Assembly: GCA_024275315.1 (NCBI GenBank) | Contig: JAJRZK010000003.1 | Coordinates: 62,001 to 126,000, forward strand | DNA: 64,000 nt | Direction of reading: 5' to 3' | Source of the DNA: Nitrospirota bacterium | GTDB taxonomy: Bacteria; Nitrospinota_A; UBA7883 | Part shown: positions 1-64,000 of the stretch, piece after piece | Layout of the letters: the number at the start of each line of letters is the position of its first letter | Numbering within the stretch: position 1 is the stretch's first letter | Notes under the pieces: model-generated | What the model was told of the DNA's origin: nothing | The model's input: the letters and a program-made list of their open reading frames with translations, nothing else | Database searches by the model: none | Translations under genes and position numbers: made by a program

Positions 1-956
1 ACGGTCCGGTAGGTCGCAATCCAGTAAATAAATCCTGAATATCCAAAGAGCAACAGGACGCCTGTCACCCTGTCCATCTTAAGCCGCCAGGCGGCTGGGA
101 TAACAGCGATGGAGAAAAACATCATAACCATCATGTCACCGGTCATCATTTCCCGGGTGACTGGCAGAGGTTTGTATATGGCCGTTATCGCCAGAACAGA
201 CCCGATATTGAATATGTTCGACCCAATAATGGTCCCCACCGCTATATCAGAATGCCTTCGAAACGCCGCGATGGCAGTTGTCGCAAGCTCCGGCAACGAG
301 GTGCCTACGGCCAGGACGGATATCCCTATCACCAGCTCGCTCACACCAAGAAACCTGGCTATGGCAGTGGCCGACTCGACCAACAGATACGCGCCTGCAA
401 CCACTCCCGCCACGCCCAAAACCGTTATCGACAACTCGACCCAAAGTTTGCTGTCACTTACGACGATATCGCCGATTTCCTCCTCTACCGAAGAGGCGTC
501 CTCCTTTTTTCGCATGGCGTTACGAATGCTATAGCCGGTGAATAACAGTATACCGGCGAATAGCGCAGCGCCGTCGAGCTTCGATATTGTCCCGTCAAAA
601 CTGAAAAATATCATCAACCCGGAGAAAAAAATCATGTATGGCAGGTCACGGGTCAATGTCCGTCTCTGGATGGATATCGGATAGATGACCGCTCCTGTCG
701 CCATGACAAGACCTATGTTGGCGATATTAGAACCGATTACATTGCCCATGACCATTGAGCCGGAGTCCCGATAGGCCGCAATCAGGCACACTACCAGTTC
801 CGGCATGCTGGTTCCGAAAGCGACAACGGTAAGCCCGACCACTATCGGGCTCACCCCCAGAATCACGGCGGAACTGGCGGAGCCTTTTACCAAAAATTCC
901 GCGCCATAATAGAGTATGGCAAGGCCGGCGAAAAACATAAGTATGGTAAGTAGCAT
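1..956 (-). CDS. Calcium/sodium antiporter, CaCA family (3' end cut by window)
   Basis: This inner-membrane antiporter exchanges cations such as Ca2+ and Na+ (YrbG-like branch of the CaCA family). The reading frame runs open from an ATG at 956 to the window edge, giving about 318 residues, close to the usual 320-330, so only a few C-terminal residues are missing. Both alpha repeats that form the ion site are visible: GTSMPELVV (about residues 48-56) followed by GNVIGSNIAN (71-80), and in the second half AVGTSLPELATTAIAA followed by GTIIGSNIFNI. A charged cytoplasmic loop rich in Lys and Glu separates the two halves. Some ten hydrophobic segments are apparent. It lies 182 bp downstream of the KamA-like gene on the same strand. 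The substrate ion cannot be told from the sequence alone. Confidence 0.9.
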   Translation of the reverse strand, partial: MLLTILMFFAGLAILYYGAEFLVKGSASSAVILGVSPIVVGLTVVAFGTSMPELVVCLIAAYRDSGSMVMGNVIGSNIANIGLVMATGAVIYPISIQRRTLTRDLPYMIFFSGLMIFFSFDGTISKLDGAALFAGILLFTGYSIRNAMRKKEDASSVEEEIGDIVVSDSKLWVELSITVLGVAGVVAGAYLLVESATAIARFLGVSELVIGISVLAVGTSLPELATTAIAAFRRHSDIAVGTIIGSNIFNIGSVLAITAIYKPLPVTREMMTGDMMVMMFFSIAVIPAAWRLKMDRVTGVLLLFGYSGFIYWIATYRT

Positions 957-1138
957 CAAACGCCCCGGCAAACCGCCTTTTCCACATGGCGATAGCTGTT
1001 CGTGTTGTTCATAAGGTTAATATCCAGCGGGAGACAGGTAATATCGATTGTTGAAACAGCGCGTTTACGATACCCCGTTTCGGAAACACTATATGCTGGA
1101 AAAAGTTTTTCTACAACTGTTGATATGCGCGGAGCAGT

Positions 1139-2278
1139 TCAGATTTCCTCAAGGTCGTCGAGCCACTTGGCGGAGTCATCTCTTTTGAAAATTGCAAACC
1201 GTTCAGAATCGGCAGGATCTTTCGCCCTGTGATATCGCATGTAAATACGCTCATCGTCGACACCGACAATCTCTATCTTGCCCGACGAATGTGACAACAC
1301 CAGACGGGCCCGTTTGGACAAGCCGGACAGGCGTTTGCGCGCCAGGTGAAAAATCGTGTGAGCTTCGACTATGGGCACGCTGTACATTTCATTGCCTTTC
1401 GTGGGGCGGCAGACAAAAAGATAATATGGAGCGCATCCCGCCCAGCTAAGCCTGTCAAACAGCTCCGCCAAAACCTCTGGATCGTCGTTAACACCACGAA
1501 TCACAGGACATTGGTTCAAGACGATAACCCCGCAATCACGGTACAGCCCAATTTCATTAACAGCCTGGCTGGTCAATTCACGCGGATGGTCGAAATGTGT
1601 CATCAAATGGATTTTCTTGCCAGACAGGGCAAACTCCCTGAGGCAATCGGCCAGCTCCGGGTCTCCAGACAACCGCCATGGGTTGAAAGCTGGTGTTTTC
1701 GACCCGAACCTTAACACCTTTATATGTGGAATTTTGCTAATCTGCAAAAGAAAACCGGAAATCCTCCTGGTGGACATCAGCAGAGGATCACCGCCTGTAA
1801 GAAGGATTTCTGATATTTCGGGATGGTCCTTGATATACGCCAGCCCGATGTCTATGTCGTTATTGACCTCACTGTTATCCTCGGCAAAAAGTCTTTTGCG
1901 AAAACAATACCGGCAGTAGGCGGCGCATGTGTTGTTAACAAGAAGCAGGGCGGTGTCCGGATACTTGTGCTGAACACCGTGGAGCGGAGTGACCGCCGAT
2001 TCATTGGACGGGTCCATGTCTCCCCGGTCGTCAAGTTCACCCAGGTGGGGGATGATCAATCGCCTGATAGGATCGTCCGGATCGTCCCAGTCTATAAGCT
2101 CCAGGTAATAATCAGTGGCGCGAAACGAGAAACTGGAGGCCACTTTATTGAGACGCTCAAGCTCCTCTTCGGGAATCTGCTTGATATCGGACAGGTCATG
2201 GATATATCTGGGAACCCTGGCGCCAGACTCCGCTCCAACCGGAGCGTTTCCAGCTATTTTTATATTCACGTTATTCAT
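1139..2278 (-). CDS. KamA family radical SAM protein (lysine 2,3-aminomutase-like)
   Basis: The 379-residue protein has the layout of the lysine 2,3-aminomutase family, enzymes that use S-adenosylmethionine, a [4Fe-4S] cluster and pyridoxal phosphate to shift an amino group. The cluster-binding cysteines are C118, C122 and C125 (CAAYCRYC), followed by the LLTGGDPLL motif near residue 160, which fits the SAM-binding glycine-rich strand. A lysine at about 334 (SHSSGK) is at the position of the PLP-binding lysine of KamA (about 337), but the usual glycine-rich PGGGGK context is replaced. The C-terminal part used by KamA for the substrate is short and divergent. It may therefore act on lysine, glutamate or a lysine of elongation factor P (EpmB role), and I cannot choose among these. 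The ribosome-binding site GAGGT lies just before ATG 2278. No EF-P gene is nearby. Confidence 0.85.
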   Translation of the reverse strand: MNNVNIKIAGNAPVGAESGARVPRYIHDLSDIKQIPEEELERLNKVASSFSFRATDYYLELIDWDDPDDPIRRLIIPHLGELDDRGDMDPSNESAVTPLHGVQHKYPDTALLLVNNTCAAYCRYCFRKRLFAEDNSEVNNDIDIGLAYIKDHPEISEILLTGGDPLLMSTRRISGFLLQISKIPHIKVLRFGSKTPAFNPWRLSGDPELADCLREFALSGKKIHLMTHFDHPRELTSQAVNEIGLYRDCGVIVLNQCPVIRGVNDDPEVLAELFDRLSWAGCAPYYLFVCRPTKGNEMYSVPIVEAHTIFHLARKRLSGLSKRARLVLSHSSGKIEIVGVDDERIYMRYHRAKDPADSERFAIFKRDDSAKWLDDLEEI

Positions 2279-2807
2279 TTATCACCTCAAGCATACATCC
2301 CCCGGTAAAACGTTCGCGCATGCTTTATTTTCTAAAAAAGCCGAGGGCGTTGTACGGGCAAGCCACAAACCGCTAATCCAAATGGCAAGCAGAAGATGAC
2401 CCAATTACATCAGCGCTTCACAAAATGGCCCCACAGTCAAAGAAAAAAGCACATCCTGCCTGCGCCCGGCTACCGCCGCTAAAGCGAAAACTTCCACTTC
2501 AGCGAATGGCCGAAAAACGGATGAGGTTTTTTCAATAATCGCCGTTGTGACCAAGAAACCGAGGCGTATTATAGCATCGGGGCGGCCTGTTGTACATATC
2601 TTGAAAAACTTAGCCTGTTTTTGTCAATTAAACCAGGCGCTGAAAACAAATTTGGTGGATTACGGCTTTATACAACTGTTATTATGGCTGCGGCGTCAAG
2701 CGCTTTTAGTCATGCCGTTGGCGCGCACCATGTGTCTGGAGCGCGGCGAACCCGTTTGGCGGGGCTGTTCTCGAATGTGTTAATTTCTAAAACCGTAATA
2801 GGTCAGC
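2279..2807. other. 529-bp intergenic region between divergent genes
   Basis: This stretch separates the leftward KamA-like gene from the rightward chemoreceptor and so must hold both promoters. The open frames in it are short, start with no good ribosome-binding site and resemble no protein family I know. I looked for tRNA, a c-di-GMP riboswitch and sigma-28 or sigma-54 type promoters and found no convincing match on either strand. It could hide a small RNA that I cannot recognise by eye. Confidence 0.4.
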
Positions 2808-4901
2808 ATGTCCATAAAGGGCTCGATCAAAACAAAGATATACGCGATCCTTGGCTTGATTTTAGCTGTTTTTGCGGTGTCTGCGGTTATCATACTCTAT
2901 TCCATCAACCACGCCAACAAAGACGCAGACATCGTAAACGCGCTCGGCAAACAAAGAATGCTGTCCCAGGCGATAAGTAAATCGGCCCTAGGATATTACG
3001 CCGACAAAGAAAGGTTCAAGGCTATAAGGAACCAAGCTATAACTGTCGATTTATATATCGCGCAGATGCGGGCGGAATATGCAAACTCGGTGATCCGGGC
3101 GGCGAAAAAAAGCTCGCTGGTCATATCCATGAACCCCGAGAAGGAGGCGCATCCGGCGGTGCCGTTTCCCGCCACGTTCTCACGCCTGGTCAACGACAGG
3201 TTTGCGAAGCAAAAAAACAAGCTGGGTGTAGAATTGTATGTGGATATTCTGGCGAAATTTCCAATTAATCCCGCAAAGGGGTTAAAGACAGATTCAGACA
3301 AAAGGGCGGACGCTTATCTGTCAGAGCATCCGGAGGAAGTGTATTTCGAACCACTCGAAGAAGATGGCAAGCTTTACCTGCTATTTTATAGCGCCGACAT
3401 CGCCTCTGTAAAATCATGCGCATCCTGCCACAACGCGTTGACGGATCAGTCCAGTTTCAAAGTAGGCGATATCCTGGGAATAAGAAAACACAAGGCCTTG
3501 TTCAACGAAGACGCCGCCGCAGGGCTTGAGGAGCTAAACCCGAGCCTGGACGATTATCAAGCCGCCAAAACAATTTTTGCAAAAACCCTTTCGGCGGTAA
3601 AGTCCGGAGGCGAGTATTATATCGACCTGAAAATGGAGAACACCAGCACTGTCGACAAGGTGGACAATGAGCGGATCCAGGAAAAAATCATACAGATTCA
3701 GAACATGTTTCAGGAACTGGTCAAAGCTGGGGATGAGCTTGTAACCCTGAATATGGAAAAAAACGCGGGACAGCTTCGCAGAGTGGTGATTGACAGTTCA
3801 AACACGTTAAGGGAGCTCAGCAACGACCTGGTGATCATGTATACGGAATTGGCCAACAAGAACCAGCAAAGCATCAGCATGGCGGTGCAGTTGAGCGGGA
3901 TCGCTATATTGATGATCATCATCACAGCGGTAATCCTGTTCAACAGGGGGGTGATAGCGCCGATCAGCGCCATGACCGAAACGATTCACGCCATCGAACA
4001 AAAGTCCGATCTGAGCCGCAGGATAGTCGTAAAGGGAAACAGCGAAGTGTCCCAGGCGGCAAGAGCATTTAACAAGATGTTGGACAAGTTCCAGTCCATC
4101 GTCAGCGATGTAGCCGGGTCGGCGGAGCATCTGGCGACAGCGACCACCGAGTTGTCGGCCACAACAGATCAAAATACGTCACAAGCCAAAACCCAGCAAA
4201 GTAAGGTGTCAGACGTGACTTTGGCGGTGGAACAGATCAGCGACGCTATTTCCGGCATCGCCAAAAACGCTCTGGATGTCGCCAAGACAGCAGAGGAAAC
4301 CAGACGGCAGGCGAAAGATGGCGGAGAGATCATCGACCGGAGTGGAGACGCTATCATGAAACTGTCCGAATCATCCAACAAAATCGGGGGGATACTCGCC
4401 AGCATACAGGATATAGCCAAGAAGACTGACCTGCTGGCGATCAACGCGGCCATAGAAGCCGCCAACGCCGGGGATCAGGGCAAAGGGTTCGCCGTGGTCG
4501 CAGACGAGGTCAGAAAACTGGCGGAACGCACATCCCGGGCAACTACCGAAATCAACCGGATGATAGAGGACATCCAGTCCTTCACCGCCGAGGCCGTGGA
4601 ATTGATGAACAACTCCAGCAATGCGATGGACAAAATTATCGTGGAAACCACCAGAGTTAACCAGATGGTGGACCAGATTGCCGTGGGCACAGAAAAGCAG
4701 TCCAGCTCTGTCGGCGCCGCGGTGGAAAACGTGCGAATGATAAAAGAGCTCAGCGAAGGATTTGTCAGCGCCGCTTCGCAGACCCAGTCGGTGGCGGAAA
4801 ACATAAACGATCAGTCGAACGCTCTGCAACAGGTGGTGGACCAGTTTTTAATCGGCCAGGAGCCTAAAGAAAATACACTCGATAAAGAAGACTTTGTATA
4901 A
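2808..4901 (+). CDS. Methyl-accepting chemotaxis protein with periplasmic c-type heme module
   Basis: A 697-residue chemoreceptor. TM1 is at about 12-32 and TM2 at about 358-378, leaving a periplasmic sensor of some 325 residues. The sensor starts with a NarX/PilJ-type P-box helix (GKQRMLSQ, about 47-54), then carries a CASCH heme-binding motif (C204-H208) in a segment like the Tll0287/DUF3365 heme domain, then returns to long helices up to TM2. After TM2 follow a HAMP domain (about 379-432) and a complete signalling domain whose hairpin tip includes LLAINAAIEAANAG and GFAVVADEVRKLAERT. The likely role is to report redox state, oxygen, NO or a similar heme ligand to CheA. No che genes are nearby, so this is a stand-alone receptor. 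The heme would need cytochrome c maturation in the periplasm. ATG 2808 has a weak AGG ribosome-binding site at 2800. Confidence 0.93.
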   Translation: MSIKGSIKTKIYAILGLILAVFAVSAVIILYSINHANKDADIVNALGKQRMLSQAISKSALGYYADKERFKAIRNQAITVDLYIAQMRAEYANSVIRAAKKSSLVISMNPEKEAHPAVPFPATFSRLVNDRFAKQKNKLGVELYVDILAKFPINPAKGLKTDSDKRADAYLSEHPEEVYFEPLEEDGKLYLLFYSADIASVKSCASCHNALTDQSSFKVGDILGIRKHKALFNEDAAAGLEELNPSLDDYQAAKTIFAKTLSAVKSGGEYYIDLKMENTSTVDKVDNERIQEKIIQIQNMFQELVKAGDELVTLNMEKNAGQLRRVVIDSSNTLRELSNDLVIMYTELANKNQQSISMAVQLSGIAILMIIITAVILFNRGVIAPISAMTETIHAIEQKSDLSRRIVVKGNSEVSQAARAFNKMLDKFQSIVSDVAGSAEHLATATTELSATTDQNTSQAKTQQSKVSDVTLAVEQISDAISGIAKNALDVAKTAEETRRQAKDGGEIIDRSGDAIMKLSESSNKIGGILASIQDIAKKTDLLAINAAIEAANAGDQGKGFAVVADEVRKLAERTSRATTEINRMIEDIQSFTAEAVELMNNSSNAMDKIIVETTRVNQMVDQIAVGTEKQSSSVGAAVENVRMIKELSEGFVSAASQTQSVAENINDQSNALQQVVDQFLIGQEPKENTLDKEDFV

Positions 4902-4966
4902 CAATTCCACAATCGACTTGCGCCAGATATATCGAATTTCATATAGCGTTTCAGGAAAACATTATT

Positions 4967-5869
4967 TTGGCTTATAAACGGGGCGCTCATCTGGCGCTAG
5001 TGATATCCAGCGCGTTCTTCGCCTCCGGATACATCCTTGCACGGGCGATAGACCCGGAAGTCGGGATGTGGATGTTTGTGGCCCAGGCGATGCTGTTTTG
5101 CGCGTTGACACTATCTTTTTTCGGTCAACGAGGCGCAAAGCCCCGGGTGTCCGGAAGGGCGGTTTTCGCGATTTTCTTTAATGGCGCCAGCTCGCCGATT
5201 ATCGTATTTATGGTGATGGAAGGATCGCGCCTGGTCACACCGGCGCTCGCTTCTATAATTGTGATATCCAACGTGCTGATGATAGCCGGCCTCGCCAGGG
5301 CTCTTGGCCGCAAAAGGTTCACCACCTCGCAAGTCGTCGCGCTTTTCACAGGGTTTCTGGGGATAATCTGGATCAGCGTGGAACGGGGATCCTTGTCCGG
5401 CGAAGGGACGGGGGTCGTGTATCTTCTGGCAAGCGCGGTGATTATTGCGGTTGTCACCATCTCCATTGAAAAATCGGTCGTCAAGATCGGATGGGCAAAG
5501 GTCACCCAATGGTCATTCTGGGTGGGGTTCGCCATCGCTTTTATCGCAGTGATAGCGACTGGTCAGTTTAAGTTTCACTCCCCCCTGCAAACCGCGCTGG
5601 CGGTTGTGGTCGGGTCGCTGAGCCTGGGCGCTCCGGTGTTGCTGTTTAACCTGGGCATGAGCAGAATCGGTTCGGCGGACGCGGCGGCGTTCAAGCTTTT
5701 GATACCTTTCTTCGCGCTGATTTACGGAGCCATCTTCCTGGGACAAACACCAAACATCAACTCGTCCGCCGCAGGGTTGCTTGTGGTCGGATCGCTGGCT
5801 GTATACCAGTTTTCCAATCGAAGCCACGGACCTGACATGGAAGAGACGATCATTTCAAAACCGATATAG
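4967..5869 (+). CDS. EamA/DMT-superfamily transporter
   Basis: This 300-residue protein has about ten hydrophobic segments arranged as two EamA repeats, the pattern of drug/metabolite exporters. The N-terminal repeat ends near residue 140 (GFLGIIWISVERG), and the second repeat has the family's typical end with a short charged tail. The start is a TTG at 4967 with AGGA at 4953-4956, because no ATG in frame gives a complete first helix. It follows the chemoreceptor by 65 bp and could be co-transcribed with it. It converges on the cyclic-nucleotide-binding gene. The substrate (amino acid, nucleotide sugar or drug) cannot be read from the sequence. Confidence 0.85.
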   Translation: MAYKRGAHLALVISSAFFASGYILARAIDPEVGMWMFVAQAMLFCALTLSFFGQRGAKPRVSGRAVFAIFFNGASSPIIVFMVMEGSRLVTPALASIIVISNVLMIAGLARALGRKRFTTSQVVALFTGFLGIIWISVERGSLSGEGTGVVYLLASAVIIAVVTISIEKSVVKIGWAKVTQWSFWVGFAIAFIAVIATGQFKFHSPLQTALAVVVGSLSLGAPVLLFNLGMSRIGSADAAAFKLLIPFFALIYGAIFLGQTPNINSSAAGLLVVGSLAVYQFSNRSHGPDMEETIISKPI

Positions 5870-5901
5870 CTCCACAACCCACACCGGAGCCACATTTGGA
5901 T

Positions 5902-6261
5902 TTACTGGAAAAGCTCCCCCCATTTACGAAGTCTGTCGGCCATGATTTTCATGACTTTCAGAGCAAAATCGGGATTGGCTCCCAACATATCGAGAAACTT
6001 CTCTTTGCTGAGACTGTAAAGTTTCGCCCCCTCGGACCCGGCGACCGCCATCGCAGAGCGTTTCTGATCATCCACCAGCGCCATTTCACCCAGGATTTCT
6101 CCGGGCCCCACGGTTGTCAACTCGCAACCCCTGATTGAAAGCTCAACATGGCCAGTGTGCACAATGTACGCATAATCGGCCTTGCCATGCTCGATGAACA
6201 GTATCTGCCCTGGCTTAAGCTCCGTATCGGGCTCCCTGTCTGCAAACAATTCCAGAAACAT
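5902..6261 (-). CDS. Cyclic nucleotide-binding domain protein
   Basis: A single cNMP-binding domain of about 119 residues with no DNA-binding or catalytic partner attached. The phosphate-binding cassette is recognisable as GEILGEMALVDDQKRSAMA, with the Gly-Glu and Arg positions that hold the cyclic phosphate. I start it at ATG 6261, which has AAGGGGTGG about ten bases upstream. A longer frame from GTG 6300 would add 13 residues but has no ribosome-binding site. It probably acts as a small cytoplasmic regulatory subunit or docks on a partner by its last helix (MADRLRKWGELF). It is convergent with the EamA gene and divergent from the oadB-oadG pair. No adenylate or guanylate cyclase is encoded in the window. 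Confidence 0.85.
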   Translation of the reverse strand: MFLELFADREPDTELKPGQILFIEHGKADYAYIVHTGHVELSIRGCELTTVGPGEILGEMALVDDQKRSAMAVAGSEGAKLYSLSKEKFLDMLGANPDFALKVMKIMADRLRKWGELFQ

Positions 6262-6579
6262 GATGTTAAACCACCCCTTGAGTTTTTTAATCCTAACCAC
6301 ATAACGCTGTCGATGTAAAGCTCCAGCTTATAACAGGCCTCATTCAAGTTACAATATATCAGTTGGTTGACTAATCAGAAGGGCGGGCCCCCTGCCGCAA
6401 AAGCCCGGCAATGATGATGAAACCCAGCGACACCCGATGACCAAAACAGCTACCTTAGAGGCGCTTCTTTTCGACCAGGCCCAAGCTGAATTGTGCCTGT
6501 AATCACAGTGTGCTAGAATCTCGCTTCGATCGATAAAATTATTCTGAAACGCAATCGCTAATTAAACGGTAGAAAACAG
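6262..6579. other. 318-bp divergent intergenic region
   Basis: This lies between the leftward cNMP-binding gene and the rightward oadB. It holds a good sigma-70-like promoter for oadB (6491-6519). A GC-rich stretch near 6387-6408 could fold locally but has no terminator-like T run. No small gene is seen. Confidence 0.5.
6491..6519 (+). promoter_or_regulatory. Sigma-70-like promoter upstream of oadB
   Basis: TTGTGC (6491-6496), a 17-bp spacer and TAGAAT (6514-6519) match the -35/-10 consensus at four and five positions. The start codon of oadB lies about 60 bp downstream. Confidence 0.5.
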
Positions 6580-7797
6580 ATGAAGCAGACGATAACCCTG
6601 TCGACGGCTTTCGACAAGATTATTGGTTTAACCGGTCTTACTTCCATGAGCGCCGGAGCCTTTGTGATGATCCTTGTCGCGCTGGTGTTGCTGTATCTTG
6701 CCATCCAAAAGGAATTCGAGCCGCTTTTGCTCGTACCTATCGGGTTTGGTTGCCTGCTGGCGAACCTGCCGTTGGCCAACATGACTTCAGGAGACGAAGG
6801 AGGGCTGTTCTATTTTTTCTATCTTGGTGTCAAAAACGAGATATGGCCGCCTCTTATCTTCCTCGGCGTGGGGGCGCTAACAGATTTCGGACCATTGCTG
6901 GCCAACCCCCTTACACTTTTTCTTGGAGCCGCGGCGCAGATCGGGGTGTATATAACCCTTGTCATAGCCGTTGTCCTGGGTTTCTCCCTGAAGCAGGCGG
7001 CGGCCATCGGAATAATTGGCGGCGCGGATGGGCCGACGGCGATTTTTCTGGCCAACAAGCTCGCGCCGGAACTGCTCGGTCCCATAGCGGTAGCGGCCTA
7101 CTCATATATGTCGCTGGTGCCGATCATCCAACCGCCGATCATGAAGATGTTTACAACTGAGCGACAGCGCAAGATCAAAATGGAGCAACTAAAGCCGGTC
7201 AGCCGAGAGTTGAAAATCGCTTTCCCGATTGTCGTCACCATAATCTGCCTGCTTCTACTGCCAGCCGCCGCTCCGCTGATCGGAATGCTGATGCTGGGCA
7301 ATCTTTTCCGGGAGTGCGGCGTAACCAAGAGGTTGCATGACACCGCTGAAACCCATCTGATCAATATAGTCACCATACTGCTTGCCCTGGCTGTGGGATC
7401 CTCCATGACCGCGGAGTCTTTTCTGACCTTGCAGACGATCAAGATCATCATACTTGGGCTCTTTGCATTTTGCGCGGCGACGGCAGGGGGGCTGTTGCTT
7501 GGCGTATTGCTGATGGTCATAACCAAAGGAAAGGTCAACCCGTTGATCGGCTCTGCAGGCGTATCCGCCGTGCCGATGGCGGCCAGGGTGAGCCAGAAAG
7601 TGGGATCCGAAGCGGATCCGCACAATTTCCTGCTGATGCACGCCATGGGACCAAATGTAGCCGGTGTGATAGGCACCGCCGTGGCGGCGGGGGTTATGCT
7701 GGCTTTATTTGGAGAATCGGGTCGGATAACCCCTGGTCACACCGAAGTTCTCATTGCAAGGGGAGCCGAATTTTTGAGAATGTTCATATTTGGTTAA
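6580..7797 (+). CDS. oadB: Sodium-translocating decarboxylase, beta subunit
   Basis: This is the membrane subunit that decarboxylates carboxybiotin and moves Na+ outward in oxaloacetate, methylmalonyl-CoA or glutaconyl-CoA decarboxylases. Its 405 residues match the family length. The signature GGADGPTAI (about 147-155), with the conserved aspartate thought to take part in Na+ transport, is intact, as are [15 protein letters not shown] (about 96-110) and, in the C-terminal half, [14 protein letters not shown] and [12 protein letters not shown]. An N-terminal extension of about 45 residues has one extra hydrophobic helix. The gamma-type subunit follows after 3 bp. The alpha (carboxyltransferase) and biotin carrier subunits are not here, so the substrate is undetermined. 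Confidence 0.93.
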
Positions 7798-7800
7798 ACT

Positions 7801-8034
7801 ATGGAAAATCTTGCATCTTCCCTGATAGTGACGTTAATAGGGATGTCGGTCATATTCCTGGTGCTGTCGATATTGTGGCTGACAATCATTCTCCTGGACA
7901 AGGCGTTCCCTTACAGGGCGACCGACAGCGCATTGATCATCGACGACACGGAAACAGTGGCCGTGATCCAGGCCGCCATCGCGACATACCTTAAACGCAA
8001 GCCGGAAGACATTTCTATCAAATCGATAAAATAA
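7801..8034 (+). CDS. oadG: OadG-like small subunit of sodium pump decarboxylase
   Basis: A 77-residue protein with one N-terminal membrane helix (about 7-31) and a short charged tail, the form of the gamma subunit that holds the alpha subunit to the membrane-bound beta subunit. It starts 3 bp after oadB, so the two are surely co-translated. The tail (about 40-77, ending RKPEDISIKSIK) resembles small OadG-like proteins rather than the enterobacterial form and lacks the His-rich zinc-binding end. The family assignment rests on size, topology and position more than on sequence. Confidence 0.75.
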   Translation: MENLASSLIVTLIGMSVIFLVLSILWLTIILLDKAFPYRATDSALIIDDTETVAVIQAAIATYLKRKPEDISIKSIK

Positions 8035-8221
8035 CTGGATATTGGTTTAATCACCCCATACTTTAACCTGTAAGCGTTGTTTCGCGCCAATTGCGCCAAG
8101 TTGCCGGAATCGGCTTACGATTATGGGCATCTAATAGCCTATAAAACATAAAAAGCTAAGCTGTTTGTTTACAGTTGTGGTCAACTCTACCCTTTTTTTT
8201 AGCAGTTCACTGGAGGGAACC

Positions 8222-8887
8222 ATGTATTTGTTCCACAATAGGTTTTCACGATCTTTTGTCTTTTTGATCTTTTTTGCGGCCTTGCTGGGAACGGGATTCG
8301 CCGGATGTGGCTCCGGAAGCGATTCAGGCGCCGCAAACAATGGAACCGATGAATCTTCCAGCAGTGTCTATCCGATGTTTACAGACTCCAACACCAATGG
8401 TATCAACGACTATTATGAACAATCAACGCACGACGCCGGCTCTGTGGCGGCGGTGGTGTCGGCGGCGTTGTATGGCCACACTTTTACGGACAACGACCAT
8501 GACGGCGTGTGCGACTACGCCCAGGACGGATCCGCCACCTGGCATGGGCCCGGGTTTGTCGACAGTGACGGTGACGGCGTGTGCGATTATTGGCAGGAAA
8601 CGAGTTCCGTCCACAACATGAATGGCGGAATGAATTTCCATGACTCCAACACCAACGGCATCAACGACTACATGGAATCCACGTGGCACCAGGGTAATGG
8701 ACACGACTTTGTAGATAATAACGGTGACGGCGTGTGCGACTACGCCCAGGACGGATCCGCCACCTGGCATGGGCCCGGGTTTGTCGACAGTGACGGTGAC
8801 GGCGTGTGCGATTATTGGCAGGTAGGCGGCATGGGTTATGGCTCCGGGCATGACACAGACGGCGGTTCCATGGGGCCGATGATGTGA
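8222..8887 (+). CDS. Secreted lipoprotein with repeated DxDxDG calcium loops
   Basis: A 221-residue protein with a lipoprotein-type signal peptide ending near FAGC (Cys about 23). The mature part consists of two copies of a module of about 76 residues, each made of a SNTNGINDY unit, a DGVCDYAQDGSATWHGPG unit and a VDSDGDGVCDYWQ unit. The Asp-rich loops follow the EF-hand/thrombospondin-3 pattern for Ca2+ binding, and each is followed by a Cys. The C-terminus is Gly-, His- and Met-rich. Its role is unknown, perhaps a surface protein with calcium-dependent structure. I start it at ATG 8222, preceded by GGAGG, rather than at the upstream TTG. At DNA level 98 bp of the two modules are identical, which points to a recent duplication or continuing gene conversion. 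Confidence 0.8.
   Translation: MYLFHNRFSRSFVFLIFFAALLGTGFAGCGSGSDSGAANNGTDESSSSVYPMFTDSNTNGINDYYEQSTHDAGSVAAVVSAALYGHTFTDNDHDGVCDYAQDGSATWHGPGFVDSDGDGVCDYWQETSSVHNMNGGMNFHDSNTNGINDYMESTWHQGNGHDFVDNNGDGVCDYAQDGSATWHGPGFVDSDGDGVCDYWQVGGMGYGSGHDTDGGSMGPMM
8500..8597 (+). repeat. 98-bp direct repeat, copy 1
   Basis: Identical over 98 bp to 8725-8822. It encodes the DGVCDYAQ...GDGVCDYWQ part of the lipoprotein module. Confidence 0.95.
8725..8822 (+). repeat. 98-bp direct repeat, copy 2
   Basis: Identical over 98 bp to 8500-8597, at a period of 225 bp (75 codons), so recombination between copies would keep the reading frame. Confidence 0.95.
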
Positions 8888-8966
8888 AAATTTGTCGAAT
8901 TTCGATGGGACAAAAAATAGCAGTTTGACTTGATAAGGAGGGCTCAAAAGATATATAGTTTTGACC

Positions 8967-9494
8967 ATGAGCTCTCTGAGATTAATTAAAAAGCTGTCAT
9001 GCCTGCTGGTGGTTCAGGCGTTTGCGTTCACCGCCGTCTGTTTCGCCGCGTACTCCACGGTGACTGTCATACACAAAAAGACGTCCATTCGGGCTGACAA
9101 GCAGTTTTTCGCCCCTGCCGTAGCAACCGCCAAATATATGGACAAGCTTAAAGTGATCGAGGAAAAAGGAGGCTGGTACAAGGTCTCTTTCGCCGGGAAA
9201 ACCGGCTGGGTTCACGGGTCGGCAGTGGCGGGCGGCAAGAAGACAGGCGCTGGCAAAAAGAAAAAGGGCTTGTCGCTTTTCGGGAAAAAAGAAGACCCCA
9301 AGAAAGTATCCCAGGACGACGTGGCGTTGGCGGGCAAAGGTTTCAACGAGCAAGTGGAAAAAGATTATAAAAAGAAAAACCCAAAACTTGCTTTCAAGGC
9401 TGTTGACGAAATGGAAAAAATCAACGTCGAGGACAAAAAACTGGCCGGGTTTATCAAGGCAGGCAACTTGAAAGAAAACGAACGTGTTGAATAG
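8967..9494 (+). CDS. Secreted bacterial SH3 domain protein
   Basis: About 175 residues: a signal peptide (residues 1-28, ending VCFAA), an SH3 domain (about 29-85; the pattern GGWYKVSFAGKTGWVHGS is typical) and a very Lys-rich tail with no recognised domain. Bacterial SH3 domains of this kind usually bind peptidoglycan or periplasmic partners. The strongest ribosome-binding site (GGAGG, 8937-8942) lies 18-24 bp upstream of the possible TTG (8961) and ATG (8967) starts, which is longer than ideal. The next gene, an M48 protease, starts 7 bp after this one ends, so the pair is probably one unit and may act together in the envelope. Confidence 0.82.
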   Translation: MSSLRLIKKLSCLLVVQAFAFTAVCFAAYSTVTVIHKKTSIRADKQFFAPAVATAKYMDKLKVIEEKGGWYKVSFAGKTGWVHGSAVAGGKKTGAGKKKKGLSLFGKKEDPKKVSQDDVALAGKGFNEQVEKDYKKKNPKLAFKAVDEMEKINVEDKKLAGFIKAGNLKENERVE

Positions 9495-9501
9495 GACGCA
9501 T

Positions 9502-10398
9502 ATGGGTCGCGTGGCGGGGGCCGTAACAATAGCGGTTGCGCTGATGGTCGGGTTGAGCGCAAATCCATCAGGCGCACAGTTTGACGCGAAATCGCTCCTG
9601 CTTAAGGCGTGGTCCAAAAAAGACGCCATAGCCAAGGGCGCAAAAGCGCTCCGCAAGGGTTTTTCGGACCTGACCGACGAGGAGGAATATTACATCGGGC
9701 GCGCGGTTGCGGCGAAGATCCTAAGCGATTTCAAACCAGTCAAGGACAAGGCCAGGACCGCGTACCTGAATACTCTTGGGCAAATACTAGCGCGTTACTC
9801 CACCCGGCCGGAGACTTTTGCGGGGTATCATTTCGCGCTTGTCGAGTCGAAAGACGTCAATGCGTTCGCCGCTCCCGGCGGGTTCATATTTATCACCACA
9901 GGATTGTATTCCAACGTCAAATCAGAAGAGCAACTCGCCTGCGTTCTGGCCCACGAAATCGCCCATGTCACATTGAAACACGGTCTCGGGGCTATCAAGT
10001 CCGCCAACCTTACCCAGGCTTTTACCATCATCGGAACCGAAGCCGCGAAGGAATATTCACCATCGCAAGTGGGGCAGTTGACCGAGGCTTTCGCCGGAAG
10101 TATCGATGATATAGTGAACAAAATGGTTGTGTCCGGCTACTCCCGCGGGCAAGAGTACGACGCCGATAAGGAGGCCTTGAGGATCGCCTATTCCGCAGGT
10201 TACGACCCTTCCGGGCTGGTCCAGTTTTTAAAAACGCTGGCCGGCAAAAGCAAGAAAGGCGGCGGAGCTGGTTTTTATAACACCCATCCACCGGCGGATA
10301 AACGCGCCAGCAAGGCCGAAAAATTTGTCTCCAAAAAGAAAATGGCGGGCTCCGAGGACCCCGCCCGTACGAAACGATTCAAAAAATACGCGCTGTAA
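9502..10398 (+). CDS. M48 family zinc metalloprotease, periplasmic
   Basis: A 298-residue protein with an N-terminal signal peptide (to about AQF, residue 27) and an M48 catalytic domain. The zinc motif HEIAH is in LACVLAHEIAHVTLKHG, and the downstream glutamate ligand region is QEYDADKEA. GGFIFITTGLY just upstream of HEIAH is also family-typical. Relatives include YggG/LoiP and the protease domain of BepA, which degrade misfolded outer-membrane proteins. This one lacks the TPR domain of BepA. Start ATG 9502 has AGGA six bases upstream; a GTG at 9484 overlaps the SH3 gene and has no better site. Confidence 0.92.
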   Translation: MGRVAGAVTIAVALMVGLSANPSGAQFDAKSLLLKAWSKKDAIAKGAKALRKGFSDLTDEEEYYIGRAVAAKILSDFKPVKDKARTAYLNTLGQILARYSTRPETFAGYHFALVESKDVNAFAAPGGFIFITTGLYSNVKSEEQLACVLAHEIAHVTLKHGLGAIKSANLTQAFTIIGTEAAKEYSPSQVGQLTEAFAGSIDDIVNKMVVSGYSRGQEYDADKEALRIAYSAGYDPSGLVQFLKTLAGKSKKGGGAGFYNTHPPADKRASKAEKFVSKKKMAGSEDPARTKRFKKYAL

Positions 10399-10431
10399 CA
10401 GCCCGGTTTATCTGACTGACGCCATCAACCG

Positions 10432-10467
10432 TTTTCACGCAACGTCATGTATTTTCACGCAACGTCA
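10432..10467. repeat. Short tandem repeat between M48 gene and DUF1858 gene
   Basis: Two copies of TTTTCACGCAACGTCA lie in tandem, 20 bp apart, in the gap between the convergent M48 protease and DUF1858 genes. Their function is unknown. Confidence 0.6.
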
Positions 10468-10476
10468 CGGCCGGGG

Positions 10477-10803
10477 TCAGGCCTGCTTCTTTTTTCGTGT
10501 TTTGGCTTGCGCGTTCAGCTTTTCAAGCAACTCCGACACTTCCACCCCGTGCATGATGGCTCCCCATTCCAAAGTTTCGGTCTTTCCGGCGGAACAGGAT
10601 TTACACCCCATTCCATACGAATCGAACAGGGATGCGGCGGCCGGATTCGCCTTTAAGGCGTCATGCAGGGTGGTTTTCCCGGTTATGCCGGTCATTTTGC
10701 GTTGATCCGCTTTTGTTTTTGATGTTTTCAATATTTCGCCAATGATATCAACTGACAATCGGCCCTGAACAACAAAAAAGTTGTTGCCAACCGATGAAGT
10801 CAT
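10477..10803 (-). CDS. DUF1858 domain protein
   Basis: About 108 residues. The C-terminal half matches DUF1858 (ScdA N-terminal-like) with the core [20 protein letters not shown], where the CxxC pair follows a tyrosine-glycine turn. Such domains are found alone or fused to hybrid cluster proteins and redox enzymes, and they are thought to bind metal or take part in iron-sulfur or disulfide chemistry. The N-terminal 50 residues have no recognised motif. Start ATG 10803 is chosen; a TTG at 10830 is possible but has no ribosome-binding site. The gene is divergent from rpmB and its start overlaps the proposed rpmB promoter. Confidence 0.75.
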
Positions 10804-10811
10804 GGTATCAT
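10784..10811 (+). promoter_or_regulatory. Probable rpmB promoter
   Basis: TTGCCA (10784-10789), a 16-bp spacer and TATCAT (10806-10811) precede rpmB by about 47 bp. The -10 box matches consensus at five of six positions. Confidence 0.45.
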
Positions 10812-10857
10812 TACCGTTTTTCGTAAACAACTTTTAACTGTTCGAGAGCCAAAACCA

Positions 10858-11052
10858 ATGGCAAAAGTATGTGAAATATGTGGCAAGAAGCCAATGTTCG
10901 GTAACAACGTCAGCCATGCTCACAACAAAACCAGACGCAGGTGGAACCCGAACCTTAAGAAAGTTCGCGCCGTCCAGTCCGGTGGCGGTGTAAAAAGAGT
11001 CACCGTCTGCACACGTTGCATCACTTCAGGCAAGATCACAAAACCAGCCTGA
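10858..11052 (+). CDS. rpmB: 50S ribosomal protein L28
   Basis: 64 residues matching L28 along its whole length. It starts with [10 protein letters not shown] and has the [18 protein letters not shown] core that contacts 23S rRNA. It is the zinc-binding (C+) type, with CxxC pairs at C5-C8 and VCTRC near the C-terminus. It is a lone gene without rpmG beside it. The region upstream holds its own promoter. Confidence 0.97.
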
Positions 11053-11110
11053 CCCGGGCATATAAAAGCTGTTCACCTGGACGTGCCGAAACACCGGGTG
11101 GACCGACGCC

Positions 11111-11578
11111 GTGACTACTACCAGATCCGCCAGGAAAACCGACCTACCCGCCCTGGTCCGCCTGCTGGACCAGCTTTACACTGTAGAACCGCAATTCGCT
11201 CCCGACAGGGAAAAACAACGTATGGGACTGGAGATGTCTCTTGCCCACGAAAAGTTTTGCCGGATAATCATAATTGAAAACGAGAGAAAGGTGGCGGGCA
11301 TGGCAAATGTACAGTTCTCCGTCAGCACCGCCAACGGAGCATGGTCTGCGCATATCGACGATTTCATCATAGACCACGCCCATCGCGGGAAGGGGCTTGG
11401 ACGAAAGTTGATGGGGTCTGTTTTTGAAGAGGCGACCAGTTTCGGGGCGACACGGATCACCGTCAACGCCGATTTATCCAACGGTCCCGCGATGGAGTTT
11501 TATCGCAAGACGGGATTTGAAACCATGAACCTGGTAAAACACCAGAAACCACTACCTGAACTCGACCTTCAGAGCTAA
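11111..11578 (+). CDS. GNAT family N-acetyltransferase
   Basis: A 155-residue acetyltransferase. The acetyl-CoA pyrophosphate loop is HRGKGLGRKLMG (about 97-108), preceded by the usual beta strand (AHIDDFIIDHAHRG) and followed by YRKTGFE, which closes the fold. The substrate is unknown. The start is GTG 11111 with a weak ribosome-binding site; no in-frame ATG upstream is available. It ends in a 4-bp convergent overlap with the FetB-like gene. Confidence 0.85.
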   Translation: MTTTRSARKTDLPALVRLLDQLYTVEPQFAPDREKQRMGLEMSLAHEKFCRIIIIENERKVAGMANVQFSVSTANGAWSAHIDDFIIDHAHRGKGLGRKLMGSVFEEATSFGATRITVNADLSNGPAMEFYRKTGFETMNLVKHQKPLPELDLQS

Positions 11579-12357
11579 TCGATCAGCCAGTGTTTAAGTT
11601 GCTGGCGCGGTGTAAAAAACCGTTTAAGGGCGAGCGTGGCGAAAACCGACGAAGCCACCGTCACGCATGAAGCCACCATCAGCATAATGATAATCTGGTA
11701 TTTGGCCGCCACCACGGGCTCCACCCCGCCAAGCATCTGCCCCACCATGATACCCGGCAGATGAACCAGCCCAACAGTCATCATCGTATTTATGGTGGGG
11801 ATCAGCGCGGCGCGTACAGCCTCGCGTTTGGCCTCCCTGGCGGCGAAGCGGTAATCGCGCCCCAGGATAAGCCACAACTCTATCTCGTTTTTGCGGGCTC
11901 TCATTTCGGTAACTAGCCTGTCGGCGGCTATTGCGCCTCCGGTCATGGCGTTGCCCAGAATCATCCCGCCTAAAGGAATCATCACGTCCGGCCTGTACCA
12001 GGGGTCCGCCTTCAGAACCGCCCCGGTCACCACGGCTGTGGTGAACACCGTGCCGGATGCGATTCCGACCCACATGGGAAGGTAGAAACCGGGAAACGGC
12101 CTTTTCATGCGGCCAAGACCGGCTTTGGCGGCATAGGTCATCATAAGCAACAACGCTCCGGTGACTACGTACCAGGTGTTGACCGCGAAAAGGGCCTTGA
12201 TAATGTAACCGATGAAGAAAAGCTGGACCACTGTCCGTATCGTGGCGACCACAAGATCCTTTTCCACGCTTAGACCCTCGCGGACAGAAAGGGCCACCAC
12301 AACGGCGAACAGGGCGACCGTCATTGAAAGATCGCCCCAGCCGGGATCAATTATCAT
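11575..12357 (-). CDS. fetB: ABC transporter permease, FetB/YbbM (UPF0014) family
   Basis: A 260-residue membrane protein with about seven hydrophobic segments and the UPF0014 signature region (PLGGMILGNAMTGGAIA, then HLPGIMVGQMLGG). In E. coli FetA-FetB exports iron and protects against oxidative stress. The gene starts inside the end of the ATPase gene (11-bp overlap), the arrangement of a co-translated pair. The metal specificity is inferred from the family only. Confidence 0.88.
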   Translation of the reverse strand: MIIDPGWGDLSMTVALFAVVVALSVREGLSVEKDLVVATIRTVVQLFFIGYIIKALFAVNTWYVVTGALLLMMTYAAKAGLGRMKRPFPGFYLPMWVGIASGTVFTTAVVTGAVLKADPWYRPDVMIPLGGMILGNAMTGGAIAADRLVTEMRARKNEIELWLILGRDYRFAAREAKREAVRAALIPTINTMMTVGLVHLPGIMVGQMLGGVEPVVAAKYQIIIMLMVASCVTVASSVFATLALKRFFTPRQQLKHWLID

Positions 12358-13009
12358 CGCATATCCTGTCGATGGAAATCACCCTGTCCGCCACGGGTCC
12401 GACAACGGAGATATCATGACTGTTCCATACCAGGGTCAACCCCCGCTCTTTTGAAAGCCTGACCATCTGCTTTACAAACCTTTCTGACGAAGCCGGGTCG
12501 ATGCTGGCCGTCGGTTCATCGAGCAACAATACAACCGGGTCTACAAGTATATTACGGATCACGCAGGCTCTTTGCTTTTGCCCCACCGACAACGATTCGG
12601 CCCGTTTGCCTAAAAGCTCCGGCTCCAGGCCGAACCTGCCCATCCACGAAAGAAGCGCCTCATCGGGGGCAGGTTTGTTTAGCCCAAGGCAAAGGTTGCG
12701 CCTGGTGTCACCTTCCAGCATTACCGGAATCTGCGGTGTCATGGATATTTTCCGCCTCAGGGCAGGTGGATCAAACTCTCGATAGTCCCTCCCTTCGAAA
12801 TAGATCGATCCTCCACCAGGCTCCTCCATCGAGGACAGCAAACGCAACAGGGTCGTTTTCCCCGATCCTGACGGCCCATTTACAACCAATATCGAGCCCT
12901 GTTCCACTTTTAGCGATAACCCTTTGAATACGGGTTTTTCTTTTGCCTGGAGCGATGGGGGATATACAAAATCGATGTTTCTCAGTTCAATAACAGGTTT
13001 GATACACAT
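12347..13009 (-). CDS. fetA: ABC transporter ATP-binding protein, FetA-like
   Basis: A 220-residue ATPase with Walker A GPSGSGKTT, signature LSVGQKQR, Walker B VVLLLDEPTAS and the switch histidine in WNSHD. It pairs with the overlapping FetB-type permease as a putative iron exporter. I start it at ATG 13009 (MCIKPVIELRN), where homology to ABC ATPases begins; the longer frame to 13057 adds 16 residues without a ribosome-binding site. It is divergent from the DnaJ-ParB operon, with an AT-rich region of about 175 bp between. Confidence 0.88.
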   Translation of the reverse strand: MCIKPVIELRNIDFVYPPSLQAKEKPVFKGLSLKVEQGSILVVNGPSGSGKTTLLRLLSSMEEPGGGSIYFEGRDYREFDPPALRRKISMTPQIPVMLEGDTRRNLCLGLNKPAPDEALLSWMGRFGLEPELLGKRAESLSVGQKQRACVIRNILVDPVVLLLDEPTASIDPASSERFVKQMVRLSKERGLTLVWNSHDISVVGPVADRVISIDRICDDN

Positions 13010-13086
13010 AAATTCAACTTTGCAACTAAACGACTCTTTTAATATGGCACAAATCAAGCACCATCCATTACCAGAAATAATTTGTT

Positions 13087-13104
13087 ACGTCAACATTTTG
13101 ACGT
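13087..13104. promoter_or_regulatory. Inverted repeat overlapping a -35 box (candidate operator)
   Basis: ACGTCAA-catt-TTGACGT is a perfect 7-bp inverted repeat. Its right end touches the -35 hexamer of the proposed rightward promoter and it also lies in the leader of the leftward fetAB genes, so a bound protein could affect both. Confidence 0.4.
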
Positions 13105-13132
13105 TGACAATATATGGTAATTAGCATACATT
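13104..13132 (+). promoter_or_regulatory. Probable promoter of the DnaJ-HEAT operon
   Basis: TTGACA (13104-13109, perfect -35), 17 bp and TACATT (13127-13132, four of six). The DnaJ-like gene starts 52 bp downstream. A further AT-rich repeat (ATTAAT...ATTAAT) lies between the promoter and the gene. Confidence 0.5.
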
Positions 13133-13184
13133 TGCATGTAATTTGATTAATATTTCATGGTATTAATCTGATATTTAACTAAAC

Positions 13185-14099
13185 ATGTCATACAATAACT
13201 GTAAATTTACCACTACTTTAAAGCAGGCGTACAAACTGCTCGATGTGGCGCCAGACGCTGATTTCAACCAGATCAAACGTTCATACCGTCGAGCCGCGCG
13301 CCTTTATCATCCTGACATAAATCCTGACATGTCAAGCAATGAAAAGTTTTGCAAGGTTGTGGCGGCGTATAACCTGGTACTGAAAAACCGTAAATGGTTG
13401 AACGATCCAGATTCTTCCAGGCCTTCCGGTCTCGCCAGCCCAAAACCGGGGATTACATGGCTCCCTTTCTGCGGTATGCTCAAGCGCTCCAGGGAACGCC
13501 TGCTGACCCTTATATATGGCGGGAAAAACAGCGACAAAAACAGCGCAAGCTCCTGCGGCGAAAAATCAAGCCCCACAAATGGCGATAGCCGCAGTAAATC
13601 CGAACTTTATAAGCTGATCTACCAGTTTGACAAAGCCGATGAAAGCACAGAAAAAATCAAGATGGCCCACGCCATTTACGCAAGATTCAGGGAAAATTTC
13701 GAGTGGGTCGCTATTTCCCGCCTTCCCCGTGTAGACACCAGGACACAGGTGGAGCTGATCTGGATGCTCGGACAGCTTGGCACAAAACGAGCCCTGGAAG
13801 TAATCGGTCCCTATGTAAAATCGCGCAACAAACGGATTGTGGGCGTGGCGTTTCTGGCGCTTGATCGAGCCGGCCCCACGGGCCAGGCGATATTGGATAA
13901 ATCATTGAGCACATCAGCCACTCTGGGGCGCAGGGTAATGGAAGTTTTCTATCACAGCCCCCTTGACAAGCGCATGCTGAAAAGCCGCATAGTGTCGTCC
14001 GCCCAGCTACGCAGGCTCAAAGCGGTAATGCGTAGCACCGGCCTGCCATTTGATGATGTTCTAAAGCTTGTCGGAATCTCCATCCCCCGATCCGCATGA
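13185..14099 (+). CDS. DnaJ domain protein with HEAT-like repeats
   Basis: A 304-residue protein. Residues about 14-65 form a J domain with the essential HPD in LYHPDINPD, so it can probably stimulate a DnaK ATPase. A low-complexity Ser/Lys linker (about 105-140) leads to a helical region with HEAT-repeat character (RTQVELIWMLGQLGTKRALE, then NKRIVGVAFLALDRAG), suited to binding a protein partner. It lacks the Gly/Phe and zinc domains of true DnaJ. It overlaps the ParB-like gene by 4 bp (ATGA), so the two are translationally coupled. The function is unknown: either a co-chaperone dedicated to the ParB-like protein or a scaffold. Confidence 0.85.
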   Translation: MSYNNCKFTTTLKQAYKLLDVAPDADFNQIKRSYRRAARLYHPDINPDMSSNEKFCKVVAAYNLVLKNRKWLNDPDSSRPSGLASPKPGITWLPFCGMLKRSRERLLTLIYGGKNSDKNSASSCGEKSSPTNGDSRSKSELYKLIYQFDKADESTEKIKMAHAIYARFRENFEWVAISRLPRVDTRTQVELIWMLGQLGTKRALEVIGPYVKSRNKRIVGVAFLALDRAGPTGQAILDKSLSTSATLGRRVMEVFYHSPLDKRMLKSRIVSSAQLRRLKAVMRSTGLPFDDVLKLVGISIPRSA

Positions 14100-15085
14100 G
14101 CCCAAAAGGCCCGGCCCCATCCTCTGTTGTCCGGGAATTCATAAAAGACATCGTTGTTGATAACCGGTTCTGTTTTTCCTTTCCCGCCGAAACTTCGGCT
14201 CTTAACAAATCTGTAGCTTCGTTTGGCGTAATAAACCCGGTATGGATTGTAAAGTCGCAGGATAACCGCAAAACGATTGTCAGTGGATTTCGCAGGTATA
14301 ACGCCGCCAGAAAAGCCGGGCTGGAAACAATCCCGGCGCTTACATTCAAAGCCGGGCGCGAGTATGATCTTTTCATAGCCCACGTCGCCGAAAATACGGC
14401 TGTCCGCAAGCTCAATGTCGGCGAAATATCCCGGGTAATCTTTTGCGCCAATGAACATTTCGGTCATGGTTTTGAAAAGATATCGGATCGCTTGTTCGAC
14501 GCGCTTGGGCTCGAGCGCTCGAGGAAAATATATGACATGCTCCTCGCCGTGGCCGGTTACGGGCCTGCGGCGAAAGATATCGTCAGCGCAGGGATGAGCC
14601 TTAAAGCGGCTTACAGGCTGGCGAGGTTTGAACCGGACCAGCGCGAAACGCTTTGCAAGTGGATTATGGATAACAGGTATGGGACCAGCAAATCCTCGTT
14701 AATGATCGATATGATAGACGATATCCAGGCTGTCAAAAAAAAATCCGTGGATGAAATAATAGCCGACGCCGAGGCGCATGTCTCACCTGATATGGAAAAA
14801 CCTCAGCGCAGTTCCAGGCTGTTTGAGTCTGTAGCGACCATGCGCAATCCCATTTTGGCCCGGATGCGCCGTGACTTTCAAACGGCTTTAGAGTCGTTGA
14901 ACCTGCCCCCGTCTGTCGAGGTTATACCGCCAAATAATTTTGAAGGCCGCCATATCGAATTCGTCATCAGGGCCAGGGATCGTTCCTCGGCCATCTCGTC
15001 GTTCAAAGCCCTGTCAAAGGTCGCAGAAGCGGAATCGGAAAACACGGAATCTTCAAAACTCTCCGGGCTTTTCGGATGGATATAG
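14096..15085 (+). CDS. ParB/sulfiredoxin-fold protein, non-canonical
   Basis: A 329-residue protein whose first 130 residues fit the ParB N-terminal domain. GFRRYNAAR occupies the place of the GxRR CTP-binding motif and AENTAVRKLN that of the ENxxR motif, so CTP or nucleotide binding is possible. A central helical region (about 135-190) may correspond to the helix-turn-helix part, and the C-terminus is unlike ParB dimer domains. There is no parA beside it and no parS-type 16-bp palindrome noticed nearby. The start overlaps the stop of the DnaJ-HEAT gene. It is more likely a member of the diverse ParB-like family with a special role than the chromosomal ParB. Confidence 0.8.
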   Translation: MSPKGPAPSSVVREFIKDIVVDNRFCFSFPAETSALNKSVASFGVINPVWIVKSQDNRKTIVSGFRRYNAARKAGLETIPALTFKAGREYDLFIAHVAENTAVRKLNVGEISRVIFCANEHFGHGFEKISDRLFDALGLERSRKIYDMLLAVAGYGPAAKDIVSAGMSLKAAYRLARFEPDQRETLCKWIMDNRYGTSKSSLMIDMIDDIQAVKKKSVDEIIADAEAHVSPDMEKPQRSSRLFESVATMRNPILARMRRDFQTALESLNLPPSVEVIPPNNFEGRHIEFVIRARDRSSAISSFKALSKVAEAESENTESSKLSGLFGWI

Positions 15086-15152
15086 CTGTTCCTGCATGAT
15101 AAGCCGCTTCGGACATGTGGCGGTCTGTCCCGATTTTCGCTAGAGTATATCC

Positions 15153-16232
15153 ATGTCATTCCCTGGTTTTTCTAAAATTCTGATAGCCGAAGAAGCAGTT
15201 TCAACGCCGCTGACGAAAAAGGCGAAGGCCGCCTGGCCGGACATCGCACCGCAGATCGTCCGGAACCTGGCCGATCATGAGCTACAGCTGGATATGGAGC
15301 CGGACCCGGTCGCCGCGGGCAAGCGGACGCTGGCGCTGGGTCCGAACCGGGGAAAGTTTATCCGGAAATGTCCCGGCACGATGGGGCTTGTCTGTTGCAA
15401 CTATTGGGTGATAGATCTTGTCGAGGGATGCCCGATAGATTGTTCCTACTGTATCTTGCAAGGATATCTTACCGACAGGCGAATCAGGCTGGCCACCAAC
15501 ATCAACGACCTTGTGGACGAAATCGACGCAGAGCTGGCCGGAGGAACACAACCTGTTCGGGTGGGTACAGGCGAGCTGTCAGACTCGCTGATACTCGACC
15601 CGCAATTGGGATTGGCCGAGACGCTGATCGACATTTTCAGGACCCGTCCCCGGGCCACGCTGGAGCTTAAAACAAAAACAGCGAACATAGACAGCTTGCT
15701 AAATCTTGAGCCGGCGGACAACATAGTGATCGGATGGTCGGTCAACACCCCGGCCATCATATCCAGCGACGAACGGGGCGCATCGAATCTTCACGACCGG
15801 CTCGCCGCCGCCAGACAGATTGTTAAGCATGGCTGGAAAGTAGCCTTTCATTTTGATCCCCTTGTACTGCATGACCGTTGGGAGGAGGGGTATCGCCGCG
15901 TTGTCGATGATATTTTCAGCGTGGCTCCGCCGGAAAAGGTGGCATGGATAAGCCTGGGAGCTTTTCGTTTTCACCCGTCTCTCAAACAGGTTATAAGGGA
16001 CAGATTTCCCATGTCGGATATCCTTAATTCAGAATTCGTCCTGTGTCCCGACAACAAGATGCGATATGTAAAACCCGAACGGCTGAAACTTTTCCGGACC
16101 CTCAAAAACGCCATAGTCGCCAAAGCTCCATCCACACCACTTTACCTTTGCATGGAGGGAATCGAAATCTGGGAATCGGTTTTCGGGGGATCGCCACGCG
16201 GCGATAAAAACTTATGCCAGGTGTTTGGATGA
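15153..16232 (+). CDS. SPL-family radical SAM protein (spore photoproduct lyase-like)
   Basis: A 359-residue protein whose middle matches the spore photoproduct lyase family: the cluster motif is CPIDCSYC (C93, C97, C100) followed by ILQGYL, the family's marker. A preceding Cys pair (CC, about 81-82) is also present. Family members repair a thymine dimer in spores, but this organism shows no spore genes here. The position that in Bacillus SPL carries the hydrogen-donor Cys141 appears to be non-Cys (GELSDS region, about 140-145), by my unaided alignment. The function is thus probably a related radical reaction on DNA or another target. It lies 67 bp after the ParB-like gene and overlaps glnE by 4 bp. 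Confidence 0.82.
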   Translation: MSFPGFSKILIAEEAVSTPLTKKAKAAWPDIAPQIVRNLADHELQLDMEPDPVAAGKRTLALGPNRGKFIRKCPGTMGLVCCNYWVIDLVEGCPIDCSYCILQGYLTDRRIRLATNINDLVDEIDAELAGGTQPVRVGTGELSDSLILDPQLGLAETLIDIFRTRPRATLELKTKTANIDSLLNLEPADNIVIGWSVNTPAIISSDERGASNLHDRLAAARQIVKHGWKVAFHFDPLVLHDRWEEGYRRVVDDIFSVAPPEKVAWISLGAFRFHPSLKQVIRDRFPMSDILNSEFVLCPDNKMRYVKPERLKLFRTLKNAIVAKAPSTPLYLCMEGIEIWESVFGGSPRGDKNLCQVFG

Positions 16233-19153
16233 ATCCGAAAGATATAGCCGGCAAAACTTTCAACCCGAAAGTTGCCCTGCAAGGTATCGATCGGCTCCTT
16301 TCCATCAGGCCGGAAATGGCAAACGACACCGACGCCTTGACGTTGTTGTCCTTTCTTTTCGCCGGTAGCGAATTCCTGACTGATTGGCTGATCGCCAGGC
16401 CGGCGCAAATCGATTGGCTCCTTGGTGATAACCGGCTGTCCGCAAAACGTGACACGGAAACCATGGCGTCAGATTTGGCGGAGCTGATGGCGGCCAACGA
16501 GCCGGCAAAAGCGTTGCGCCTGTTCAAGCACAGGGAGCTGTGCCGCATTTGCATACGGGAGCTTGGCGCGATGGCTCCGTTGCAGGAAACCATGAGCGAA
16601 TGGTCCCATGTGGCGGATACGGCGATTGACGCGGCGATAAAAATGGCGGAACTGGAGGCGACAAGGAAATACGGCAAGCCTGTCTATACCGGGCTTACCG
16701 ATCATGAGGAAAAAGTGGGAGGATTTGCGGCTATTGCGATGGGCAAGCTTGGGGGGGGCGAGCTTAACATCTCCTCCGATGTCGACCTGATTTACGTTCA
16801 CTCGTCCGATAACGGGACAACCACCGGACCGGAACAAATCCCGATTCATGAGTTTTTCGTCAGAATCGCGCGGGATGTGACATCGATGTTAAGCGAAGTT
16901 ACCGAAGACGGTTTTGTGTTTCGCGTGGATTTGGACCTTCGCCCGGAGGGCAAGGCCGGAGAAATAACAAACTCCATCGGAGCCATGGAAATATATTATG
17001 AGTCGTGGGGCCGTCAATGGGAGCGACAGGCGCTGATAAAAGCCCGGCATTGCGGTGGCGACCCCGCCGTAAGCGAAGAAACCCTCGACAGGCTGGTCCC
17101 ATTCGTGTATCGCAAGTACCTCGATGATGGCGCTCTAGCTGAAATCGCGGGAATAAAAGAAAAAATAGATCAGTCCCTTAAGGCAAAGAAAGGACCGGAA
17201 AAGGCCGGACGTGACATCAAGCTCGGGAGGGGAGGCATACGGGAGATAGAATTTATCGCCCAGTCGCTCCAGCTTTTATACGGCGCCCATTACACAGACA
17301 TGCGAAACAGGCAGACTCTTGGCGCGCTTAGTGTCTGCGAATCGCTGGGATTCCTCTCGGAACCGCACCACCGTGACCTGAAGGAGCATTACATTTTTTT
17401 TCGCCGCCTGGAAAACCGTGTGCAGTATTTCAGAAACCAGCAGACTCATCTGGTCCCCGATGACGCGGAAAGGCTCGATACGCTGGGGCAATCCATGGGT
17501 ATCGACTTGGACAATCCGGGGGCGCGCCTGGCCGAGGAAATTGACAAACGCCGCAAACGGGTTCGGGAAATATTCGACATGTTTTTCGTAAACGAAAGCA
17601 GGGACAACGCCGATTCGTTTCCTGTGTCCTTAGAGGACGAGCAAGCCACAGCCGCATGGCTGGACTCCCTCAGGTTCGACCATCCCCAAACATCAGCCCG
17701 CGCCCTTAACCTGCTTCGAAACGGCGCTTCCTATTCGCACCCGTCAGAAAAAAGCCGAATGACCTTTGACCGGTTCGGCCCGAGTCTTGTGTCGGAAGCG
17801 GCCTCCACATCATGGCCGGACCATGTGATTCTGGGATTTTCAAACTTTGTGGAGACAAGAAGCGGCAGGGACATGCTGTATGAACTGCTCGACAGGAACA
17901 GGCCGGTGATAAAACTGCTGGCGGCTATTTTTTCATCTTCGGAGTCCCTGTCGGCGGTGTTGCTCCGCCAGCCTGATCTGCTGGATCGGCTGTTGGTAAG
18001 CGACCCGGTGGGCGCCCCGGGGCGCCGGGGAGTGTATGCCCGTGAGTTTGGCTACGCGATCTCCTCCGGCTCCTCGACAGAAGAAATACTCGCCGCGGTA
18101 AACTCGATTCGCTCTGGCGAAAGCCTGAGGCTGGGACTGCGCCGGATACTGGGAATGGGGGACAGGTTCGAATTGATGTCGAGCCTGACCGTTCTTGCCG
18201 AGGAATATGTGCGGGCGATAAGCCGCATCGCGATGAACGAACTTCACACCGAGTTCAAGGGTGATATCCCTGATGTCAGGTGGACACTCATAGCCGCGGG
18301 CAAGCTTGGAAGAAGAGAAATGAATTTCGGATCGGACATGGACCTTCTGGCCTTTTACGAGGGACCAAACAAGACTGATCATGCCATCTCATCGCGCGAC
18401 TACGTCACCCGCGTCGTCCAGTCCATAATCAGGTTGTCTGGCGCCATGACAAAATATGGAAGCGGATACCAGGTGGATATGCGTCTTCGTCCGGAAGGAG
18501 AGGCGGGAACCCTCGTCTCGTCGCTGGATTCGATGGTAGAGTATTATAAAACCCGCGGGCAGGCGTGGGAGATGCTCGCCCTAATGGGCGCCAGGCCCAT
18601 CGGCGGCGACAAGGATTTCGGCGAAACAGTGATGAGGCGCATCAACGACTTTATATCTTCACGTACGATTTCAAAGCAGGACGCCGAAAAAATCGGCCAA
18701 ATCCGGGAGAAAATAGCCAGGCAAAGAATAAAGCCGGATTCCATCGACATCAAGTTCGGGCGGGGGGGACTGATAGAAATCGAATTTATATGCCAGTGGC
18801 TCTCCATGGAGAACGGAGTGTTAAGCTATGCAAGCAAACCATTTACCATATCCGCTATCAAAACGGCGGAAAAAGAAGGGTGGCTCGACACGGACGATAT
18901 ATCCGAGCTTGAAAAAGCGTATAAACTTTACCGGTCCATCGAGGACACGTTGAGAATGGATCGTGAGCAGGCGGTGAATATCCTGCCCAAAAACGACAGG
19001 ACGCTGTTGCGCCGGGTGTCAAAAGTTGTGGACATACAGGTGACGCCAGACGCGCTGGTCGGGTTGGTGAAAAACACGATGAAAACCATCAGGGCCATTT
19101 ATCTTGACTTTATAAAAGCCAGAACCGGGGACAGACATGACACAAGCGTCTAA
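16229..19153 (+). CDS. glnE: Bifunctional glutamine synthetase adenylyltransferase/adenylyl-removing enzyme
   Basis: Controls glutamine synthetase by adding AMP to and removing it from GlnA according to PII state. At about 974 residues it is full length. Both nucleotidyltransferase halves are present: the deadenylylation half with GKLGGGELNISSDVDLIY (about residues 178-195) and the adenylylation half with GKLGRREMNFGSDMDLLA in the C-terminal half, each followed by the DLRPEG or MRLRPEGEAG strand. The start ATG 16229 overlaps the SPL-like stop as ATGA and has AGGTG upstream; an ATG at 16214 has no ribosome-binding site. A run of eight G at 16751-16758 lies in the first catalytic motif without breaking the frame. 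No glnA or glnB is in the window. Confidence 0.95.
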   Translation: MNPKDIAGKTFNPKVALQGIDRLLSIRPEMANDTDALTLLSFLFAGSEFLTDWLIARPAQIDWLLGDNRLSAKRDTETMASDLAELMAANEPAKALRLFKHRELCRICIRELGAMAPLQETMSEWSHVADTAIDAAIKMAELEATRKYGKPVYTGLTDHEEKVGGFAAIAMGKLGGGELNISSDVDLIYVHSSDNGTTTGPEQIPIHEFFVRIARDVTSMLSEVTEDGFVFRVDLDLRPEGKAGEITNSIGAMEIYYESWGRQWERQALIKARHCGGDPAVSEETLDRLVPFVYRKYLDDGALAEIAGIKEKIDQSLKAKKGPEKAGRDIKLGRGGIREIEFIAQSLQLLYGAHYTDMRNRQTLGALSVCESLGFLSEPHHRDLKEHYIFFRRLENRVQYFRNQQTHLVPDDAERLDTLGQSMGIDLDNPGARLAEEIDKRRKRVREIFDMFFVNESRDNADSFPVSLEDEQATAAWLDSLRFDHPQTSARALNLLRNGASYSHPSEKSRMTFDRFGPSLVSEAASTSWPDHVILGFSNFVETRSGRDMLYELLDRNRPVIKLLAAIFSSSESLSAVLLRQPDLLDRLLVSDPVGAPGRRGVYAREFGYAISSGSSTEEILAAVNSIRSGESLRLGLRRILGMGDRFELMSSLTVLAEEYVRAISRIAMNELHTEFKGDIPDVRWTLIAAGKLGRREMNFGSDMDLLAFYEGPNKTDHAISSRDYVTRVVQSIIRLSGAMTKYGSGYQVDMRLRPEGEAGTLVSSLDSMVEYYKTRGQAWEMLALMGARPIGGDKDFGETVMRRINDFISSRTISKQDAEKIGQIREKIARQRIKPDSIDIKFGRGGLIEIEFICQWLSMENGVLSYASKPFTISAIKTAEKEGWLDTDDISELEKAYKLYRSIEDTLRMDREQAVNILPKNDRTLLRRVSKVVDIQVTPDALVGLVKNTMKTIRAIYLDFIKARTGDRHDTSV

Positions 19154-19156
19154 CCG

Positions 19157-20263
19157 ATGAGCGGGGAAACAGCCGCCAGAGTGGCGCTTAACACGGTCCC
19201 GTTTTTAACGGCCGACGTGTTTCACAGACTGATGATCTCTTTCGGCTCCGCCAGGGAGTCGCTCCGCGCCAGCGCCGGGGACCTCGCCTCCGTCGAAGGT
19301 GTCTCCGGAACCATGGCCAAACAGATAAAATCCATGGACCACCAGAAAATCGCCCAAAAAGAATTCGAATTTGCAACAAACGCAGGCGCCAGAATCGTAA
19401 CCCTTGGCGAAGAAGGCTACCCAGCCCCGCTCGCCAACGTATACGCCCCCCCACCTGTGTTGTCTATCCAGGGCCAGTGGAGGACACAGGACGAAATTTC
19501 GATAGCCATCGTGGGAACCAGGGCCGCTACAACCTATGGAAAACTAATGACCGAAAAGCTGACAAACGATCTGGTGTCGGCTGGTTTTACCATCGTGTCC
19601 GGCCTTGCCCGGGGTATCGATGGCGCGGCCCACAGATCCGCCCTCAACGCCGGTGGCCGCACTCTTGCGGTGCTGGGATGCGGTTTGAACATATATTATC
19701 CACCTGAACACAGGGAACTGCAAAAAAAGATTCCGGGCCGGGGGGCTATCATAAGCCAGTTCTCCTTTGCGGCGGGCCCAGGCAAAACCCTGTTCCCGCA
19801 ACGCAACAGGGTTATCAGCGGACTGACTATGGGCACGCTGGTCATAGAAGCGCCGGACAAGAGCGGGGCGCTGATCACCGCTTACTCGGCCCTGGAGGAC
19901 AACAGGGAGGTGTTTGCCGTTCCAGGCCCGATAAGCTCCAAAAAAAGTGAGGGAACCAATAAATTGATCAAAAAAGGCCACGCCAAACTGGTTCAGACCG
20001 TAGAAGATATTATCGAGGAGATGCCCGATCATGTCGCAGACTCGATCAGGACCAGGCAGGCCAGCCTCCCCATAGAGGAGCGTGTGGAACTGTCGGAAGA
20101 GGAAAACCTGCTTGTCAATATTCTCGATCATGAAACAAAACATATCGACACGATCGCTACAGACGTTGGTTTGCCATTGAATAAAGTATCTGCTATACTC
20201 CTTTCCCTTGAATTAAAAGGTCTTGTAAAACAGATCGCCGGGAAGATGTTTGTTCGCATATGA
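19157..20263 (+). CDS. dprA: DNA-processing protein DprA
   Basis: A 368-residue protein that protects incoming single-stranded DNA and loads RecA in natural transformation. The Rossmann-like core is clear from AIVGTRAATTYG, VSGLARGIDGAAH and LFPQRNRVISGL, and the C-terminus has the winged-helix DprA domain (about 300-368). The N-terminus has the helix-hairpin-helix-like segment ASVEGVSGTMAKQI. It starts 3 bp after glnE and is followed by topA after 21 bp; dprA-topA-trmFO is a common order in many bacteria. Together with the ComF fragment at the window's end it hints at, but does not prove, competence. Confidence 0.95.
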   Translation: MSGETAARVALNTVPFLTADVFHRLMISFGSARESLRASAGDLASVEGVSGTMAKQIKSMDHQKIAQKEFEFATNAGARIVTLGEEGYPAPLANVYAPPPVLSIQGQWRTQDEISIAIVGTRAATTYGKLMTEKLTNDLVSAGFTIVSGLARGIDGAAHRSALNAGGRTLAVLGCGLNIYYPPEHRELQKKIPGRGAIISQFSFAAGPGKTLFPQRNRVISGLTMGTLVIEAPDKSGALITAYSALEDNREVFAVPGPISSKKSEGTNKLIKKGHAKLVQTVEDIIEEMPDHVADSIRTRQASLPIEERVELSEEENLLVNILDHETKHIDTIATDVGLPLNKVSAILLSLELKGLVKQIAGKMFVRI

Positions 20264-20284
20264 ACTGGGAATAATTTGGTTTTT

Positions 20285-22570
20285 ATGGATAAAGCTCTGG
20301 TAGTCGTGGAATCCCCCGCAAAAGCTACGACGTTGAACCGTTATCTGGGGAAAAATTACACCGTCATGGCCTCGGTGGGGCATATAAAGAACCTGCCGAA
20401 ATCGAAGCTCGGTGTGGATATCGACAACGAATACAAGCCTGAGTTTGTCACCATCAGAGGCAAAAGCAAGATTATTAAAGAGCTTAAAGCCGCGGCTAAA
20501 AAGGTGGACACCATATATCTGGCCCCCGATCCGGACCGTGAAGGCGAGGCTATCGCCGCCCATATCGCAGACGAGATAGGCAAGGGCAAAAAGGTCTACC
20601 GCGTGCAGTTTAACGAAATCACCAAAAAGGCGGTTTTGGAAGCTATGAAAAACAGGGGCGAAGTCGATCAGAACCGTGTTAACGCCCAGATGGCGCGCAG
20701 GATTGTCGACCGACTCATGGGATACAAGCTTTCACCGTTGCTATGGGAAAAGGTCCGCAAAGGGCTGTCCGCCGGCAGGGTACAATCTGTGGCGCTGATG
20801 CTTGTGGTGGAGCGGGAAAAAGAGATCAAGGCTTTTAAGCCTGTGGAATACTGGTCCATTATCGCCCAGGTAGAGGGCAAGAGTCCTCCGCCGTTTGAAG
20901 CGAAAATATTGCACCACCTGGGGAAAAAAGTTGAAATCGGCTCTGAAGAGCAGGCGAAGCTAATAGCCGAAATAGTTGAAAAATCAGACCTTGCCATAAC
21001 AAGGCTTGAGAAAAAGGAGCGCAAACGCAATCCTTCACCGCCTTTTATAACATCGACGCTACAGCAGGAGGCCAGCCGCAAGCTCCGGTATTCCGCCAAA
21101 CGCACAATGATGCTGGCGCAGAAACTGTATGAGGGAATGGACGTTGGCGAAGGTGATCCGGTGGGTCTGATAACATACATGAGAACAGATTCCACCAGAA
21201 TTTCAGAAGACGCCGTTTCCGAAGTGCGGGACTTTATCACCAAAGATTACGGAAACAGCTACCTTCCCACCAAACCGCTAACCTATAAAACCAAAAAATC
21301 CGCGCAGGACGCGCATGAGGCCATACGGCCCACCTCGGCGCTGAGAACTCCCGCCTCCATAAAAAGCAAGCTGTCGAAGGATGAATACAACCTTTACGAG
21401 CTTATCTGGAAGCGTTTCGTGTCGTGCCAGATGACCCAGGCTGTTATGGATGTGACCACGGTGGACATAAAAGCCGGGGATTACAACCTGCGCGCTTCGG
21501 GATCGATATTGAAATTCGACGGGTTCCAGCGGGTTTATGAGGAGTCTCAAGACCAGCCGTCCAGTGAGAAGCAAAGCGACACTGACCGGCGACTGCCCCC
21601 GGACCTTGCCAAGGGCGATCTGGTAAAGCTGTTAAAACTCGATAAAAAACAGCATTTTACCCAACCTCCCCCACGGTTTACAGAGGCGATGCTGATAAGG
21701 GAGCTGGAGGAAAAAGGGATCGGCAGGCCGTCTACATACGCCGGAATCATGGATACAATCCAGGAGCGGGAATATTGCCAGGCTGTGGAGCGAAGGCTCA
21801 CCCCTTCAGAGCTTGGAATTCTCGTCACCGAGTTGCTGGTGGAAAACTTTCCTGACATCCTCAATGTGGAATTCACCGCCCAGATGGAAAAGGAGCTGGA
21901 TCAGGTGGAGGAGGGGTCCAAAGCGTGGACCGCGGCCCTGGACGATTTTTACAAGCCCTTTGCGGCCGACCTGGAAAAAGCCAAGACCAACATGCGAAAC
22001 GTCAAGGCCGAAGCGGAAAAGACAGATATCGTATGCGAAAAATGCGGCAAAGCGATGGTCATCAAATTTGGACGGTTTGGCAAGTTTCTGGCCTGCTCGG
22101 GCTATCCGGAATGCAAGTTTACCATGAAGCTCGCGAAGGATGGAACAGTGGCTCCGAAAGTCGAGGCTCCGCCGGATGAGCCGACAGATTTAAAATGCCC
22201 TACCTGCGGCGAACCGATGGTGATAAAGACCGGCAGGTTCGGCCGGTATATCGCTTGCGTCAAGTATCCCGAGTGCAAAACCACAAAGCAGATAGGGATC
22301 GGCATAATGTGCCCAAGAGATGGTTGCAAAGGCGAATTGACAAAAAAACGGAGCAGAAGGGGTATAACCTTTTATGGATGTGATCAGTATCCCAATTGTG
22401 ATTTCACCTTGTGGGGTGAGCCGGTGAATGAACCATGTCCCGACTGCGGCAACAAGCTTCTTGTAAAAAAATCGCTCAAGTCCGGCATGTTCTTGCAGTG
22501 TCCCGTGAAAGAGTGCGCGTTTAAAAAAGAAATTGTCGAAACCACCGAAACCCCCAAATCCGGAGGGTAG
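20285..22570 (+). CDS. topA: DNA topoisomerase I
   Basis: Relaxes negative supercoils. The 761-residue protein has the Toprim domain at the N-terminus (ALVVVESPAKATTLNRYLG), the DPDREGEAIA acidic motif, and the catalytic tyrosine in LITYMRTDSTRIS. The C-terminus carries four zinc-ribbon units beginning near CEKCGKAMVIKFGRFG, CPTCGEPMVIKTGRFG, CPRDGCKGELTK and CPDCGNKLLVKK, which bind single-stranded DNA. ATG 20285 is chosen over a TTG 9 bp upstream because family members start MxKALVVVESPAK. It is co-directional with and 2 bp from the proposed start of trmFO. Confidence 0.97.
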   Translation: MDKALVVVESPAKATTLNRYLGKNYTVMASVGHIKNLPKSKLGVDIDNEYKPEFVTIRGKSKIIKELKAAAKKVDTIYLAPDPDREGEAIAAHIADEIGKGKKVYRVQFNEITKKAVLEAMKNRGEVDQNRVNAQMARRIVDRLMGYKLSPLLWEKVRKGLSAGRVQSVALMLVVEREKEIKAFKPVEYWSIIAQVEGKSPPPFEAKILHHLGKKVEIGSEEQAKLIAEIVEKSDLAITRLEKKERKRNPSPPFITSTLQQEASRKLRYSAKRTMMLAQKLYEGMDVGEGDPVGLITYMRTDSTRISEDAVSEVRDFITKDYGNSYLPTKPLTYKTKKSAQDAHEAIRPTSALRTPASIKSKLSKDEYNLYELIWKRFVSCQMTQAVMDVTTVDIKAGDYNLRASGSILKFDGFQRVYEESQDQPSSEKQSDTDRRLPPDLAKGDLVKLLKLDKKQHFTQPPPRFTEAMLIRELEEKGIGRPSTYAGIMDTIQEREYCQAVERRLTPSELGILVTELLVENFPDILNVEFTAQMEKELDQVEEGSKAWTAALDDFYKPFAADLEKAKTNMRNVKAEAEKTDIVCEKCGKAMVIKFGRFGKFLACSGYPECKFTMKLAKDGTVAPKVEAPPDEPTDLKCPTCGEPMVIKTGRFGRYIACVKYPECKTTKQIGIGIMCPRDGCKGELTKKRSRRGITFYGCDQYPNCDFTLWGEPVNEPCPDCGNKLLVKKSLKSGMFLQCPVKECAFKKEIVETTETPKSGG

Positions 22571-22575
22571 ATATC
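22562..22575 (+). promoter_or_regulatory. Ribosome-binding site and non-canonical start of trmFO
   Basis: GGAGG at 22562-22566, spacer GTAGAT, then ATC (22573-22575). The topA stop TAG (22568-22570) lies in the spacer, so ribosomes ending topA would be positioned to re-initiate. Confidence 0.55.
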
Positions 22576-23910
22576 TATAGGGTTTGCGTCGTCGGAGCCG
22601 GACTGGCCGGTAGCGAAGCGGCATGGACTCTTTCCCGTATCCTTAAAGAACGGGTCAGTGTAGACCTTTTTGAAATGCGGCCCGGCGTCAGCACACCGGC
22701 GCACACCACGGGATACCTGGGGGAGCTGGTCTGCTCCAACTCGTTGAAATCAGAATCGACAGATTCCCCTACCGGCAGGCTCAAGGAAGACCTGGCGCTC
22801 CTGGACTCGCTCATTATAGCCATGGCCCGGCGCCACCGGGTTCCCGCCGGCAAGGCGCTCGCGGTGGACCGGGAAAAAATGGGGCGAGCCGTGACGGCCA
22901 TGATCGAGAAACAACCATCGATCAACCTGATCCGGGAAGAGATAACCGAAATCCCCAAAGGTTATGACCGGATCATAGTGGCCACCGGCCCTCTTACATC
23001 AGAACCGTTATCCAAAAACCTTGCGACGATTGTAGGGTCAGAATCGCTTTATTTCTACGACGCGATCGCCCCTATTGTAGACGCCGATTCCATAGACCAC
23101 GATATCGCTTTTGTCCAGGACAGGTACGGGCCGCCGGGAAGCGGGGATTATCTTAACCTGCCGATGACAAGGGATCAGTATGGCGATTTTGTTCAGGCCC
23201 TGCTGGCCGCCGACACCGTCGAATTCAAGGATTTCGAAAAGCGGCTCTATTTCGAGGGATGCCTGCCCATTGAAGAAATCGCCTCAAGAGGGCCGGAAAG
23301 CCTGTCTTTTGGTCCATTAAAGCCTGTGGGACTGAACGGACCGGACAGCAAACGATCATACGCCGTCGTCCAGTTACGCAGGGAAAGCGCCCAGGGTGAT
23401 TCATACTCCCTCGTCGGGTTCCAGACCAGGCTGAAAATCGCGGAACAGCAAAGAGTTTTCAGAACAATCCCGGGCCTGTCCGGGGCGGAATTTCTGAAGT
23501 ACGGGTCGTTGCACCGCAACACATATATCAACTCGCCAAGCTCGGTCAATCATGATCTCGCCATCAGGACACGCCCTGACGTACGGCTGGCAGGGCAGAT
23601 AACCGGGGTGGAGGGATATGTGGAATCTGTAGCCATAGGCCTGCTTGCGGCGCTGTTCACTGTAGCCGATCTCACTGGGACCCATTTTCAAGCCCCTCCG
23701 CCCACCACCACCCTTGGCGCCTTGCTGAACTATATCACCGATCCTGGCAGGGCGAAAAATTTCCAGCCGACCAACATAAATTTTTCTCTTTTCCCTCCGG
23801 CGGAACAGAAAATCAAAAGCCGCAAGCTCAGACGTTCGGCGGCGATGGACCTCGCCATGGATGATTTTCTGAAATGGAAATCCGGATTATCGGCTGATTT
23901 CGCCTCCTGA
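22573..23910 (+). CDS. trmFO: tRNA (uracil-5-)-methyltransferase TrmFO, with apparent ATC start
   Basis: Methylates U54 of tRNA using methylene-tetrahydrofolate and FAD. The frame encodes the FAD-binding strand VCVVGAGLAGSEAAW at the N-terminus, then FEMRPG, HTTGYLGELVCSNSLKS and the C-terminal GVEGYVESVAIGL, all typical of the family, so the protein is full length at about 445 residues. However, between the in-frame TAA at 22522 and the ATG at 22675 there is no ATG, GTG or TTG. A perfect GGAGG (22562-22566, inside the end of topA) is followed after six bases by ATC at 22573, exactly where relatives begin. Starting at 22675 would remove the dinucleotide-binding loop. I therefore annotate an ATC start, with a sequence error as the alternative. 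Confidence 0.88.
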   Translation: MYRVCVVGAGLAGSEAAWTLSRILKERVSVDLFEMRPGVSTPAHTTGYLGELVCSNSLKSESTDSPTGRLKEDLALLDSLIIAMARRHRVPAGKALAVDREKMGRAVTAMIEKQPSINLIREEITEIPKGYDRIIVATGPLTSEPLSKNLATIVGSESLYFYDAIAPIVDADSIDHDIAFVQDRYGPPGSGDYLNLPMTRDQYGDFVQALLAADTVEFKDFEKRLYFEGCLPIEEIASRGPESLSFGPLKPVGLNGPDSKRSYAVVQLRRESAQGDSYSLVGFQTRLKIAEQQRVFRTIPGLSGAEFLKYGSLHRNTYINSPSSVNHDLAIRTRPDVRLAGQITGVEGYVESVAIGLLAALFTVADLTGTHFQAPPPTTTLGALLNYITDPGRAKNFQPTNINFSLFPPAEQKIKSRKLRRSAAMDLAMDDFLKWKSGLSADFAS

Positions 23911-23933
23911 TTAAATCGTCGCCCGGGAAAACC

Positions 23934-23985
23934 TATATCGACCCGGGAAGCTTTAATTCAGTTTGCCCGGGTGGGTATTGTATAG
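23934..23985. repeat. Three CCCGGG-containing repeats upstream of the Ni/Co transporter
   Basis: CCCGGG occurs three times in about 50 bp in the 120-bp gap between trmFO and the transporter gene. The first two can pair as a hairpin with a 14-nt loop. No T run follows, so it is not a clear terminator; it could be a leader structure or operator. Confidence 0.35.
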
Positions 23986-24030
23986 TAAGCTGGATGTCAA
24001 AAGCAGGTTTGGGAGGATTAAGAACAGCTG

Positions 24031-24705
24031 GTGATCATCGTATTATCTGCGACAGGTTTTTTGGCTGGAATCATCCATGCCTTGTCCGGCCCGGATCATA
24101 TGGCCGCCATAGCTCCCCTGGCCCTTGACGCGAACAAGCGGCAATGGGTTTTGGGACTTCGATGGGGTATGGGGCACGCCAGCGGGGCAATTGTCGTCGG
24201 CTTGGCCGCAATTGCGCTCCGGGGAGTTATCCAGGTGGAGATGTTCTCCTCTTTCGCGGAAAAAATGGTGGGAGTCGCTCTGATATCGATAGGGTTATGG
24301 GGATTATGGAAAGTCTTCATATCGAAAACCCATTTTCACGAGCATCAACACGGCTCGTCGACAACTCACATCCATATTCATATCCATGATTTAAGGCAAC
24401 CACACGACTCCTCTTCTGCGCACAACCACACGCATGTCGCTTTTGGTACCGGGATGTTGCACGGGCTGGCGGGCGGCTCCCATATACTGGGCGTGCTTCC
24501 GGCGCTGGCGCTACCTTCTGTCACTGCGGCGGTCATTTACCTGCTGTCGTTCGGAGCCGGAACCATTCTGGCTATGATAGGATTCGCCTCCCTGCTGGGG
24601 GCGACCGGAGGATTTTTCGGCGGAGGCCGTCTGGCCTACAGAAATCTGATGGGGAGCTTTTCGGCGTTGGCTATAGTGATAGGATCGATCTGGCTGGTGA
24701 TATAG
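24031..24705 (+). CDS. NicO/HupE-type nickel or cobalt transporter
   Basis: A 224-residue inner-membrane protein with about six hydrophobic segments. The first segment carries HALSGPDHMAAIAPL, the His/Asp metal-selectivity motif of nickel/cobalt permeases (HX4DH type). A cytoplasmic or periplasmic loop (about 100-138) is very rich in histidine (HFHEHQHG, HIHIHIHD, HNHTH), suited to metal capture. A second motif, GMLHGLAGGSHILGVLPAL, mirrors the first. The nearby LarA (a nickel-pincer enzyme 7 kb away) is a possible user of nickel. The start is GTG 24031 with GGGAGG about 14 bases upstream. Confidence 0.87.
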   Translation: MIIVLSATGFLAGIIHALSGPDHMAAIAPLALDANKRQWVLGLRWGMGHASGAIVVGLAAIALRGVIQVEMFSSFAEKMVGVALISIGLWGLWKVFISKTHFHEHQHGSSTTHIHIHIHDLRQPHDSSSAHNHTHVAFGTGMLHGLAGGSHILGVLPALALPSVTAAVIYLLSFGAGTILAMIGFASLLGATGGFFGGGRLAYRNLMGSFSALAIVIGSIWLVI

Positions 24706-24730
24706 ACCCCCGGGGCGCCGACTATGATGT

Positions 24731-25183
24731 CTAACCCGGAACAGGTCCTCTCCTGTCCATGGCTTCGTTGGCCAGATGGTCGGCGAGCTCGTTTTCCGGG
24801 TGGCCGTTGTGCCCTTTCACCCACACCCAGGTCACATCGTGGCGTGACGCCTCGCTCGACAGGGCCTGCCAAAGCTCTTTGTTTTTTACCGGCTTTTTGC
24901 TCGCTGTTTTCCAGGAGTTTTTCGTCCAGTTGCGGATCCACGAGGTCATCCCCTGGACTACATAGTTGGAATCGGTGACCAGCGTAACCACGGATGGCTT
25001 CTTAAGAGCTTTCAGTGACTCGATGGCGGCGGTGAGCTCCATCACGTTGTTGGTGGTGTTAGCCTTGAACCCGGAGAGACGCTTGGACGCAGAACCGCTG
25101 TAAAGCACCGCGCCCCACCCGCCCGGGCCCGGATTGCCCCGGCATCCGCCATCACAGAAAACCCTGACTTCCGGCTTATCCAT
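24731..25183 (-). CDS. rnhA: Ribonuclease HI
   Basis: Degrades RNA in RNA-DNA hybrids. All catalytic residues are at positions nearly equal to the E. coli enzyme: D11 (FCDGGCRGNPG), E49 (NNVMELTAA), D71 (LVTDSNYV), H125 (KGHNGHPE) and D135 (NELADHLA). The length of 150 residues is typical and the basic protrusion (KNSWKTASKKPVKNKELW) is present. It is convergent with the metal transporter. Confidence 0.96.
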   Translation of the reverse strand: MDKPEVRVFCDGGCRGNPGPGGWGAVLYSGSASKRLSGFKANTTNNVMELTAAIESLKALKKPSVVTLVTDSNYVVQGMTSWIRNWTKNSWKTASKKPVKNKELWQALSSEASRHDVTWVWVKGHNGHPENELADHLANEAMDRRGPVPG

Positions 25184-25292
25184 AGAAAAGGGAAAAAATC
25201 AACGACGCCCACCGCTACAAAGACACAGAGCCGTCTTTGGGCGACAATGGCGTCTTCCGGGTTGCGCAGGCCAAACAACGCTTTGACACAAG

Positions 25293-26036
25293 TTAAAAAT
25301 CTATATCAAACTGAATCGTAATCTGGTCTTCGCCAGCCACTTCGTTATCGTTGTACATCACATATCCCAACAAACCGCTCACCTGGGGCGCAAACCGCCA
25401 TGAAACACCAAAGGACAGGGCTCCATACACGTTGGATCCTTCCATATAGTCTATCGACACCCAAAGCCGGTCGTCTATTTCGGCCATGGTACGGTCCACC
25501 GACGCCAGAAACCCGTCGTTGTCGTTGTTCCCGGCTCCGTCTTTCAGCAGATCCGCGTTACCGACGTAGTATCCCAGGGAGAGACGCCCGAACACAGGGA
25601 AAGTCTTCGCCATCAACACATACGCCATGTTGTAGTTTGTAACGGCGTCTTCCGTGCCAAAATCATAAACGCCCAGCGCGATGGAGGGAAAAAACTCTGC
25701 GACGGAATCTTCCTTGACTTGCAGTTTTGCGTTCACATACAGGGGGAAATCGCTCTGTTCCCTGAGATCACCCCCGACTTCAACTCCGATAAAAGATGTG
25801 TCTATCAATCCGACGGTAAGCCCGATATCCGTCGGGGCCATATGTCCCCCTTCATCGGCTTTTTTGAATAACGTGGTGTAGTTGTCCACCCCCAGGTGGA
25901 CGGAGCCTCCCGGTTGTGTGTCGGTCGACGGAATCCATATCTGGGTCGACGGCGTCGCCATGGCCGTTCCTGCAACTGCAAAAAAAGTCAGCAAGCACAA
26001 AATAGCCGCCAAACCCGTCTGCCTTGATTTTCTCAT
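25293..26036 (-). CDS. Outer-membrane beta-barrel-like protein A
   Basis: A 247-residue exported protein: signal peptide 1-27 (ending AMA), then alternating polar and hydrophobic strands ending in aromatic FDIDF, which fits the C-terminal strand recognised by the BAM complex. I do not recognise a named family; the sequence suggests a 10-12-strand barrel with an N-terminal Thr/Ser-rich segment. ATG 26036 is preceded by GAAGGAAAT and is far better than the upstream ATG at 26093. It follows barrel B by 17 bp, so the two form an operon. Confidence 0.75.
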   Translation of the reverse strand: MRKSRQTGLAAILCLLTFFAVAGTAMATPSTQIWIPSTDTQPGGSVHLGVDNYTTLFKKADEGGHMAPTDIGLTVGLIDTSFIGVEVGGDLREQSDFPLYVNAKLQVKEDSVAEFFPSIALGVYDFGTEDAVTNYNMAYVLMAKTFPVFGRLSLGYYVGNADLLKDGAGNNDNDGFLASVDRTMAEIDDRLWVSIDYMEGSNVYGALSFGVSWRFAPQVSGLLGYVMYNDNEVAGEDQITIQFDIDF

Positions 26037-26053
26037 ATTTCCTTCTCCCCTTA

Positions 26054-27007
26054 TCACATACGCACGACTATGCCAACGTAAAACCCGCTCCATTGAATCT
26101 CAGCTTTTTCAGTCTCCAGATCCGCCTCGGCGATAATCGTCCTCCAACCCAACGTTAAACCGACCTCACGCATGGGGTTGTAGTCAAGATACGCCGACCC
26201 GTCCAGAGACATGGCTGTATCATAAGACATCCAGGAACCCTCCAGCGTCCCTGAAATATTATGTGTGATGAAAACACGCCCGGTAGCCGCCACAACCGGT
26301 ATGACTACCGAAGACTTGACACTGTTGGTCAACACTTTGTTGGCCACCAGCGTAATCTTGGAGCTGAGATAATTGGCCGCAAGCTGGACACCGAAAAAGC
26401 CCGTGTCGTTATGGAATATATCAAACTCATACCCCGCCCGGATCGAAACTATGTCGGCGGTGGTATCGACCAGCGAAAACAGGGGATAAGTAACTCCCTT
26501 GAAAACAACCTCGTCGGTAAGCAATACACTTGAGCTATACGAAAAGTTGATATAGGAAAATTTCAACTTATTCCTTTCCAGGAACTTTATGGTGAACTCC
26601 GCCGAAACAACACCTTTCGGAGTCTCAAGCCCCAGATCCTCTACAATATCTATCTCGGTCCCTTTCAGATCACCCTCGTCGGACCTGACAATTCCCCTGA
26701 AATTGGCGTTCCAATACAGCAAGCGACCCTCAAAACCAAACCTCTCGCCGATCCCGGGCCCGGCGGATTCGCGCTCCAAACTGTCCGCTGTGTCATTTCC
26801 ATTCCTATTACCTGTGCCGATATCGGTAACCGACGGCTTGTACTGGCTCTGCCCCGCCAGCATATACTGACCCAAACCGATTTCCTTGCCATCCTCGTCA
26901 CCCGACGGTTCATGCAAACCAGTTTTCTGGTACGCGTCCGCTTTTTCAGCAAACAAAAGGGAAATGACCCCGATCAGGATCGCCGATGGAAGTATTCTAA
27001 AGCGCAT
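26054..27007 (-). CDS. Outer-membrane beta-barrel-like protein B
   Basis: A 317-residue protein with a signal peptide (1-25, ending ADA), an Asp/Gly-rich periplasmic stretch (about 26-90) and then repeated amphipathic strands up to a C-terminal SGFYVGIVVRM. Tyr and Phe are spaced as in small porin or OmpW-like barrels, but I cannot name the family. It is the first gene of a two-gene operon with barrel A and has its own promoter with a palindrome over the -10 box, so expression is likely regulated. Confidence 0.75.
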   Translation of the reverse strand: MRFRILPSAILIGVISLLFAEKADAYQKTGLHEPSGDEDGKEIGLGQYMLAGQSQYKPSVTDIGTGNRNGNDTADSLERESAGPGIGERFGFEGRLLYWNANFRGIVRSDEGDLKGTEIDIVEDLGLETPKGVVSAEFTIKFLERNKLKFSYINFSYSSSVLLTDEVVFKGVTYPLFSLVDTTADIVSIRAGYEFDIFHNDTGFFGVQLAANYLSSKITLVANKVLTNSVKSSVVIPVVAATGRVFITHNISGTLEGSWMSYDTAMSLDGSAYLDYNPMREVGLTLGWRTIIAEADLETEKAEIQWSGFYVGIVVRM

Positions 27008-27028
27008 ATAAGTATTCTTTTTTATGGT

Positions 27029-27056
27029 AGTTTACATATACTACCCCCCAAGTCAA
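27029..27056 (-). promoter_or_regulatory. Promoter of the two-barrel operon with overlapping palindrome
   Basis: On the minus strand TTGACT (27051-27056), a 16-bp spacer and TAAACT (27029-27034). The palindrome GGTAGT-N8-ACTACC (27026-27045) covers the -10 region and looks like a repressor site. Confidence 0.45.
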
Positions 27057-27099
27057 GAAAATTAACGTCGGACTGGCCCATGAAACCTTGCGGTGATTT

Positions 27100-28851
27100 T
27101 CAGTTGTCAGCGATTGTTCGTGACAGATGAACATCCATCAGCCGGAGTTGAAGACGCTCCTTATCGCGCCAGATATTTATTTCCGGGGTGTAGAGAATGT
27201 CAAAGCTCGCGCTGTTTAAATCATGATCGCGGAAAAAACCAGCCATGTTGAAACCAACAATTTCGATCTTCTCGTTGCGGCCGTCAGTTTTCAGCCGAAC
27301 ATGTTTTTTCTCATCACCCATAAAATATGGTTGCGGATCAAAGCGCACGTTGCGACCAACGAACACAGGCGGCGGATTATCCTGGCCGAAAGGCTCCAGC
27401 GCACCCATGGCCCTGACCAGCGAAAGGTTCATCACGCCCGGATCGGCCTCACTATCGGCCAGAACGGTTCTTGCCAGATTCACGTTCGCCAAAGCTTGTC
27501 TTGCATGTTCGAAAAACATGGAGCGAAAATCATCGAACCGATCCTTTCGGATAGCGAGACCGGCGGCGGCCCGATGACCTCCGAACTTTTCCAGAACCGA
27601 CCCGCACGAAGCGACAGCCTCGCCAAGATCAAACTCCGGCACAGACCTTCCAGACCCCTTGCCATTTTCCCCCTTAAAACTTATAAGAACCGCCGGCAGG
27701 TTGAACTCTTCAACCAGCTTGGACGCGACGATCCCATTTATCCCCGGCGCCCACTGGTCGGATGCCAGCACGATCGCTTTTTCGTTGTCAAGGTCGAACT
27801 GTTCCATGGCCATATCCCTGGCCTGGTGAAAAATTTCGTTTTGCAGATTTTTTCTTTCCTGGTTGCTCTCGTTCAGAAAAACGGCGATTTGCCTCGCCTT
27901 TTCTCTCACGCATGTTATCAGCAGTTCCATGGCCGGTTCCGCCCCGCCGAGCCTCCCGGCGGAGTTCAACCGGGGGGCCAGCTCAAACCCCAGATCTCTT
28001 GAAGTTACCTGTCTGCCATCGATCCTGGATATATTTATCAGCTCTTTGAGGCCGACCTTGCCTGTGTTCGAAAGCTCGACGAGTCCCGCGTGGACGAATA
28101 TCCTGTTTTCCCCTGTCAACGAAACGCAATCCGCCACCGACCCGAGCGCTACAAGATCCAGGTATTTTCGCAGGTTAGGGAGTTTATCCCTGGAGATACC
28201 GTTTTTCCTGTGCAACCCGCCGCGTATGGCCATGCACAGTTTGAAACAGACCCCGACACCCGCAAGACGCTTGAAGGGATAGCCACAATCATCCCGGGCA
28301 GGGTTAATCACCGCCACAGCGTCGGGTAGAGTCCCTGTTATCTTGTGATGATCCGTTATTATTATGTCTAACCCTATACTGTTGGCTAAATCAACCGCGG
28401 CGACATCGTTCGCGCCGGTATCGACCGTGACGACAAGCCCTGCCCCGCCAGATTTCATGGACCGAACAGCTCGGGAAGACAATCCGTGCCCATCGGTGAA
28501 TCTATTCGGAATAAAGTAATCGACATCCGCGTCCAGCTCCTTTAAAAACAACCATAAAGTCGCCGCGGCGGTAAGACCGTCCACATCGAAATCTCCATAA
28601 ACCACGATTTTTTCATGCTTTTCGATGGCCAGCAGAATTCGCTCCACCGCCTCGTTCATGGAGGCCAGAGACAAGGGATCCAGCACACCGGAAACGGCGG
28701 GGTTCAGGTACGCCTTTGCGGCGCCCGTGTGGTTTACGCCTCTGTTCACAAGCAGCCGCGCCACAAGCGGATCCACTCCCAGGCCGGAAACCAGGTTTTT
28801 CTCAGCGGTCGGGTCAACCGGAGCCACTTTCCAGGTAAAGCGCTTTGTCAC
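27100..28851 (-). CDS. recJ: Single-stranded-DNA-specific exonuclease RecJ
   Basis: A 583-residue 5'-3' exonuclease of recombination and mismatch repair. The DHH-superfamily motifs are present: YGDFDVDGLTA, TVDTGANDV, TDHHKITG and, in the DHHA1 domain, FGGHRAAAGLAI. The C-terminal OB-like domain (about 455-583) is complete. Its start overlaps the dacB stop by 4 bp (ATGA), so it is translated with dacB. Confidence 0.96.
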   Translation of the reverse strand: MTKRFTWKVAPVDPTAEKNLVSGLGVDPLVARLLVNRGVNHTGAAKAYLNPAVSGVLDPLSLASMNEAVERILLAIEKHEKIVVYGDFDVDGLTAAATLWLFLKELDADVDYFIPNRFTDGHGLSSRAVRSMKSGGAGLVVTVDTGANDVAAVDLANSIGLDIIITDHHKITGTLPDAVAVINPARDDCGYPFKRLAGVGVCFKLCMAIRGGLHRKNGISRDKLPNLRKYLDLVALGSVADCVSLTGENRIFVHAGLVELSNTGKVGLKELINISRIDGRQVTSRDLGFELAPRLNSAGRLGGAEPAMELLITCVREKARQIAVFLNESNQERKNLQNEIFHQARDMAMEQFDLDNEKAIVLASDQWAPGINGIVASKLVEEFNLPAVLISFKGENGKGSGRSVPEFDLGEAVASCGSVLEKFGGHRAAAGLAIRKDRFDDFRSMFFEHARQALANVNLARTVLADSEADPGVMNLSLVRAMGALEPFGQDNPPPVFVGRNVRFDPQPYFMGDEKKHVRLKTDGRNEKIEIVGFNMAGFFRDHDLNSASFDILYTPEINIWRDKERLQLRLMDVHLSRTIADN

Positions 28852-30323
28852 TTGATATCCGCAAACTTGTATATGGCGGTGACGATGGAATCCTCTATCT
28901 TGTCCGCGTCTTTATAGAAACAACCATTGTCGTTAAAAAGAATGGCGAAAGCATACAATCCACCACCTGCGCTTTTGACATAACCGGCAAGCGAGCTTAT
29001 TTTAGCGAGTGTACCTGTCTTGGCTCTCGCCAGGGATTTGGCCGGAGATGTTTTCATTCTTTTTTCAACCGAACCGTCCACACCCATAATTCCCAAACTG
29101 GCTATAAAATCAGGTCCCACGTTGAACCTTCGGCGCATGACCTTCAGCAGGCTGGCGACAGTTGCGGCGGTGGTCCGGTTCCGGCGAGACAACCCCGACC
29201 CGTCAACGATGACGACACCTGTCATATCCACCCCGGACTCGATTAAAAACCGGTTTATCAGCTCTATGGCCGTTTGGTGCGATCCTGGCTGGCCAGAGAC
29301 TTCCGCCGCCATGGTTTTCGCGATCTGCTCGGCGGTAAAGTTGTTGGAATATTTGTTGAGGCCGCGAATGATGGCGGAAAGCGGTTCTGACTCGTGGACA
29401 TAAATCAGCGTCGCGTCATCTCCGACGACCCCTTTGCGGATATCACCCCGGATGATGATTCCGGCGTCGGCGAAATATTTCTTGAACGTTTCTCCCGCGT
29501 ACAACGTCGGGTTGATCACATTGAGGTAGATCACTCTACCCTTGGAGCCGGGCTTCATGGAACCTTCCGCCACCACGGTTGTCTTGCGCCCGCCATTGGA
29601 TCGCCACGCGGTCACACGGTTTTTACCATGGCTTTTAGTGGTGGCCTTGTTGACAATCCTGAAATAGCCGGGGTCGGGGAAAATAGTGGCTATCAGGGGG
29701 TCGCCATCTTTTAAGCCGGGATAAACGTGCACACCCACGGTGTTGAAGTTGACCGATAACGCACCCAACCTGGCGTCGTACGCGCGTTGCGTGCGGTTTT
29801 TGTTCCATGCGGGGGCGTACGAAAGCTGGTCAAAAAAAGTGTCGTCCACAACAAGGTCGCCCGTAACCTCTTTTATCCCCATCCTCCTGATCTGCCTGGC
29901 TATCAGCCATACCTGCTCCGGCGTCAGCTTGGGGTCCCCTCCGCCACGTATTATGATATCCCCGCTGATAACATCACCCAGCCTCTCCCCGATATGGTAT
30001 ACGCCGGTTTTAAACCTGTAATCCGGCCCCAGATAGTGAAGAGCCGCGGCGGTGGTCATCAGCTTTTGCACGGAAGCGGGAATCAGGGGCGTGGATGCGT
30101 TCAGGGTATAAACCGGTTTTCCGTCCGGAAGTGAGATCACGCATACGGCGGAGTGGTCCGGTTTTACGCACGCTTTTCTAATGGCCCGGTCGATCGCCCC
30201 GCCCAGCTTCCCCCAGCCGTCAGCCCCTGCGACACCTGGCGTTAATACGAAAAGAGCCAATACACCTGTGATGGCTGTTCGTAAAAGATATACCGCCGTG
30301 CGTCGCATAAACCTTCTGTTCAC
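28848..30323 (-). CDS. dacB: D-alanyl-D-alanine carboxypeptidase/endopeptidase (PBP4 type)
   Basis: A periplasmic class C penicillin-binding protein that trims or cuts peptidoglycan cross-links. The three active-site motifs are SVQK (S84-K87), SNN in KYSNNFTAEQ and KTG in ARAKTGTL. A signal peptide covers about residues 1-34. The large insert between SxxK and SxN, typical of PBP4, is present (domains II/III, about 110-320). Length 491 is normal. The start could be GTG 30323 or ATG 30308; AGAAGG sits between them, so the exact start is uncertain. It is divergent from the potassium channel gene. Confidence 0.94.
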   Translation of the reverse strand: MNRRFMRRTAVYLLRTAITGVLALFVLTPGVAGADGWGKLGGAIDRAIRKACVKPDHSAVCVISLPDGKPVYTLNASTPLIPASVQKLMTTAAALHYLGPDYRFKTGVYHIGERLGDVISGDIIIRGGGDPKLTPEQVWLIARQIRRMGIKEVTGDLVVDDTFFDQLSYAPAWNKNRTQRAYDARLGALSVNFNTVGVHVYPGLKDGDPLIATIFPDPGYFRIVNKATTKSHGKNRVTAWRSNGGRKTTVVAEGSMKPGSKGRVIYLNVINPTLYAGETFKKYFADAGIIIRGDIRKGVVGDDATLIYVHESEPLSAIIRGLNKYSNNFTAEQIAKTMAAEVSGQPGSHQTAIELINRFLIESGVDMTGVVIVDGSGLSRRNRTTAATVASLLKVMRRRFNVGPDFIASLGIMGVDGSVEKRMKTSPAKSLARAKTGTLAKISSLAGYVKSAGGGLYAFAILFNDNGCFYKDADKIEDSIVTAIYKFADIK

Positions 30324-30432
30324 GATATGCCACTTAGATTTTCGGGTATATTTTTATAGTAGCAAGAGTTATTGATTTTTTATATCCTAGATAAACTTTG
30401 CGTCTTGCTAGTCATCCTATGCGGGATAAATC

Positions 30433-31878
30433 ATGAACGCCATGAAAAACACGGTTTACGAAATTCTCGAGGGAACATCCCCGTTCAGGAGGGTTTCAAA
30501 AACCTTCAGCCTGCTTATCATGGGCCTGATAATCCTCAACTGCGTGGCTATTACCTTAGAAACTATAGACCGGATTTACATTGGATATCAAAATCTTTTT
30601 AATTGGCTGGAGATCGTTTCAATCGGGATTTTCTCCGCCGAATATTTCTTGAGGGTATGGTCCTGCACATCGTCTTCTGATTATAAACACCCGATATTCG
30701 GACGGTTGCATTTTATCGCATCTCCGATGGCTATTGTCGATTTGCTGGCCATACTGCCTTTTTATCTGTCGCTTTTCGCCACAGACCTGCGGTTCCTGCG
30801 GGCGCTGAGGCTGTTGCGGATATTCAGAATATTAAAGCTGGTGCGCTATTCCAAGGCGTTGAAGACTTTCGGCGTAATCGTGGTGTCGAAAAAAGAAGAG
30901 CTGATAATCACCGGAGTGTTATCTGTTATCGTCATCTTCATATCGTCATCTTTTATGTATTATTTTGAGCACGAAGCGCAACCTGATGAATTTTCCAGCA
31001 TTCCGGACACGATGTGGTGGGCCGTAATCACTTTGACAACGGTTGGTTATGGTGACACGTTCCCGATAACAAACATGGGAAAAATATTCGGCGGAGCCAT
31101 CGCGGTGGTGGGGATAGGGATGTTCGCCCTGCCGGCGGGCATACTTGGCTCCGCTTTCGTGCTGGAGGATGTTTTCCACGGTAGCAGGAGGGTGGTGATG
31201 AGGAATCATTTCATTATTTGCGGAATGGGCAAGATCGGGGTGCAGGTGATGGAGCATCTCTTAAGGCTCGGCAAAGAGGTCGTCGTAGTGGAGCAAAGCG
31301 AAAGCAACATATATTTGAGCACTGCGCGAAATCACAATGTGCCGGTGGTTATCGGAGACATACGCATGGCCGAAACCCTGGAAGACGCCGGGGTGAGGGA
31401 AGCGGGGTGTCTGATTGCGCTTAGCGACAAGGATATGGCCAACCTCGAAGCCGCGCTCAACGCCCAGGCCGTCAAGGATAACATTCATATAGTTCTTCGC
31501 GTTTTCGATCATGCCCTGGCCGGGAAAATACAGACCGGTTTTGGCATCCAAAACGCTTTTAGCCCCTCGACCCTGGCCGCGCCCGCGTTCGCCATGGCGG
31601 CGGTGGACCCGTCTGTTATCGGCAGTTTTTATGTCGGCGACAACCTCATGCTCAACATGGAGCTGACAGTGGCGCCGGGGGCGAGCCTCGATGGCATGAC
31701 CACGACCGAGCTGGAAAGGGACAACAGCCTTTCGATCCTGTTGCACACCTGTCATGAAACCGGAAAACAACAGCTCCATATCTCAGAGGAAATAACGCTC
31801 AAAGCCGGGGATAAACTGGTAATCTCCACCGAGCCGGAAGTCTCTCAACATATCCATGAACTTAACACGCCCGCGTAA
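30433..31878 (+). CDS. Six-TM voltage-gated-type potassium channel with RCK (TrkA-N/TrkA-C) domain
   Basis: A 481-residue channel subunit. S1-S6 span about residues 25-245. The S4 segment has regularly spaced arginines (RFLRALRLLRIFRILKLVR, about 120-138), and the pore carries the filter TTVGYGD (202-208). The cytoplasmic part begins with a Rossmann RCK domain (ICGMGKIG, about 262-269) and ends with a TrkA-C domain (about 395-475). It resembles E. coli Kch, but S4 is more charged, which suggests real voltage sensing, with ligand (nucleotide or ion) control through RCK. It stands alone between divergent dacB and convergent larA. Confidence 0.93.
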   Translation: MNAMKNTVYEILEGTSPFRRVSKTFSLLIMGLIILNCVAITLETIDRIYIGYQNLFNWLEIVSIGIFSAEYFLRVWSCTSSSDYKHPIFGRLHFIASPMAIVDLLAILPFYLSLFATDLRFLRALRLLRIFRILKLVRYSKALKTFGVIVVSKKEELIITGVLSVIVIFISSSFMYYFEHEAQPDEFSSIPDTMWWAVITLTTVGYGDTFPITNMGKIFGGAIAVVGIGMFALPAGILGSAFVLEDVFHGSRRVVMRNHFIICGMGKIGVQVMEHLLRLGKEVVVVEQSESNIYLSTARNHNVPVVIGDIRMAETLEDAGVREAGCLIALSDKDMANLEAALNAQAVKDNIHIVLRVFDHALAGKIQTGFGIQNAFSPSTLAAPAFAMAAVDPSVIGSFYVGDNLMLNMELTVAPGASLDGMTTTELERDNSLSILLHTCHETGKQQLHISEEITLKAGDKLVISTEPEVSQHIHELNTPA

Positions 31879-31897
31879 AAGCGTTCGCCGGATCGAT

Positions 31898-33166
31898 CTA
31901 TCCCGGCGCCGGAAGCACATAGCCACCCTCGGGAATGACCATGGCGGATTCCGCCGCCATAACCGCCTCGGCCGCTTCGCGTAAAAAGCTTTCCACAGAC
32001 TCAGCAGGCCTTATCCCCATTCGCGTCACAACATCCTTGTCCAGGTCTGAAAGCAGGACAGTTTCGTAATGCCCGGATTTTATGGCTGTCGCCATCGCCG
32101 TCTGGCCGTTTATATGAAACGACTCGCGCAGTTTTTTCTCCATGCTCTCCACATTTCCAAAGCGAAACCACTCAATGAACCTGTCAGACCCCAGGCCATC
32201 CCCACATTGGGCCGCCATGAAGATTTTCCCGCCCCGTTTAACGGCGAAAGAGGCGTGTTCATACGCCTTGTGGGCTTGTATAAAATTGATATCCTTAGGA
32301 AAACCTCCACACGAAACCACAGCGACATCCGCCATCCCTCCCACACGAACCACGCTCCGGGCATACGCCGCGCGGACGCCCTCGGCGAACGACGCCCCCG
32401 GTTCCCCGGCCACGACTTTCACCAGGCGGCCATCCGGATCGATAATGGTGTTCAGCCCGAACGTCGGATTGACGGCGTCCAAAACCTTTTCGGCGTAATC
32501 GTTCATCGGGTTGCCATCGATATTCCCCGCCCTGGCCATGGGATGGCGGCCCGGCCCGCGCCGGCTGAGCGACAGCAAATGAAAAGCCGCGGCGTCTTCA
32601 AACGACGCCGTTCCGGGCATGATAGATTTGCGGCCACCACCAAACCCCGCCAGATAATGCACGCCTATGGCGCCGGTTATCACCAGCTTGTCGCAATCTG
32701 TCACAAGCCGGTTCAGCCTGACGTTTCCTATTCCATCCACATCCACCCCCGCCAGGTCGCCGCTCCGGGCGTCGTGGTCGACACAATTAATCCTGCGAAA
32801 TATTTCCGGGCCTGCTATGGACTCTTGCTCTTTTAGCGTGTGAGCCCTGTGGGTTCCATTGGCGAACAGAATCGTCACGTCCCGATCATCGATCCCGGCC
32901 ATACCGAGTTGGTCCAGCAGGGGAGGCAGGTACAGTTTGGCGCCGGAGCGACGGGTAATGTCCGGAACAACTATGGTCACCGCGTCGCCGCGGCTGAACA
33001 GCTCACCGAACGGAGCGGACCCTACCGGGTCGCTCAAAGCCCTGGCGACAGAGTGGGCGTCAAATTCATCCCCTTTCGAGGCGGGGGGACGAGGTACGCA
33101 GACATTCGCCGAATCCGGAATATCCAGGCAGATTTCATCACACCCGTATTTTATGGAGATTCTCAC
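31898..33166 (-). CDS. larA: LarA-family nickel-pincer racemase/epimerase
   Basis: A 422-residue enzyme of the lactate racemase family, which uses a nickel-pincer nucleotide covalently held by a lysine. Counting from GTG 33166, the key residues are H106 (FANGTHRAHT), H170 (GVHYLAGFGGG), K180 (GRKSIMPG) and H196 (AAAFHLL). These match H108, H174, K184 and H200 of Lactiplantibacillus LarA at a constant offset of 2-4, so I expect an active cofactor-bound enzyme. The substrate may be lactate or another 2-hydroxyacid. LarB, LarC and LarE are not in the window. The GTG start lies 2 bp after the stop of the OppF-like gene; the longer open frame overlapping that gene has no support. Confidence 0.92.
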   Translation of the reverse strand: MRISIKYGCDEICLDIPDSANVCVPRPPASKGDEFDAHSVARALSDPVGSAPFGELFSRGDAVTIVVPDITRRSGAKLYLPPLLDQLGMAGIDDRDVTILFANGTHRAHTLKEQESIAGPEIFRRINCVDHDARSGDLAGVDVDGIGNVRLNRLVTDCDKLVITGAIGVHYLAGFGGGRKSIMPGTASFEDAAAFHLLSLSRRGPGRHPMARAGNIDGNPMNDYAEKVLDAVNPTFGLNTIIDPDGRLVKVVAGEPGASFAEGVRAAYARSVVRVGGMADVAVVSCGGFPKDINFIQAHKAYEHASFAVKRGGKIFMAAQCGDGLGSDRFIEWFRFGNVESMEKKLRESFHINGQTAMATAIKSGHYETVLLSDLDKDVVTRMGIRPAESVESFLREAAEAVMAAESAMVIPEGGYVLPAPG

Positions 33167-33168
33167 GG

Positions 33169-34134
33169 TCAGCGGACGAGGCAGGCAACAAAATGACCCG
33201 GCGATCTTTGAGTGAGCTTGGGGACGACCCGGGAGCAATCCTGCACGCTGATCGGGCACCGGGTGTGAAAAACACAGCCGGAAGGGGGGTCAATCGCGCT
33301 GGGCACGTCACCTTTGAGCCGTATCCGTTTGCTTTTACTGGAGGGGTCCGGCTCAGGCGTCGCCGAAAGCAAAGCTTCCGTATAGGGATGGACGGGGTTG
33401 GAGTATATAGTGGTCGCAGGCCCTATTTCCGCCATTTTCCCAAGATACATCACGCCAACGTTCTGGCACATATGCTGTATCACGGAAAGGTCGTGGGATA
33501 TCAGAAGATACGCCATGCCCGTGTCCCCCTGCAGATCCATCAGCAGGTTTATGACCTGCGCCTGGATCGACACGTCCAGTGCGGAAACCGGCTCGTCGCA
33601 TATCACCAGTTTCGGGTTGAGCGTAATGGCCCTGGCGATCCCGATCCTCTGACGCTGGCCACCGGAAAACTCATGCGGGTAGCGGTTCAAACTATCCGCG
33701 CCAAGCCCGACTTTTTCAAGCCAGTACCCTGCCATTTCGACTCGCTCTTTTTTCCTGCCGATGTTATGCACGTAAAACGGCTCAGAGACAATCGCCCCGA
33801 TGGTCATTCTTGGATTAAGAGACGCGTAGGGATCCTGAAATACGATCTGCACCTCTTTTCTCAGTTCGCGCATTCTCGCGGGCGTGGCTCTGAGTATGTC
33901 CTCCCCTTCGAACTCTACGCTACCCGCTGTGGGTTCTATCAGGCGCAATATACATCTGCCGGTAGTGGTTTTTCCGCACCCGGATTCTCCGACCAGCCCC
34001 ATGGTTTGACCATGCTCGATCGTGAAACTTATGTCATCCACCGCAAGCACCTGGCCGACCACAGAAGACAAAATTCCCGCACGAACCGGGAAATGTTTCT
34101 TGAGGCCGTTAACTTGAAGAAGCTCCGCGGACAT
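33169..34134 (-). CDS. Oligopeptide/dipeptide ABC transporter ATP-binding protein (OppF/DppF type)
   Basis: A 321-residue ATPase with Walker A GESGCGKTTTGR, signature SGGQRQRIGIARA, Walker B KLVICDEPVSALD and the C-terminal oligo_HPY extension with GCVFHTRCPIS, found only in peptide/nickel ABC importers. The usual partners (OppD, two permeases, binding protein) are not in the window. It sits directly before larA, with 2 bp between, which hints at import of a substrate or of nickel for LarA. ATG 34134 is preferred to the upstream GTG. No good ribosome-binding site is seen. Confidence 0.9.
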   Translation of the reverse strand: MSAELLQVNGLKKHFPVRAGILSSVVGQVLAVDDISFTIEHGQTMGLVGESGCGKTTTGRCILRLIEPTAGSVEFEGEDILRATPARMRELRKEVQIVFQDPYASLNPRMTIGAIVSEPFYVHNIGRKKERVEMAGYWLEKVGLGADSLNRYPHEFSGGQRQRIGIARAITLNPKLVICDEPVSALDVSIQAQVINLLMDLQGDTGMAYLLISHDLSVIQHMCQNVGVMYLGKMAEIGPATTIYSNPVHPYTEALLSATPEPDPSSKSKRIRLKGDVPSAIDPPSGCVFHTRCPISVQDCSRVVPKLTQRSPGHFVACLVR

Positions 34135-34192
34135 AATCACAATATTGTCAGGTTATCCGGCGCGATTGTCAACGGCGCGAGGCCAGTTTATA

Positions 34193-34221
34193 TTGACGCA
34201 TGCGGTTAAAACTGGTACATA
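34193..34221 (+). promoter_or_regulatory. Possible fadL promoter
   Basis: TTGACG (34193-34198), 17 bp and TACATA (34216-34221). The -35 is strong and the -10 weak. The gene starts 56 bp downstream. Confidence 0.35.
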
Positions 34222-34277
34222 TTCAGCTTAGATATTCCACAATCCGTTGTTGGTAAAAAACAGTTCGAGGATATCAC

Positions 34278-35573
34278 ATGAGAAAATCATTTATTGCCTT
34301 ATTGGCTTTGGCGTTAACTTTTGCATCCAGCCAAGCTGGCGCATCAGGTTTTCGGCTTGTGGAAACTGACAACGCCGGGCAAGGCCAGGCTCACGCCGTT
34401 GTGGCCAGCGTCTCGGACGCCGCCGCGGTCTACTACAACCCTGCCGCCATGACGGAAATTGGTGAATACGCGGCCAAGGCGGGATTTCAATTCATCGATC
34501 CGCAGACTGAATACACAGGATCCGACACGACCCTGAAAACTGCCAACCAGACGTTTGCCATACCCCACGTTTACGTAGTGAAAAACTTCGCGGAATCGGG
34601 CTGGGCGGTCGGATTCGGAGAGTTTACCAACTTTGGCTCCGGCACGAACTGGTCCATCAACGGCCCGTTCAGATATGTGGCGACAGACACCAGCCTCAGC
34701 TCGTACACCCTGAACCTGAACGTGGCGAAGAAGCTTGGCGACAAGTTTTCCGCGGCGGTCGGGGTGGATTATATGTCTTCACAAGTCCGGTACGACGCCA
34801 TGTACCCCTTCACTTTTTTCGCACCTGGATCTGCGGATGGTTTCCAGATCATGGAAGGTGACGGCGCCGGTTTCGGCTATAACATCGCGTTGCTGTTCAA
34901 GCCGAACGACCGGCTGAAAATAGGCTTTTCATACCGCTCGAAAATAAAAACAACCTTTTCGGGAAATCTCGACATACTGAATTTCCCATCAACCCTGCAG
35001 TCACTACTGCTGGCCAAGGGCATAACCGGAGATGATTATTCGACCTCCGCCGAGGTGGATGTCGAGTTTCCGGATATCCTTGTGCTGGGCATAGCCTACA
35101 AGGCGACGGATAAGATCACCATCGAAGTGGATGTGGACCTGACAGGGTGGTCTTCCTACAATGAGCTTACCTTTAAATTCGGCGAATCCCTGACCACTTC
35201 TGGTGGTGCTTCGATACTTCCGGACACATCCACCCAGGAAAAAAACTGGAAAGACGTTATCGCGTACCGGCTGGGGGTTACATACGCGTATAACAGCAAC
35301 ACGGAACTGCGGTTTGGCTTCTACCTGGATCCGTCCCCGACGCCCGACACGACTTTCGACCCCAGGGTGCCTGATTCGGACAGGAAGGTGGCCACGCTGG
35401 GTGTGGGCTACAAGGCGTCGGACAACTTTACAATAGACGCTTCGTACGGTTATGTCTGGGCCGATTCGCGCTCTGTGGATAACGATGTAGGATCGACCAC
35501 GCTCTCTACCGTTGACGGAACCTACAGCACCAATGTCCATATATTCGGTGTGTCGGTGGGGTACGAGTTCTAG
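34278..35573 (+). CDS. FadL/OmpP1 family outer-membrane transport protein
   Basis: A 431-residue outer-membrane barrel that takes up hydrophobic compounds such as long-chain fatty acids. A signal peptide (1-22, ending GAS) is followed by the FadL start GFRLVETDNAGQGQAHAVVA and YYNPAAMTEI, the hatch region. Some 14 amphipathic strands follow and the protein ends with GVSVGYEF, a standard C-terminal outer-membrane strand. The ribosome-binding site GAGG precedes ATG 34278. A terminator follows, so it is a single-gene unit. Confidence 0.93.
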   Translation: MRKSFIALLALALTFASSQAGASGFRLVETDNAGQGQAHAVVASVSDAAAVYYNPAAMTEIGEYAAKAGFQFIDPQTEYTGSDTTLKTANQTFAIPHVYVVKNFAESGWAVGFGEFTNFGSGTNWSINGPFRYVATDTSLSSYTLNLNVAKKLGDKFSAAVGVDYMSSQVRYDAMYPFTFFAPGSADGFQIMEGDGAGFGYNIALLFKPNDRLKIGFSYRSKIKTTFSGNLDILNFPSTLQSLLLAKGITGDDYSTSAEVDVEFPDILVLGIAYKATDKITIEVDVDLTGWSSYNELTFKFGESLTTSGGASILPDTSTQEKNWKDVIAYRLGVTYAYNSNTELRFGFYLDPSPTPDTTFDPRVPDSDRKVATLGVGYKASDNFTIDASYGYVWADSRSVDNDVGSTTLSTVDGTYSTNVHIFGVSVGYEF

Positions 35574-35612
35574 AAAACTTTTTACGGCGCTCTGAAAACG
35601 GAGCGGCCGGAG

Positions 35613-35652
35613 GAGCGGGAAGAAGGTTGAGGAGTATTCCCGCTCTTTTTTT
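35613..35652 (+). terminator. Rho-independent terminator after fadL
   Basis: GAGCGGGA (35613-35620) pairs perfectly with TCCCGCTC (35638-35645) over a 17-nt loop and is followed by seven T. Confidence 0.8.
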
Positions 35653-35657
35653 GTCTT

Positions 35658-36473
35658 TTATAGTTTAGTAATCCAGCCACCGACCAGACGCAGATATTCC
35701 TCACCGCCGCTTGAATACGTGTTGTTGTGACCGGCGTTGCGGATGGGGACAAACAGCTTCGGCTCCGCCGACCTGGCGAAAAGCTCTTCTGCGTGACTGA
35801 ACGGTATCACCTTGTCACCCACCCCGTGGATGACAAGCTTGGGAATTTTCAATCCGGCTACGATGGTTCCGTTGTCAAACCCGTTCGTAACCAGAAAAAC
35901 CGGTATATACGGAAAAATGTCCATAGCCACCCGGCGCATCGACACAAAGCCGGACTCCAGGATCACACCAGCCGCCTCGGGGTGACGCTGGGCCGCGGCA
36001 AGCGCCGCGGCCACACCCAGCGACCGGCCCCACAGCACTATCCTGCCCGGTGGAACCTTGTGTTTGACGCTGAGCCACTCGTAGGCCGCTATGGCGTCTT
36101 CGGCCACCCCTTTTATTGTCGGGTAGCCTTCGCTTCTGCCATATCCGCGATAATCAATCATCAGAATGTTCAGACCAAGGGGTTTTATGAACTTTATGAA
36201 ATCGAGCCGGTCGACCATATTTCCAGCGTTGCCGTGATAAAAAATAACGTACCGCCCGGAGAGGTCGCTGGGCATGAACCACCCGTGGATACGATACTCG
36301 CCGGAATCTATGACCGCGTCCACATAGTCGATTCCATACATGGATGGGCTGATCTCCAGCCCCGTCGAGGGATGAAACAGTATCCTGGGCTCGACAACTT
36401 TTACCATCGCCCTGGCAAAAACAACCACAAAAACAAGCGCCAACCCCGATAGCAGGAGACCTTTGTTCGGCAT
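35658..36473 (-). CDS. Alpha/beta hydrolase, membrane-anchored
   Basis: A 271-residue hydrolase of the YhfG/BEM46-like group. One N-terminal membrane helix (about 6-24) anchors it. The nucleophile elbow is GRSLG (about 150), preceded by the oxyanion segment FYHGNAGNM and MIDYRGYGRSEG. The catalytic Asp (GVGDKVIP) and His (NAGHNNTY) are in order. The substrate is unknown, perhaps a lipid or ester. ATG 36473 is used; a TTG nine bases upstream is possible. It ends next to the fadL terminator and is divergent from the next gene. Confidence 0.88.
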   Translation of the reverse strand: MPNKGLLLSGLALVFVVVFARAMVKVVEPRILFHPSTGLEISPSMYGIDYVDAVIDSGEYRIHGWFMPSDLSGRYVIFYHGNAGNMVDRLDFIKFIKPLGLNILMIDYRGYGRSEGYPTIKGVAEDAIAAYEWLSVKHKVPPGRIVLWGRSLGVAAALAAAQRHPEAAGVILESGFVSMRRVAMDIFPYIPVFLVTNGFDNGTIVAGLKIPKLVIHGVGDKVIPFSHAEELFARSAEPKLFVPIRNAGHNNTYSSGGEEYLRLVGGWITKL

Positions 36474-36597
36474 ATGTGTCAATCCATGTAAAATATGATG
36501 GGTTAATATAGTTTATCCAGTTTTGCGCCATACGTCAGGCTAATAACGTGTGGACCGAGCATGGTCAGCCAACCTGTTCTTAATTAGGCGAGGTCCT

Positions 36598-37236
36598 GTG
36601 GAAAAACGAGGAACGCATCATCAAACCCTGCCCAGGGTATTGAGCAGGGCCTATTACGGGCTGGTTTTCGTCGCCGGAGCCATCGGGGTTTTGATTCTGT
36701 GTTATTACCTTTACGTAAATATAACCAGCCTTTCCGCTTCCCTGATACGGGTAGCGGTCCCCGCGGAGACGGAGATTGCACTGCCAGTGGCGGACGACTA
36801 CATAGTGTTCCATGAATACAGGGGCGAGTTTAACGGCGACAGATACTCGGTAAAACCGGGGGTGGATGACATGGATTGCTCAATGGAGTCGGCAGACACG
36901 GGAGAGCGCGTCACGCTACGTAAACCAGGGGGATCATACAGCTACACCATCATGGGCAGGTCAGGCGTGTCTGTGCTTGAATTTACAGCCAACAGTCCCG
37001 GCATTTACCGTTTCTCATGCTTTTACAAGGACGGATCGGATGGCCCTTTTACAGTGTTCACCATTGGCCAGGGTTTTTTTGGTGAGCTGATAAACATCAT
37101 ACTCGGCTCATTGGTGATAGTGGCGGGTTCACTGGTTGCTTCCACACTGCTATTTGTCTTTGTGTACGAAAAGCGCAGGAGAGCGTTGAGGCTCCGCGAA
37201 GCGTATCGGAGCGCCGGACGAACTCCATCCGCCTGA
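36598..37236 (+). CDS. Two-TM membrane protein of unknown function
   Basis: A protein of about 212 residues with a membrane helix near residues 20-42 and another near 165-190, enclosing a predicted extracytoplasmic beta-rich domain of about 120 residues. The short cytoplasmic tail is very basic (YEKRRRALRLREAYRS). I do not recognise a family. The start GTG 36598 with GAGG upstream is preferred to GTG 36550. It precedes trpG by 87 bp but need not be part of that operon. Confidence 0.6.
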   Translation: MEKRGTHHQTLPRVLSRAYYGLVFVAGAIGVLILCYYLYVNITSLSASLIRVAVPAETEIALPVADDYIVFHEYRGEFNGDRYSVKPGVDDMDCSMESADTGERVTLRKPGGSYSYTIMGRSGVSVLEFTANSPGIYRFSCFYKDGSDGPFTVFTIGQGFFGELINIILGSLVIVAGSLVASTLLFVFVYEKRRRALRLREAYRSAGRTPSA

Positions 37237-37323
37237 GCCGGACTGGGCCGTGCGGCGTTATGACCACCTTCCAATCCGTCACCTTAGGGCCTATACTATG
37301 CAATTGATATTCGGAGATTGACA

Positions 37324-37887
37324 ATGCTGTTGTTGCTGGATAATTACGATTCGTTCACATACAACCTGGCCCAATACCTCACCGAGCTGGGCGAGGATGT
37401 GCAGGTGTTTCGCAACGACAAGATCACGGTCAAGCAGATCGACACCATGTCACCCGACAGGATAGTGATATCACCGGGGCCGAAAACACCGTTTGAAGCG
37501 GGTATCTCCATGGAGGTGGTCAAGGCTTTCAACGGGAAGACGCCTATGCTGGGGGTTTGCCTTGGCCACCAGTCGATGGCCGCGGCGTTCGGGGCGAAAA
37601 TTATAAAGGCGGACAAGTTGATGCATGGCAAGACCAGCCCTATCGAGCATGACGGAAAAGGGGTTTTTAAAGGAATAAAAAATCCTTTCAACGCCACCCG
37701 GTACCATTCCCTTATCATAGATGAATCCACACTGCCCGACGACTTTATCGTTTCCGCCCGTTCCCCGGAGGGAGATATTATGGCGATCCGCCACAAAGCC
37801 ACCCCGACCATAGGCTTGCAGTTCCATCCAGAATCAATAATCTGTGAACATGGCAAGGACATATTAAAAAATTTTATTGAGTTGTAG
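37324..37887 (+). CDS. trpG: Aminodeoxychorismate/anthranilate synthase component II (glutamine amidotransferase)
   Basis: A 187-residue class I amidotransferase. It hydrolyses glutamine to give ammonia to TrpE or PabB. The catalytic Cys is in GVCLGHQSM, the His/Glu pair in LQFHPESI, and the chorismate-partner interface motif DNYDSFTYNL starts the protein. ATG 37324 has GGAG ten bases upstream. Whether it serves tryptophan or folate synthesis (pabA) cannot be decided: trpE and pabB are not here, though trpD follows 69 bp later, which favours tryptophan. Confidence 0.93.
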   Translation: MLLLLDNYDSFTYNLAQYLTELGEDVQVFRNDKITVKQIDTMSPDRIVISPGPKTPFEAGISMEVVKAFNGKTPMLGVCLGHQSMAAAFGAKIIKADKLMHGKTSPIEHDGKGVFKGIKNPFNATRYHSLIIDESTLPDDFIVSARSPEGDIMAIRHKATPTIGLQFHPESIICEHGKDILKNFIEL

Positions 37888-37956
37888 CCACATGGCCGCG
37901 CTGTTACGAAGCGGCTGGCGCAGCGATCATTAATCAAACTTTTAGTGGGCGTGGAC

Positions 37957-38970
37957 ATGACTATAAAAGAGGCGATCAACAAGGTAATCGAAGGGGAAAA
38001 CCTGGCCGAGGACGAAATGATATCAGTCATGAACCAGATCATGACTGGCCAAGCTTCTGACGCGCAGATAGGTTCGTTGCTGACTGCGTTGCGGATCAAG
38101 GGCGAAACGGTGGAGGAAATAACCGGCGCCGCCCGGGTGATGCGGGACAAGGCCCTTAAAGTAAACCCGGGGAAGGGGCCCGTGGTGGACACATGCGGCA
38201 CTGGGGGCGACAGGCTTAACACGTTCAACATATCCACCACCGCCGCTTTCGTAACTGCCGGAGCGGGGCTCACCGTGGCAAAACATGGCAACCGGGCGGT
38301 ATCCAGCGCCTCAGGGTCTGCAGATGTCCTGATGGCCCTGGGTGTCAACATCGAGGCGGAGACCGGCAGGGTGGAGGAGGCTTTGCAAAAGATCGGTATA
38401 GGCTTTTTGTTTGCGCCGCTCATGCACAGCGCCATGAAATATGCCATCGGCCCCAGGCGAGAGATCGGAGTGCGAACAATTTTCAACATACTAGGCCCGC
38501 TTACCAACCCAGCGGGAGCGGCGGCGCAGGTGATCGGCGTTTACGACAAAAGCCTGGTCGAACCCCTTGCCAGGGTGCTTGGAAACCTGGGGACAAGTCA
38601 CGGTTTCGTCGTACACGGTTCCGACGGGTTGGACGAAATTACCGTCACAGGTCCCACGGATGTGGCGTCAGTGCGAAACGGGACGATTGAAATGTTCCAG
38701 ATAGAACCGGGTCAATTCGGAATGCCAACCAGCGCCCCGGAGGCGATAAAAGGTGGTGACGCCAACCGTAACGCTGAAATAACCAGACGCGTGCTGGACG
38801 CGGAAAAAAGCGCCGCGTACGACACCACCATCCTCAACGCGGCGGCGGCTATCTGCGCAGGAGGTCTGGCCGAATCGATCGAAAAGGCGATCCCCCTCGC
38901 CGAGGAATCTATCAATTCCGGCGCGGCCAGGGACAAGCTTCAACAGTTGGTGGAACTCTGCGGACAATGA
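37957..38970 (+). CDS. trpD: Anthranilate phosphoribosyltransferase
   Basis: Joins anthranilate to PRPP, the second committed step of tryptophan synthesis. The 337-residue protein has the PRPP loop DTCGTGGD and the anthranilate-site segment KHGNRAVSSASGSAD, followed by FAPLMHSAMKYA and GPLTNPA. Its stop overlaps the proB start by 4 bp. The start is ATG 37957; a GTG 12 bases upstream is less likely. Confidence 0.96.
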   Translation: MTIKEAINKVIEGENLAEDEMISVMNQIMTGQASDAQIGSLLTALRIKGETVEEITGAARVMRDKALKVNPGKGPVVDTCGTGGDRLNTFNISTTAAFVTAGAGLTVAKHGNRAVSSASGSADVLMALGVNIEAETGRVEEALQKIGIGFLFAPLMHSAMKYAIGPRREIGVRTIFNILGPLTNPAGAAAQVIGVYDKSLVEPLARVLGNLGTSHGFVVHGSDGLDEITVTGPTDVASVRNGTIEMFQIEPGQFGMPTSAPEAIKGGDANRNAEITRRVLDAEKSAAYDTTILNAAAAICAGGLAESIEKAIPLAEESINSGAARDKLQQLVELCGQ

Positions 38971-40133
38971 CCAAAAACCAATTCGCCCTTCGGCGCAACC
39001 TGATCCATCCGGCGAAACGGATCGTGGTCAAGGTGGGTAGCGGTGTGCTCACCGGAGAGCGGTACTCCAGCGTCAGCGATGACGTTGTAGAGGAAATAGC
39101 GGGGCAAGTAGCCATATTGGTTGATAAAGGCAAAAAGGTTGCGATCGTAAGCTCCGGCTCTGTGGCCATAGGTTCGAAAACCATGGACGTGGCCCGTCAC
39201 GGCCTTTCGATCCCTGTGCAACAGGCCGCGGCGGCGGTGGGGCAAGGAAGCCTGATAACAATGTGGGCTCGCCACCTCGGATCGAAAGGGCTCACAGTCG
39301 GCCAGGTTTTGCTCACCCATGACGATCTCGCCAACCGCAGACGGTTTTTAAACGCCCGCAACACCATAAACTCCCTGTTCGATTTTGGAGTGGTTCCCAT
39401 AATCAATGAAAACGACACGGTGGCCGTCCACGAAATAAAATTCGGCGACAACGACACCTTGTCGGCCCGGGTTACCAACCTTGTTGAAGCTGACCTGCTG
39501 ACGATTTTATCGGATGTGGAAGGGCTGTTCACCGCAGACCCCAGGCTGAACAAGACAGCGGAGCTGATTGAAATGGTGGAGGATGTGGACGACTCTATAT
39601 GCGCCATGGCTGGAGACTCTTCTTCTCGCACGGGGCTTGGCGGAATGTCCTCGAAAGTCAACGCGGCCAAGGAGGCGGCTCGTTTCGGTACGCCGACAAT
39701 AATTATTCCCGGAGCAACGAAGGGAAGCCTGCTGACAGCCCTGGCGGGTGAGAAGATCGGGACGTTCTTCTTCCCAAACGAGGACAGGATGAGCAGCAAA
39801 AAACATTGGATCGAGTTTACCTTAACATCGCAGGGGACCATCAGGATCGACGATGGGGCCAAAAAAGCGGTGTTGCAAAATGGCAAAAGCCTGCTGGCGT
39901 CCGGAATAAAATCGGTTAAAGGAAACTTTGAATCCGGCGAGGCCGTGGAGGTGGCGGGTCCGGACGGCTCTGTGTTCGCCAAAGGGCTGGTCAATTATCA
40001 TTCGTTCGAGCTGAACCGGATAATTGGCGCTCATTCAAGTGATATAGAAAAAATCCTTGGCTACAAGTTTTATGACGAGGTTATGCACAGGGACGACATG
40101 GTGTTTTTCACAGGAGGACAGGGCAGGAACTGA
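38967..40133 (+). CDS. proB: Glutamate 5-kinase
   Basis: First enzyme of proline synthesis, phosphorylating glutamate and normally inhibited by proline. The 388-residue protein consists of the amino-acid kinase domain (VVKVGSGVLTG, VSSGSVAIG, INENDTVAV, TRTGL-type SRTGLGGMSSKV) and a C-terminal PUA domain (about 290-370). It is translationally coupled to trpD. Its usual partner proA lies 1.3 kb away, past the HD-GYP regulator. Confidence 0.96.
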   Translation: MTKNQFALRRNLIHPAKRIVVKVGSGVLTGERYSSVSDDVVEEIAGQVAILVDKGKKVAIVSSGSVAIGSKTMDVARHGLSIPVQQAAAAVGQGSLITMWARHLGSKGLTVGQVLLTHDDLANRRRFLNARNTINSLFDFGVVPIINENDTVAVHEIKFGDNDTLSARVTNLVEADLLTILSDVEGLFTADPRLNKTAELIEMVEDVDDSICAMAGDSSSRTGLGGMSSKVNAAKEAARFGTPTIIIPGATKGSLLTALAGEKIGTFFFPNEDRMSSKKHWIEFTLTSQGTIRIDDGAKKAVLQNGKSLLASGIKSVKGNFESGEAVEVAGPDGSVFAKGLVNYHSFELNRIIGAHSSDIEKILGYKFYDEVMHRDDMVFFTGGQGRN

Positions 40134-40160
40134 AATTGAAATAGCGGTAGTCTTGTCGAA

Positions 40161-40181
40161 ATAAACCGACGGGCGGTTTAT
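40161..40181. promoter_or_regulatory. Perfect inverted repeat upstream of the HD-GYP regulator gene
   Basis: ATAAACCG-acggg-CGGTTTAT, 8-bp arms, lies between proB and the next gene. There is no T run on either strand, so an operator is more likely than a terminator. A second short hairpin (TATGC...GCATA) and AT-rich -10-like sequence follow. Confidence 0.35.
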
Positions 40182-40242
40182 AAGGAATATATGCTACAGG
40201 CATAGTATATTATGATCTGGTGTTTTATCATAGGCCGGTGAA

Positions 40243-41352
40243 ATGGGATATATCAAAAAGCGAATACTGATCGCAGACGACGAAGCATCTATCCGAAACT
40301 CACTGGCCAGGCTGGCCTCGACGATTCAGGGTTACGATATAACCGCTGTGGAAACAGGCGTCGAGGTTGTCAATCTTACCAACAGTAAAATTTTCGACCT
40401 TATCCTTCTGGATATTTTCATGCCCGAAATGAACGGGCTGGAAGCTCTTGGGAAAATCCGGGCGGGCGGGATGAACACCAAAACACCTGTGATAATGGTC
40501 AGCGCGCACAGCCAATTAAGAATGGTCGAAGAGGCCGCAAAACTCGGAGCGGACGATTTCATGGTCAAGCCGTTTAAAAATCAAATGTTGCTGGAAAAAG
40601 TATACCGCTACGTAAACGCCAACGTTGAGCGGAAATGGAACAACCTCAAACCGGAGCAGGAAAAGTTTCTGCGGATGTCGGTCAACACCCTTGATATTCT
40701 CTTCAGGTCCGCCAAAGAAGGCGTCGCCCTTCCTCTTGGCCAGGCGCATGACCTCTCCGAGCACCTTATCGAGGTGGTAGACAAAGGTGGGGTGTATGAC
40801 ATTCTGGACGCCATAAGAAATCATGACAACCATACATTCACGCACTCGCTTCGAATGGGTGTGTACATGACCCTGTTCGCGAAAAGCACTGGGAGATTTG
40901 TGGGGGAAAACCGTATAAACCTTACTATGGCGGGGCTTCTGCACGATATTGGCAAGGCGAAAATCACCCTGGATATAGTCAGCAAACCCCATTCGCTTGA
41001 GCCGCATGAGGAAAAGATGATGAAAGAGCATGTAGAATTAGGCATGGAGACGCTTAAGGCCAACCCCAGAGTCCAAGAGCCGACCATGAAGATTTGCTGG
41101 AACCATCATGAAAGGCTGGATGGATCGGGTTACCCCAGGGGGCTTGGCAAAGAGGAGTTGGATATCTACAGCAGAATGGGGGCCATAGTGGAAATGTTTT
41201 CGGAGCTGGCAGAGAAGAAAGGCAAATCAACCAGGCATGCGCATTATGAAGCGCTAGGGACAATCAGGAACACTCCGGAATGGTACGATCTTGATCTGCT
41301 AAAGTATTTCGAAGCGACCCTATATCAAAACCACGCTCCGGGTCAATTGTGA
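40243..41352 (+). CDS. Response regulator with HD-GYP c-di-GMP phosphodiesterase domain
   Basis: A 369-residue protein. The receiver domain has the acidic pair DD (12-13), the phospho-acceptor D57 (LILLDIFMPEMNG) and K109. A linker of about 60 residues leads to the HD-GYP domain with HDIGK (234-238) and HHERLDGSGYPRGL (288-301), complete for metal binding and for the GYP loop needed for c-di-GMP breakdown. It probably lowers c-di-GMP when phosphorylated. No cognate histidine kinase is nearby. It is inserted between proB and proA. Confidence 0.94.
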   Translation: MGYIKKRILIADDEASIRNSLARLASTIQGYDITAVETGVEVVNLTNSKIFDLILLDIFMPEMNGLEALGKIRAGGMNTKTPVIMVSAHSQLRMVEEAAKLGADDFMVKPFKNQMLLEKVYRYVNANVERKWNNLKPEQEKFLRMSVNTLDILFRSAKEGVALPLGQAHDLSEHLIEVVDKGGVYDILDAIRNHDNHTFTHSLRMGVYMTLFAKSTGRFVGENRINLTMAGLLHDIGKAKITLDIVSKPHSLEPHEEKMMKEHVELGMETLKANPRVQEPTMKICWNHHERLDGSGYPRGLGKEELDIYSRMGAIVEMFSELAEKKGKSTRHAHYEALGTIRNTPEWYDLDLLKYFEATLYQNHAPGQL

Positions 41353-41406
41353 TAAGCTCAAAACAGATACAGGATTAGTACAGAGGCTTTCACTCGGACA
41401 AGTATC

Positions 41407-42663
41407 ATGACAATAGAAAACGAAATAGAAATTATCGCGAAAAACGCCAGAGAGGCGGCCCTGCACACCGCGTCGCTCTCCGCCAGCAAGAAAAACGACG
41501 CTTTGATGGCAATGGCCTATGCGCTGGAAACCGAAAAGGAAAAAATCTTTTCCGCAAATTCGATCGACCTGGAGAACGGAAAGAAAAACAGCTTGTCCAA
41601 GGCCATGCTCGACCGACTGCGCCTGGACGAAAACCGGTTGTCCGGAATGGCCAGCGGCCTGCGGGATGTGGCCGCGATGCCGGACAATGTGGGCGAAGTG
41701 ATTAACATGAAACGACGTCCGAACGGAATGATGGTTGGCAAAATGCGGATGCCTCTGGGTGTCATCGGCGTTATCTATGAATCCCGACCCAATGTCACCG
41801 CCGACACAGCCGGGCTCTGCCTGAAATCGGGAAACGCAATTTTACTTCGTGGAGGGTCTGAGGCTATACACTCCAACCGCGCCATCGCCAGCGTCCTATC
41901 CGCCGCGGCAAGCGCGGCGGGAACGCCGGAGCACACCATCCAGTTGATTCCAATGACAGACCGTAAAGCGGTAACGGCACTGTTGAAAATGGATAAATAT
42001 ATCGACATCATAATTCCGCGAGGAGGATATGAGCTGATCCGGTTTGTCACGGAAAACTCCGTCATCCCCGTAATCAAGCACGACAAGGGCGTGTGTCATG
42101 TTTATATCGACAGACAGGCCGACCTGGATATGGCGTGGGAGATCGCCTTTAACTCCAAGGTTCAGAGGCCGGGGGTATGCAACGCCATGGAAACGCTTCT
42201 GGTACACAAGGATATCGCGGCCCGGTTTTTGCCAACAATGATACGCAGGTTTGGCGAGGCGGGAGTGGAAATACGCGGGTGCGAGCAGACCAGGGAAATA
42301 GCGCGTGAAGTGAGCCTGGCGACCAATAAAGACTGGGACGAGGAATACCTTGATTTGATCGTTGCGATAAAGGTGGTCGACTCCGTTGAGGGCGCGATGG
42401 ATCACATAGCGAACTACGGCTCCGGCCACACCGAATCGATTGTCACCAACAACTATAAAACCGCACAGGAATTCCTGGCAAAAGTAGACTCATCGGCGGT
42501 GATGGTGAACGCCTCCACGAGATTCAACGACGGCGGCCAGTTCGGATTGGGAGCCGAGATCGGGATATCGACCCAGAAACTCCACGCCCGAGGACCCATG
42601 GGCTTAGATGAGCTGACCTCGCTGAAATTCATTGTATACGGAGATGGTCACATAAGAAAATGA
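41407..42663 (+). CDS. proA: Gamma-glutamyl phosphate reductase
   Basis: Second enzyme of proline synthesis, reducing gamma-glutamyl phosphate with NADPH. The 418-residue protein has the catalytic Cys in QRPGVCNAMETLL, the ESRPNVTADTAGLC segment and the PRGGYELIRFV cofactor region. It starts 54 bp after the HD-GYP gene and leads into the conserved nadD-rsfS pair. Confidence 0.97.
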   Translation: MTIENEIEIIAKNAREAALHTASLSASKKNDALMAMAYALETEKEKIFSANSIDLENGKKNSLSKAMLDRLRLDENRLSGMASGLRDVAAMPDNVGEVINMKRRPNGMMVGKMRMPLGVIGVIYESRPNVTADTAGLCLKSGNAILLRGGSEAIHSNRAIASVLSAAASAAGTPEHTIQLIPMTDRKAVTALLKMDKYIDIIIPRGGYELIRFVTENSVIPVIKHDKGVCHVYIDRQADLDMAWEIAFNSKVQRPGVCNAMETLLVHKDIAARFLPTMIRRFGEAGVEIRGCEQTREIAREVSLATNKDWDEEYLDLIVAIKVVDSVEGAMDHIANYGSGHTESIVTNNYKTAQEFLAKVDSSAVMVNASTRFNDGGQFGLGAEIGISTQKLHARGPMGLDELTSLKFIVYGDGHIRK

Positions 42664-42724
42664 CATCCATATTGACGCCCGGCGAAAATCATCGTCATGT
42701 CAGTACGTCCGGAAATGAGCTGAC

Positions 42725-43399
42725 ATGAGAATCGGCGTTCTGGGAGGATCATTTAACCCTATTCATATAGGCCACCTGAATACCGCCCAGGAAGTGGCTG
42801 GGTTATTGAATATGGACAGGATCTATTTCACTGTCTCCGCCCAACCTCCCCACAAGACGACCGATTCCCTGATCGATGGCGACCACCGGTATCGCATGGT
42901 GGAACTGGCGGTGCAGGACAACCCGCTTTTCTTCCCGAGCAGAATAGAGCTTGACAGGGAAGGCCCCAGCTACACTATCGATACGATGCGGCATTTCAGG
43001 GACAAATTCGGTGGCGATATCTATTTCATCGTCGGCCAGGACGCCATGGAGGATGTGGGCTCATGGAAATCCGCCGCAACTCTGCTGAAAACTTTCAATT
43101 TCGTGGTTACCACCAGGCCGGGGCATGACTCCTCCGCGTTGCTGGATGTGCTCCAGAGCGTGCTTGATATTAAGTATAACAATGTAAAACTCAAGTCGAT
43201 TGGCAAAACCCGCAATGGCCCTTATGAAACAATCAAGGTCGCAGGAGCCTCGGCGGTGATCGAATTGGTAAACGTTACGCCGCTGGACATTTCATCTTCG
43301 ATGATCCGCGCCAGGGTCAGAAGAGGGGATACCATCAAATATCTTGTGCCGGCCGCCGTGGAACGATATCTTATTGAGGAAAAAGTTATCCCTGTTTAA
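42725..43399 (+). CDS. nadD: Nicotinate-nucleotide adenylyltransferase
   Basis: Makes deamido-NAD from nicotinate mononucleotide and ATP. The 224 residues begin with GGSFNPIHIGH (ATP site) and contain SSSMIRARVR (the ISSTxIR-type motif). A longer insert between the strands (HDSSALLDVLQSVLDIKYNN) is larger than usual. proA-nadD-rsfS is a common bacterial order. Confidence 0.95.
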   Translation: MRIGVLGGSFNPIHIGHLNTAQEVAGLLNMDRIYFTVSAQPPHKTTDSLIDGDHRYRMVELAVQDNPLFFPSRIELDREGPSYTIDTMRHFRDKFGGDIYFIVGQDAMEDVGSWKSAATLLKTFNFVVTTRPGHDSSALLDVLQSVLDIKYNNVKLKSIGKTRNGPYETIKVAGASAVIELVNVTPLDISSSMIRARVRRGDTIKYLVPAAVERYLIEEKVIPV

Positions 43400-43449
43400 C
43401 AACGGGGCTCGAGTATCAACGACAAAATATATTGCAGGTGGCCGGAGCT

Positions 43450-43818
43450 ATGGATCTTACGTTAAACCAGAAGATATCGCTATGCTATAATTCCGCAGTG
43501 GGCAAAAAAGCCAACGACGTAGTCGTGCTCGATGTCCGTGAAATATCGGACGTGGCGGACATATTCATCATAGGCGGCGGTTCTTCGAGCCGACATGTTC
43601 GAACCATCGCAGACTCCATCGAAAAAACGTTGCGGCAGGCGGGTGAAAAGGAATATCACATAGAAGGATACGAAAACGCGCTTTGGATCCTCCTGGACGC
43701 AGGCGACGTGGTAATCCACATTTTTCAGAATGAGACGAGACAATATTATAATCTTGAGAGGCTCTGGGACGACGCCGCAAGGGTATCGCCTGGCGATTTG
43801 GTTTTGGTTGAAGCTTGA
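43450..43818 (+). CDS. rsfS: Ribosomal silencing factor RsfS
   Basis: Binds ribosomal protein L14 and blocks subunit joining when nutrients are low. The 122-residue protein matches the family, including DVADIFIIGGGSSSRHVRTI and GDVVIHIFQNETRQYYNLE. ATG 43450 with AGGTGG nine bases upstream is preferred to TTG 43432. Confidence 0.95.
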   Translation: MDLTLNQKISLCYNSAVGKKANDVVVLDVREISDVADIFIIGGGSSSRHVRTIADSIEKTLRQAGEKEYHIEGYENALWILLDAGDVVIHIFQNETRQYYNLERLWDDAARVSPGDLVLVEA

Positions 43819-43838
43819 GCGCGGTTTTGTATTAAGAT

Positions 43839-44189
43839 ATGGCAATGGATGAGAAAACACTTGATAAATTCAAGCGTCTGCTGCTGGAACAGCGCAAAAA
43901 ACTGACCGGAAGCTACGAGCGGTTGAAAAACGCCAGCTCCGAGGAGTTTGGCGGGGACGTTCCGGATATAAACGACGAAGCGTCGCGAACTGTAAACCGA
44001 CGAATACTCCTGGAGATAGGAGACAAGAATTATGAGATTCTCAACCAGGTGGATGAGGCGCTGGGAAGGATCGACTCCGGAACTTACGGAATATGCGATG
44101 AGTGCGAAGAGCCCATCCCGGGAAAAAGGCTGGAGCTTCTCCCGTACGCGTTACATTGTGTCGAATGCAAGGAAAAGCTTGAAAAATAG
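43839..44189 (+). CDS. DksA/TraR family zinc-finger protein
   Basis: A 116-residue RNA-polymerase-binding factor type protein. A long N-terminal coiled coil is followed by the C4 zinc finger CDEC...HCVEC at the C-terminus with the family's GTYGICDECEEPI. In place of the DxxDxA tip motif of E. coli DksA the coil tip reads DVPDINDEASR, which keeps the acidic D-x-x-D-x-x-x-A spacing only roughly, so ppGpp cooperation is uncertain. It is co-directional, 20 bp after rsfS. Confidence 0.9.
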   Translation: MAMDEKTLDKFKRLLLEQRKKLTGSYERLKNASSEEFGGDVPDINDEASRTVNRRILLEIGDKNYEILNQVDEALGRIDSGTYGICDECEEPIPGKRLELLPYALHCVECKEKLEK

Positions 44190-44211
44190 TTATACGTAAT
44201 CAGGATATCCA

Positions 44212-45507
44212 ATGCCAATTCGTCTTGCCGTATGTATGCTGGCGATCCTTGCCGTCTTTTTGCACATAACCTTTTTCAATACGGAATCTGTTCCCTTCAC
44301 TATCTATCCGGGGTTCCAGGTAAATTTGCCCATATCCCTGTTGCTTATGGCAGCTTTCATCGCTGGCGCCTTGACGTTGATGCTTCTTTACTTCTATGAC
44401 GCCATTACAGACACCGTCACCGGGGTCAGAAGATCATCGGAACAAAAGCGGGCAAAACGTGTGGCCACCCTCTACGGAACTGGAGTGGAGCGTCTTTTGA
44501 TCGGAAACAGGCGTGAAGCGGAAAAGTTTTTCCGAAAAACGCTGGCCCATGACCATGACCATATACCATCTCTTGTCTCTCTGGGCAAAATGCTTCGCGA
44601 GGATGGCGAAATCACCGAAGCAATCAAGCTTCACTCCAGGGCAAGGGGTCTGGATCAGACCAATATCGCGGCCTTGCTGGAGCTCGCCGATGACTATGTA
44701 GCGTCGGAGCAATTCGCCAACGCGGTTTCCACATTACAGCAAATCAGCCGAATCGCCGGAAAATCGTTGCCGCCTCTTACAAAGATACGGGACATTTACG
44801 TGCGCGTAAGAAACCTGCCGGAAGCGATATCCATACAGAAAAAAATCGTCTCCATCGCCACTTTGAACCGAGCGGAGGAGGAGAGACAAATGCTCGTGGC
44901 GCTCACCTATGAACAAGCCCTGGAGTTTCTGTCGGAGGGGAAATTCTACGACGCCCGGGACAGCTTTAAATCCGCCATCCGTTCCGACCACCTTTTTATC
45001 CCGGCGTATCTCAAACTTGCGGAGGTTTATGAGCGTATCGGTTCGCCCCGGGAAGCCATAAAAACCCTGGAGAAAGGGTTTAAGGCCACACATTCAATTG
45101 TTATCCTCAAGGCGCTCGAAATGTTCCTTCTTGCCCGCAAAGAAACCGCGCGCGTAGTGGAAAACTATAAATGGGCCAAGGGGCTTTTGCCAAACGAGGA
45201 TATGATCCGCCTTTTCCTGGCCGAAGCTTACATGAGAAATTCAGATATCGTATCCGCCCGGCAGGAGATCGAGTCGCTCAACGGCAAGCTCGGCGGCATG
45301 ACCCTGTACCATCTTGTAAAAGGCAAGATACGACATGTGGAACAGAATGTGGACCTTGCCCTGGAGTCACTGGGGGAAGCGTACCAGAGCGAGGTGAGCG
45401 GTTTTTTTCATTTCACCTGCTCTTCATGCAACCACATGAGCCAGGAGTATTCCGGTCGGTGCCGCGATTGCGGCCAATGGAACACGCTCCAACCGGTGCT
45501 CTATTAG
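44212..45507 (+). CDS. LapA-LapB fusion: membrane anchor, TPR repeats and rubredoxin-like zinc ribbon
   Basis: A 431-residue inner-membrane protein. Residues about 1-85 resemble LapA (DUF1049): two membrane helices (about 4-20 and 42-64) with NTESVPFTIYPG between, then a basic stretch. Residues about 90-390 form TPR repeats like LapB (YciM). The last 35 residues carry the LapB zinc ribbon, CSSC...CRDCGQWNT. In E. coli LapA and LapB are separate neighbours; LapB with FtsH and PbgA/YejM limits LpxC and so LPS synthesis. Here one chain has both parts, so LapB activity would be fixed to the membrane. It precedes glyS by about 113 bp. Confidence 0.88.
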   Translation: MPIRLAVCMLAILAVFLHITFFNTESVPFTIYPGFQVNLPISLLLMAAFIAGALTLMLLYFYDAITDTVTGVRRSSEQKRAKRVATLYGTGVERLLIGNRREAEKFFRKTLAHDHDHIPSLVSLGKMLREDGEITEAIKLHSRARGLDQTNIAALLELADDYVASEQFANAVSTLQQISRIAGKSLPPLTKIRDIYVRVRNLPEAISIQKKIVSIATLNRAEEERQMLVALTYEQALEFLSEGKFYDARDSFKSAIRSDHLFIPAYLKLAEVYERIGSPREAIKTLEKGFKATHSIVILKALEMFLLARKETARVVENYKWAKGLLPNEDMIRLFLAEAYMRNSDIVSARQEIESLNGKLGGMTLYHLVKGKIRHVEQNVDLALESLGEAYQSEVSGFFHFTCSSCNHMSQEYSGRCRDCGQWNTLQPVLY

Positions 45508-45620
45508 CGGTGTGTGACAACCACTGTTTTTCGTTCCATCATTTTTCATATGCTTAAGCTTGATCAAATACGGCGGTTCGCCGATTTGCTATAATCTCCA
45601 AAAACTTTTGAAGGTGGTTA

Positions 45621-47683
45621 GTGAAAGAATTACTGCTTGAAATAGGCGCCGAGGAAATCCCTTCTGGGTACATTACACAAGCCATGGAGGCTTTGGGCGA
45701 ATCGCTCACCGCAAGGCTCGACAGTCTGGGACTATCCCATGACAGGCCCAGAACATTTTCAACCCCGCGCCGCCTAGCGGTAGTCGCTGGAAACATTCCG
45801 GAGCGACAACCTAAAACCACCACAAAAGTATACGGGCCACCCAAAAGCGCGGCGTTCGGCAAGGACGGATCGCCCACCAGGGCGGCGTTGGGGTTTGCCA
45901 AAAGCAAAGGGGTGGACACATCGGCCATAAAATCCGAAAACACCGTCAAAGGTGAATACATTTACGTGGAAATCGAGGAAGGCGGGGGAAAAACCATCGA
46001 TCTGCTGACCAGGGCTCTGCCTGAAATAATCATGGAAATCCCCTTCCCCAAATCGATGCGATGGGGAGCTTCGGACCTTAGGTTCACCCGCCCTATTCAT
46101 TGGATCACCGCGTTGTTCGGCGGAGAGGTTGTGGATTTTGAGATAGACGGGATCAAATCCGGCGCCATCACCCGTGGCCACCGGTTTTTGGGTTCGAAAT
46201 CTATTACACTTTCCGGGGGTTCGGACTATTTATCCAGGCTGGAGCAAAACTTCGTCATAGCCGATCTGGAGCGACGCAAACAGACGATACTCGATTCGGC
46301 CAGAGCCGCGGCTTGCGCCAATGGAGCCACGCTAGTCGAGGACAATGACCTGGCGCTGACCGTAGCGTGTCTTACCGAATGGCCAATCGCCTTGTGGGGC
46401 TCTTTCGACCAGGAGTTTCTCGATCTGCCGGATGAACTGCTGATAGCGTCCATGAAAAATCATCAGAAAATGTTCAGCGTGTCCGGCGCCGACGGTAGCC
46501 TGACAAACGGCTTTATAGGTGTGTCGAACATGAAAGTTGAAAATGACGACATAGTGGTGACAGGCTATCAACGGGTCTTGCGTGCGCGGCTGGCGGACGC
46601 CAAGTTTTTTTTCGACGAGGATCGCAAACACTCCCTGACCAGCTTCGCGGAGAAACTGAATAATGTCGTCTACCAGAAAAAACTGGGATCGGTAAGAGAA
46701 AAGATAGTTCGATTTTCAAACCTGTCCAACCACCTGGTCGAGCGGATCAATCCAGACCTGAAAGAGGTTGTGTCAAGAACCGCCGAGCTTTGCAAAGCGG
46801 ATCTGGAGTCGCTTATGGTATACGAGTTCCCCGAACTGCAAGGTGTGATGGGGAGGGAATACGCTCGATACGCAGGAGAGCCCGAGGCGGTATGCGAGGC
46901 CATTTTCGACCATTACAAGCCCAGGTGGTCCGGTGATGATCCCCCTTCCACGGACGCTGGCGCCATAGTGGGAATCTCCGACAGGATCGACACCCTGGCT
47001 GGATGTTTCGCGATCGGCCTGATCCCCTCCGGAACAGCGGACCCGTTCGCCCTGCGCCGGCACGCTCTTGGCGTGATAACAACCATAATCGACAGGAAAT
47101 ATTCACTCGACCTGGACGGGATTTTCGATCTTGCCATTTCACAGCTGGCGGGCAAGGTTGAGACGGACAAGGATCAGGTCAAGAGAAAGCTGATGGAATT
47201 TTTATCCGGAAGACTGAAAAACTATTGGACCGGGGGGGGGTCGCCTACGATGTCGCAGACTCTGTCATCGCCGCCGGGTTTTGTGACCTGTTTGACGCGA
47301 AACTGCGTTGTGACGCCATGTCGGAGCTTAAGAAGAGGGATTTTTTCGAGCCTTTGGCGGTCACATTCAAACGCGCCGCGAACATAGCCAGGGATCATAC
47401 GGCCGGAGGCGTTGATCAGACATTGTTCGAAAGCACTGCAGAGACGGATCTCTATCAATCCCTGTCCGGAATCTCCGGCGAAGTCGATGGGCTTATATCC
47501 TCCAGAAGCTATCTCGCCGCCCTTGAGAAAATGGCCGGTCTCAAAGCGGACGTTGACAGGTTCTTTGACGAAGTCATGGTGATGGTGGATGACGATAAAA
47601 TCCGTAATAACCGCCTTAACCTGCTGTCCGAACTTACCGGAATGTTCCTCAGAATCGCTGATTTTTCCAAGATAGTCGCCTGA
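45621..47683 (+). CDS. glyS: Glycyl-tRNA synthetase beta subunit, frameshifted at a G run
   Basis: Tetrameric (alpha2-beta2) glycyl-tRNA synthetase beta chain, essential where it is the only GlyRS. From GTG 45621 (GGTGG upstream) the frame runs through the family start (MKELLLEIGAEEIPSGYI) and HD-like domain, to about residue 535. There the run of nine G at 47232-47240 leaves it one base out of frame: the original frame ends at 47387 in unrelated sequence, while the true C-terminus (VAYDVADSVIAAG, then the anticodon-binding-like helical end) continues in the next frame to 47683. One more G would restore a protein of about 687 residues, the normal length. Either a sequencing error, slippage, or a real mutation. 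glyQ is not adjacent. Confidence 0.85.
47232..47240 (+). repeat. Run of nine G at the glyS frameshift
   Basis: Homopolymer where the reading frame of glyS changes. Seven or ten G would keep the gene in frame. Confidence 0.95.
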
Positions 47684-47850
47684 TCCCCGGCGTTTGAATC
47701 TTTGCGAGGTAAATGTTTTTCCAGGCCCCCGACCATCGCAAAAACCGGGTTGTGGTGGTAGGATAGCTGGATGGATGTTGTTATAGATTTCCTGTGCACA
47801 CTTGGAAATTTCATGGCGATAAATACACCCTTTTGACGGATGAGTACCCC

Positions 47851-50526
47851 ATGGCCAGAAAAAAGCGCGTTTATTTTTTCGGACCCAAAGGCGCAGAGGG
47901 CAACGCCGGAATGAAAAATCTCCTGGGCGGCAAGGGCGCCAACCTGGCGGAGATGTGTAACCTGAAAATAAACGTCCCGGCCGGTTTTACCATCACCACG
48001 CAAACATGTGTCGATTATTTTCAGAGCAGCAGCAGGTGGCCGACGGGTCTTGAAAACGAAATATCAAAAAACATGTCCCGGCTTGAAAAGGAAATGGGTA
48101 AAAAGTTCGGCGACCCGGTCAACCCGTTGTTACTTTCCGTGCGTTCAGGCGCCCGGGCGTCCATGCCCGGGATGATGGACACGATTCTGAATCTTGGGCT
48201 CAACGATATTTCGATCAAGGGCCTGATTGAAAAATCCGGCAATGAGTGGTTCGCATGGGATTCCTACAGACGATTTATAGCAATGTTCGCGGATGTGGTG
48301 CTGGGGTTGGATCGACGGCTGTTTGAAAACGCCATCACGGATGTGAAGAAACGGACAAGTGTTGTCGCCGACACAGACCTGGAGCTGGCCTCGCTTGTCG
48401 ACCTGGTTGAAATATTCAAGAAAATAGTGAAGAGCAACACCGGCAAACCGTTTCCGCAGAAACCGGAAAAGCAACTCGAGCTGTCTATAAACGCCGTTTT
48501 TTCGTCCTGGTACAACAAGAGAGCCACACAATATCGCAAGATGTACGGCATCCCGGAGAGCTGGGGCACCGCGGTGAACGTACAGGCCATGGTGTTCGGA
48601 AACATGGGGAAAGATTCCGGCACCGGGGTGGCCTTCACCCGGGACCCGGCGACAGGCGAGCCCCGTTTTTTCGGGGAATTCCTGTTCAACGCCCAGGGGG
48701 AAGATGTAGTCGCCGGAATCCGCACGCCCCTGTCCATCGACCAGATTGGAGGCAAGCTACCCGATGCGAAAAAGGACCTGGACAGGATATACAAGAAGCT
48801 GGAAAAACATTATCGAGACATGCTCGACATAGAGTTCACCATCGAAAACAAGAAGCTGTATATGCTCCAGGCCCGCGTGGGCAAACGCACGGCCGAAGCG
48901 GCCATTCGCATCGCGGTGGATATGGTAAAGGAAAAACTCATAACGAAAAACGAAGCTATCAACCGCGTCTATCCGGAACAGCTCGACCAGCTCCTTCATG
49001 ACACGATCGACCCGAAGGGGGATGTGGATGTGTTAACCCAGGGGCTTCCGGCGTCGCCGGGCGCCGGGGTGGGCAAGGTGGTGTTCACAGCGGAGGAAGC
49101 CATAGAAAAGGCGGCCAACGGAGAAAAACTCATACTCGTCCGACAGGAGACCAGCCCAGAAGATATCGGGGGGATGAACGCGGCGCAGGGGATATTGACC
49201 GCAACCGGAGGGATGACATCTCACGCCGCCGTCGTCGCCAGAGGCATGGGGAAATGTTGCGTCGCCGGGGCGGAGCAAATCAAGATTTCCGATAAAAACA
49301 GCCTGTTCATAGTAGGTTCGACCGCGGTTCACAGCGGGGACTGGATCACGTTGGACGGGTCCACCGGTCGTGTGATCCTGGGCAAAGCGCAGTTGGTAAA
49401 GCCAAAACTGTCGCGACATTTCAACATACTTATGGGATGGGCCGACAAGACCCGTAAGCTGAAAGTACGCACCAACGCAGACACCCCCCAAGACGCGAAG
49501 ATAGCCAGAGAATTCGGCGCCGAGGGTATCGGGCTTTGCCGCACGGAGCATATGTTCTTCGAGGGAGACCGAATAGTCGCCGTCCGGGAAATGATTCTGG
49601 CGGAAACGGCCAAACAGCGTCAGAAAGCGCTGGACAAGCTTCTGCCTATGCAGAAAAAAGATTTTATCGGTATTTTCAAGGCGATGGAGGGTTTGCCAGT
49701 AACCATTCGATTACTCGACCCGCCTCTTCATGAATTTCTGCCGAAAACCGAAGTGGACTACGCCATATTGGCCAAGGACCTTGGGGTGTCCGTTGTCGAC
49801 CTGAAAGAAAGAGCGTCCAAGCTTCACGAGTTCAACCCCATGCTTGGCCATCGGGGATGCAGGCTTGGGATGACGTTTCCGGAGATATACAACATGCAGA
49901 CGCGTGCGATAATGGAGGCGGTGTGCGAGCTGGTGAAAAAAAAGGTGGATGTCCGGCCGGAGATAATGATCCCGCTCGTCTCGCACGCCGAGGAGCTTTC
50001 AAAAGCCAGGCGAAATGTTATAGCTGTCGCCGACGCGGTGATGAAACGGACAGGAGTGAAAGTCAAATATTCCATCGGCGCCATGATAGAGTTGCCCCGT
50101 GCGGCGATAACTGCGGACAGGATAGCTTTAGAGGCGGACTTCTTTTCCTTTGGAACGAACGACCTGACACAGACCACTTTCGGCCTGTCCCGTGATGACG
50201 CGGGAAGGTTCCTTCCCCATTACGTGGAAAGCGGCATATTCCCCTCGGACCCTTTTGTAACCATAGACCGGGAAGGTGTCGGCGAGATAATAAGAATCGG
50301 GATACACAAGGGACGAAGCGTGAAACCGGGGTTGAAAATCGGTATTTGCGGCGAGCACGGCGGAGAGCCGGGATCCGTTGAATTCTGCTATCAATCCGGT
50401 TTTGATTATGTGTCGTGCTCTCCATACAGAATCCCCATAGCCCGTCTTGCGGCGGCGCAGGCCACAATCAACGGCGCGTCCGGCCCAACGTCCGGCAAAT
50501 CCGTAAAAAACAAAACCAGAAAGTAA
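47851..50526 (+). CDS. ppdK: Pyruvate, phosphate dikinase
   Basis: Interconverts pyruvate, ATP and phosphate with phosphoenolpyruvate, AMP and pyrophosphate. About 891 residues. The N-terminal ATP-grasp starts FFGPKGAEGN...LLGGKGANLAEM, the swivelling phosphohistidine domain has GGMTSHAAVVARGMGKCCVAG, and the C-terminal PEP/pyruvate barrel holds GLCRTEHMFFEGDR and SFGTNDLTQ and GICGEHGGEPGS. The start is ATG 47851, where relatives begin; the frame is open to 47794 but unsupported. With gap-pgk-tpiA in the same window it supports glycolysis or gluconeogenesis in a pyrophosphate-linked form. Confidence 0.96.
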   Translation: MARKKRVYFFGPKGAEGNAGMKNLLGGKGANLAEMCNLKINVPAGFTITTQTCVDYFQSSSRWPTGLENEISKNMSRLEKEMGKKFGDPVNPLLLSVRSGARASMPGMMDTILNLGLNDISIKGLIEKSGNEWFAWDSYRRFIAMFADVVLGLDRRLFENAITDVKKRTSVVADTDLELASLVDLVEIFKKIVKSNTGKPFPQKPEKQLELSINAVFSSWYNKRATQYRKMYGIPESWGTAVNVQAMVFGNMGKDSGTGVAFTRDPATGEPRFFGEFLFNAQGEDVVAGIRTPLSIDQIGGKLPDAKKDLDRIYKKLEKHYRDMLDIEFTIENKKLYMLQARVGKRTAEAAIRIAVDMVKEKLITKNEAINRVYPEQLDQLLHDTIDPKGDVDVLTQGLPASPGAGVGKVVFTAEEAIEKAANGEKLILVRQETSPEDIGGMNAAQGILTATGGMTSHAAVVARGMGKCCVAGAEQIKISDKNSLFIVGSTAVHSGDWITLDGSTGRVILGKAQLVKPKLSRHFNILMGWADKTRKLKVRTNADTPQDAKIAREFGAEGIGLCRTEHMFFEGDRIVAVREMILAETAKQRQKALDKLLPMQKKDFIGIFKAMEGLPVTIRLLDPPLHEFLPKTEVDYAILAKDLGVSVVDLKERASKLHEFNPMLGHRGCRLGMTFPEIYNMQTRAIMEAVCELVKKKVDVRPEIMIPLVSHAEELSKARRNVIAVADAVMKRTGVKVKYSIGAMIELPRAAITADRIALEADFFSFGTNDLTQTTFGLSRDDAGRFLPHYVESGIFPSDPFVTIDREGVGEIIRIGIHKGRSVKPGLKIGICGEHGGEPGSVEFCYQSGFDYVSCSPYRIPIARLAAAQATINGASGPTSGKSVKNKTRK

Positions 50527-50642
50527 CCTTTCGTAAAACCGAACCGTTATCGACAGATGCGCGGATCAGCTGGCTGTTAACAGACGAACAGGCGGAAGCC
50601 ACGGCCTTGGCTCATCCACTTCGGTTGAAACGCGGGCGCCCC

Positions 50643-50661
50643 TTTAACATCGCATGTTAAA
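50643..50661. promoter_or_regulatory. Palindrome upstream of the riboflavin operon
   Basis: TTTAACAT-cgc-ATGTTAAA, perfect 8-bp arms, 45 bp before ribD. This may be a repressor site or part of the promoter. No FMN riboswitch of the usual RFN form could be found in the 180 bp between ppdK and ribD. Confidence 0.4.
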
Positions 50662-50706
50662 ATGGGTGGTGAAAGAACACACGCCCCATAATGGATTGGT
50701 GCAGTT

Positions 50707-51813
50707 ATGAAAATCAGTGAGCGCGACACACGCTGGATGGAACGCGCCATCACCCTCGCGCGCAGAGGGAAGGGACGAACCGCGCCCAATCCCGCCGTCG
50801 GAGCGGTTATCGTTCGTAAGGGAAAAGTCATCGGTGAAGGGTGGCACAAAAAGGCAGGAGCCGACCATGCCGAGATAGAGGCGTTGCGCTCGCTGACTGG
50901 CTACGCAAGGGGAGCCACGCTGTATGTCACGCTGGAGCCTTGCAACCATCATGGCAAAACTCCGCCATGCGCCGAGGCGATAATCAAATCCGGCGTGGCC
51001 CGGGTAATAATCGGAGCGAGGGACATGTCGCCCAAAAAGGGCCGCAGGGGATCAGAAGCGCTTCGACGCGCCGGCATAAATGTACATACTGGCGTCCTGG
51101 GAGATCAATGCAACCGTATTGTAGATGATTTCATGAAACATTCGACCACCGGCGAGCCCCTGGTGACGTTGAAAGCGGCCATCACCATCGACGGCAAGAT
51201 ATCCACCAGGGCCGGTGACTCCAAATGGATAAGCTGTGACACCTCGCGCAGGATGGTCCACCGGATGCGCAACGAAACGGATGCGGTCATGGTCGGAGCC
51301 GACACTGTAATCTATGACGACCCGCTGTTAACGGTCCGGCAAGGGAAATCCCGCCGCGACCCATTGCGAGTTGTCGTAGATGGTCTGCTCCGGATCCCTC
51401 TTCGGTCGAAAATAATTTCCACATCGCGGGAAATTCCCACATTGGTGGCCACCACATCCGTAGCTCCGCCCGGAAAAATAAGATCCATAGAAAAAGCGGG
51501 AGCGGAGGTGATGGTTGTTCCCGCCAGGCGTGGACATGTAAACCTGTCTAAACTGATAACAAGGCTTGGCGAACGCAACGTTATGAGCGTCATGATGGAA
51601 AGTGGCGGAGCGCTGGGGGGAGCCGCCCTGAAAACCGGGATCGTGGACAGGGTGATGTTTTTCATTGCGCCAAAGATCGTCGGGGGCGACCAATGCTCAT
51701 TCAATGGCGCAGGTGTAAAAAAAATCGCCGACGCCTGGAGGCTCGACGGCATGACCGCAAGCTCAATCGGGACTGATATACTTGTTGAAGGAAAAATATC
51801 TGGCGGAGGATAA
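50707..51813 (+). CDS. ribD: Bifunctional diaminohydroxyphosphoribosylaminopyrimidine deaminase / 5-amino-6-ribosylaminouracil reductase
   Basis: Second and third steps of riboflavin synthesis. The 368-residue protein has the zinc deaminase site HAEIEAL and LEPCNHHGKTPPC in the N-terminal domain, and the dihydrofolate-reductase-like domain from about 150 (AAITIDGKIST, ETDAVMVGADTV, MESGGALGGAAL). First gene of a four-gene rib cluster; the next gene starts 6 bp later. Confidence 0.96.
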   Translation: MKISERDTRWMERAITLARRGKGRTAPNPAVGAVIVRKGKVIGEGWHKKAGADHAEIEALRSLTGYARGATLYVTLEPCNHHGKTPPCAEAIIKSGVARVIIGARDMSPKKGRRGSEALRRAGINVHTGVLGDQCNRIVDDFMKHSTTGEPLVTLKAAITIDGKISTRAGDSKWISCDTSRRMVHRMRNETDAVMVGADTVIYDDPLLTVRQGKSRRDPLRVVVDGLLRIPLRSKIISTSREIPTLVATTSVAPPGKIRSIEKAGAEVMVVPARRGHVNLSKLITRLGERNVMSVMMESGGALGGAALKTGIVDRVMFFIAPKIVGGDQCSFNGAGVKKIADAWRLDGMTASSIGTDILVEGKISGGG

Positions 51814-51819
51814 TCGCCC

Positions 51820-52464
51820 ATGTTCACAGGCATAATAGAAGGGACGGGAACAATAATCGCCATTCGCCGGAGGGATGCTGATTACACCTTGAGTGTGGAT
51901 ACCGGCCAGGTTGTCCAAAATCCTGTCACAGGAGAAAGCGTCGCTTTGGACGGTGTGTGTCTTACTGTGGTGGCGTCCGACAGAAATATCCTTTCCTTCG
52001 ATATATCCCCTGAAACTATCGCGAAAACCACGTTTAAATACGCCAGAGCAGGTGACAGCCTGAACATTGAAAGAGCCATGCGGCTGAGAGACAGGCTGGG
52101 GGGGCATCTGGTGCAGGGGCATGTGGACTGTGTTGGGAAAATAGCTAGGGTTGACAAGTCCGGCGAAGGTTTCGAGATCGAGGTGGAGCTGGACAGCGCA
52201 GGCTCCAGGTATGTGGTTCCCAAAGGTTCCATCGCGGTATCCGGAATCAGTTTAACGGTGGCCGCGAAAAAGGAACGATCAATCACCATAGCCGTGATTC
52301 CCCACACCTGGCAGGTGACCACCCTTGCGAAAAAAACCGTCGGATCGACTGTGAACATTGAATATGATATTATTGGAAAATATGTTGAAAATCTTGTCAA
52401 CCCTTTCAACACGTCAGGTGGTGGAACGATCGACAGGGAATTTTTATCTAAAAACGGGTATTAA
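51820..52464 (+). CDS. ribE: Riboflavin synthase (alpha subunit)
   Basis: Last step of riboflavin synthesis, dismutating two lumazines. The 214-residue protein consists of two similar lumazine-binding barrels; it starts [12 protein letters not shown] as usual, with [12 protein letters not shown] in the first repeat and [12 protein letters not shown] in the second, and [14 protein letters not shown] between. It is 5 bp from ribBA. Confidence 0.96.
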
Positions 52465-52469
52465 CACCG

Positions 52470-53720
52470 ATGCCTAGAGCAACGAACATGGATGTAGAAA
52501 ACAGAAGATTCAACACGATTGAAGAAGCCGTTGAGGATCTTCGACAGGGTAAGATGATAATCCTCGTCGATGACGAGGATCGGGAAAACGAGGGAGACCT
52601 TGTAATCGCCGCCGAAAAGGTGACACCGGAATCCATCAATTTCATGGCCAAGGAAGGACGAGGATTAATCTGCCTGGCCCTGGAGGCCGCCCGGTGCGAC
52701 GAGCTCGACCTTCCACCGATGGTCTCGAACAACACAAGCCCTTTTGGAACCGGTTTTACAGTCTCCATTGAAGCGCGAACCGGAGTGACTACAGGTATAT
52801 CCGCCGCCGACAGGTGCACAACCATCAGCACCGCCATTGACCCGTCCAGCGGCCCGGACGACCTGGTTCGGCCTGGCCATGTATTCCCGTTAAGAGCGCG
52901 CGAGGGTGGCGTGCTTGTCCGCATCGGCCAGACGGAAGGCTCTGTCGATATTTGCAGGATCGCGGGGATGTACCCCGGCGCGGTGATTTGCGAAATAATG
53001 AACCAAGACGGATCCATGGCCAGGGTGCCTGATCTTCTGGAGGTGGCCAAACGCCATTTGATAAAAATAATCACCGTTAAGGACATCGTAGAGTTTCGTC
53101 TGAAAACGGAGAATTTTGTCCATCGGTCGGCCGCCACGGATATCCCGACCAGGCACGGAGTTTTTAAAACCATCTGCTATGAGAACAAAATCAACAAAGA
53201 CGTGCACCTGGCCCTTACGATAGGTGACATCGGCAACGGCGAACCGTGCCTTGTTCGCGTCCACTCGCAATGCCTGACAGGAGACGTTTTCGGCTCGAAG
53301 CGATGCGATTGTGGCGAGCAGCTTGACCTGGCCATGGAAATCATAGCCAGGGAGGGGCGAGGCGTCTTGCTCTACCTGTCGCAGGAGGGGCGGGGGATAG
53401 GGCTGGTCAACAAGCTCAAGGCCTACGCGTTGCAGGACGAGGGAAAGGACACGGTGGAGGCGAACAAGTCGCTGGGATTCAAGCCGGATCTGCGGGACTA
53501 TGGTCTGGGAGCCCAGATACTTCGGGACCTGGGTGTGCACGATCTCAGGCTTATTACAAATAATCCGCGCAAGATAGTCGGCCTGGACGGGTATGGGTTG
53601 CATATCGTAGAACGGGTACCCGCTATTTGCGAACCGAACAACAGCAACATAAGATATCTTAAGGCCAAACAATCGAAGCTCGGGCACATGCTCAACGTCA
53701 AAAAGAGCGGTGATGTTTAA
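52470..53720 (+). CDS. ribBA: 3,4-dihydroxy-2-butanone 4-phosphate synthase / GTP cyclohydrolase II
   Basis: Fused enzyme feeding both branches of riboflavin synthesis. Residues about 10-205 form the RibB domain ([24 protein letters not shown]). The rest is RibA (cyclohydrolase II) with the zinc cysteines in [15 protein letters not shown] and the [12 protein letters not shown] loop. 416 residues, complete. An ATG at 52488 is an alternative start. The fused form is typical outside the Enterobacteria. Confidence 0.96.
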
Positions 53721-53749
53721 TACATGTTTCAACCTCAAGAGAAACTACA

Positions 53750-54211
53750 GTGAACACATATGAAGGGTCGCTGGATGGTTCCGGCGCAAAAATCGGGATA
53801 GTGGCAAGCAGGTTCAACGATTTTCTGAACTCCAGGCTTGTTGACGGAGCGGTTGACTGTTTGATCCGGCACGGGGTGGCAAAAAGCGATATCGACTTGT
53901 ACCGGGTTCCCGGTGCGTTTGAAATCCCTTTCGCGGCGAAAAAGATGGCCCTCTCAAAAAAGTATGACGCCGTCATTTGCCTCGGCTCTGTCATACGGGG
54001 AGCTACGTCGCACTACCAATATATAGCCTCCGAGGTGACCAAGGGCGTGGCGCAGGCGATGATGGATACGGGAACGCCCATATCTTTCGGGGTGCTGACT
54101 GTAGAAACCATCGAGCAGGGTATAGAGCGGGCCGGGACCAAATCCGGCAACAAAGGTTGGGACGCGGCCCTGGCGGCCATCGAGATGCTCAACCTGAACA
54201 AGTTGCTCTAA
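53750..54211 (+). CDS. ribH: 6,7-dimethyl-8-ribityllumazine synthase
   Basis: Forms the lumazine substrate of RibE and assembles as icosahedral shells or pentamers. 153 residues with [30 protein letters not shown] and [18 protein letters not shown], all family standard. The start is GTG 53750, where homologues begin. It leads into nusB 16 bp later, a widely conserved order. Confidence 0.96.
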
Positions 54212-54227
54212 GAGTAATCCATACAAA

Positions 54228-54650
54228 GTGGGCTCCCGACGCAAATCTCGCGAATCCGCGTTGAAAATACTGTATCAGGTTGATATTCTGCACGAAAAGG
54301 ATATCGGCGGCTTGTTGAGGGAAAACCCCGAAGCCAGGGCGGACAGCGATAAGGAGGATGATTTCACCAATACCCTTGTCAGGGGAGTTTGTGACAATAA
54401 AACCGTCATCGATGGTTGTCTTGAAGCCACTCTGGAAAACTGGGATCTGGATCGCCTGGGTTTTCTGGAGCGGTCCATATTGCGCATGGGGGTTTTCGAA
54501 ATCCTTTTCCAGGCGGTCACGCCGGACAAAGTCGCGATTGACGAAGCGGTTGAGCTGGCGAAAAAATTTTGCGATCCGGATTCGGCCAAACTCGTAAACG
54601 GGACCCTGGACCGTGTCATGAATGATAAAGCCGATAAGCGACCTAAATAG
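54228..54650 (+). CDS. nusB: Transcription antitermination factor NusB
   Basis: 140-residue all-helical protein that with NusE binds boxA RNA in rRNA operons. The start GSRRKSRESALKILYQVD and the C-terminal VAIDEAVELAKKFCDPDSAK are characteristic. It begins with GTG 54228 and no clear ribosome-binding site, so it probably depends on coupling with ribH. Confidence 0.95.
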   Translation: MGSRRKSRESALKILYQVDILHEKDIGGLLRENPEARADSDKEDDFTNTLVRGVCDNKTVIDGCLEATLENWDLDRLGFLERSILRMGVFEILFQAVTPDKVAIDEAVELAKKFCDPDSAKLVNGTLDRVMNDKADKRPK

Positions 54651-54699
54651 AAGCATATGCCAACAAGCCTGCTGTTCAACACCATAACGGATTGAGACC

Positions 54700-55428
54700 A
54701 TGCGGTATGCGCTTATCTCCGATATCCACTCGAACCTGGAAGCTTTCACGGCAGTATTGGAAAATATAGAAAAATCGCACATCGACAGGGTTCTGTTTCT
54801 GGGTGATATAATCGGCTACGGTCCCAATCCAAACGAGTGTCTCGACCTGTTGCTGGAGGTGGCCGATCTTACGCTTGGCGGCAACCACGACTGGGCGGTT
54901 ATAGGCAAAACACCGGATGATTATTTCAACCCGTTCGCCAAAGCCGCAGTGGACTGGACCAACGAAAACCTCAGAAAGGACCTGGGTGACTTCCTGATGA
55001 GGACCCGGGCGACAGACACGTTTGACGGGATACAGCTCGCTCATTCATCCCCGTTAAAGCCGGAGCTTTGGCTTTATATCATGTCCCAGACCGACGCCAT
55101 AGAAAACTATCAATCCATGGAGGGGGATGTCTGCTTTATCGGGCACTCCCACCAGCCGATAATAATGGAGTTTTCCGGACCGGAAAGTGTGCGGGCCAGC
55201 CGTGACCCTTTCATGACGCTCGACCAGGATAAAAAGTACATAATAAACGTAGGCTCCGTGGGTCAACCGCGAGACTTGAACCCGGACGCCTGCTGGACGA
55301 TTTTTGACTCCGAAATCGGATCTGTAGAATTTCACAGAACCCCATACGACATTCAGGCGGTTCAGAAAAAAATGGAGGACGCAGGCTTGCCTCGCTACCT
55401 GATAGAACGGCTGGCCAAAGGGCGATGA
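54700..55428 (+). CDS. Calcineurin-like metallophosphoesterase
   Basis: A 242-residue phosphoesterase of the YfcE/MJ0936 type. The metal ligands are visible in order: SDIHSNLEA, GDIIGYGPNP, GGNHDW, GHSHQP. The extended N-terminal match and the C-terminal NVGSVGQPRD fit a group of bacterial proteins with unknown natural substrate. It starts ATG 54700 after a 49-bp gap from nusB and is followed 7 bp later by holA. Confidence 0.9.
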   Translation: MRYALISDIHSNLEAFTAVLENIEKSHIDRVLFLGDIIGYGPNPNECLDLLLEVADLTLGGNHDWAVIGKTPDDYFNPFAKAAVDWTNENLRKDLGDFLMRTRATDTFDGIQLAHSSPLKPELWLYIMSQTDAIENYQSMEGDVCFIGHSHQPIIMEFSGPESVRASRDPFMTLDQDKKYIINVGSVGQPRDLNPDACWTIFDSEIGSVEFHRTPYDIQAVQKKMEDAGLPRYLIERLAKGR

Positions 55429-55435
55429 CACGAAC

Positions 55436-56521
55436 ATGGCCAAGGTAGCCGCATCTCATCTCGCCAAGGCGTTGCAGGGAGAAAATTTCCACGAAAACCG
55501 CGACGCCATTTATCTTTTCTATGGATCCGAGCCAAGGAGAATACAAGACGCCGCCATCAGGCTTCGGGACGCTCTCGCCCCTCGTCTTGGAGGCGAGGCG
55601 GGCGTGTTCCACTATCTCAATTCCGGAGCCGGGCCGGAGGAAACAGGCATAGGGGATATCATCGCCCAGCTCAACACCGTTTCGATGTTTGGTGATGGCA
55701 AGCTGGTTTGGCTGGGACCCCTGGGATCATTGGACAAAAAAATGTCCGAGGCTCTGCTTTCATACGCGTTGAACCCGAACCCCCAATCGACACTTATAAT
55801 AACGCTGGCTTTCGAGAAAGGCTCACGGCGGCAGGTCACGACGTTTGAAAAAAGCTCCTTCTTTAACGAAATCAAAGACAACGCCACCCTTGTCGCGTTT
55901 AACACACCAAGCGCAAACGAGTTGGTCAAGTGGGTGGCGGGCAGGATCAGGGCGCGTGGTCTCGCCGCTTCGCCAGAAATTATCAGCGCGCTTATCGATC
56001 TTTGCGACCGGGATCTGAGCCGTCTCGATTCGGAGATTGAAAAACTCGATTCGTTCGTAGGTGACACCAGGGAAATCACGGCGCAATCCCTGGAGGTTGC
56101 CGTGTCAGACTTCAGGACCAACACCGTCTGGGATTTTACCAAGGCTGTCGCTAGGCTGGATTTCCCGGCCGCCCAATCGGCGCTGGCTTCCCTTTTGGAC
56201 AACAACGTCCCCGCCCAGATGATTTTAAAAATGTTGGTCACCGAAATCCTGATGGCGGTCTCGGCGGCGGATCATAAGGCCGGGGGGGGGGACTTTGCTT
56301 CGTTCGCCAAGGATATCGGAAAACCAGCGTTCACCCTGAAAGACGCCTGGGCGGCCAGAGAAAAATGGACGCCGGCTCTCGCCCGAAAAGGGCTCAGAAG
56401 CGTCATGAAAACCAGTATGGACATCACGGGCGGCGGAGTTTCGGCGGATACGGGCCTTTATGCGTTGTTATCGGAGATCAACTATCTATCCCGATCCGGC
56501 AAGCGCGCATATCATCGATAA
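55436..56521 (+). CDS. holA: DNA polymerase III, delta subunit
   Basis: Clamp-loader wrench subunit. The 361-residue protein has the AAA+-like N-terminal region (YLFYGSEPRRIQDA, NTVSMFGDGKLVWLG) without Walker ATP residues, the usual SRLDSEIEKL helical segment and the C-terminal collar domain. The nine-G run at 56282-56290 (KAGGGD) is in frame here. It converges on rpsT. Confidence 0.92.
   Translation: MAKVAASHLAKALQGENFHENRDAIYLFYGSEPRRIQDAAIRLRDALAPRLGGEAGVFHYLNSGAGPEETGIGDIIAQLNTVSMFGDGKLVWLGPLGSLDKKMSEALLSYALNPNPQSTLIITLAFEKGSRRQVTTFEKSSFFNEIKDNATLVAFNTPSANELVKWVAGRIRARGLAASPEIISALIDLCDRDLSRLDSEIEKLDSFVGDTREITAQSLEVAVSDFRTNTVWDFTKAVARLDFPAAQSALASLLDNNVPAQMILKMLVTEILMAVSAADHKAGGGDFASFAKDIGKPAFTLKDAWAAREKWTPALARKGLRSVMKTSMDITGGGVSADTGLYALLSEINYLSRSGKRAYHR
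56282..56290 (+). repeat. Run of nine G inside holA
   Basis: Same homopolymer length as the glyS run, but in frame, encoding GGG. Confidence 0.9.
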
Positions 56522-56590
56522 CCCCCACAAACTCTCTCTCACACGCAACGATTCTCCGCAGGCAGGTAAGCCGCAGAGCCCACACGGGTT

Positions 56591-56599
56591 GGGGGGGGG
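56591..56599. repeat. Run of nine G between holA and rpsT
   Basis: Intergenic homopolymer just 3' of rpsT. Confidence 0.9.
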
Positions 56600-56605
56600 A
56601 CCCGA

Positions 56606-56869
56606 TTACGTCATTTTGTTTACGCGCCTGGCAAGCCTGGAGACCCGTCTGGAAGCGTTGTTGCGATGATGCACACCTTTGCTAACGGAGCTGTCGAACA
56701 CGCTTGTGGCGCTCTTAAGCGCTTTTTCGGCTTCTTCCTTGTTCCCCGAAGCGATAGCCGCCAGCACATTTTTCACTTCCGTACGCGTATGAGAGCGTAT
56801 CACGGTGTTCCGGATTTTCCTTTTCTTGTTCTGCCGAACTCGCTTGATGGCCGATTTGTGGTTTGGCAC
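56606..56869 (-). CDS. rpsT: 30S ribosomal protein S20
   Basis: 87 residues, all basic helices binding 16S rRNA. The start MPNHKSAIKRVRQNKKRK, the AEKALKS and VHHRNNASRRVSRLARRVN segments are standard for S20. The start is GTG 56869 with GAGG about eight bases upstream. A strong promoter lies about 80 bp upstream, so it is a single-gene unit; holA is convergent, an arrangement common in many bacteria. Confidence 0.97.
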   Translation of the reverse strand: MPNHKSAIKRVRQNKKRKIRNTVIRSHTRTEVKNVLAAIASGNKEEAEKALKSATSVFDSSVSKGVHHRNNASRRVSRLARRVNKMT

Positions 56870-56950
56870 TTTGCTCTATCCTCTCTATTAATGGGCGAAC
56901 TGCTGTTCAGTCGACACCTTTGATATCAAATTCCATAAAAAACAGGGTAG

Positions 56951-56978
56951 ATTATCCCGGGTTACAAGCGCGTGTCAA
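56951..56978 (-). promoter_or_regulatory. Strong rpsT promoter
   Basis: On the minus strand TTGACA (56973-56978, perfect), 16 bp and GATAAT (56951-56956, five of six), about 80 bp before rpsT. Confidence 0.6.
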
Positions 56979-56991
56979 TGAAAAACCTTTG

Positions 56992-57768
56992 TCAACAATC
57001 GCCGGACACCTTGGCCCCGGCTTCTATAATAGCGCAAAAATCGGCCGATTTCAGGCTCGCCCCGCCCACCAAAGCTCCATCCACGTTTCCTTTTCCCAAA
57101 AGCTCCATGGCGTTAGCCGGTTTTACAGAGCCGCCATAAAGTATCCGGGTGTTGTTTGCGGTGTCGCCGTCAAAGACAGATTCGATCTTGTTTCTTATGT
57201 GGGCGTGAGCTTCATCGGCCTGCTCGGCCGTGGCGGTTTCGCCTGTTCCTATGGCCCACACTGGTTCATATGCTATTACCACGTTTTTAAAATCGGCGTC
57301 GTTCAGGCCGCTGACAGCTCCCTGCACCTGCGTATCGAGAATATTGAAAGTTTCACCAGCTTCGCGTTGATCGAGGGTTTCGCCAACACACACTATCACC
57401 CTCAGCCCGGCGCTAAGCGCGGCTTTTAATCTTTTGTTGACCGTCCCGTCGGTTTCGCCGAAATATTGCCGCCGCTCCGAATGACCCACAATCACCCATC
57501 CGCACCCGGCGTCAAGGACCATGGCCGGTGACACTTCACCCGTATATGCCCCACTTTCTTCCCAATATACGTTTTGCGCCGCAACACGGGTATGCGAACC
57601 GGCCAGCGCGTCGCAAACCGGCTTGATGGAAATGTAGGGGGGAGCCACAACAACTTCGATCTTCTCTTCTGCGAAGTCATACTTCCTCAGGTCTTGCGCC
57701 AGCTCGACGGACTGGTCTATGGTGTTGTTCATTTTCCAGTTTCCCGCGATCAATATTTTACGAGCCAC
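56992..57768 (-). CDS. tpiA: Triosephosphate isomerase
   Basis: 258-residue TIM barrel interconverting the two triose phosphates. The active site residues are in GNWKMN, IVGHSERRQYFGET and AYEPVWAIGTG; the phosphate loop GGSVKPANA is present. It is the last gene of gap-pgk-tpiA, 14 bp after pgk. Confidence 0.97.
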   Translation of the reverse strand: MARKILIAGNWKMNNTIDQSVELAQDLRKYDFAEEKIEVVVAPPYISIKPVCDALAGSHTRVAAQNVYWEESGAYTGEVSPAMVLDAGCGWVIVGHSERRQYFGETDGTVNKRLKAALSAGLRVIVCVGETLDQREAGETFNILDTQVQGAVSGLNDADFKNVVIAYEPVWAIGTGETATAEQADEAHAHIRNKIESVFDGDTANNTRILYGGSVKPANAMELLGKGNVDGALVGGASLKSADFCAIIEAGAKVSGDC

Positions 57769-57782
57769 AATACGCCTCCTGT

Positions 57783-58970
57783 TTAATCCGAGTCTGTGAG
57801 CGCGGCAAGGCCGGGCAGTTCCTTGCCTTCCATCAACTCCAGGAAAGCGCCGCCGCCTGTAGACATAAAATCCATTTTATCCCCCACGCCGGCCATGTTC
57901 ACCGCCAGTACGCTGTCCCCCCCTCCAATAACTGTAAGAGCGGACGACTTCGCAAGAGTGTCGATCATGGCGTTGGTGCCATTGGCGAACGGTGCTTTTT
58001 CGAACACACCCATGGGCCCGTTCCATATTATTGTTCTGGCCTGTTTGATCGCCAGCCTGAACAGCTCTGTTGTGGCGGGACCAATGTCGGGCGCCAACTG
58101 ACCGCATGTAAGCTCCTGGTATGTGGCAAGGTCTGTTTTGGCGTTTTCGTCTATCGCGTCTGCGACCACAAAATCCACGGGAAAGTAGAGCTTGACGTTT
58201 TCCCCTCTGGATTTGGCCATTATTTTTTCAGCGGATTTCAACATCTCCGTCTCCAGAATGTTATCGCCGATTTCATATCCCATGGCCTTGAGAAACGTAA
58301 ACGCCATACCTCCGCCCACCAGCATGATGTCGCACTTGTCCATCAGGTGCTCCAGAGCCGCCAGTTTCGTGGAAACCTTCGCTCCTCCCAATATGGCCGC
58401 AAGCGGCCGTTGCGGGTTTTCCATTGATTTGTTGAAATAGTCAATCTCCTTTTTCAGCAGGAAACCGGAGACCGAGGGTTGGACAAACCTGGTGATACCT
58501 TCCGTGGAGGCGTGCGCCCGGTGCGCCGCGCCAAAAGCGTCGTTTACATACACATCAGCCAGAGCGGCGAGTTTTTTGGCGAAACCGGGATCGTTATCCA
58601 TCTCCTGCTTGTGAAACCGGACATTTTCAAGAAGGAGAACTTCCCCGTCGCCCAGTGTTTCGACCAGCTTTTGCGTTTCCTCCCCGATACAATCCTCGGC
58701 GAACACAACAGGGGTATCCAGATGTTTTGAAACAACATCCACCACCTGCCTGAGGGAAAATTCCGGCTTGACCTCCCCTTTTGGTCTGCCCATGTGAGAG
58801 GCGATAATTACTTTGGCCCCTTTTTGCATGGCGTACCTGATTGTCGGGGCGGATCTTTCGATCCTGGTGGCGTCGGTGACATTGCCGTTGTCAAAAGGAA
58901 CGTTGAAATCCACACGGATAAAAACCCGTTTGCCGCCCAAATCAACCTGGTCCAAGGATAGTTTTTTCAT
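57783..58970 (-). CDS. pgk: Phosphoglycerate kinase
   Basis: 395 residues with two domains. The N-terminal 3-phosphoglycerate basic patch (RVDFNVPFD, SHMGRPKG, LLLENVRFHKQE, NDAFGAAHRAHASTEG) and the C-terminal nucleotide-binding motif with GGAKVSTK and MGVFEKAPFANGT are present. Middle gene of the glycolytic operon, starting 82 bp after gap. Confidence 0.97.
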   Translation of the reverse strand: MKKLSLDQVDLGGKRVFIRVDFNVPFDNGNVTDATRIERSAPTIRYAMQKGAKVIIASHMGRPKGEVKPEFSLRQVVDVVSKHLDTPVVFAEDCIGEETQKLVETLGDGEVLLLENVRFHKQEMDNDPGFAKKLAALADVYVNDAFGAAHRAHASTEGITRFVQPSVSGFLLKKEIDYFNKSMENPQRPLAAILGGAKVSTKLAALEHLMDKCDIMLVGGGMAFTFLKAMGYEIGDNILETEMLKSAEKIMAKSRGENVKLYFPVDFVVADAIDENAKTDLATYQELTCGQLAPDIGPATTELFRLAIKQARTIIWNGPMGVFEKAPFANGTNAMIDTLAKSSALTVIGGGDSVLAVNMAGVGDKMDFMSTGGGAFLELMEGKELPGLAALTDSD

Positions 58971-59009
58971 GATAATATCCTATGGGCCCGCCTTGCGCGT
59001 CGCTACGTA

Positions 59010-59018
59010 CCCCCCCCC
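59010..59018. repeat. Run of nine C between gap and pgk
   Basis: Homopolymer in the gap-pgk spacer; on the transcribed strand it reads as nine G. Confidence 0.9.
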
Positions 59019-59052
59019 GCGGTCGGGTAGCGCCGACAGATCGCGCTACAAG

Positions 59053-60084
<1,032 letters not shown>

Positions 60085-60109
60085 TTAGCAAGTTTGTAAG
60101 ACCAGATTC

Positions 60110-60137
60110 AGTATAGTCATTCTGATTTTCAAGTCAA
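60110..60137 (-). promoter_or_regulatory. Strong promoter of gap-pgk-tpiA
   Basis: On the minus strand TTGACT (60132-60137), 16 bp and TATACT (60110-60115), each five of six to consensus. It lies 50 bp before gap. Confidence 0.6.
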
Positions 60138-60206
60138 TGCCAATGGATGCTACAATTTAATCATGTTTCAATTTTTCCAATATCAAAAAAATGGGAGTTG
60201 ATAAAA

Positions 60207-60377
60207 ATGGCTGACGAAACACTAAGCGCAGGAAAATGGGCTGAGAAATTCGGGATACCCGCTAAAAAATTCAGGGACGCAATCAAAGCGGCGGGGATAG
60301 AGCCTGACTCCAAAAAGGGAGCGTGCGCCTATTATTCGAGCAAAACAGCTGAAAAGATAAGAAAGAAAATTAAGTAA
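60207..60377 (+). CDS. Small basic protein of unknown function (56 residues)
   Basis: Starts at ATG 60207 with GGGAG nine bases upstream; an upstream start at 60147 is unlikely. The sequence has a Trp-Ala-Glu-Lys-Phe helix, FGIPAKKFRDAIKAAG which looks like a helix-turn-helix, a PDSKKGACAYYSS turn and a basic C-terminal helix (TAEKIRKKIK). The composition fits a nucleic-acid-binding protein, but no function is established. It is divergent from gap, overlapping the same regulatory region, and convergent with the ABC ATPase gene. Confidence 0.7.
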   Translation: MADETLSAGKWAEKFGIPAKKFRDAIKAAGIEPDSKKGACAYYSSKTAEKIRKKIK

Positions 60378-60395
60378 AAAACCGCAAGCCCGGGA

Positions 60396-61070
60396 TCAGG
60401 CCGCGCTAGGTGATTTTTCAAGCATACCGTCGCGTATCCGAATTATATCCCGGGCGCAAGCGGCGATATCCGGTTCGTGGGTTACGATCACTATTGTTAC
60501 CCCCGTGTTGTTCAGCTCTTTTAGAATATCCATGATCTGGGCTCCTGTCACCGTGTCCAGGTTGCCTGTGGGTTCGTCCGCCAGAATAACTGATGGTTTC
60601 GTGACAATCGCCCGGGCGATCGCCACCCTTTGAGATTCTCCACCAGATATCTGATTCGGGTAATGCCTCATCCTGCCGGCCAGCCCGACTTTTTCAAGCG
60701 CGGCGACGGCTTTTTCCACCGGGTTGCGATCCCGTTTATAATACAGGGGCAAGCACACGTTCTCCAGCGCCGTGTTACGGGCGAGCAGGTTGTGGCTTTG
60801 AAACACAAACCCTATCTCCCGGTTTCTCACTTCCGACAGTTCATCCTCCGACAAGCCCGAAACGTCGCGGCCATTAAGATAGTATTCGCCGCTGGTGGGC
60901 GTATCGAGGCACCCCAAAATATTCATGAGCGTGGTTTTCCCCGACCCGGACGGCCCCATCAGGGCTGTGAAAGATCCACGCTTTATACCAAAAGTAAGAC
61001 CCGCCAACGCCCGGACCTCGTTACCGTTGAGGCTGTATGTCTTGGTAAGATCAACCGCTTGAATCATCAT
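60396..61070 (-). CDS. ABC transporter ATP-binding protein (MacB/LolD type)
   Basis: 224-residue ATPase with Walker A GPSGSGKTTLMN, signature ISGGESQRVAIARA, Walker B VILADEPTGNLD and switch VTHEPD. The motif order and the NEVRALAGLTFGIKRG start are typical of the MacB/LolD/HrtA group. It overlaps the adaptor gene by 20 bp and is thus co-translated with it. No permease of the MacB/FtsX type follows in the window; the next gene is on the other strand. Confidence 0.92.
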   Translation of the reverse strand: MMIQAVDLTKTYSLNGNEVRALAGLTFGIKRGSFTALMGPSGSGKTTLMNILGCLDTPTSGEYYLNGRDVSGLSEDELSEVRNREIGFVFQSHNLLARNTALENVCLPLYYKRDRNPVEKAVAALEKVGLAGRMRHYPNQISGGESQRVAIARAIVTKPSVILADEPTGNLDTVTGAQIMDILKELNNTGVTIVIVTHEPDIAACARDIIRIRDGMLEKSPSAA

Positions 61071-62172
61071 GCGCCGGTGGTAGCAGGGAAATTGTTTCGC
61101 CCTCCCTGAGCCCTTCTATGATCTCGATCTCGAATCCGTTGGAGAGCCCTGTTTTGACTTCTTTTTTCACCAACCGGCCATCCTGAACCGCATACACAAA
61201 CGAGCCGGACCCGTCATCGGGAGTCACTACGGCCTCTTCAGGAACCAACAGCGCGTTTGGGCGAGTATCCAGTATCATGTCCACATTCGCGGTCATCTTT
61301 GGGCGAAGAACAGATTTTTCCTGGTCGAGTATCTCGACTTTCACTTTGAAAACGGTGATGTTGTTGCTGGTTTCTCCGCTCGGATAAATCCTCTCCGCGA
61401 CACCTTCAAAAGCCTTGTCGGCATAGGCGTCCACCGTTACAAGCGCCTTTTGTTTCACGGTGACTTTCCCTATGTCGGTCTCGTCGACCAGCGCGAATAT
61501 GAAGAGCCGGTCCAGATCGGCGATTACGCACAGTTTTGACCCGCCGGTCACCGAAGATATCCCGGAGGATATGATCTGCCCCCGCTCGACTGTCTTTTCC
61601 ACGATCACTCCGTCTATCGGAGATACGATCACCGTTTCATCCAGCCGTTCACTGGCGTTTTCCACTGCCAGTTTCGCTTTTGCTATCAGCGCTTCAATTT
61701 CACCTATCCGGGCCAGCGCGATCTCCCTGGCGGCTACAGCGGAGTCGAGCTCCTGATCGGATACCAGGCTCTTTTCGAACAGCTTTCGTGTTCGTTTGAG
61801 CTTGAGCTCCTTCTCCAGAAGGCTGGCCTTGGCCGACTTCAGTTCAGACATGACCCTAGCGAGGTCTGCTTGTTGCAAAGCAAGATTTCTGCGCTCGGTG
61901 CGCTGGTCCAACGTTAGCAGTGTCTGACCCCTGCTCACCCGGTCCCCCGGTTCGAAATCAAATTGAAGTATTTCGCCGGACGCCTTGGATTTTACCTCCA
62001 CCTGGAAATTCGGCTCTATGACACCGGAAGCGGAAACGCTGACAACAAGATCGTCCCTGGTAACCTTTTGTGTTATCCAGTTTTTCTCTTCACCGCCACC
62101 CTGGTATTTGTAATATCCAGCCACGCCAGCTATGATCGCCGCCGTCACAAGAGCAATAGCCAATTTTTTCAT
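61051..62172 (-). CDS. Periplasmic adaptor (MacA/HlyD type) of an ABC efflux system
   Basis: 373-residue membrane-fusion protein. One N-terminal membrane helix (about 5-20), two halves of a lipoyl domain (VSVSASGVIEPNFQVEVKSK; RGQIISSG after IDGVIVEKTVERGQ), a coiled-coil hairpin (about 80-160, rich in Lys/Glu) and beta-barrel and membrane-proximal domains (NNITVFKVKVEI; ALLVPEEAVV). In MacAB-type systems it connects an inner-membrane ABC transporter to a TolC-like channel. The start is ATG 62172. Its partners are the overlapping ATPase and an unlinked permease. Confidence 0.92.
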   Translation of the reverse strand: MKKLAIALVTAAIIAGVAGYYKYQGGGEEKNWITQKVTRDDLVVSVSASGVIEPNFQVEVKSKASGEILQFDFEPGDRVSRGQTLLTLDQRTERRNLALQQADLARVMSELKSAKASLLEKELKLKRTRKLFEKSLVSDQELDSAVAAREIALARIGEIEALIAKAKLAVENASERLDETVIVSPIDGVIVEKTVERGQIISSGISSVTGGSKLCVIADLDRLFIFALVDETDIGKVTVKQKALVTVDAYADKAFEGVAERIYPSGETSNNITVFKVKVEILDQEKSVLRPKMTANVDMILDTRPNALLVPEEAVVTPDDGSGSFVYAVQDGRLVKKEVKTGLSNGFEIEIIEGLREGETISLLPPAHDDSSG

Positions 62173-62347
62173 TCTCAAATTCTACCATCGCTTGGTCCCT
62201 AACAAGAAATATCAATTTCCGTAATTCATGGCATCGCCTCGATTTGAGATCGGCGCGCGGGAACCAATGGCTGGAATGGGAACAACACGACACCAAAATC
62301 TGTTAAACTGTCGGCCTGATTAACTGTTATATATTTGCTTTAACCAT

Positions 62348-63553
62348 ATGCGTAAAGTTAGAAAAGTAGTCCTGGCCTACTCCGGCGGGCTGGACACGTC
62401 TGTCATCGTCCGCTGGTTGATTGAGAATTATGGTTGCGAGGTTGTCTGCTTCGCCGCGGACCTTGGTCAGGGCGAGGAGCTTAGCGGCCTCGGGAAAAAA
62501 GCCAAAGCCACCGGCGCCGTAAAGCTTGTCACCTGCGACCTGAAAAAGGTTTTCGTGCGCGATTACGTTTTCCCGATGCTTCGGGCGAACGCCGTATACG
62601 AGGGAGTTTACCTGCTGGGCACTTCCATCGCCAGGCCCCTTATCGCAAAAGAGCAGATAAACATCGCAAATAGGGAGAAAGCCGACGCTGTCTGTCATGG
62701 AGCTACAGGCAAGGGCAACGACCAAGTGCGGTTCGAGCTGTCATATTACGCGCTTAACCCGAAAATACACTGTATCGCCCCTTGGCGGGAATGGGACCTT
62801 AACTCCCGGGAATCGTTGATCGCGTATGCCAAGAAATGGAAAATACCCGTCAGCACAACCAAAAAAAAGCCCTGGTCTATGGACCGGAACCTGTTTCACC
62901 TTTCTTTCGAGGGAGGTGAGCTGGAGGACCCCTGGTCCCGGCCGGAGGAGGAGATGTACGTTCTTTCCGTGTCGCCCCAAAAGGCTCCGGACAGGGAAAC
63001 TATCATCACTGTCGATTATAAAAATGGAAACCCGGTGGCGGTTGATGGCAATAAAATGGCTCCGGACAAGTTGCTGGCTCATCTGAATAAAGTCGCTGGA
63101 AAAAACGGCGTGGGCAGGGTGGACGTTGTGGAGAATCGTTTCGTAGGCATGAAGTCGAGGGGGGTCTACGAGACGCCGGGCGGTACCATCCTGCACGCCG
63201 CCCATCGTGCGGTGGAGTCTATCACCCTGGACCGGGAGGCTTTAAAACTGCGGGATTCGCTCATACCGAAATACGCGGAGCTCGTCTACAACGGGTTCTG
63301 GTTCTCCCCGGAGCGGGAAGCTTTGCAGGCGTTGATGGACGAGGTGCAAAAGCCGGTCACAGGCACGGCGAGACTCTCCTTGTACAAGGGGAACGTCACG
63401 GTTATAGGCCGCAAGGCCCCCAAATCACTGTTCGACCCTCGTTTCGCCACGTTCGAAGCGGACAGTGTATATAACCAGGCCGACGCGGAAGGGTTCATTA
63501 AGCTAAACGCCCTGCGGCTTTCGATCAGGGCGGCGCTGAGCACGAGACGCTAA
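62348..63553 (+). CDS. argG: Argininosuccinate synthase
   Basis: 401 residues, joining citrulline and aspartate with ATP. The P-loop-like [10 protein letters not shown], the SAM-like [15 protein letters not shown] and the GRxDxVENRxVGMKSRG segments are standard ([17 protein letters not shown] here). No argH or argF in the window. It converges on comF with 2 bp between stops. Confidence 0.97.
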
Positions 63554-63555
63554 AG

Positions 63556-64000
63556 TCACCCATCACCGGCGTGGCACAGGGCCGCCACCAGGATTCGGGC
63601 CGGGCGGGCCGTGTTGATGACTTTTACGCATTCATTTATCGTTGCGCCGGTGGTGTATATGTCATCGAAAAGGATTACGTCCCTGCCGCGAAGTTTTTGA
63701 GGATCGTACGGTTTAAAGGCTCCCTTTACGTTTTTTCGCCTCTCCTTTTCCTTCAGACCAAACTGGGGGGCGGTGTTTTTCACCCGTCTTATGGACCCTT
63801 CAGCCACTTCCAGCCTTGTCCATTTCCCGAACCAGCGGGCCAGCAGATAGGTCGGATTGTAGCCTCGCAGCAAAAGTTTCCGGCGGGCGAGCGGCACCGG
63901 AACTATGACCGCTTCGGGTTTCGTATCCAGCCAGGGGACGAGCGTATCCCTGCCGAGCATGGCCAGCGGCCTGGCCAGATATGGACTGCCGGAAAACTTT
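63556..64000 (-). CDS. comF: ComF-family phosphoribosyltransferase (5' end cut by window)
   Basis: The frame is open to the window edge; 148 residues are visible of a usual 220-250. The PRPP-binding motif VILFDDIYTTGATINEC is clear, and the upstream segment LLLRGYNPTYLLARWF is typical of ComF. The N-terminal zinc-finger part would lie outside. In naturally competent bacteria ComF helps DNA uptake; elsewhere its role is uncertain. Confidence 0.88.
   Translation of the reverse strand, partial: KFSGSPYLARPLAMLGRDTLVPWLDTKPEAVIVPVPLARRKLLLRGYNPTYLLARWFGKWTRLEVAEGSIRRVKNTAPQFGLKEKERRKNVKGAFKPYDPQKLRGRDVILFDDIYTTGATINECVKVINTARPARILVAALCHAGDG

Follow-up and report, generated by a model that had tools for sequence, protein, structure and literature searches.

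In this study, we find that the genes of a ParB-like protein and of a radical SAM enzyme with the fold of spore photoproduct lyase (SPL) form a pair that is kept together far beyond the genome in which it was noticed. The pair is best read as a two-protein unit of DNA repair or DNA modification that is apparently undescribed, and a search of the open-licence PMC literature found no paper on a ParB-like/SPL-like pair. That the two genes encode one two-protein enzyme acting on DNA is a proposition for which we consider the chances evenly balanced. SPL, the best-known DNA-repair enzyme based on radical chemistry, is associated with spores and UV. The altered enzyme of the SPL fold described here has a ParB-derived protein as partner in over half of the genomes sampled from one phylum, and its hosts are mostly uncultured bacteria; it occurs in a genome in which no SASP gene was found, and its relatives often come from dark habitats according to their source records.

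The window, a stretch of 64,000 nucleotides from a Nitrospirota bacterium (contig JAJRZK010000003.1), contains the three open reading frames that an earlier, sequence-only reading had singled out (Table 1), and the first two overlap by the four bases ATGA (14096-14099), as that reading had stated. Divergent genes for an ABC transporter and a UPF0014 protein lie upstream of the J-domain gene, and glnE (16214-19153), dprA (19157-20263) and topA (20276-22570) follow the trio. The claim that no ParA accompanies the ParB-like gene was borne out among the genes examined around the locus, namely these five and the annotated neighbours. A separate ParB of canonical type is encoded elsewhere in the same genome (G000:C38).

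Table 1. Features of the locus, with positions counted from the first letter of the window.
Feature	Position	Strand	Basis or remark
Inverted repeat (7-bp arms) overlapped by a sigma-70-like promoter (predicted) for the J-domain gene	13087..13132	+	
J-domain protein whose C-terminal part is helical and probably HEAT-like; neighbour outside the conserved unit	13185..14099	+	Pfam, order-wide comparison
ParB-like protein (329 aa) paired with the radical enzyme	14096..15085	+	ParB_N, profile, model
ParB N-terminal (CTPase-fold) domain, residues 9-104 (S39, G44, G64, R66, R67, E99, N100, R104)	14120..14407	+	7bm8
Noc/ParB-like DNA-binding domain (predicted), residues 91-215	14366..14740	+	Noc DNA-binding domain with DNA, 6y93
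Constant C-terminal part, residues ~165-329, with invariant P252 and E283	14588..15082	+	Sole part remaining in truncated lineages
SPL-like radical SAM enzyme, 359 aa	15153..16232	+	SPL PF20903, model
C73, invariant extra cysteine	15369..15371	+	HMMER aligns it with the engineered cysteine S76C of the SPL structure 4rh0
C81-C82, C82 invariant	15393..15398	+	Family alignment
Radical SAM motif C93xxxC97xxC100	15429..15452	+	Invariant in 34/34
E141, invariant in 34/34, occupying the position of the catalytic cysteine in SPL (B. subtilis C141, G. thermodenitrificans C140)	15573..15575	+	
C333 in YLCME, an extra cysteine close to the C-terminus, invariant	16149..16151	+	Family alignment

Relatives were gathered by scanning genome contigs with an alignment of the enzyme; the same scan with a single ParB-like sequence as query gave no match. 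The first sampled phylum (that of genome G024, suggested to be Desulfobacterota) comprised 128 genomes, of which 74 carry the enzyme, 72 the ParB-like gene, 69 both and 51 neither (Fisher p 4.5e-26, with kinship ignored). All but one of the eight exceptions were resolved on inspection. Four of the five enzyme-only genomes (G101, G118, G144 and G154) have a ParB-like gene reduced to its C-terminal part directly upstream of the enzyme gene, and the fifth, G075, is the remaining case and carries a different SPL-like subfamily in which the CC and GTGE signatures are absent; among the three ParB-only genomes, the enzyme runs off the contig in G165, and the ParB-like gene stops at a contig edge in G077 and G148. 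Moreover, in a second phylum, to which G025 belongs and from which 80 genomes were sampled, the ParB-like gene was found in 12 of 13 enzyme-bearing and in 0 of 67 enzyme-free genomes, and the exception, G200, is also without the CC/GTGE signatures. Within the window's order, both genes occur in the same 7 of 12 genomes. Three small or incomplete drafts (G012, G033 and G035) have the enzyme without a ParB-like match of this family. The association of the two genes exceeds chance; that of the J-domain gene with them does so only within one family. The pairwise distances of the two proteins are also correlated (r 0.92, 37 loci), as plain vertical inheritance would likewise produce. Named isolates with the pair include Desulfatibacillum alkenivorans (L094) and Desulfosarcina cetonica (L118); no phenotype of the pair in a cultured strain was found.

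Adjacency of the two genes likewise extends far outside the window's genome. They are neighbours in 47 of the 69 first-phylum genomes that have both, with the ParB-like gene upstream on the same strand in 45, and lie within 400 bp of each other at 41 of 80 named loci; in 19 of 21 genomes chosen because their pair is not adjacent, the ParB-like gene is located elsewhere in the genome. The surrounding genes (GT2, PurC, ExbB/D, glnE) change between loci, and therefore the pair itself is what is kept: a gene catalogue around the 80 loci contained no constant third partner and no constant pathway neighbour. At L098, both proteins are encoded in one open frame, which begins at a contig edge in a draft genome that also has a separate full-length ParB-like gene. 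Other long fusions (open frames of up to 805 aa, at L180) yielded no convincing second Pfam domain and were set aside as probable wrong starts or overlapping frames. A defence system was rejected, the sole PADLOC signal being a weak match, of ParB_N type, to a model of a methyltransferase (E 0.00092), and so was a phage-borne system, as viral contigs held no relative of the enzyme and the two phage matches are distant (24% identity). Ten distant matches were found on plasmids.

The sequence-only reading had joined the J-domain gene to the pair as a functional trio. The duo was upheld, whereas the J-domain gene joins it only within the window's family, where it is directly upstream of the ParB-like gene in five of six pair-bearing genomes; the ATGA overlap is found in G000, G009 and G010, and both observations favour one module of J-domain protein, ParB-like clamp and radical enzyme. 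In the order as a whole, however, the J-domain gene is present in 9 of 12 genomes, occurs without the ParB-like gene or the enzyme in G001, G003, G005 and G007, is unlinked to the pair in G004, and encodes a protein shrunk to a 106-aa J domain in G006. In G003, G005 and G007, it is divergent to UPF0014 or ABC/UPF0014 genes. Furthermore, the J model was found among the 80 named loci only at L056 and L058, both of the window's family, and downstream at L132, and there are lineages that bear the pair without a J-domain gene. The three-gene module was thus rejected: outside the window's family the J-domain gene lies beside an unrelated transporter pair, and it is also present without the duo; we regard such a module as very improbable, and the best explanation of the J-domain gene is that of an incidental, lineage-specific operon neighbour. 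Given the four genomes of the order that have it without the duo and the one (G004) in which it stands apart, the suggested role of its product as a DnaK recruiter finds no comparative support. Pfam detects the J domain of this protein (E 2.6e-13). The HEAT repeats also claimed for it fall below the Pfam cut-off (HEAT_2, E 0.053, 14.3 vs 27.7 bits), as they do in an orthologue (E 4.5e-5, 24.1 bits), and therefore we describe the C-terminal part as helical and probably HEAT-like. The palindrome noted at the promoter exists (13087-13104, 7-bp arms and a 4-nt spacer) and is overlapped by a sigma-70-like -35 box at 13104; when the same 127 bp were subjected to 2000 mononucleotide shuffles, arms as good or better arose in 290. 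In other genomes of the order, the J-domain gene is preceded by a related TTTTGACRTTGACA...TAATTAGCATAC block, and the site is therefore credible as a promoter of that gene, not as an operator of the trio.

The ParB-like protein does possess a ParB/CTPase fold, according to profile, Foldseek and structural comparisons. Pfam detects a ParB_N domain (E 8.1e-10), the family profile A6 matches Spo0J of the PDB (E 1e-25), and the best Foldseek match of the structure model (pLDDT 93.5) is M. xanthus ParB with CTP-gamma-S (E 2.1e-9). In the model, the N-terminal domain superimposes on 7bm8 over 95 residues (Z 11.4, rmsd 1.7). Kinases of the ParB/Srx fold match the same domain (5x0b and 5ujd, Z 7.4), and at 15 of the 80 loci the pair or the enzyme gene is immediately preceded by a gene for a GT2 glycosyltransferase, which would suit the making or tailoring of a metabolite by a small-molecule kinase-like enzyme (compare free serine kinase and SbnI) together with a radical SAM enzyme. 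We consider this quite improbable: ParB is the closer match by both Z score and profile, the domain is missing in truncated lineages, and no pathway gene is a constant neighbour. The middle domain resembles the DNA-binding domain of Noc in 6y93 (Z 7.5, rmsd 3.0, 114 residues), a moderate Z that may reflect a common helical arrangement, and HTH_ParB was detected in 5 of 42 family members. For the C-terminal part, Pfam gives no convincing name, which is no proof of a new fold; the structural comparison covers residues 1-252 of the model.

The nucleotide motifs were compared with C. crescentus ParB, for which the residue roles are taken from PMC8367383. The GxRR motif of the sequence-only reading is present (G64-F-R-R67), whereas the supposed ENxxR motif reads ENxxxR (E99 N100 ... 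R104) and is one residue longer. Among 37 full-length members, the cytosine motif (S74 and G79 of C. crescentus ParB) is retained as S39 (35/37) and G44 (37/37), and the phosphate-motif residues R104, R103 and N136 have counterparts in R67 (37/37), R66 (R in 23, K in 12) and N100 (33/37). The position of E102, required for CTP hydrolysis in ParB, is aromatic in 36 of the 37 (F65 in the window's protein), the counterpart of R139 is off by one residue, and R60 and Q58 are not conserved. In addition, some lineages have lost the nucleotide domain together with most of the DNA-binding domain and retain the C-terminal domain beside the enzyme. Because it survives there, the C-terminal domain is the constant partner, and the partner in those lineages is therefore no ParB-type clamp. 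A nucleotide-gated clamp, as earlier proposed, is thus possible but weakened by these changes. It is unlikely, in our estimate, that a CTP-loaded ParB-derived clamp, locked by loss of the hydrolysis glutamate, moves the SPL-fold enzyme along the chromosome so that a base can be repaired or rewritten; that same estimate covers the further supposition that such a CTP-switched radical DNA machine is widespread in anaerobes, with a C-terminal docking domain able to outlive the clamp.

The radical enzyme matches the SPL family PF20903 (E 2.1e-25), and its structure model (pLDDT 90.5) aligns with SPL 4rh0 over 323 residues (Z 35.1, rmsd 2.3), the next radical SAM enzymes reaching Z ~14. Its score against TIGR04070, the NCBI model of SPL, is 101.2 bits vs a cut-off of 400 bits. 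The hydrogen-donor cysteine of SPL (C141 in B. subtilis, C140 in G. thermodenitrificans) is missing, with E141 in its place, and the tyrosine Y99 of B. subtilis, which has a relay role in that SPL (PMC5368176), is replaced by I101, or by I, V or F across the family. Judged from sequence, these two replacements make classical spore-photoproduct repair an unlikely reaction for the enzyme. Which cysteine aligns with the donor position is ambiguous, MAFFT placing C82 there and HMMER C73. UV or spore repair was rejected as the main role: UV repair is an unlikely purpose of the pair because the genome has no detected SASP gene and the source records place many relatives in vents, sediment or groundwater. 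A dark repair of spore-photoproduct-like thymine lesions, with C73 or C82 as clostridial-type donor and the ParB-like protein as lesion-delivery factor, would account for the full SPL fold. Clostridial SPL uses C74, a cysteine on the opposite side of its pocket, to repair the spore photoproduct (PMC5368176), and 4rh0, with whose S76C residue C73 aligns, is a C140A/S76C mutant. Against this reading, E141 is invariant in the pocket, the relay tyrosine is lost, the TIGR04070 score is far under its cut-off, and little spore photoproduct is expected because no SASP gene was found in the window's genome. We therefore consider it improbable.

An SPL fold alone reveals no substrate, and relatives of SPL may act on molecules other than DNA. 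The pair might modify tRNA or rRNA, with a ParB-derived RNA-binding adaptor and an SPL-fold base-modifying enzyme, and the model of the enzyme does align with RlmN (Z 12.5-13.4), as do many radical SAM enzymes; the changing neighbours without a pathway tie are compatible with a housekeeping modification, and the fact that some lineages have lost most of the DNA-binding domain is compatible with a role away from DNA. We nonetheless judge RNA an unlikely target, since the sole full-length structural match is a DNA-repair enzyme and the middle domain is like those with which Noc and ParB bind DNA. A DNA-modifying radical enzyme is plausible from the predicted SPL fold. In the mechanism that we prefer, the ParB-derived protein would be the DNA-binding and targeting subunit and would dock on the radical enzyme through its C-terminal domain; its N-terminal domain may bind CTP, and the usual hydrolysis would not be expected. 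The enzyme would generate a 5'-deoxyadenosyl radical, by which a base or lesion of the DNA would lose a hydrogen in an SPL-type pocket. Because E141 and I/V/F replace the donor cysteine and relay tyrosine, any return of hydrogen would rely on C73, C81 or C82 in the N-terminal part, as it does on C74 in clostridial SPL. The pair points to an unrecognised lesion or modification of DNA (or RNA) and suggests a new role for the ParB fold. The conserved residues (E141, C73, C82 and C333; P252 and E283; the aromatic F65) and the natural truncations provide direct handles for mutational and domain studies.

Compared with SPL/SplB (PF20903, TIGR04070), the enzyme shares the fold over 323 residues, the CxxxCxxC motif, Y99 (Y97 in B. 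subtilis) and, as K175, a lysine of the TK motif that has a role in SPL. It differs in E141 and I101, in the extra invariant cysteines C73, C82 and C333, in reaching 101 of 400 bits, in its SASP-less genome and in a near-obligate ParB-like partner. An SPL-like protein of Fusobacterium (L176), presumably the nearest proxy of the clostridial type, has retained the tyrosine that follows the third cysteine and is without the GTGE motif, unlike the window's enzyme. With the clostridial-type SPL of C. acetobutylicum, likened here by description, the enzyme may share an N-terminal donor cysteine on the other pocket side (PMC5368176). The ParB-like protein resembles ParB/Spo0J and Noc in its ParB_N fold, the C-motif S39/G44, R67, E99, N100 and the Noc-like DNA-binding domain. 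However, no ParA partner gene, the mark of chromosomal ParABS, was seen among its annotated neighbours, the E102 position is aromatic, R139 is shifted by one, the C-terminal domain is its own, its partner is a radical enzyme, and some lineages have lost the N-terminal domain. SplB-like radical SAM enzymes linked to ImuB-C, SRAP, DUF4130 or uracil-DNA glycosylase (PMC3765255) also combine such an enzyme with a dedicated partner and are proposed to act in DNA repair or mutagenesis; their partners are different, and ParB is unmentioned in the sections available of that paper. DndB and other ParB-superfamily proteins (PMC10853773) belong, in the available part of that account, to systems of phosphorothioate chemistry with no SPL-like radical SAM enzyme, and share with the present pair a ParB-superfamily protein beside a DNA-modifying enzyme.

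The ParB-like protein and the SPL-like radical SAM enzyme (SPL, spore photoproduct lyase) constitute a nearly inseparable unit of two proteins, and this comparative claim is the strongest of our report. The sequence-only reading had joined the two to a J-domain protein as a candidate DNA-linked module, and the three open reading frames, including the ATGA overlap of the J and ParB-like frames, are indeed present in this part of the 2.9-Mb genome (G000). An ABC ATPase/UPF0014 gene pair lies divergently upstream of the J gene, the start of glnE overlaps the enzyme frame by 19 bases, and two genes that we, like the sequence-only reading, take from their sequences to be dprA and topA follow further downstream.

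Features of the locus (L numbers denote loci in other genomes)
Feature	Position in window	Remark
Conserved promoter-like block (TTGACA, TAATTAG...)	13085-13145	also precedes the J genes at L044, L046, L048, L052, L054, L055
J-domain protein ORF	13185-14099	upstream gene of the three
ParB-like protein ORF	14096-15085	ATGA overlap with the J gene
SPL-like radical SAM enzyme ORF	15153-16232	3' of the ParB-like gene

Of 12 genomes of the order, seven (G000, G004, G006 and G008-G011) encode the ParB-like protein, and it is these seven that also encode the enzyme. The ParB-like protein of G004 is remote (20% identity), yet its gene lies directly upstream of the enzyme, and glnE does not adjoin; in G008 the pair is split over two contigs, one of which ends at the ParB-like gene. 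Of 24 genomes of the phylum, 8 have the enzyme and 7 the pair. In G012 (76% complete) the enzyme is present as fragments at contig edges, and the family ParB-like search found no match there. A GTDB genome search with the enzyme alignment supplied 80 named loci, a biased set in that these are the 80 top matches among 565 or more, which we scanned with a ParB-like model built from family members. A ParB-like gene lies on the same strand within 400 bp upstream of the enzyme in 41 loci and within 2.5 kb in 4 more; one locus is fused, 4 are at a contig edge, and 30 have no ParB-like gene in the visible stretch. We searched 26 genomes for the protein, 21 of them chosen for a non-adjacent pair; it was encoded elsewhere in 19 of these 21 (split in G044, partial in G036) and was not found in G033 and G035.

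Two unbiased samples were drawn from other phyla. In the first, 128 genomes from the phylum to which L094 belongs (completeness 90 requested; cut-offs E<=1e-40 for the enzyme and E<=1e-30 for the ParB-like protein), 74 had the enzyme, 72 the ParB-like protein, 69 both and 51 neither (Fisher p 4.5e-26, ignoring kinship between genomes). In the enzyme-only genomes G101, G118, G144 and G154, a ParB-like gene directly upstream matches in its C-terminal part only, in G101 and G154 inside a longer open frame; other exceptions are an enzyme truncated by a contig end (G165), ParB-like genes at contig ends (G077, G148) and an enzyme without family signatures (G075). In the second, 80 genomes from the phylum that includes L128, 13 had the enzyme and 12 of these the ParB-like protein (weakest in G207, E 3.4e-25), the exception (G200) having an enzyme without the CC and GTGE signatures; none of the 67 enzyme-free genomes had the family ParB-like protein, matches ending within the ParB N-terminal/DNA-binding part. 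Two SPL-like enzymes without these signatures (L198:2288-3298 and L199:2587-3597), in genomes lacking the ParB-like partner, apparently represent separate subfamilies.

The pair was adjacent in 47 of the 69 genomes of the first sample (in 45 the ParB-like gene comes first in the same orientation, in 2 it lies downstream), on one contig far apart in 5 and on different contigs in 17; match coordinates indicate adjacency in 7 of 12 in the second. Of the proposed trio, a duo of these two genes is supported, and the membership of the J gene is not. The J-domain/HEAT-like protein was found in 9 of the 12 genomes of the order, four of which lack the pair. It is absent from G011, and in G006 it is a 106-aa J domain (L044:2303-2623) missing the helical C-terminal part. 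Because the J gene and its promoter-like block (TTGACA and TAATTAGCATAC) occur also in genomes without the pair, and because in G003, G005 and G007 the J gene runs divergently from UPF0014 or ABC/UPF0014 genes, it seems to belong to the transporter locus, next to which the pair was placed in one family.

Neighbours of the 80 loci, named from one scanned representative per cluster, vary by lineage and include no constant third gene. At 15 loci in several phyla (e.g., L065:4549-5433, L069:722-1555), a GT2 glycosyltransferase gene, all from one cluster, lies directly upstream of the pair or, in L071 and L074, of the enzyme alone. A PurC cluster is near the pair at 7 loci and a nucleoside-phosphorylase-superfamily cluster at 14 (including L068:4214-4921); Acidobacteria/Aminicenantes loci have an ExbD neighbour and an ExbB-like gene, the latter named by eye. 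A Fusobacterium SPL-like protein (L176:2107-3978) has a weakly nucleosidase-like N-terminal extension, and such a neighbour or extension might clear 5'-deoxyadenosine. ParB-like and enzyme distances correlate over 37 adjacent loci (r 0.92; 0 of 2000 permutations as high), which also fits plain co-inheritance. In L098:1-1362, the ParB-like C-terminal domain and the enzyme share one open frame of 453 aa, which runs off the start of the contig and may be a natural fusion; this draft genome also carries a separate full-length ParB-like gene.

The predicted structure of the ParB-like protein (AlphaFold2, pLDDT 93.5) supports the proposed kinship with the ParB/CTPase fold: modelled residues 9-104 match the N-domain of ParB in complex with a CTP analogue (Z 11.4, rmsd 1.7 over 95), and for residues 91-215 the match is the DNA-binding domain of Noc (Z 7.5). 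We mapped by eye, in alignments of 37 members longer than 285 aa, the residues that C. crescentus ParB requires (PMC8367383). S74 is kept in 35, G79 and R104 in 37, N136 in 33 and E135 in 30 (D in 4); R103 is R in 23 and K in 12, R60 is not conserved, and the R139 counterpart sits one position off. The E102 position, likewise read by eye, holds F, W or Y in 36 and E in none, and the E102A mutant is described there as binding CTP without hydrolysing it and as clamp-locked (PMC8367383). CTP binding is therefore plausible from sequence, and ordinary CTP hydrolysis is not. Short forms of 168-205 aa (the Binatia-type L059, L064, L065, L067 and L075, and G084, G118, G144 and G168) have no N-domain and retain little of the DNA-binding domain. 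The C-terminal part, in which P252 and E283 are invariant (42/42), is the constant partner of the enzyme.

For the enzyme model (AlphaFold2, pLDDT 90.5), SPL is the sole full-length structural match. C93, C97 and C100 are invariant in 34 enzymes, as are C73, C82, E141 and C333. E141 occupies the position of B. subtilis SPL C141. In SPL this cysteine returns the hydrogen and Y99/Y97 relay the radical (PMC5368176). Judged from alignments, which place the donor position at C73 (HMMER) or C82 (MAFFT), one of these two may take over its part. No SASP gene was found in G000 by a search that recovered the B. subtilis control.

We read the pair as acting on DNA from the enzyme's SPL fold and from its partner's descent from ParB; its chemistry we infer, and action on RNA is the main rival. 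We found no paper describing the pair in the open-licence PMC literature. A 2013 comparative-genomics study links SplB-like enzymes to partners other than the ParB-like one reported here (PMC3765255).

Follow-up and report, generated by a model that had tools for sequence, protein, structure and literature searches.

The gene for initiation factor IF3, infC, starts with AUU, AUA or AUC behind a strong Shine-Dalgarno (SD) sequence. In Staphylococcus aureus, the starts of infC (AUA), ccpN (AUA) and cvfC1 (AUU) are all accompanied by an extended SD, and reporters bearing the two newly found sites, those of ccpN and cvfC1, yielded about 10-30% of the output obtained with AUG (PMC13009471). In Streptomyces, infC starts with ATC and sigR with GTC, and sigR is repressed by IF3 (PMC5472188). 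A survey of related genomes found AUG start codons switched to CUG in 2 and to AUU in 1 of 61,358 cases (PMC5622118), so that a conserved AUC start must be considered rare, though of a known kind.

Here, we describe a comparative analysis of the start of trmFO, the gene of a tRNA-modifying enzyme, in a stretch of 64,000 nucleotides from Nitrospirota bacterium, an uncultured organism resembling Nitrospinota; the stretch is hereafter called the window. The gene probably starts with fMet at the AUC at 22573-22575; an upstream GGAGG would compensate for the weak codon, and production of the enzyme behind topA would be low. Like infC, trmFO would thus possess an AUH codon behind a strong SD; infC autoregulates itself, whereas trmFO encodes an RNA-modification enzyme, on which any effect of IF3 would be exerted in trans. 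The gene resembles ccpN and cvfC1 of S. aureus in the conservation of a noncanonical start, which in those genes is offset by the extended SD and lowers output (PMC13009471). Their starts were established by ribosome profiling and reporters, whereas that of trmFO is read from sequence, in a different gene and a different phylum and with AUC as the codon. Streptomyces sigR is likewise a gene other than infC, and a rare start codon determines how much of it is made (PMC5472188). It differs from trmFO in that its start is GTC, its product is a sigma factor and the case is experimentally proven. Conserved AUC starts outside infC are, to our knowledge, hardly documented, and trmFO is most likely an addition to the few genes in which a noncanonical start is conserved. 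If true, the level of TrmFO would be linked to initiation fidelity, through IF3, and to the translation of topA, and an AUC start in the gene of a tRNA-modifying enzyme would have been visible from comparative sequence alone.

In the window, trmFO follows topA in the -1 frame relative to it, and the locus consists of these parts:

20276..22570, forward strand: topA (DNA topoisomerase I), an open reading frame scoring 844.7 bits against TIGR01051, whose tail carries the trmFO SD
22522..22524, forward strand: in-frame TAA closing the trmFO frame upstream, formed by the TopA Phe-Lys codons TTT AAA
22562..22566, forward strand: SD sequence GGAGG, 6 nt before ATC
22568-22570, forward strand: topA stop codon TAG
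22573..22575, forward strand: proposed ATC start codon of trmFO, matching Met1 of 3g5q and shared with the relative G003
22573..23910, forward strand: trmFO, 445 codons plus stop, FADH2-oxidizing folate-dependent tRNA m5U54 methyltransferase (NF003739 and TIGR00137)
22594..22617, forward strand: FAD-binding motif GAGLAGSE, upstream of the first canonical start

The first ATG, GTG or TTG in the trmFO frame after the TAA at 22522-22524 is the ATG at 22675, and GAGLAGSE is encoded within the 50 codons between the two. The preliminary description had claimed that this stretch encodes the FAD-binding strand and has no canonical start, and that the GGAGG at 22562 is well spaced to the ATC at 22573; both claims held, the spacing from GGAGG (22562-22566) being 6 nt, within a range of 5-9 nt. 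A gene caller limited to ATG, GTG and TTG would predict a TrmFO that is 34 residues too short and has no FAD site, and the same kind of error would arise in at least four of the species considered here.

Translation might instead begin at ATG 22675, the first canonical in-frame start, and yield a shortened protein, or the gene might be decaying; either is very improbable. In profile searches, the window gene scored 509.9 bits against TIGR00137 (cut-off 428.65), covering profile positions 2-430 of 433, and 578.8 bits against NF003739 (cut-off 262); judged by these two NCBIfam equivalogs, both above cut-off, it is a bona fide full-length trmFO. Its product is 52-63% identical to its relatives and possesses the N-terminal FAD-binding GxGxxGSE as well as the conserved cysteines (CSNS, GCLP), and columns G8, G10, G13, C54 and C230 are invariant in the TrmFO alignment (A1). 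A start at ATG 22675 would drop TIGR00137 profile positions 2-30 and lose GAGLAGSE, the glycines of which are invariant in the family. Decay is opposed by the full-length frame, which is kept in 8 of 9 members of the order (that of G003 ends at a contig edge), and by purifying selection, with dN 0.11, dS 0.77 and dN/dS about 0.14 in the single pair compared, G002 and G005. The TrmFO of T. thermophilus (3g5q; TIGR00137/NF003739) is homologous to the window protein over the full length and shares its N-terminal strand; query residue 19 pairs with its chain residue 3, and query residue 17 corresponds to ATC, so that ATC falls on Met1. The earlier expectation that the N-terminus from ATC would fit the family was borne out by this alignment with a solved structure. 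What distinguishes the window gene from other trmFO genes is that ATC occupies the start codon position.

The same-order set carrying topA-trmFO comprised nine genomes: the window genome, G001, G002, G003, G005, G007, G008, G009 and G010. Of 96 trmFO genes from outside the order, 92 had a canonical start 4-14 codons ahead of GxGLAG, versus one of nine within it (Fisher p = 1.5e-8), a nearby canonical start thus being missing from 8/9 in the order and 4/96 elsewhere. In the window, G002, G003 and G005, the open trmFO frame is entirely devoid of a canonical start. G003, from a different genus, bears ATC at the same codon as the window, 7 codons before GxG and with GGAGG 7 nt upstream. In G002 and G005, a CTG preceded by AGGAG at 8 nt stands 9 codons ahead of GxG and overlaps the topA stop as CTGA. 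The sole order member with a near canonical start is G001, whose TTG, 8 codons ahead of GxG, forms part of a TTGA overlap. A tree of topA plus trmFO placed the window and G003 as sisters (support 0.989) and G001 weakly with the CTG pair (0.58); the same two groupings appeared with topA only (0.77 and 0.90) and were absent with trmFO only. In the stretch that separates the topA tail from the strand 1 Val, the window and G003 have a single codon in common, the ATC (counted from GxG, by eye), and this sole shared codon suggests constraint.

These comparisons bear on the simple alternative raised in the preliminary description, a single-base error giving ATC for ATG. The sister genus has ATC rather than ATG or GTG at this codon, and as a general explanation the alternative is refuted by the relatives. 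An assembly or sequencing error in a single genome is scarcely credible: the window comes from a draft genome in 63 contigs, but the independent genome G003 shares the ATC, and G002 and G005 also lack a canonical start. Another noncanonical codon might serve in place of ATC, for example the GTA at 22567, which overlaps the topA stop (GTAG) as the counterpart of CTGA in G002 and G005 and of TTGA in G001. The GTA-TAG overlap recurs in G007, G009 and G010, and even GTC can start translation, as in sigR (PMC5472188). We regard initiation at GTA as distinctly improbable, however: GTA 22567 directly abuts GGAGG, with 0 nt spacing, an NTA overlapping TAG is a trivial outcome of the -1 frame, and GTA encodes a core Val in G007 and G010.

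The GGAGG 6 nt before ATC is out of the ordinary for this genome, because SD pairing of at least 5 nt accompanies only 4 of the 42 ordinary starts in the window. Across these 42 gene starts, initiation in the window genome seems largely SD-independent. Synonymous shuffling of the topA tail gave an SD with p = 0.27 for the window, 0.09 for G003 and about 0.3 for G002 and G005 (up to 0.31), values that are not significant when combined; the SD alone is therefore not taken as proof of the ATC start, and the Gly/Glu codons at the end of topA could partly account for it. It is also partly paired in a predicted hairpin. Patterns for the 16S rRNA 3' end, which would carry the anti-SD, found no match in the window genome and its relatives. 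A coarse test of 47 coding-scored open reading frames in the window revealed no clear case of another gene lacking a canonical start near its N-terminus.

The infC genes of the lineage provide a further comparison. That of the window genome starts with ATA, with TGGAGG at 6 nt; among order-mates, the start is ATC in G003 (AGGAGG) and ATT in G004, G005 and G008, and infC starts of the lineage mostly lie behind GGAGG-type sites (loci L135, L134, L140, L142 and L132). AUH starts thus appear functional in these cells. Together with the conservation in G003, the alignment with Met1 and a strong SD in an SD-poor genome, these infC starts support ATC as the start of trmFO, as had originally been proposed; no ATG, GTG or TTG would give the full protein. 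In the mechanism that we envisage, the GGAGG in the last topA codons would offset the weak AUC codon 6 nt downstream, and ribosomes would initiate there with fMet to make TrmFO at a low level. Translation of topA may feed this initiation, and IF3, by analogy with infC, could hold its rate down.

One start rule does not cover the whole order. In G007, G008, G009 and G010 (loci L003, L005, L008 and L009), a nearby canonical start is missing, and so is a near-cognate one preceded by an SD; their closest canonical starts lie within topA, 16-22 codons or more ahead of GxGLAG, as a by-product of the topA zinc-finger Cys codon. The trmFO product of these four may arise from the upstream ATG/GTG inside topA or from a frameshift. 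As a general start, the ATG/GTG in the zinc-finger Cys codon (GAATGCGG), which several order-mates possess, was rejected, being blocked by the in-frame TAA in the window, G002, G003 and G005. The order-wide lack of a normal trmFO start is the part that initiation at AUC leaves unexplained.

A -1 ribosomal frameshift in the last topA codons would produce a TopA-TrmFO fusion in the whole order with no need for a start codon. It is the main rival to the AUC start, because it alone covers G007-G010 without further assumption, and we consider it unlikely. Every one of the nine order members has trmFO in the -1 frame relative to topA, an arrangement that is not constant elsewhere; in each of them, the two genes overlap or no more than 23 nt separate the GxG core from the topA stop, and the -1 frame is open from the permissible site to the core. 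Furthermore, in the topA tails of G002 and G005 (L004, L007), the shared-residue codons from TTTAAAAAA to CTGA are identical in 9/9 cases, against a background of 0.70. On the other hand, no slippery heptamer of the dnaX type (X_XXY_YYZ) is conspicuous where a shift near the junction would be permissible: C_CCC_AAA and T_AAA_AAA, the best candidates, are at chance level, and none is common to the nine genomes. Nor was an unusual downstream RNA structure that might stimulate a shift predicted at 22520-22640 (z = -0.02). The -1 frame would also stay constant if topA gained and lost bases in threes and its stop moved by point mutation, and a frameshift leaves the Met1 alignment and the conservation of ATC unexplained. 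On the choice left by the preliminary description between ATC and a start upstream through a frameshift in topA, the evidence favors ATC, with the frameshift persisting as a rival on account of the nine -1 frames, which, like the order-wide lack of canonical trmFO starts, the preliminary description had not noted. A broader explanation, conceivable though doubtful, is that the whole order lost the canonical trmFO start and made production of the enzyme dependent on topA. This could occur through initiation at near-cognate codons (ATC, CTG and TTG within a single family) that topA translation feeds, or through an unrecognised -1 frameshift that lacks a classical slippery site and gives a TopA-TrmFO fusion.

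At loci L005 and L025, topA runs over the first trmFO codons, and its stop lies inside the GxGLAG codons (GGT TAG CC). In G011 (L143) and G004 (L144), topA has a short tail ending in TAA and trmFO does not stand behind it, so that these genomes offer no further start to compare. In the class-mate family f6, trmFO was not found in the genomes searched, and a search of viral contigs for relatives yielded none. Among the 96 trmFO genes outside the order, only L118 has no canonical start whatever. This Anaerolineae trmFO, which does not stand behind topA, bears an ATC 12 codons before GxG and 8 nt after GGAG (L118, just upstream of 3001).
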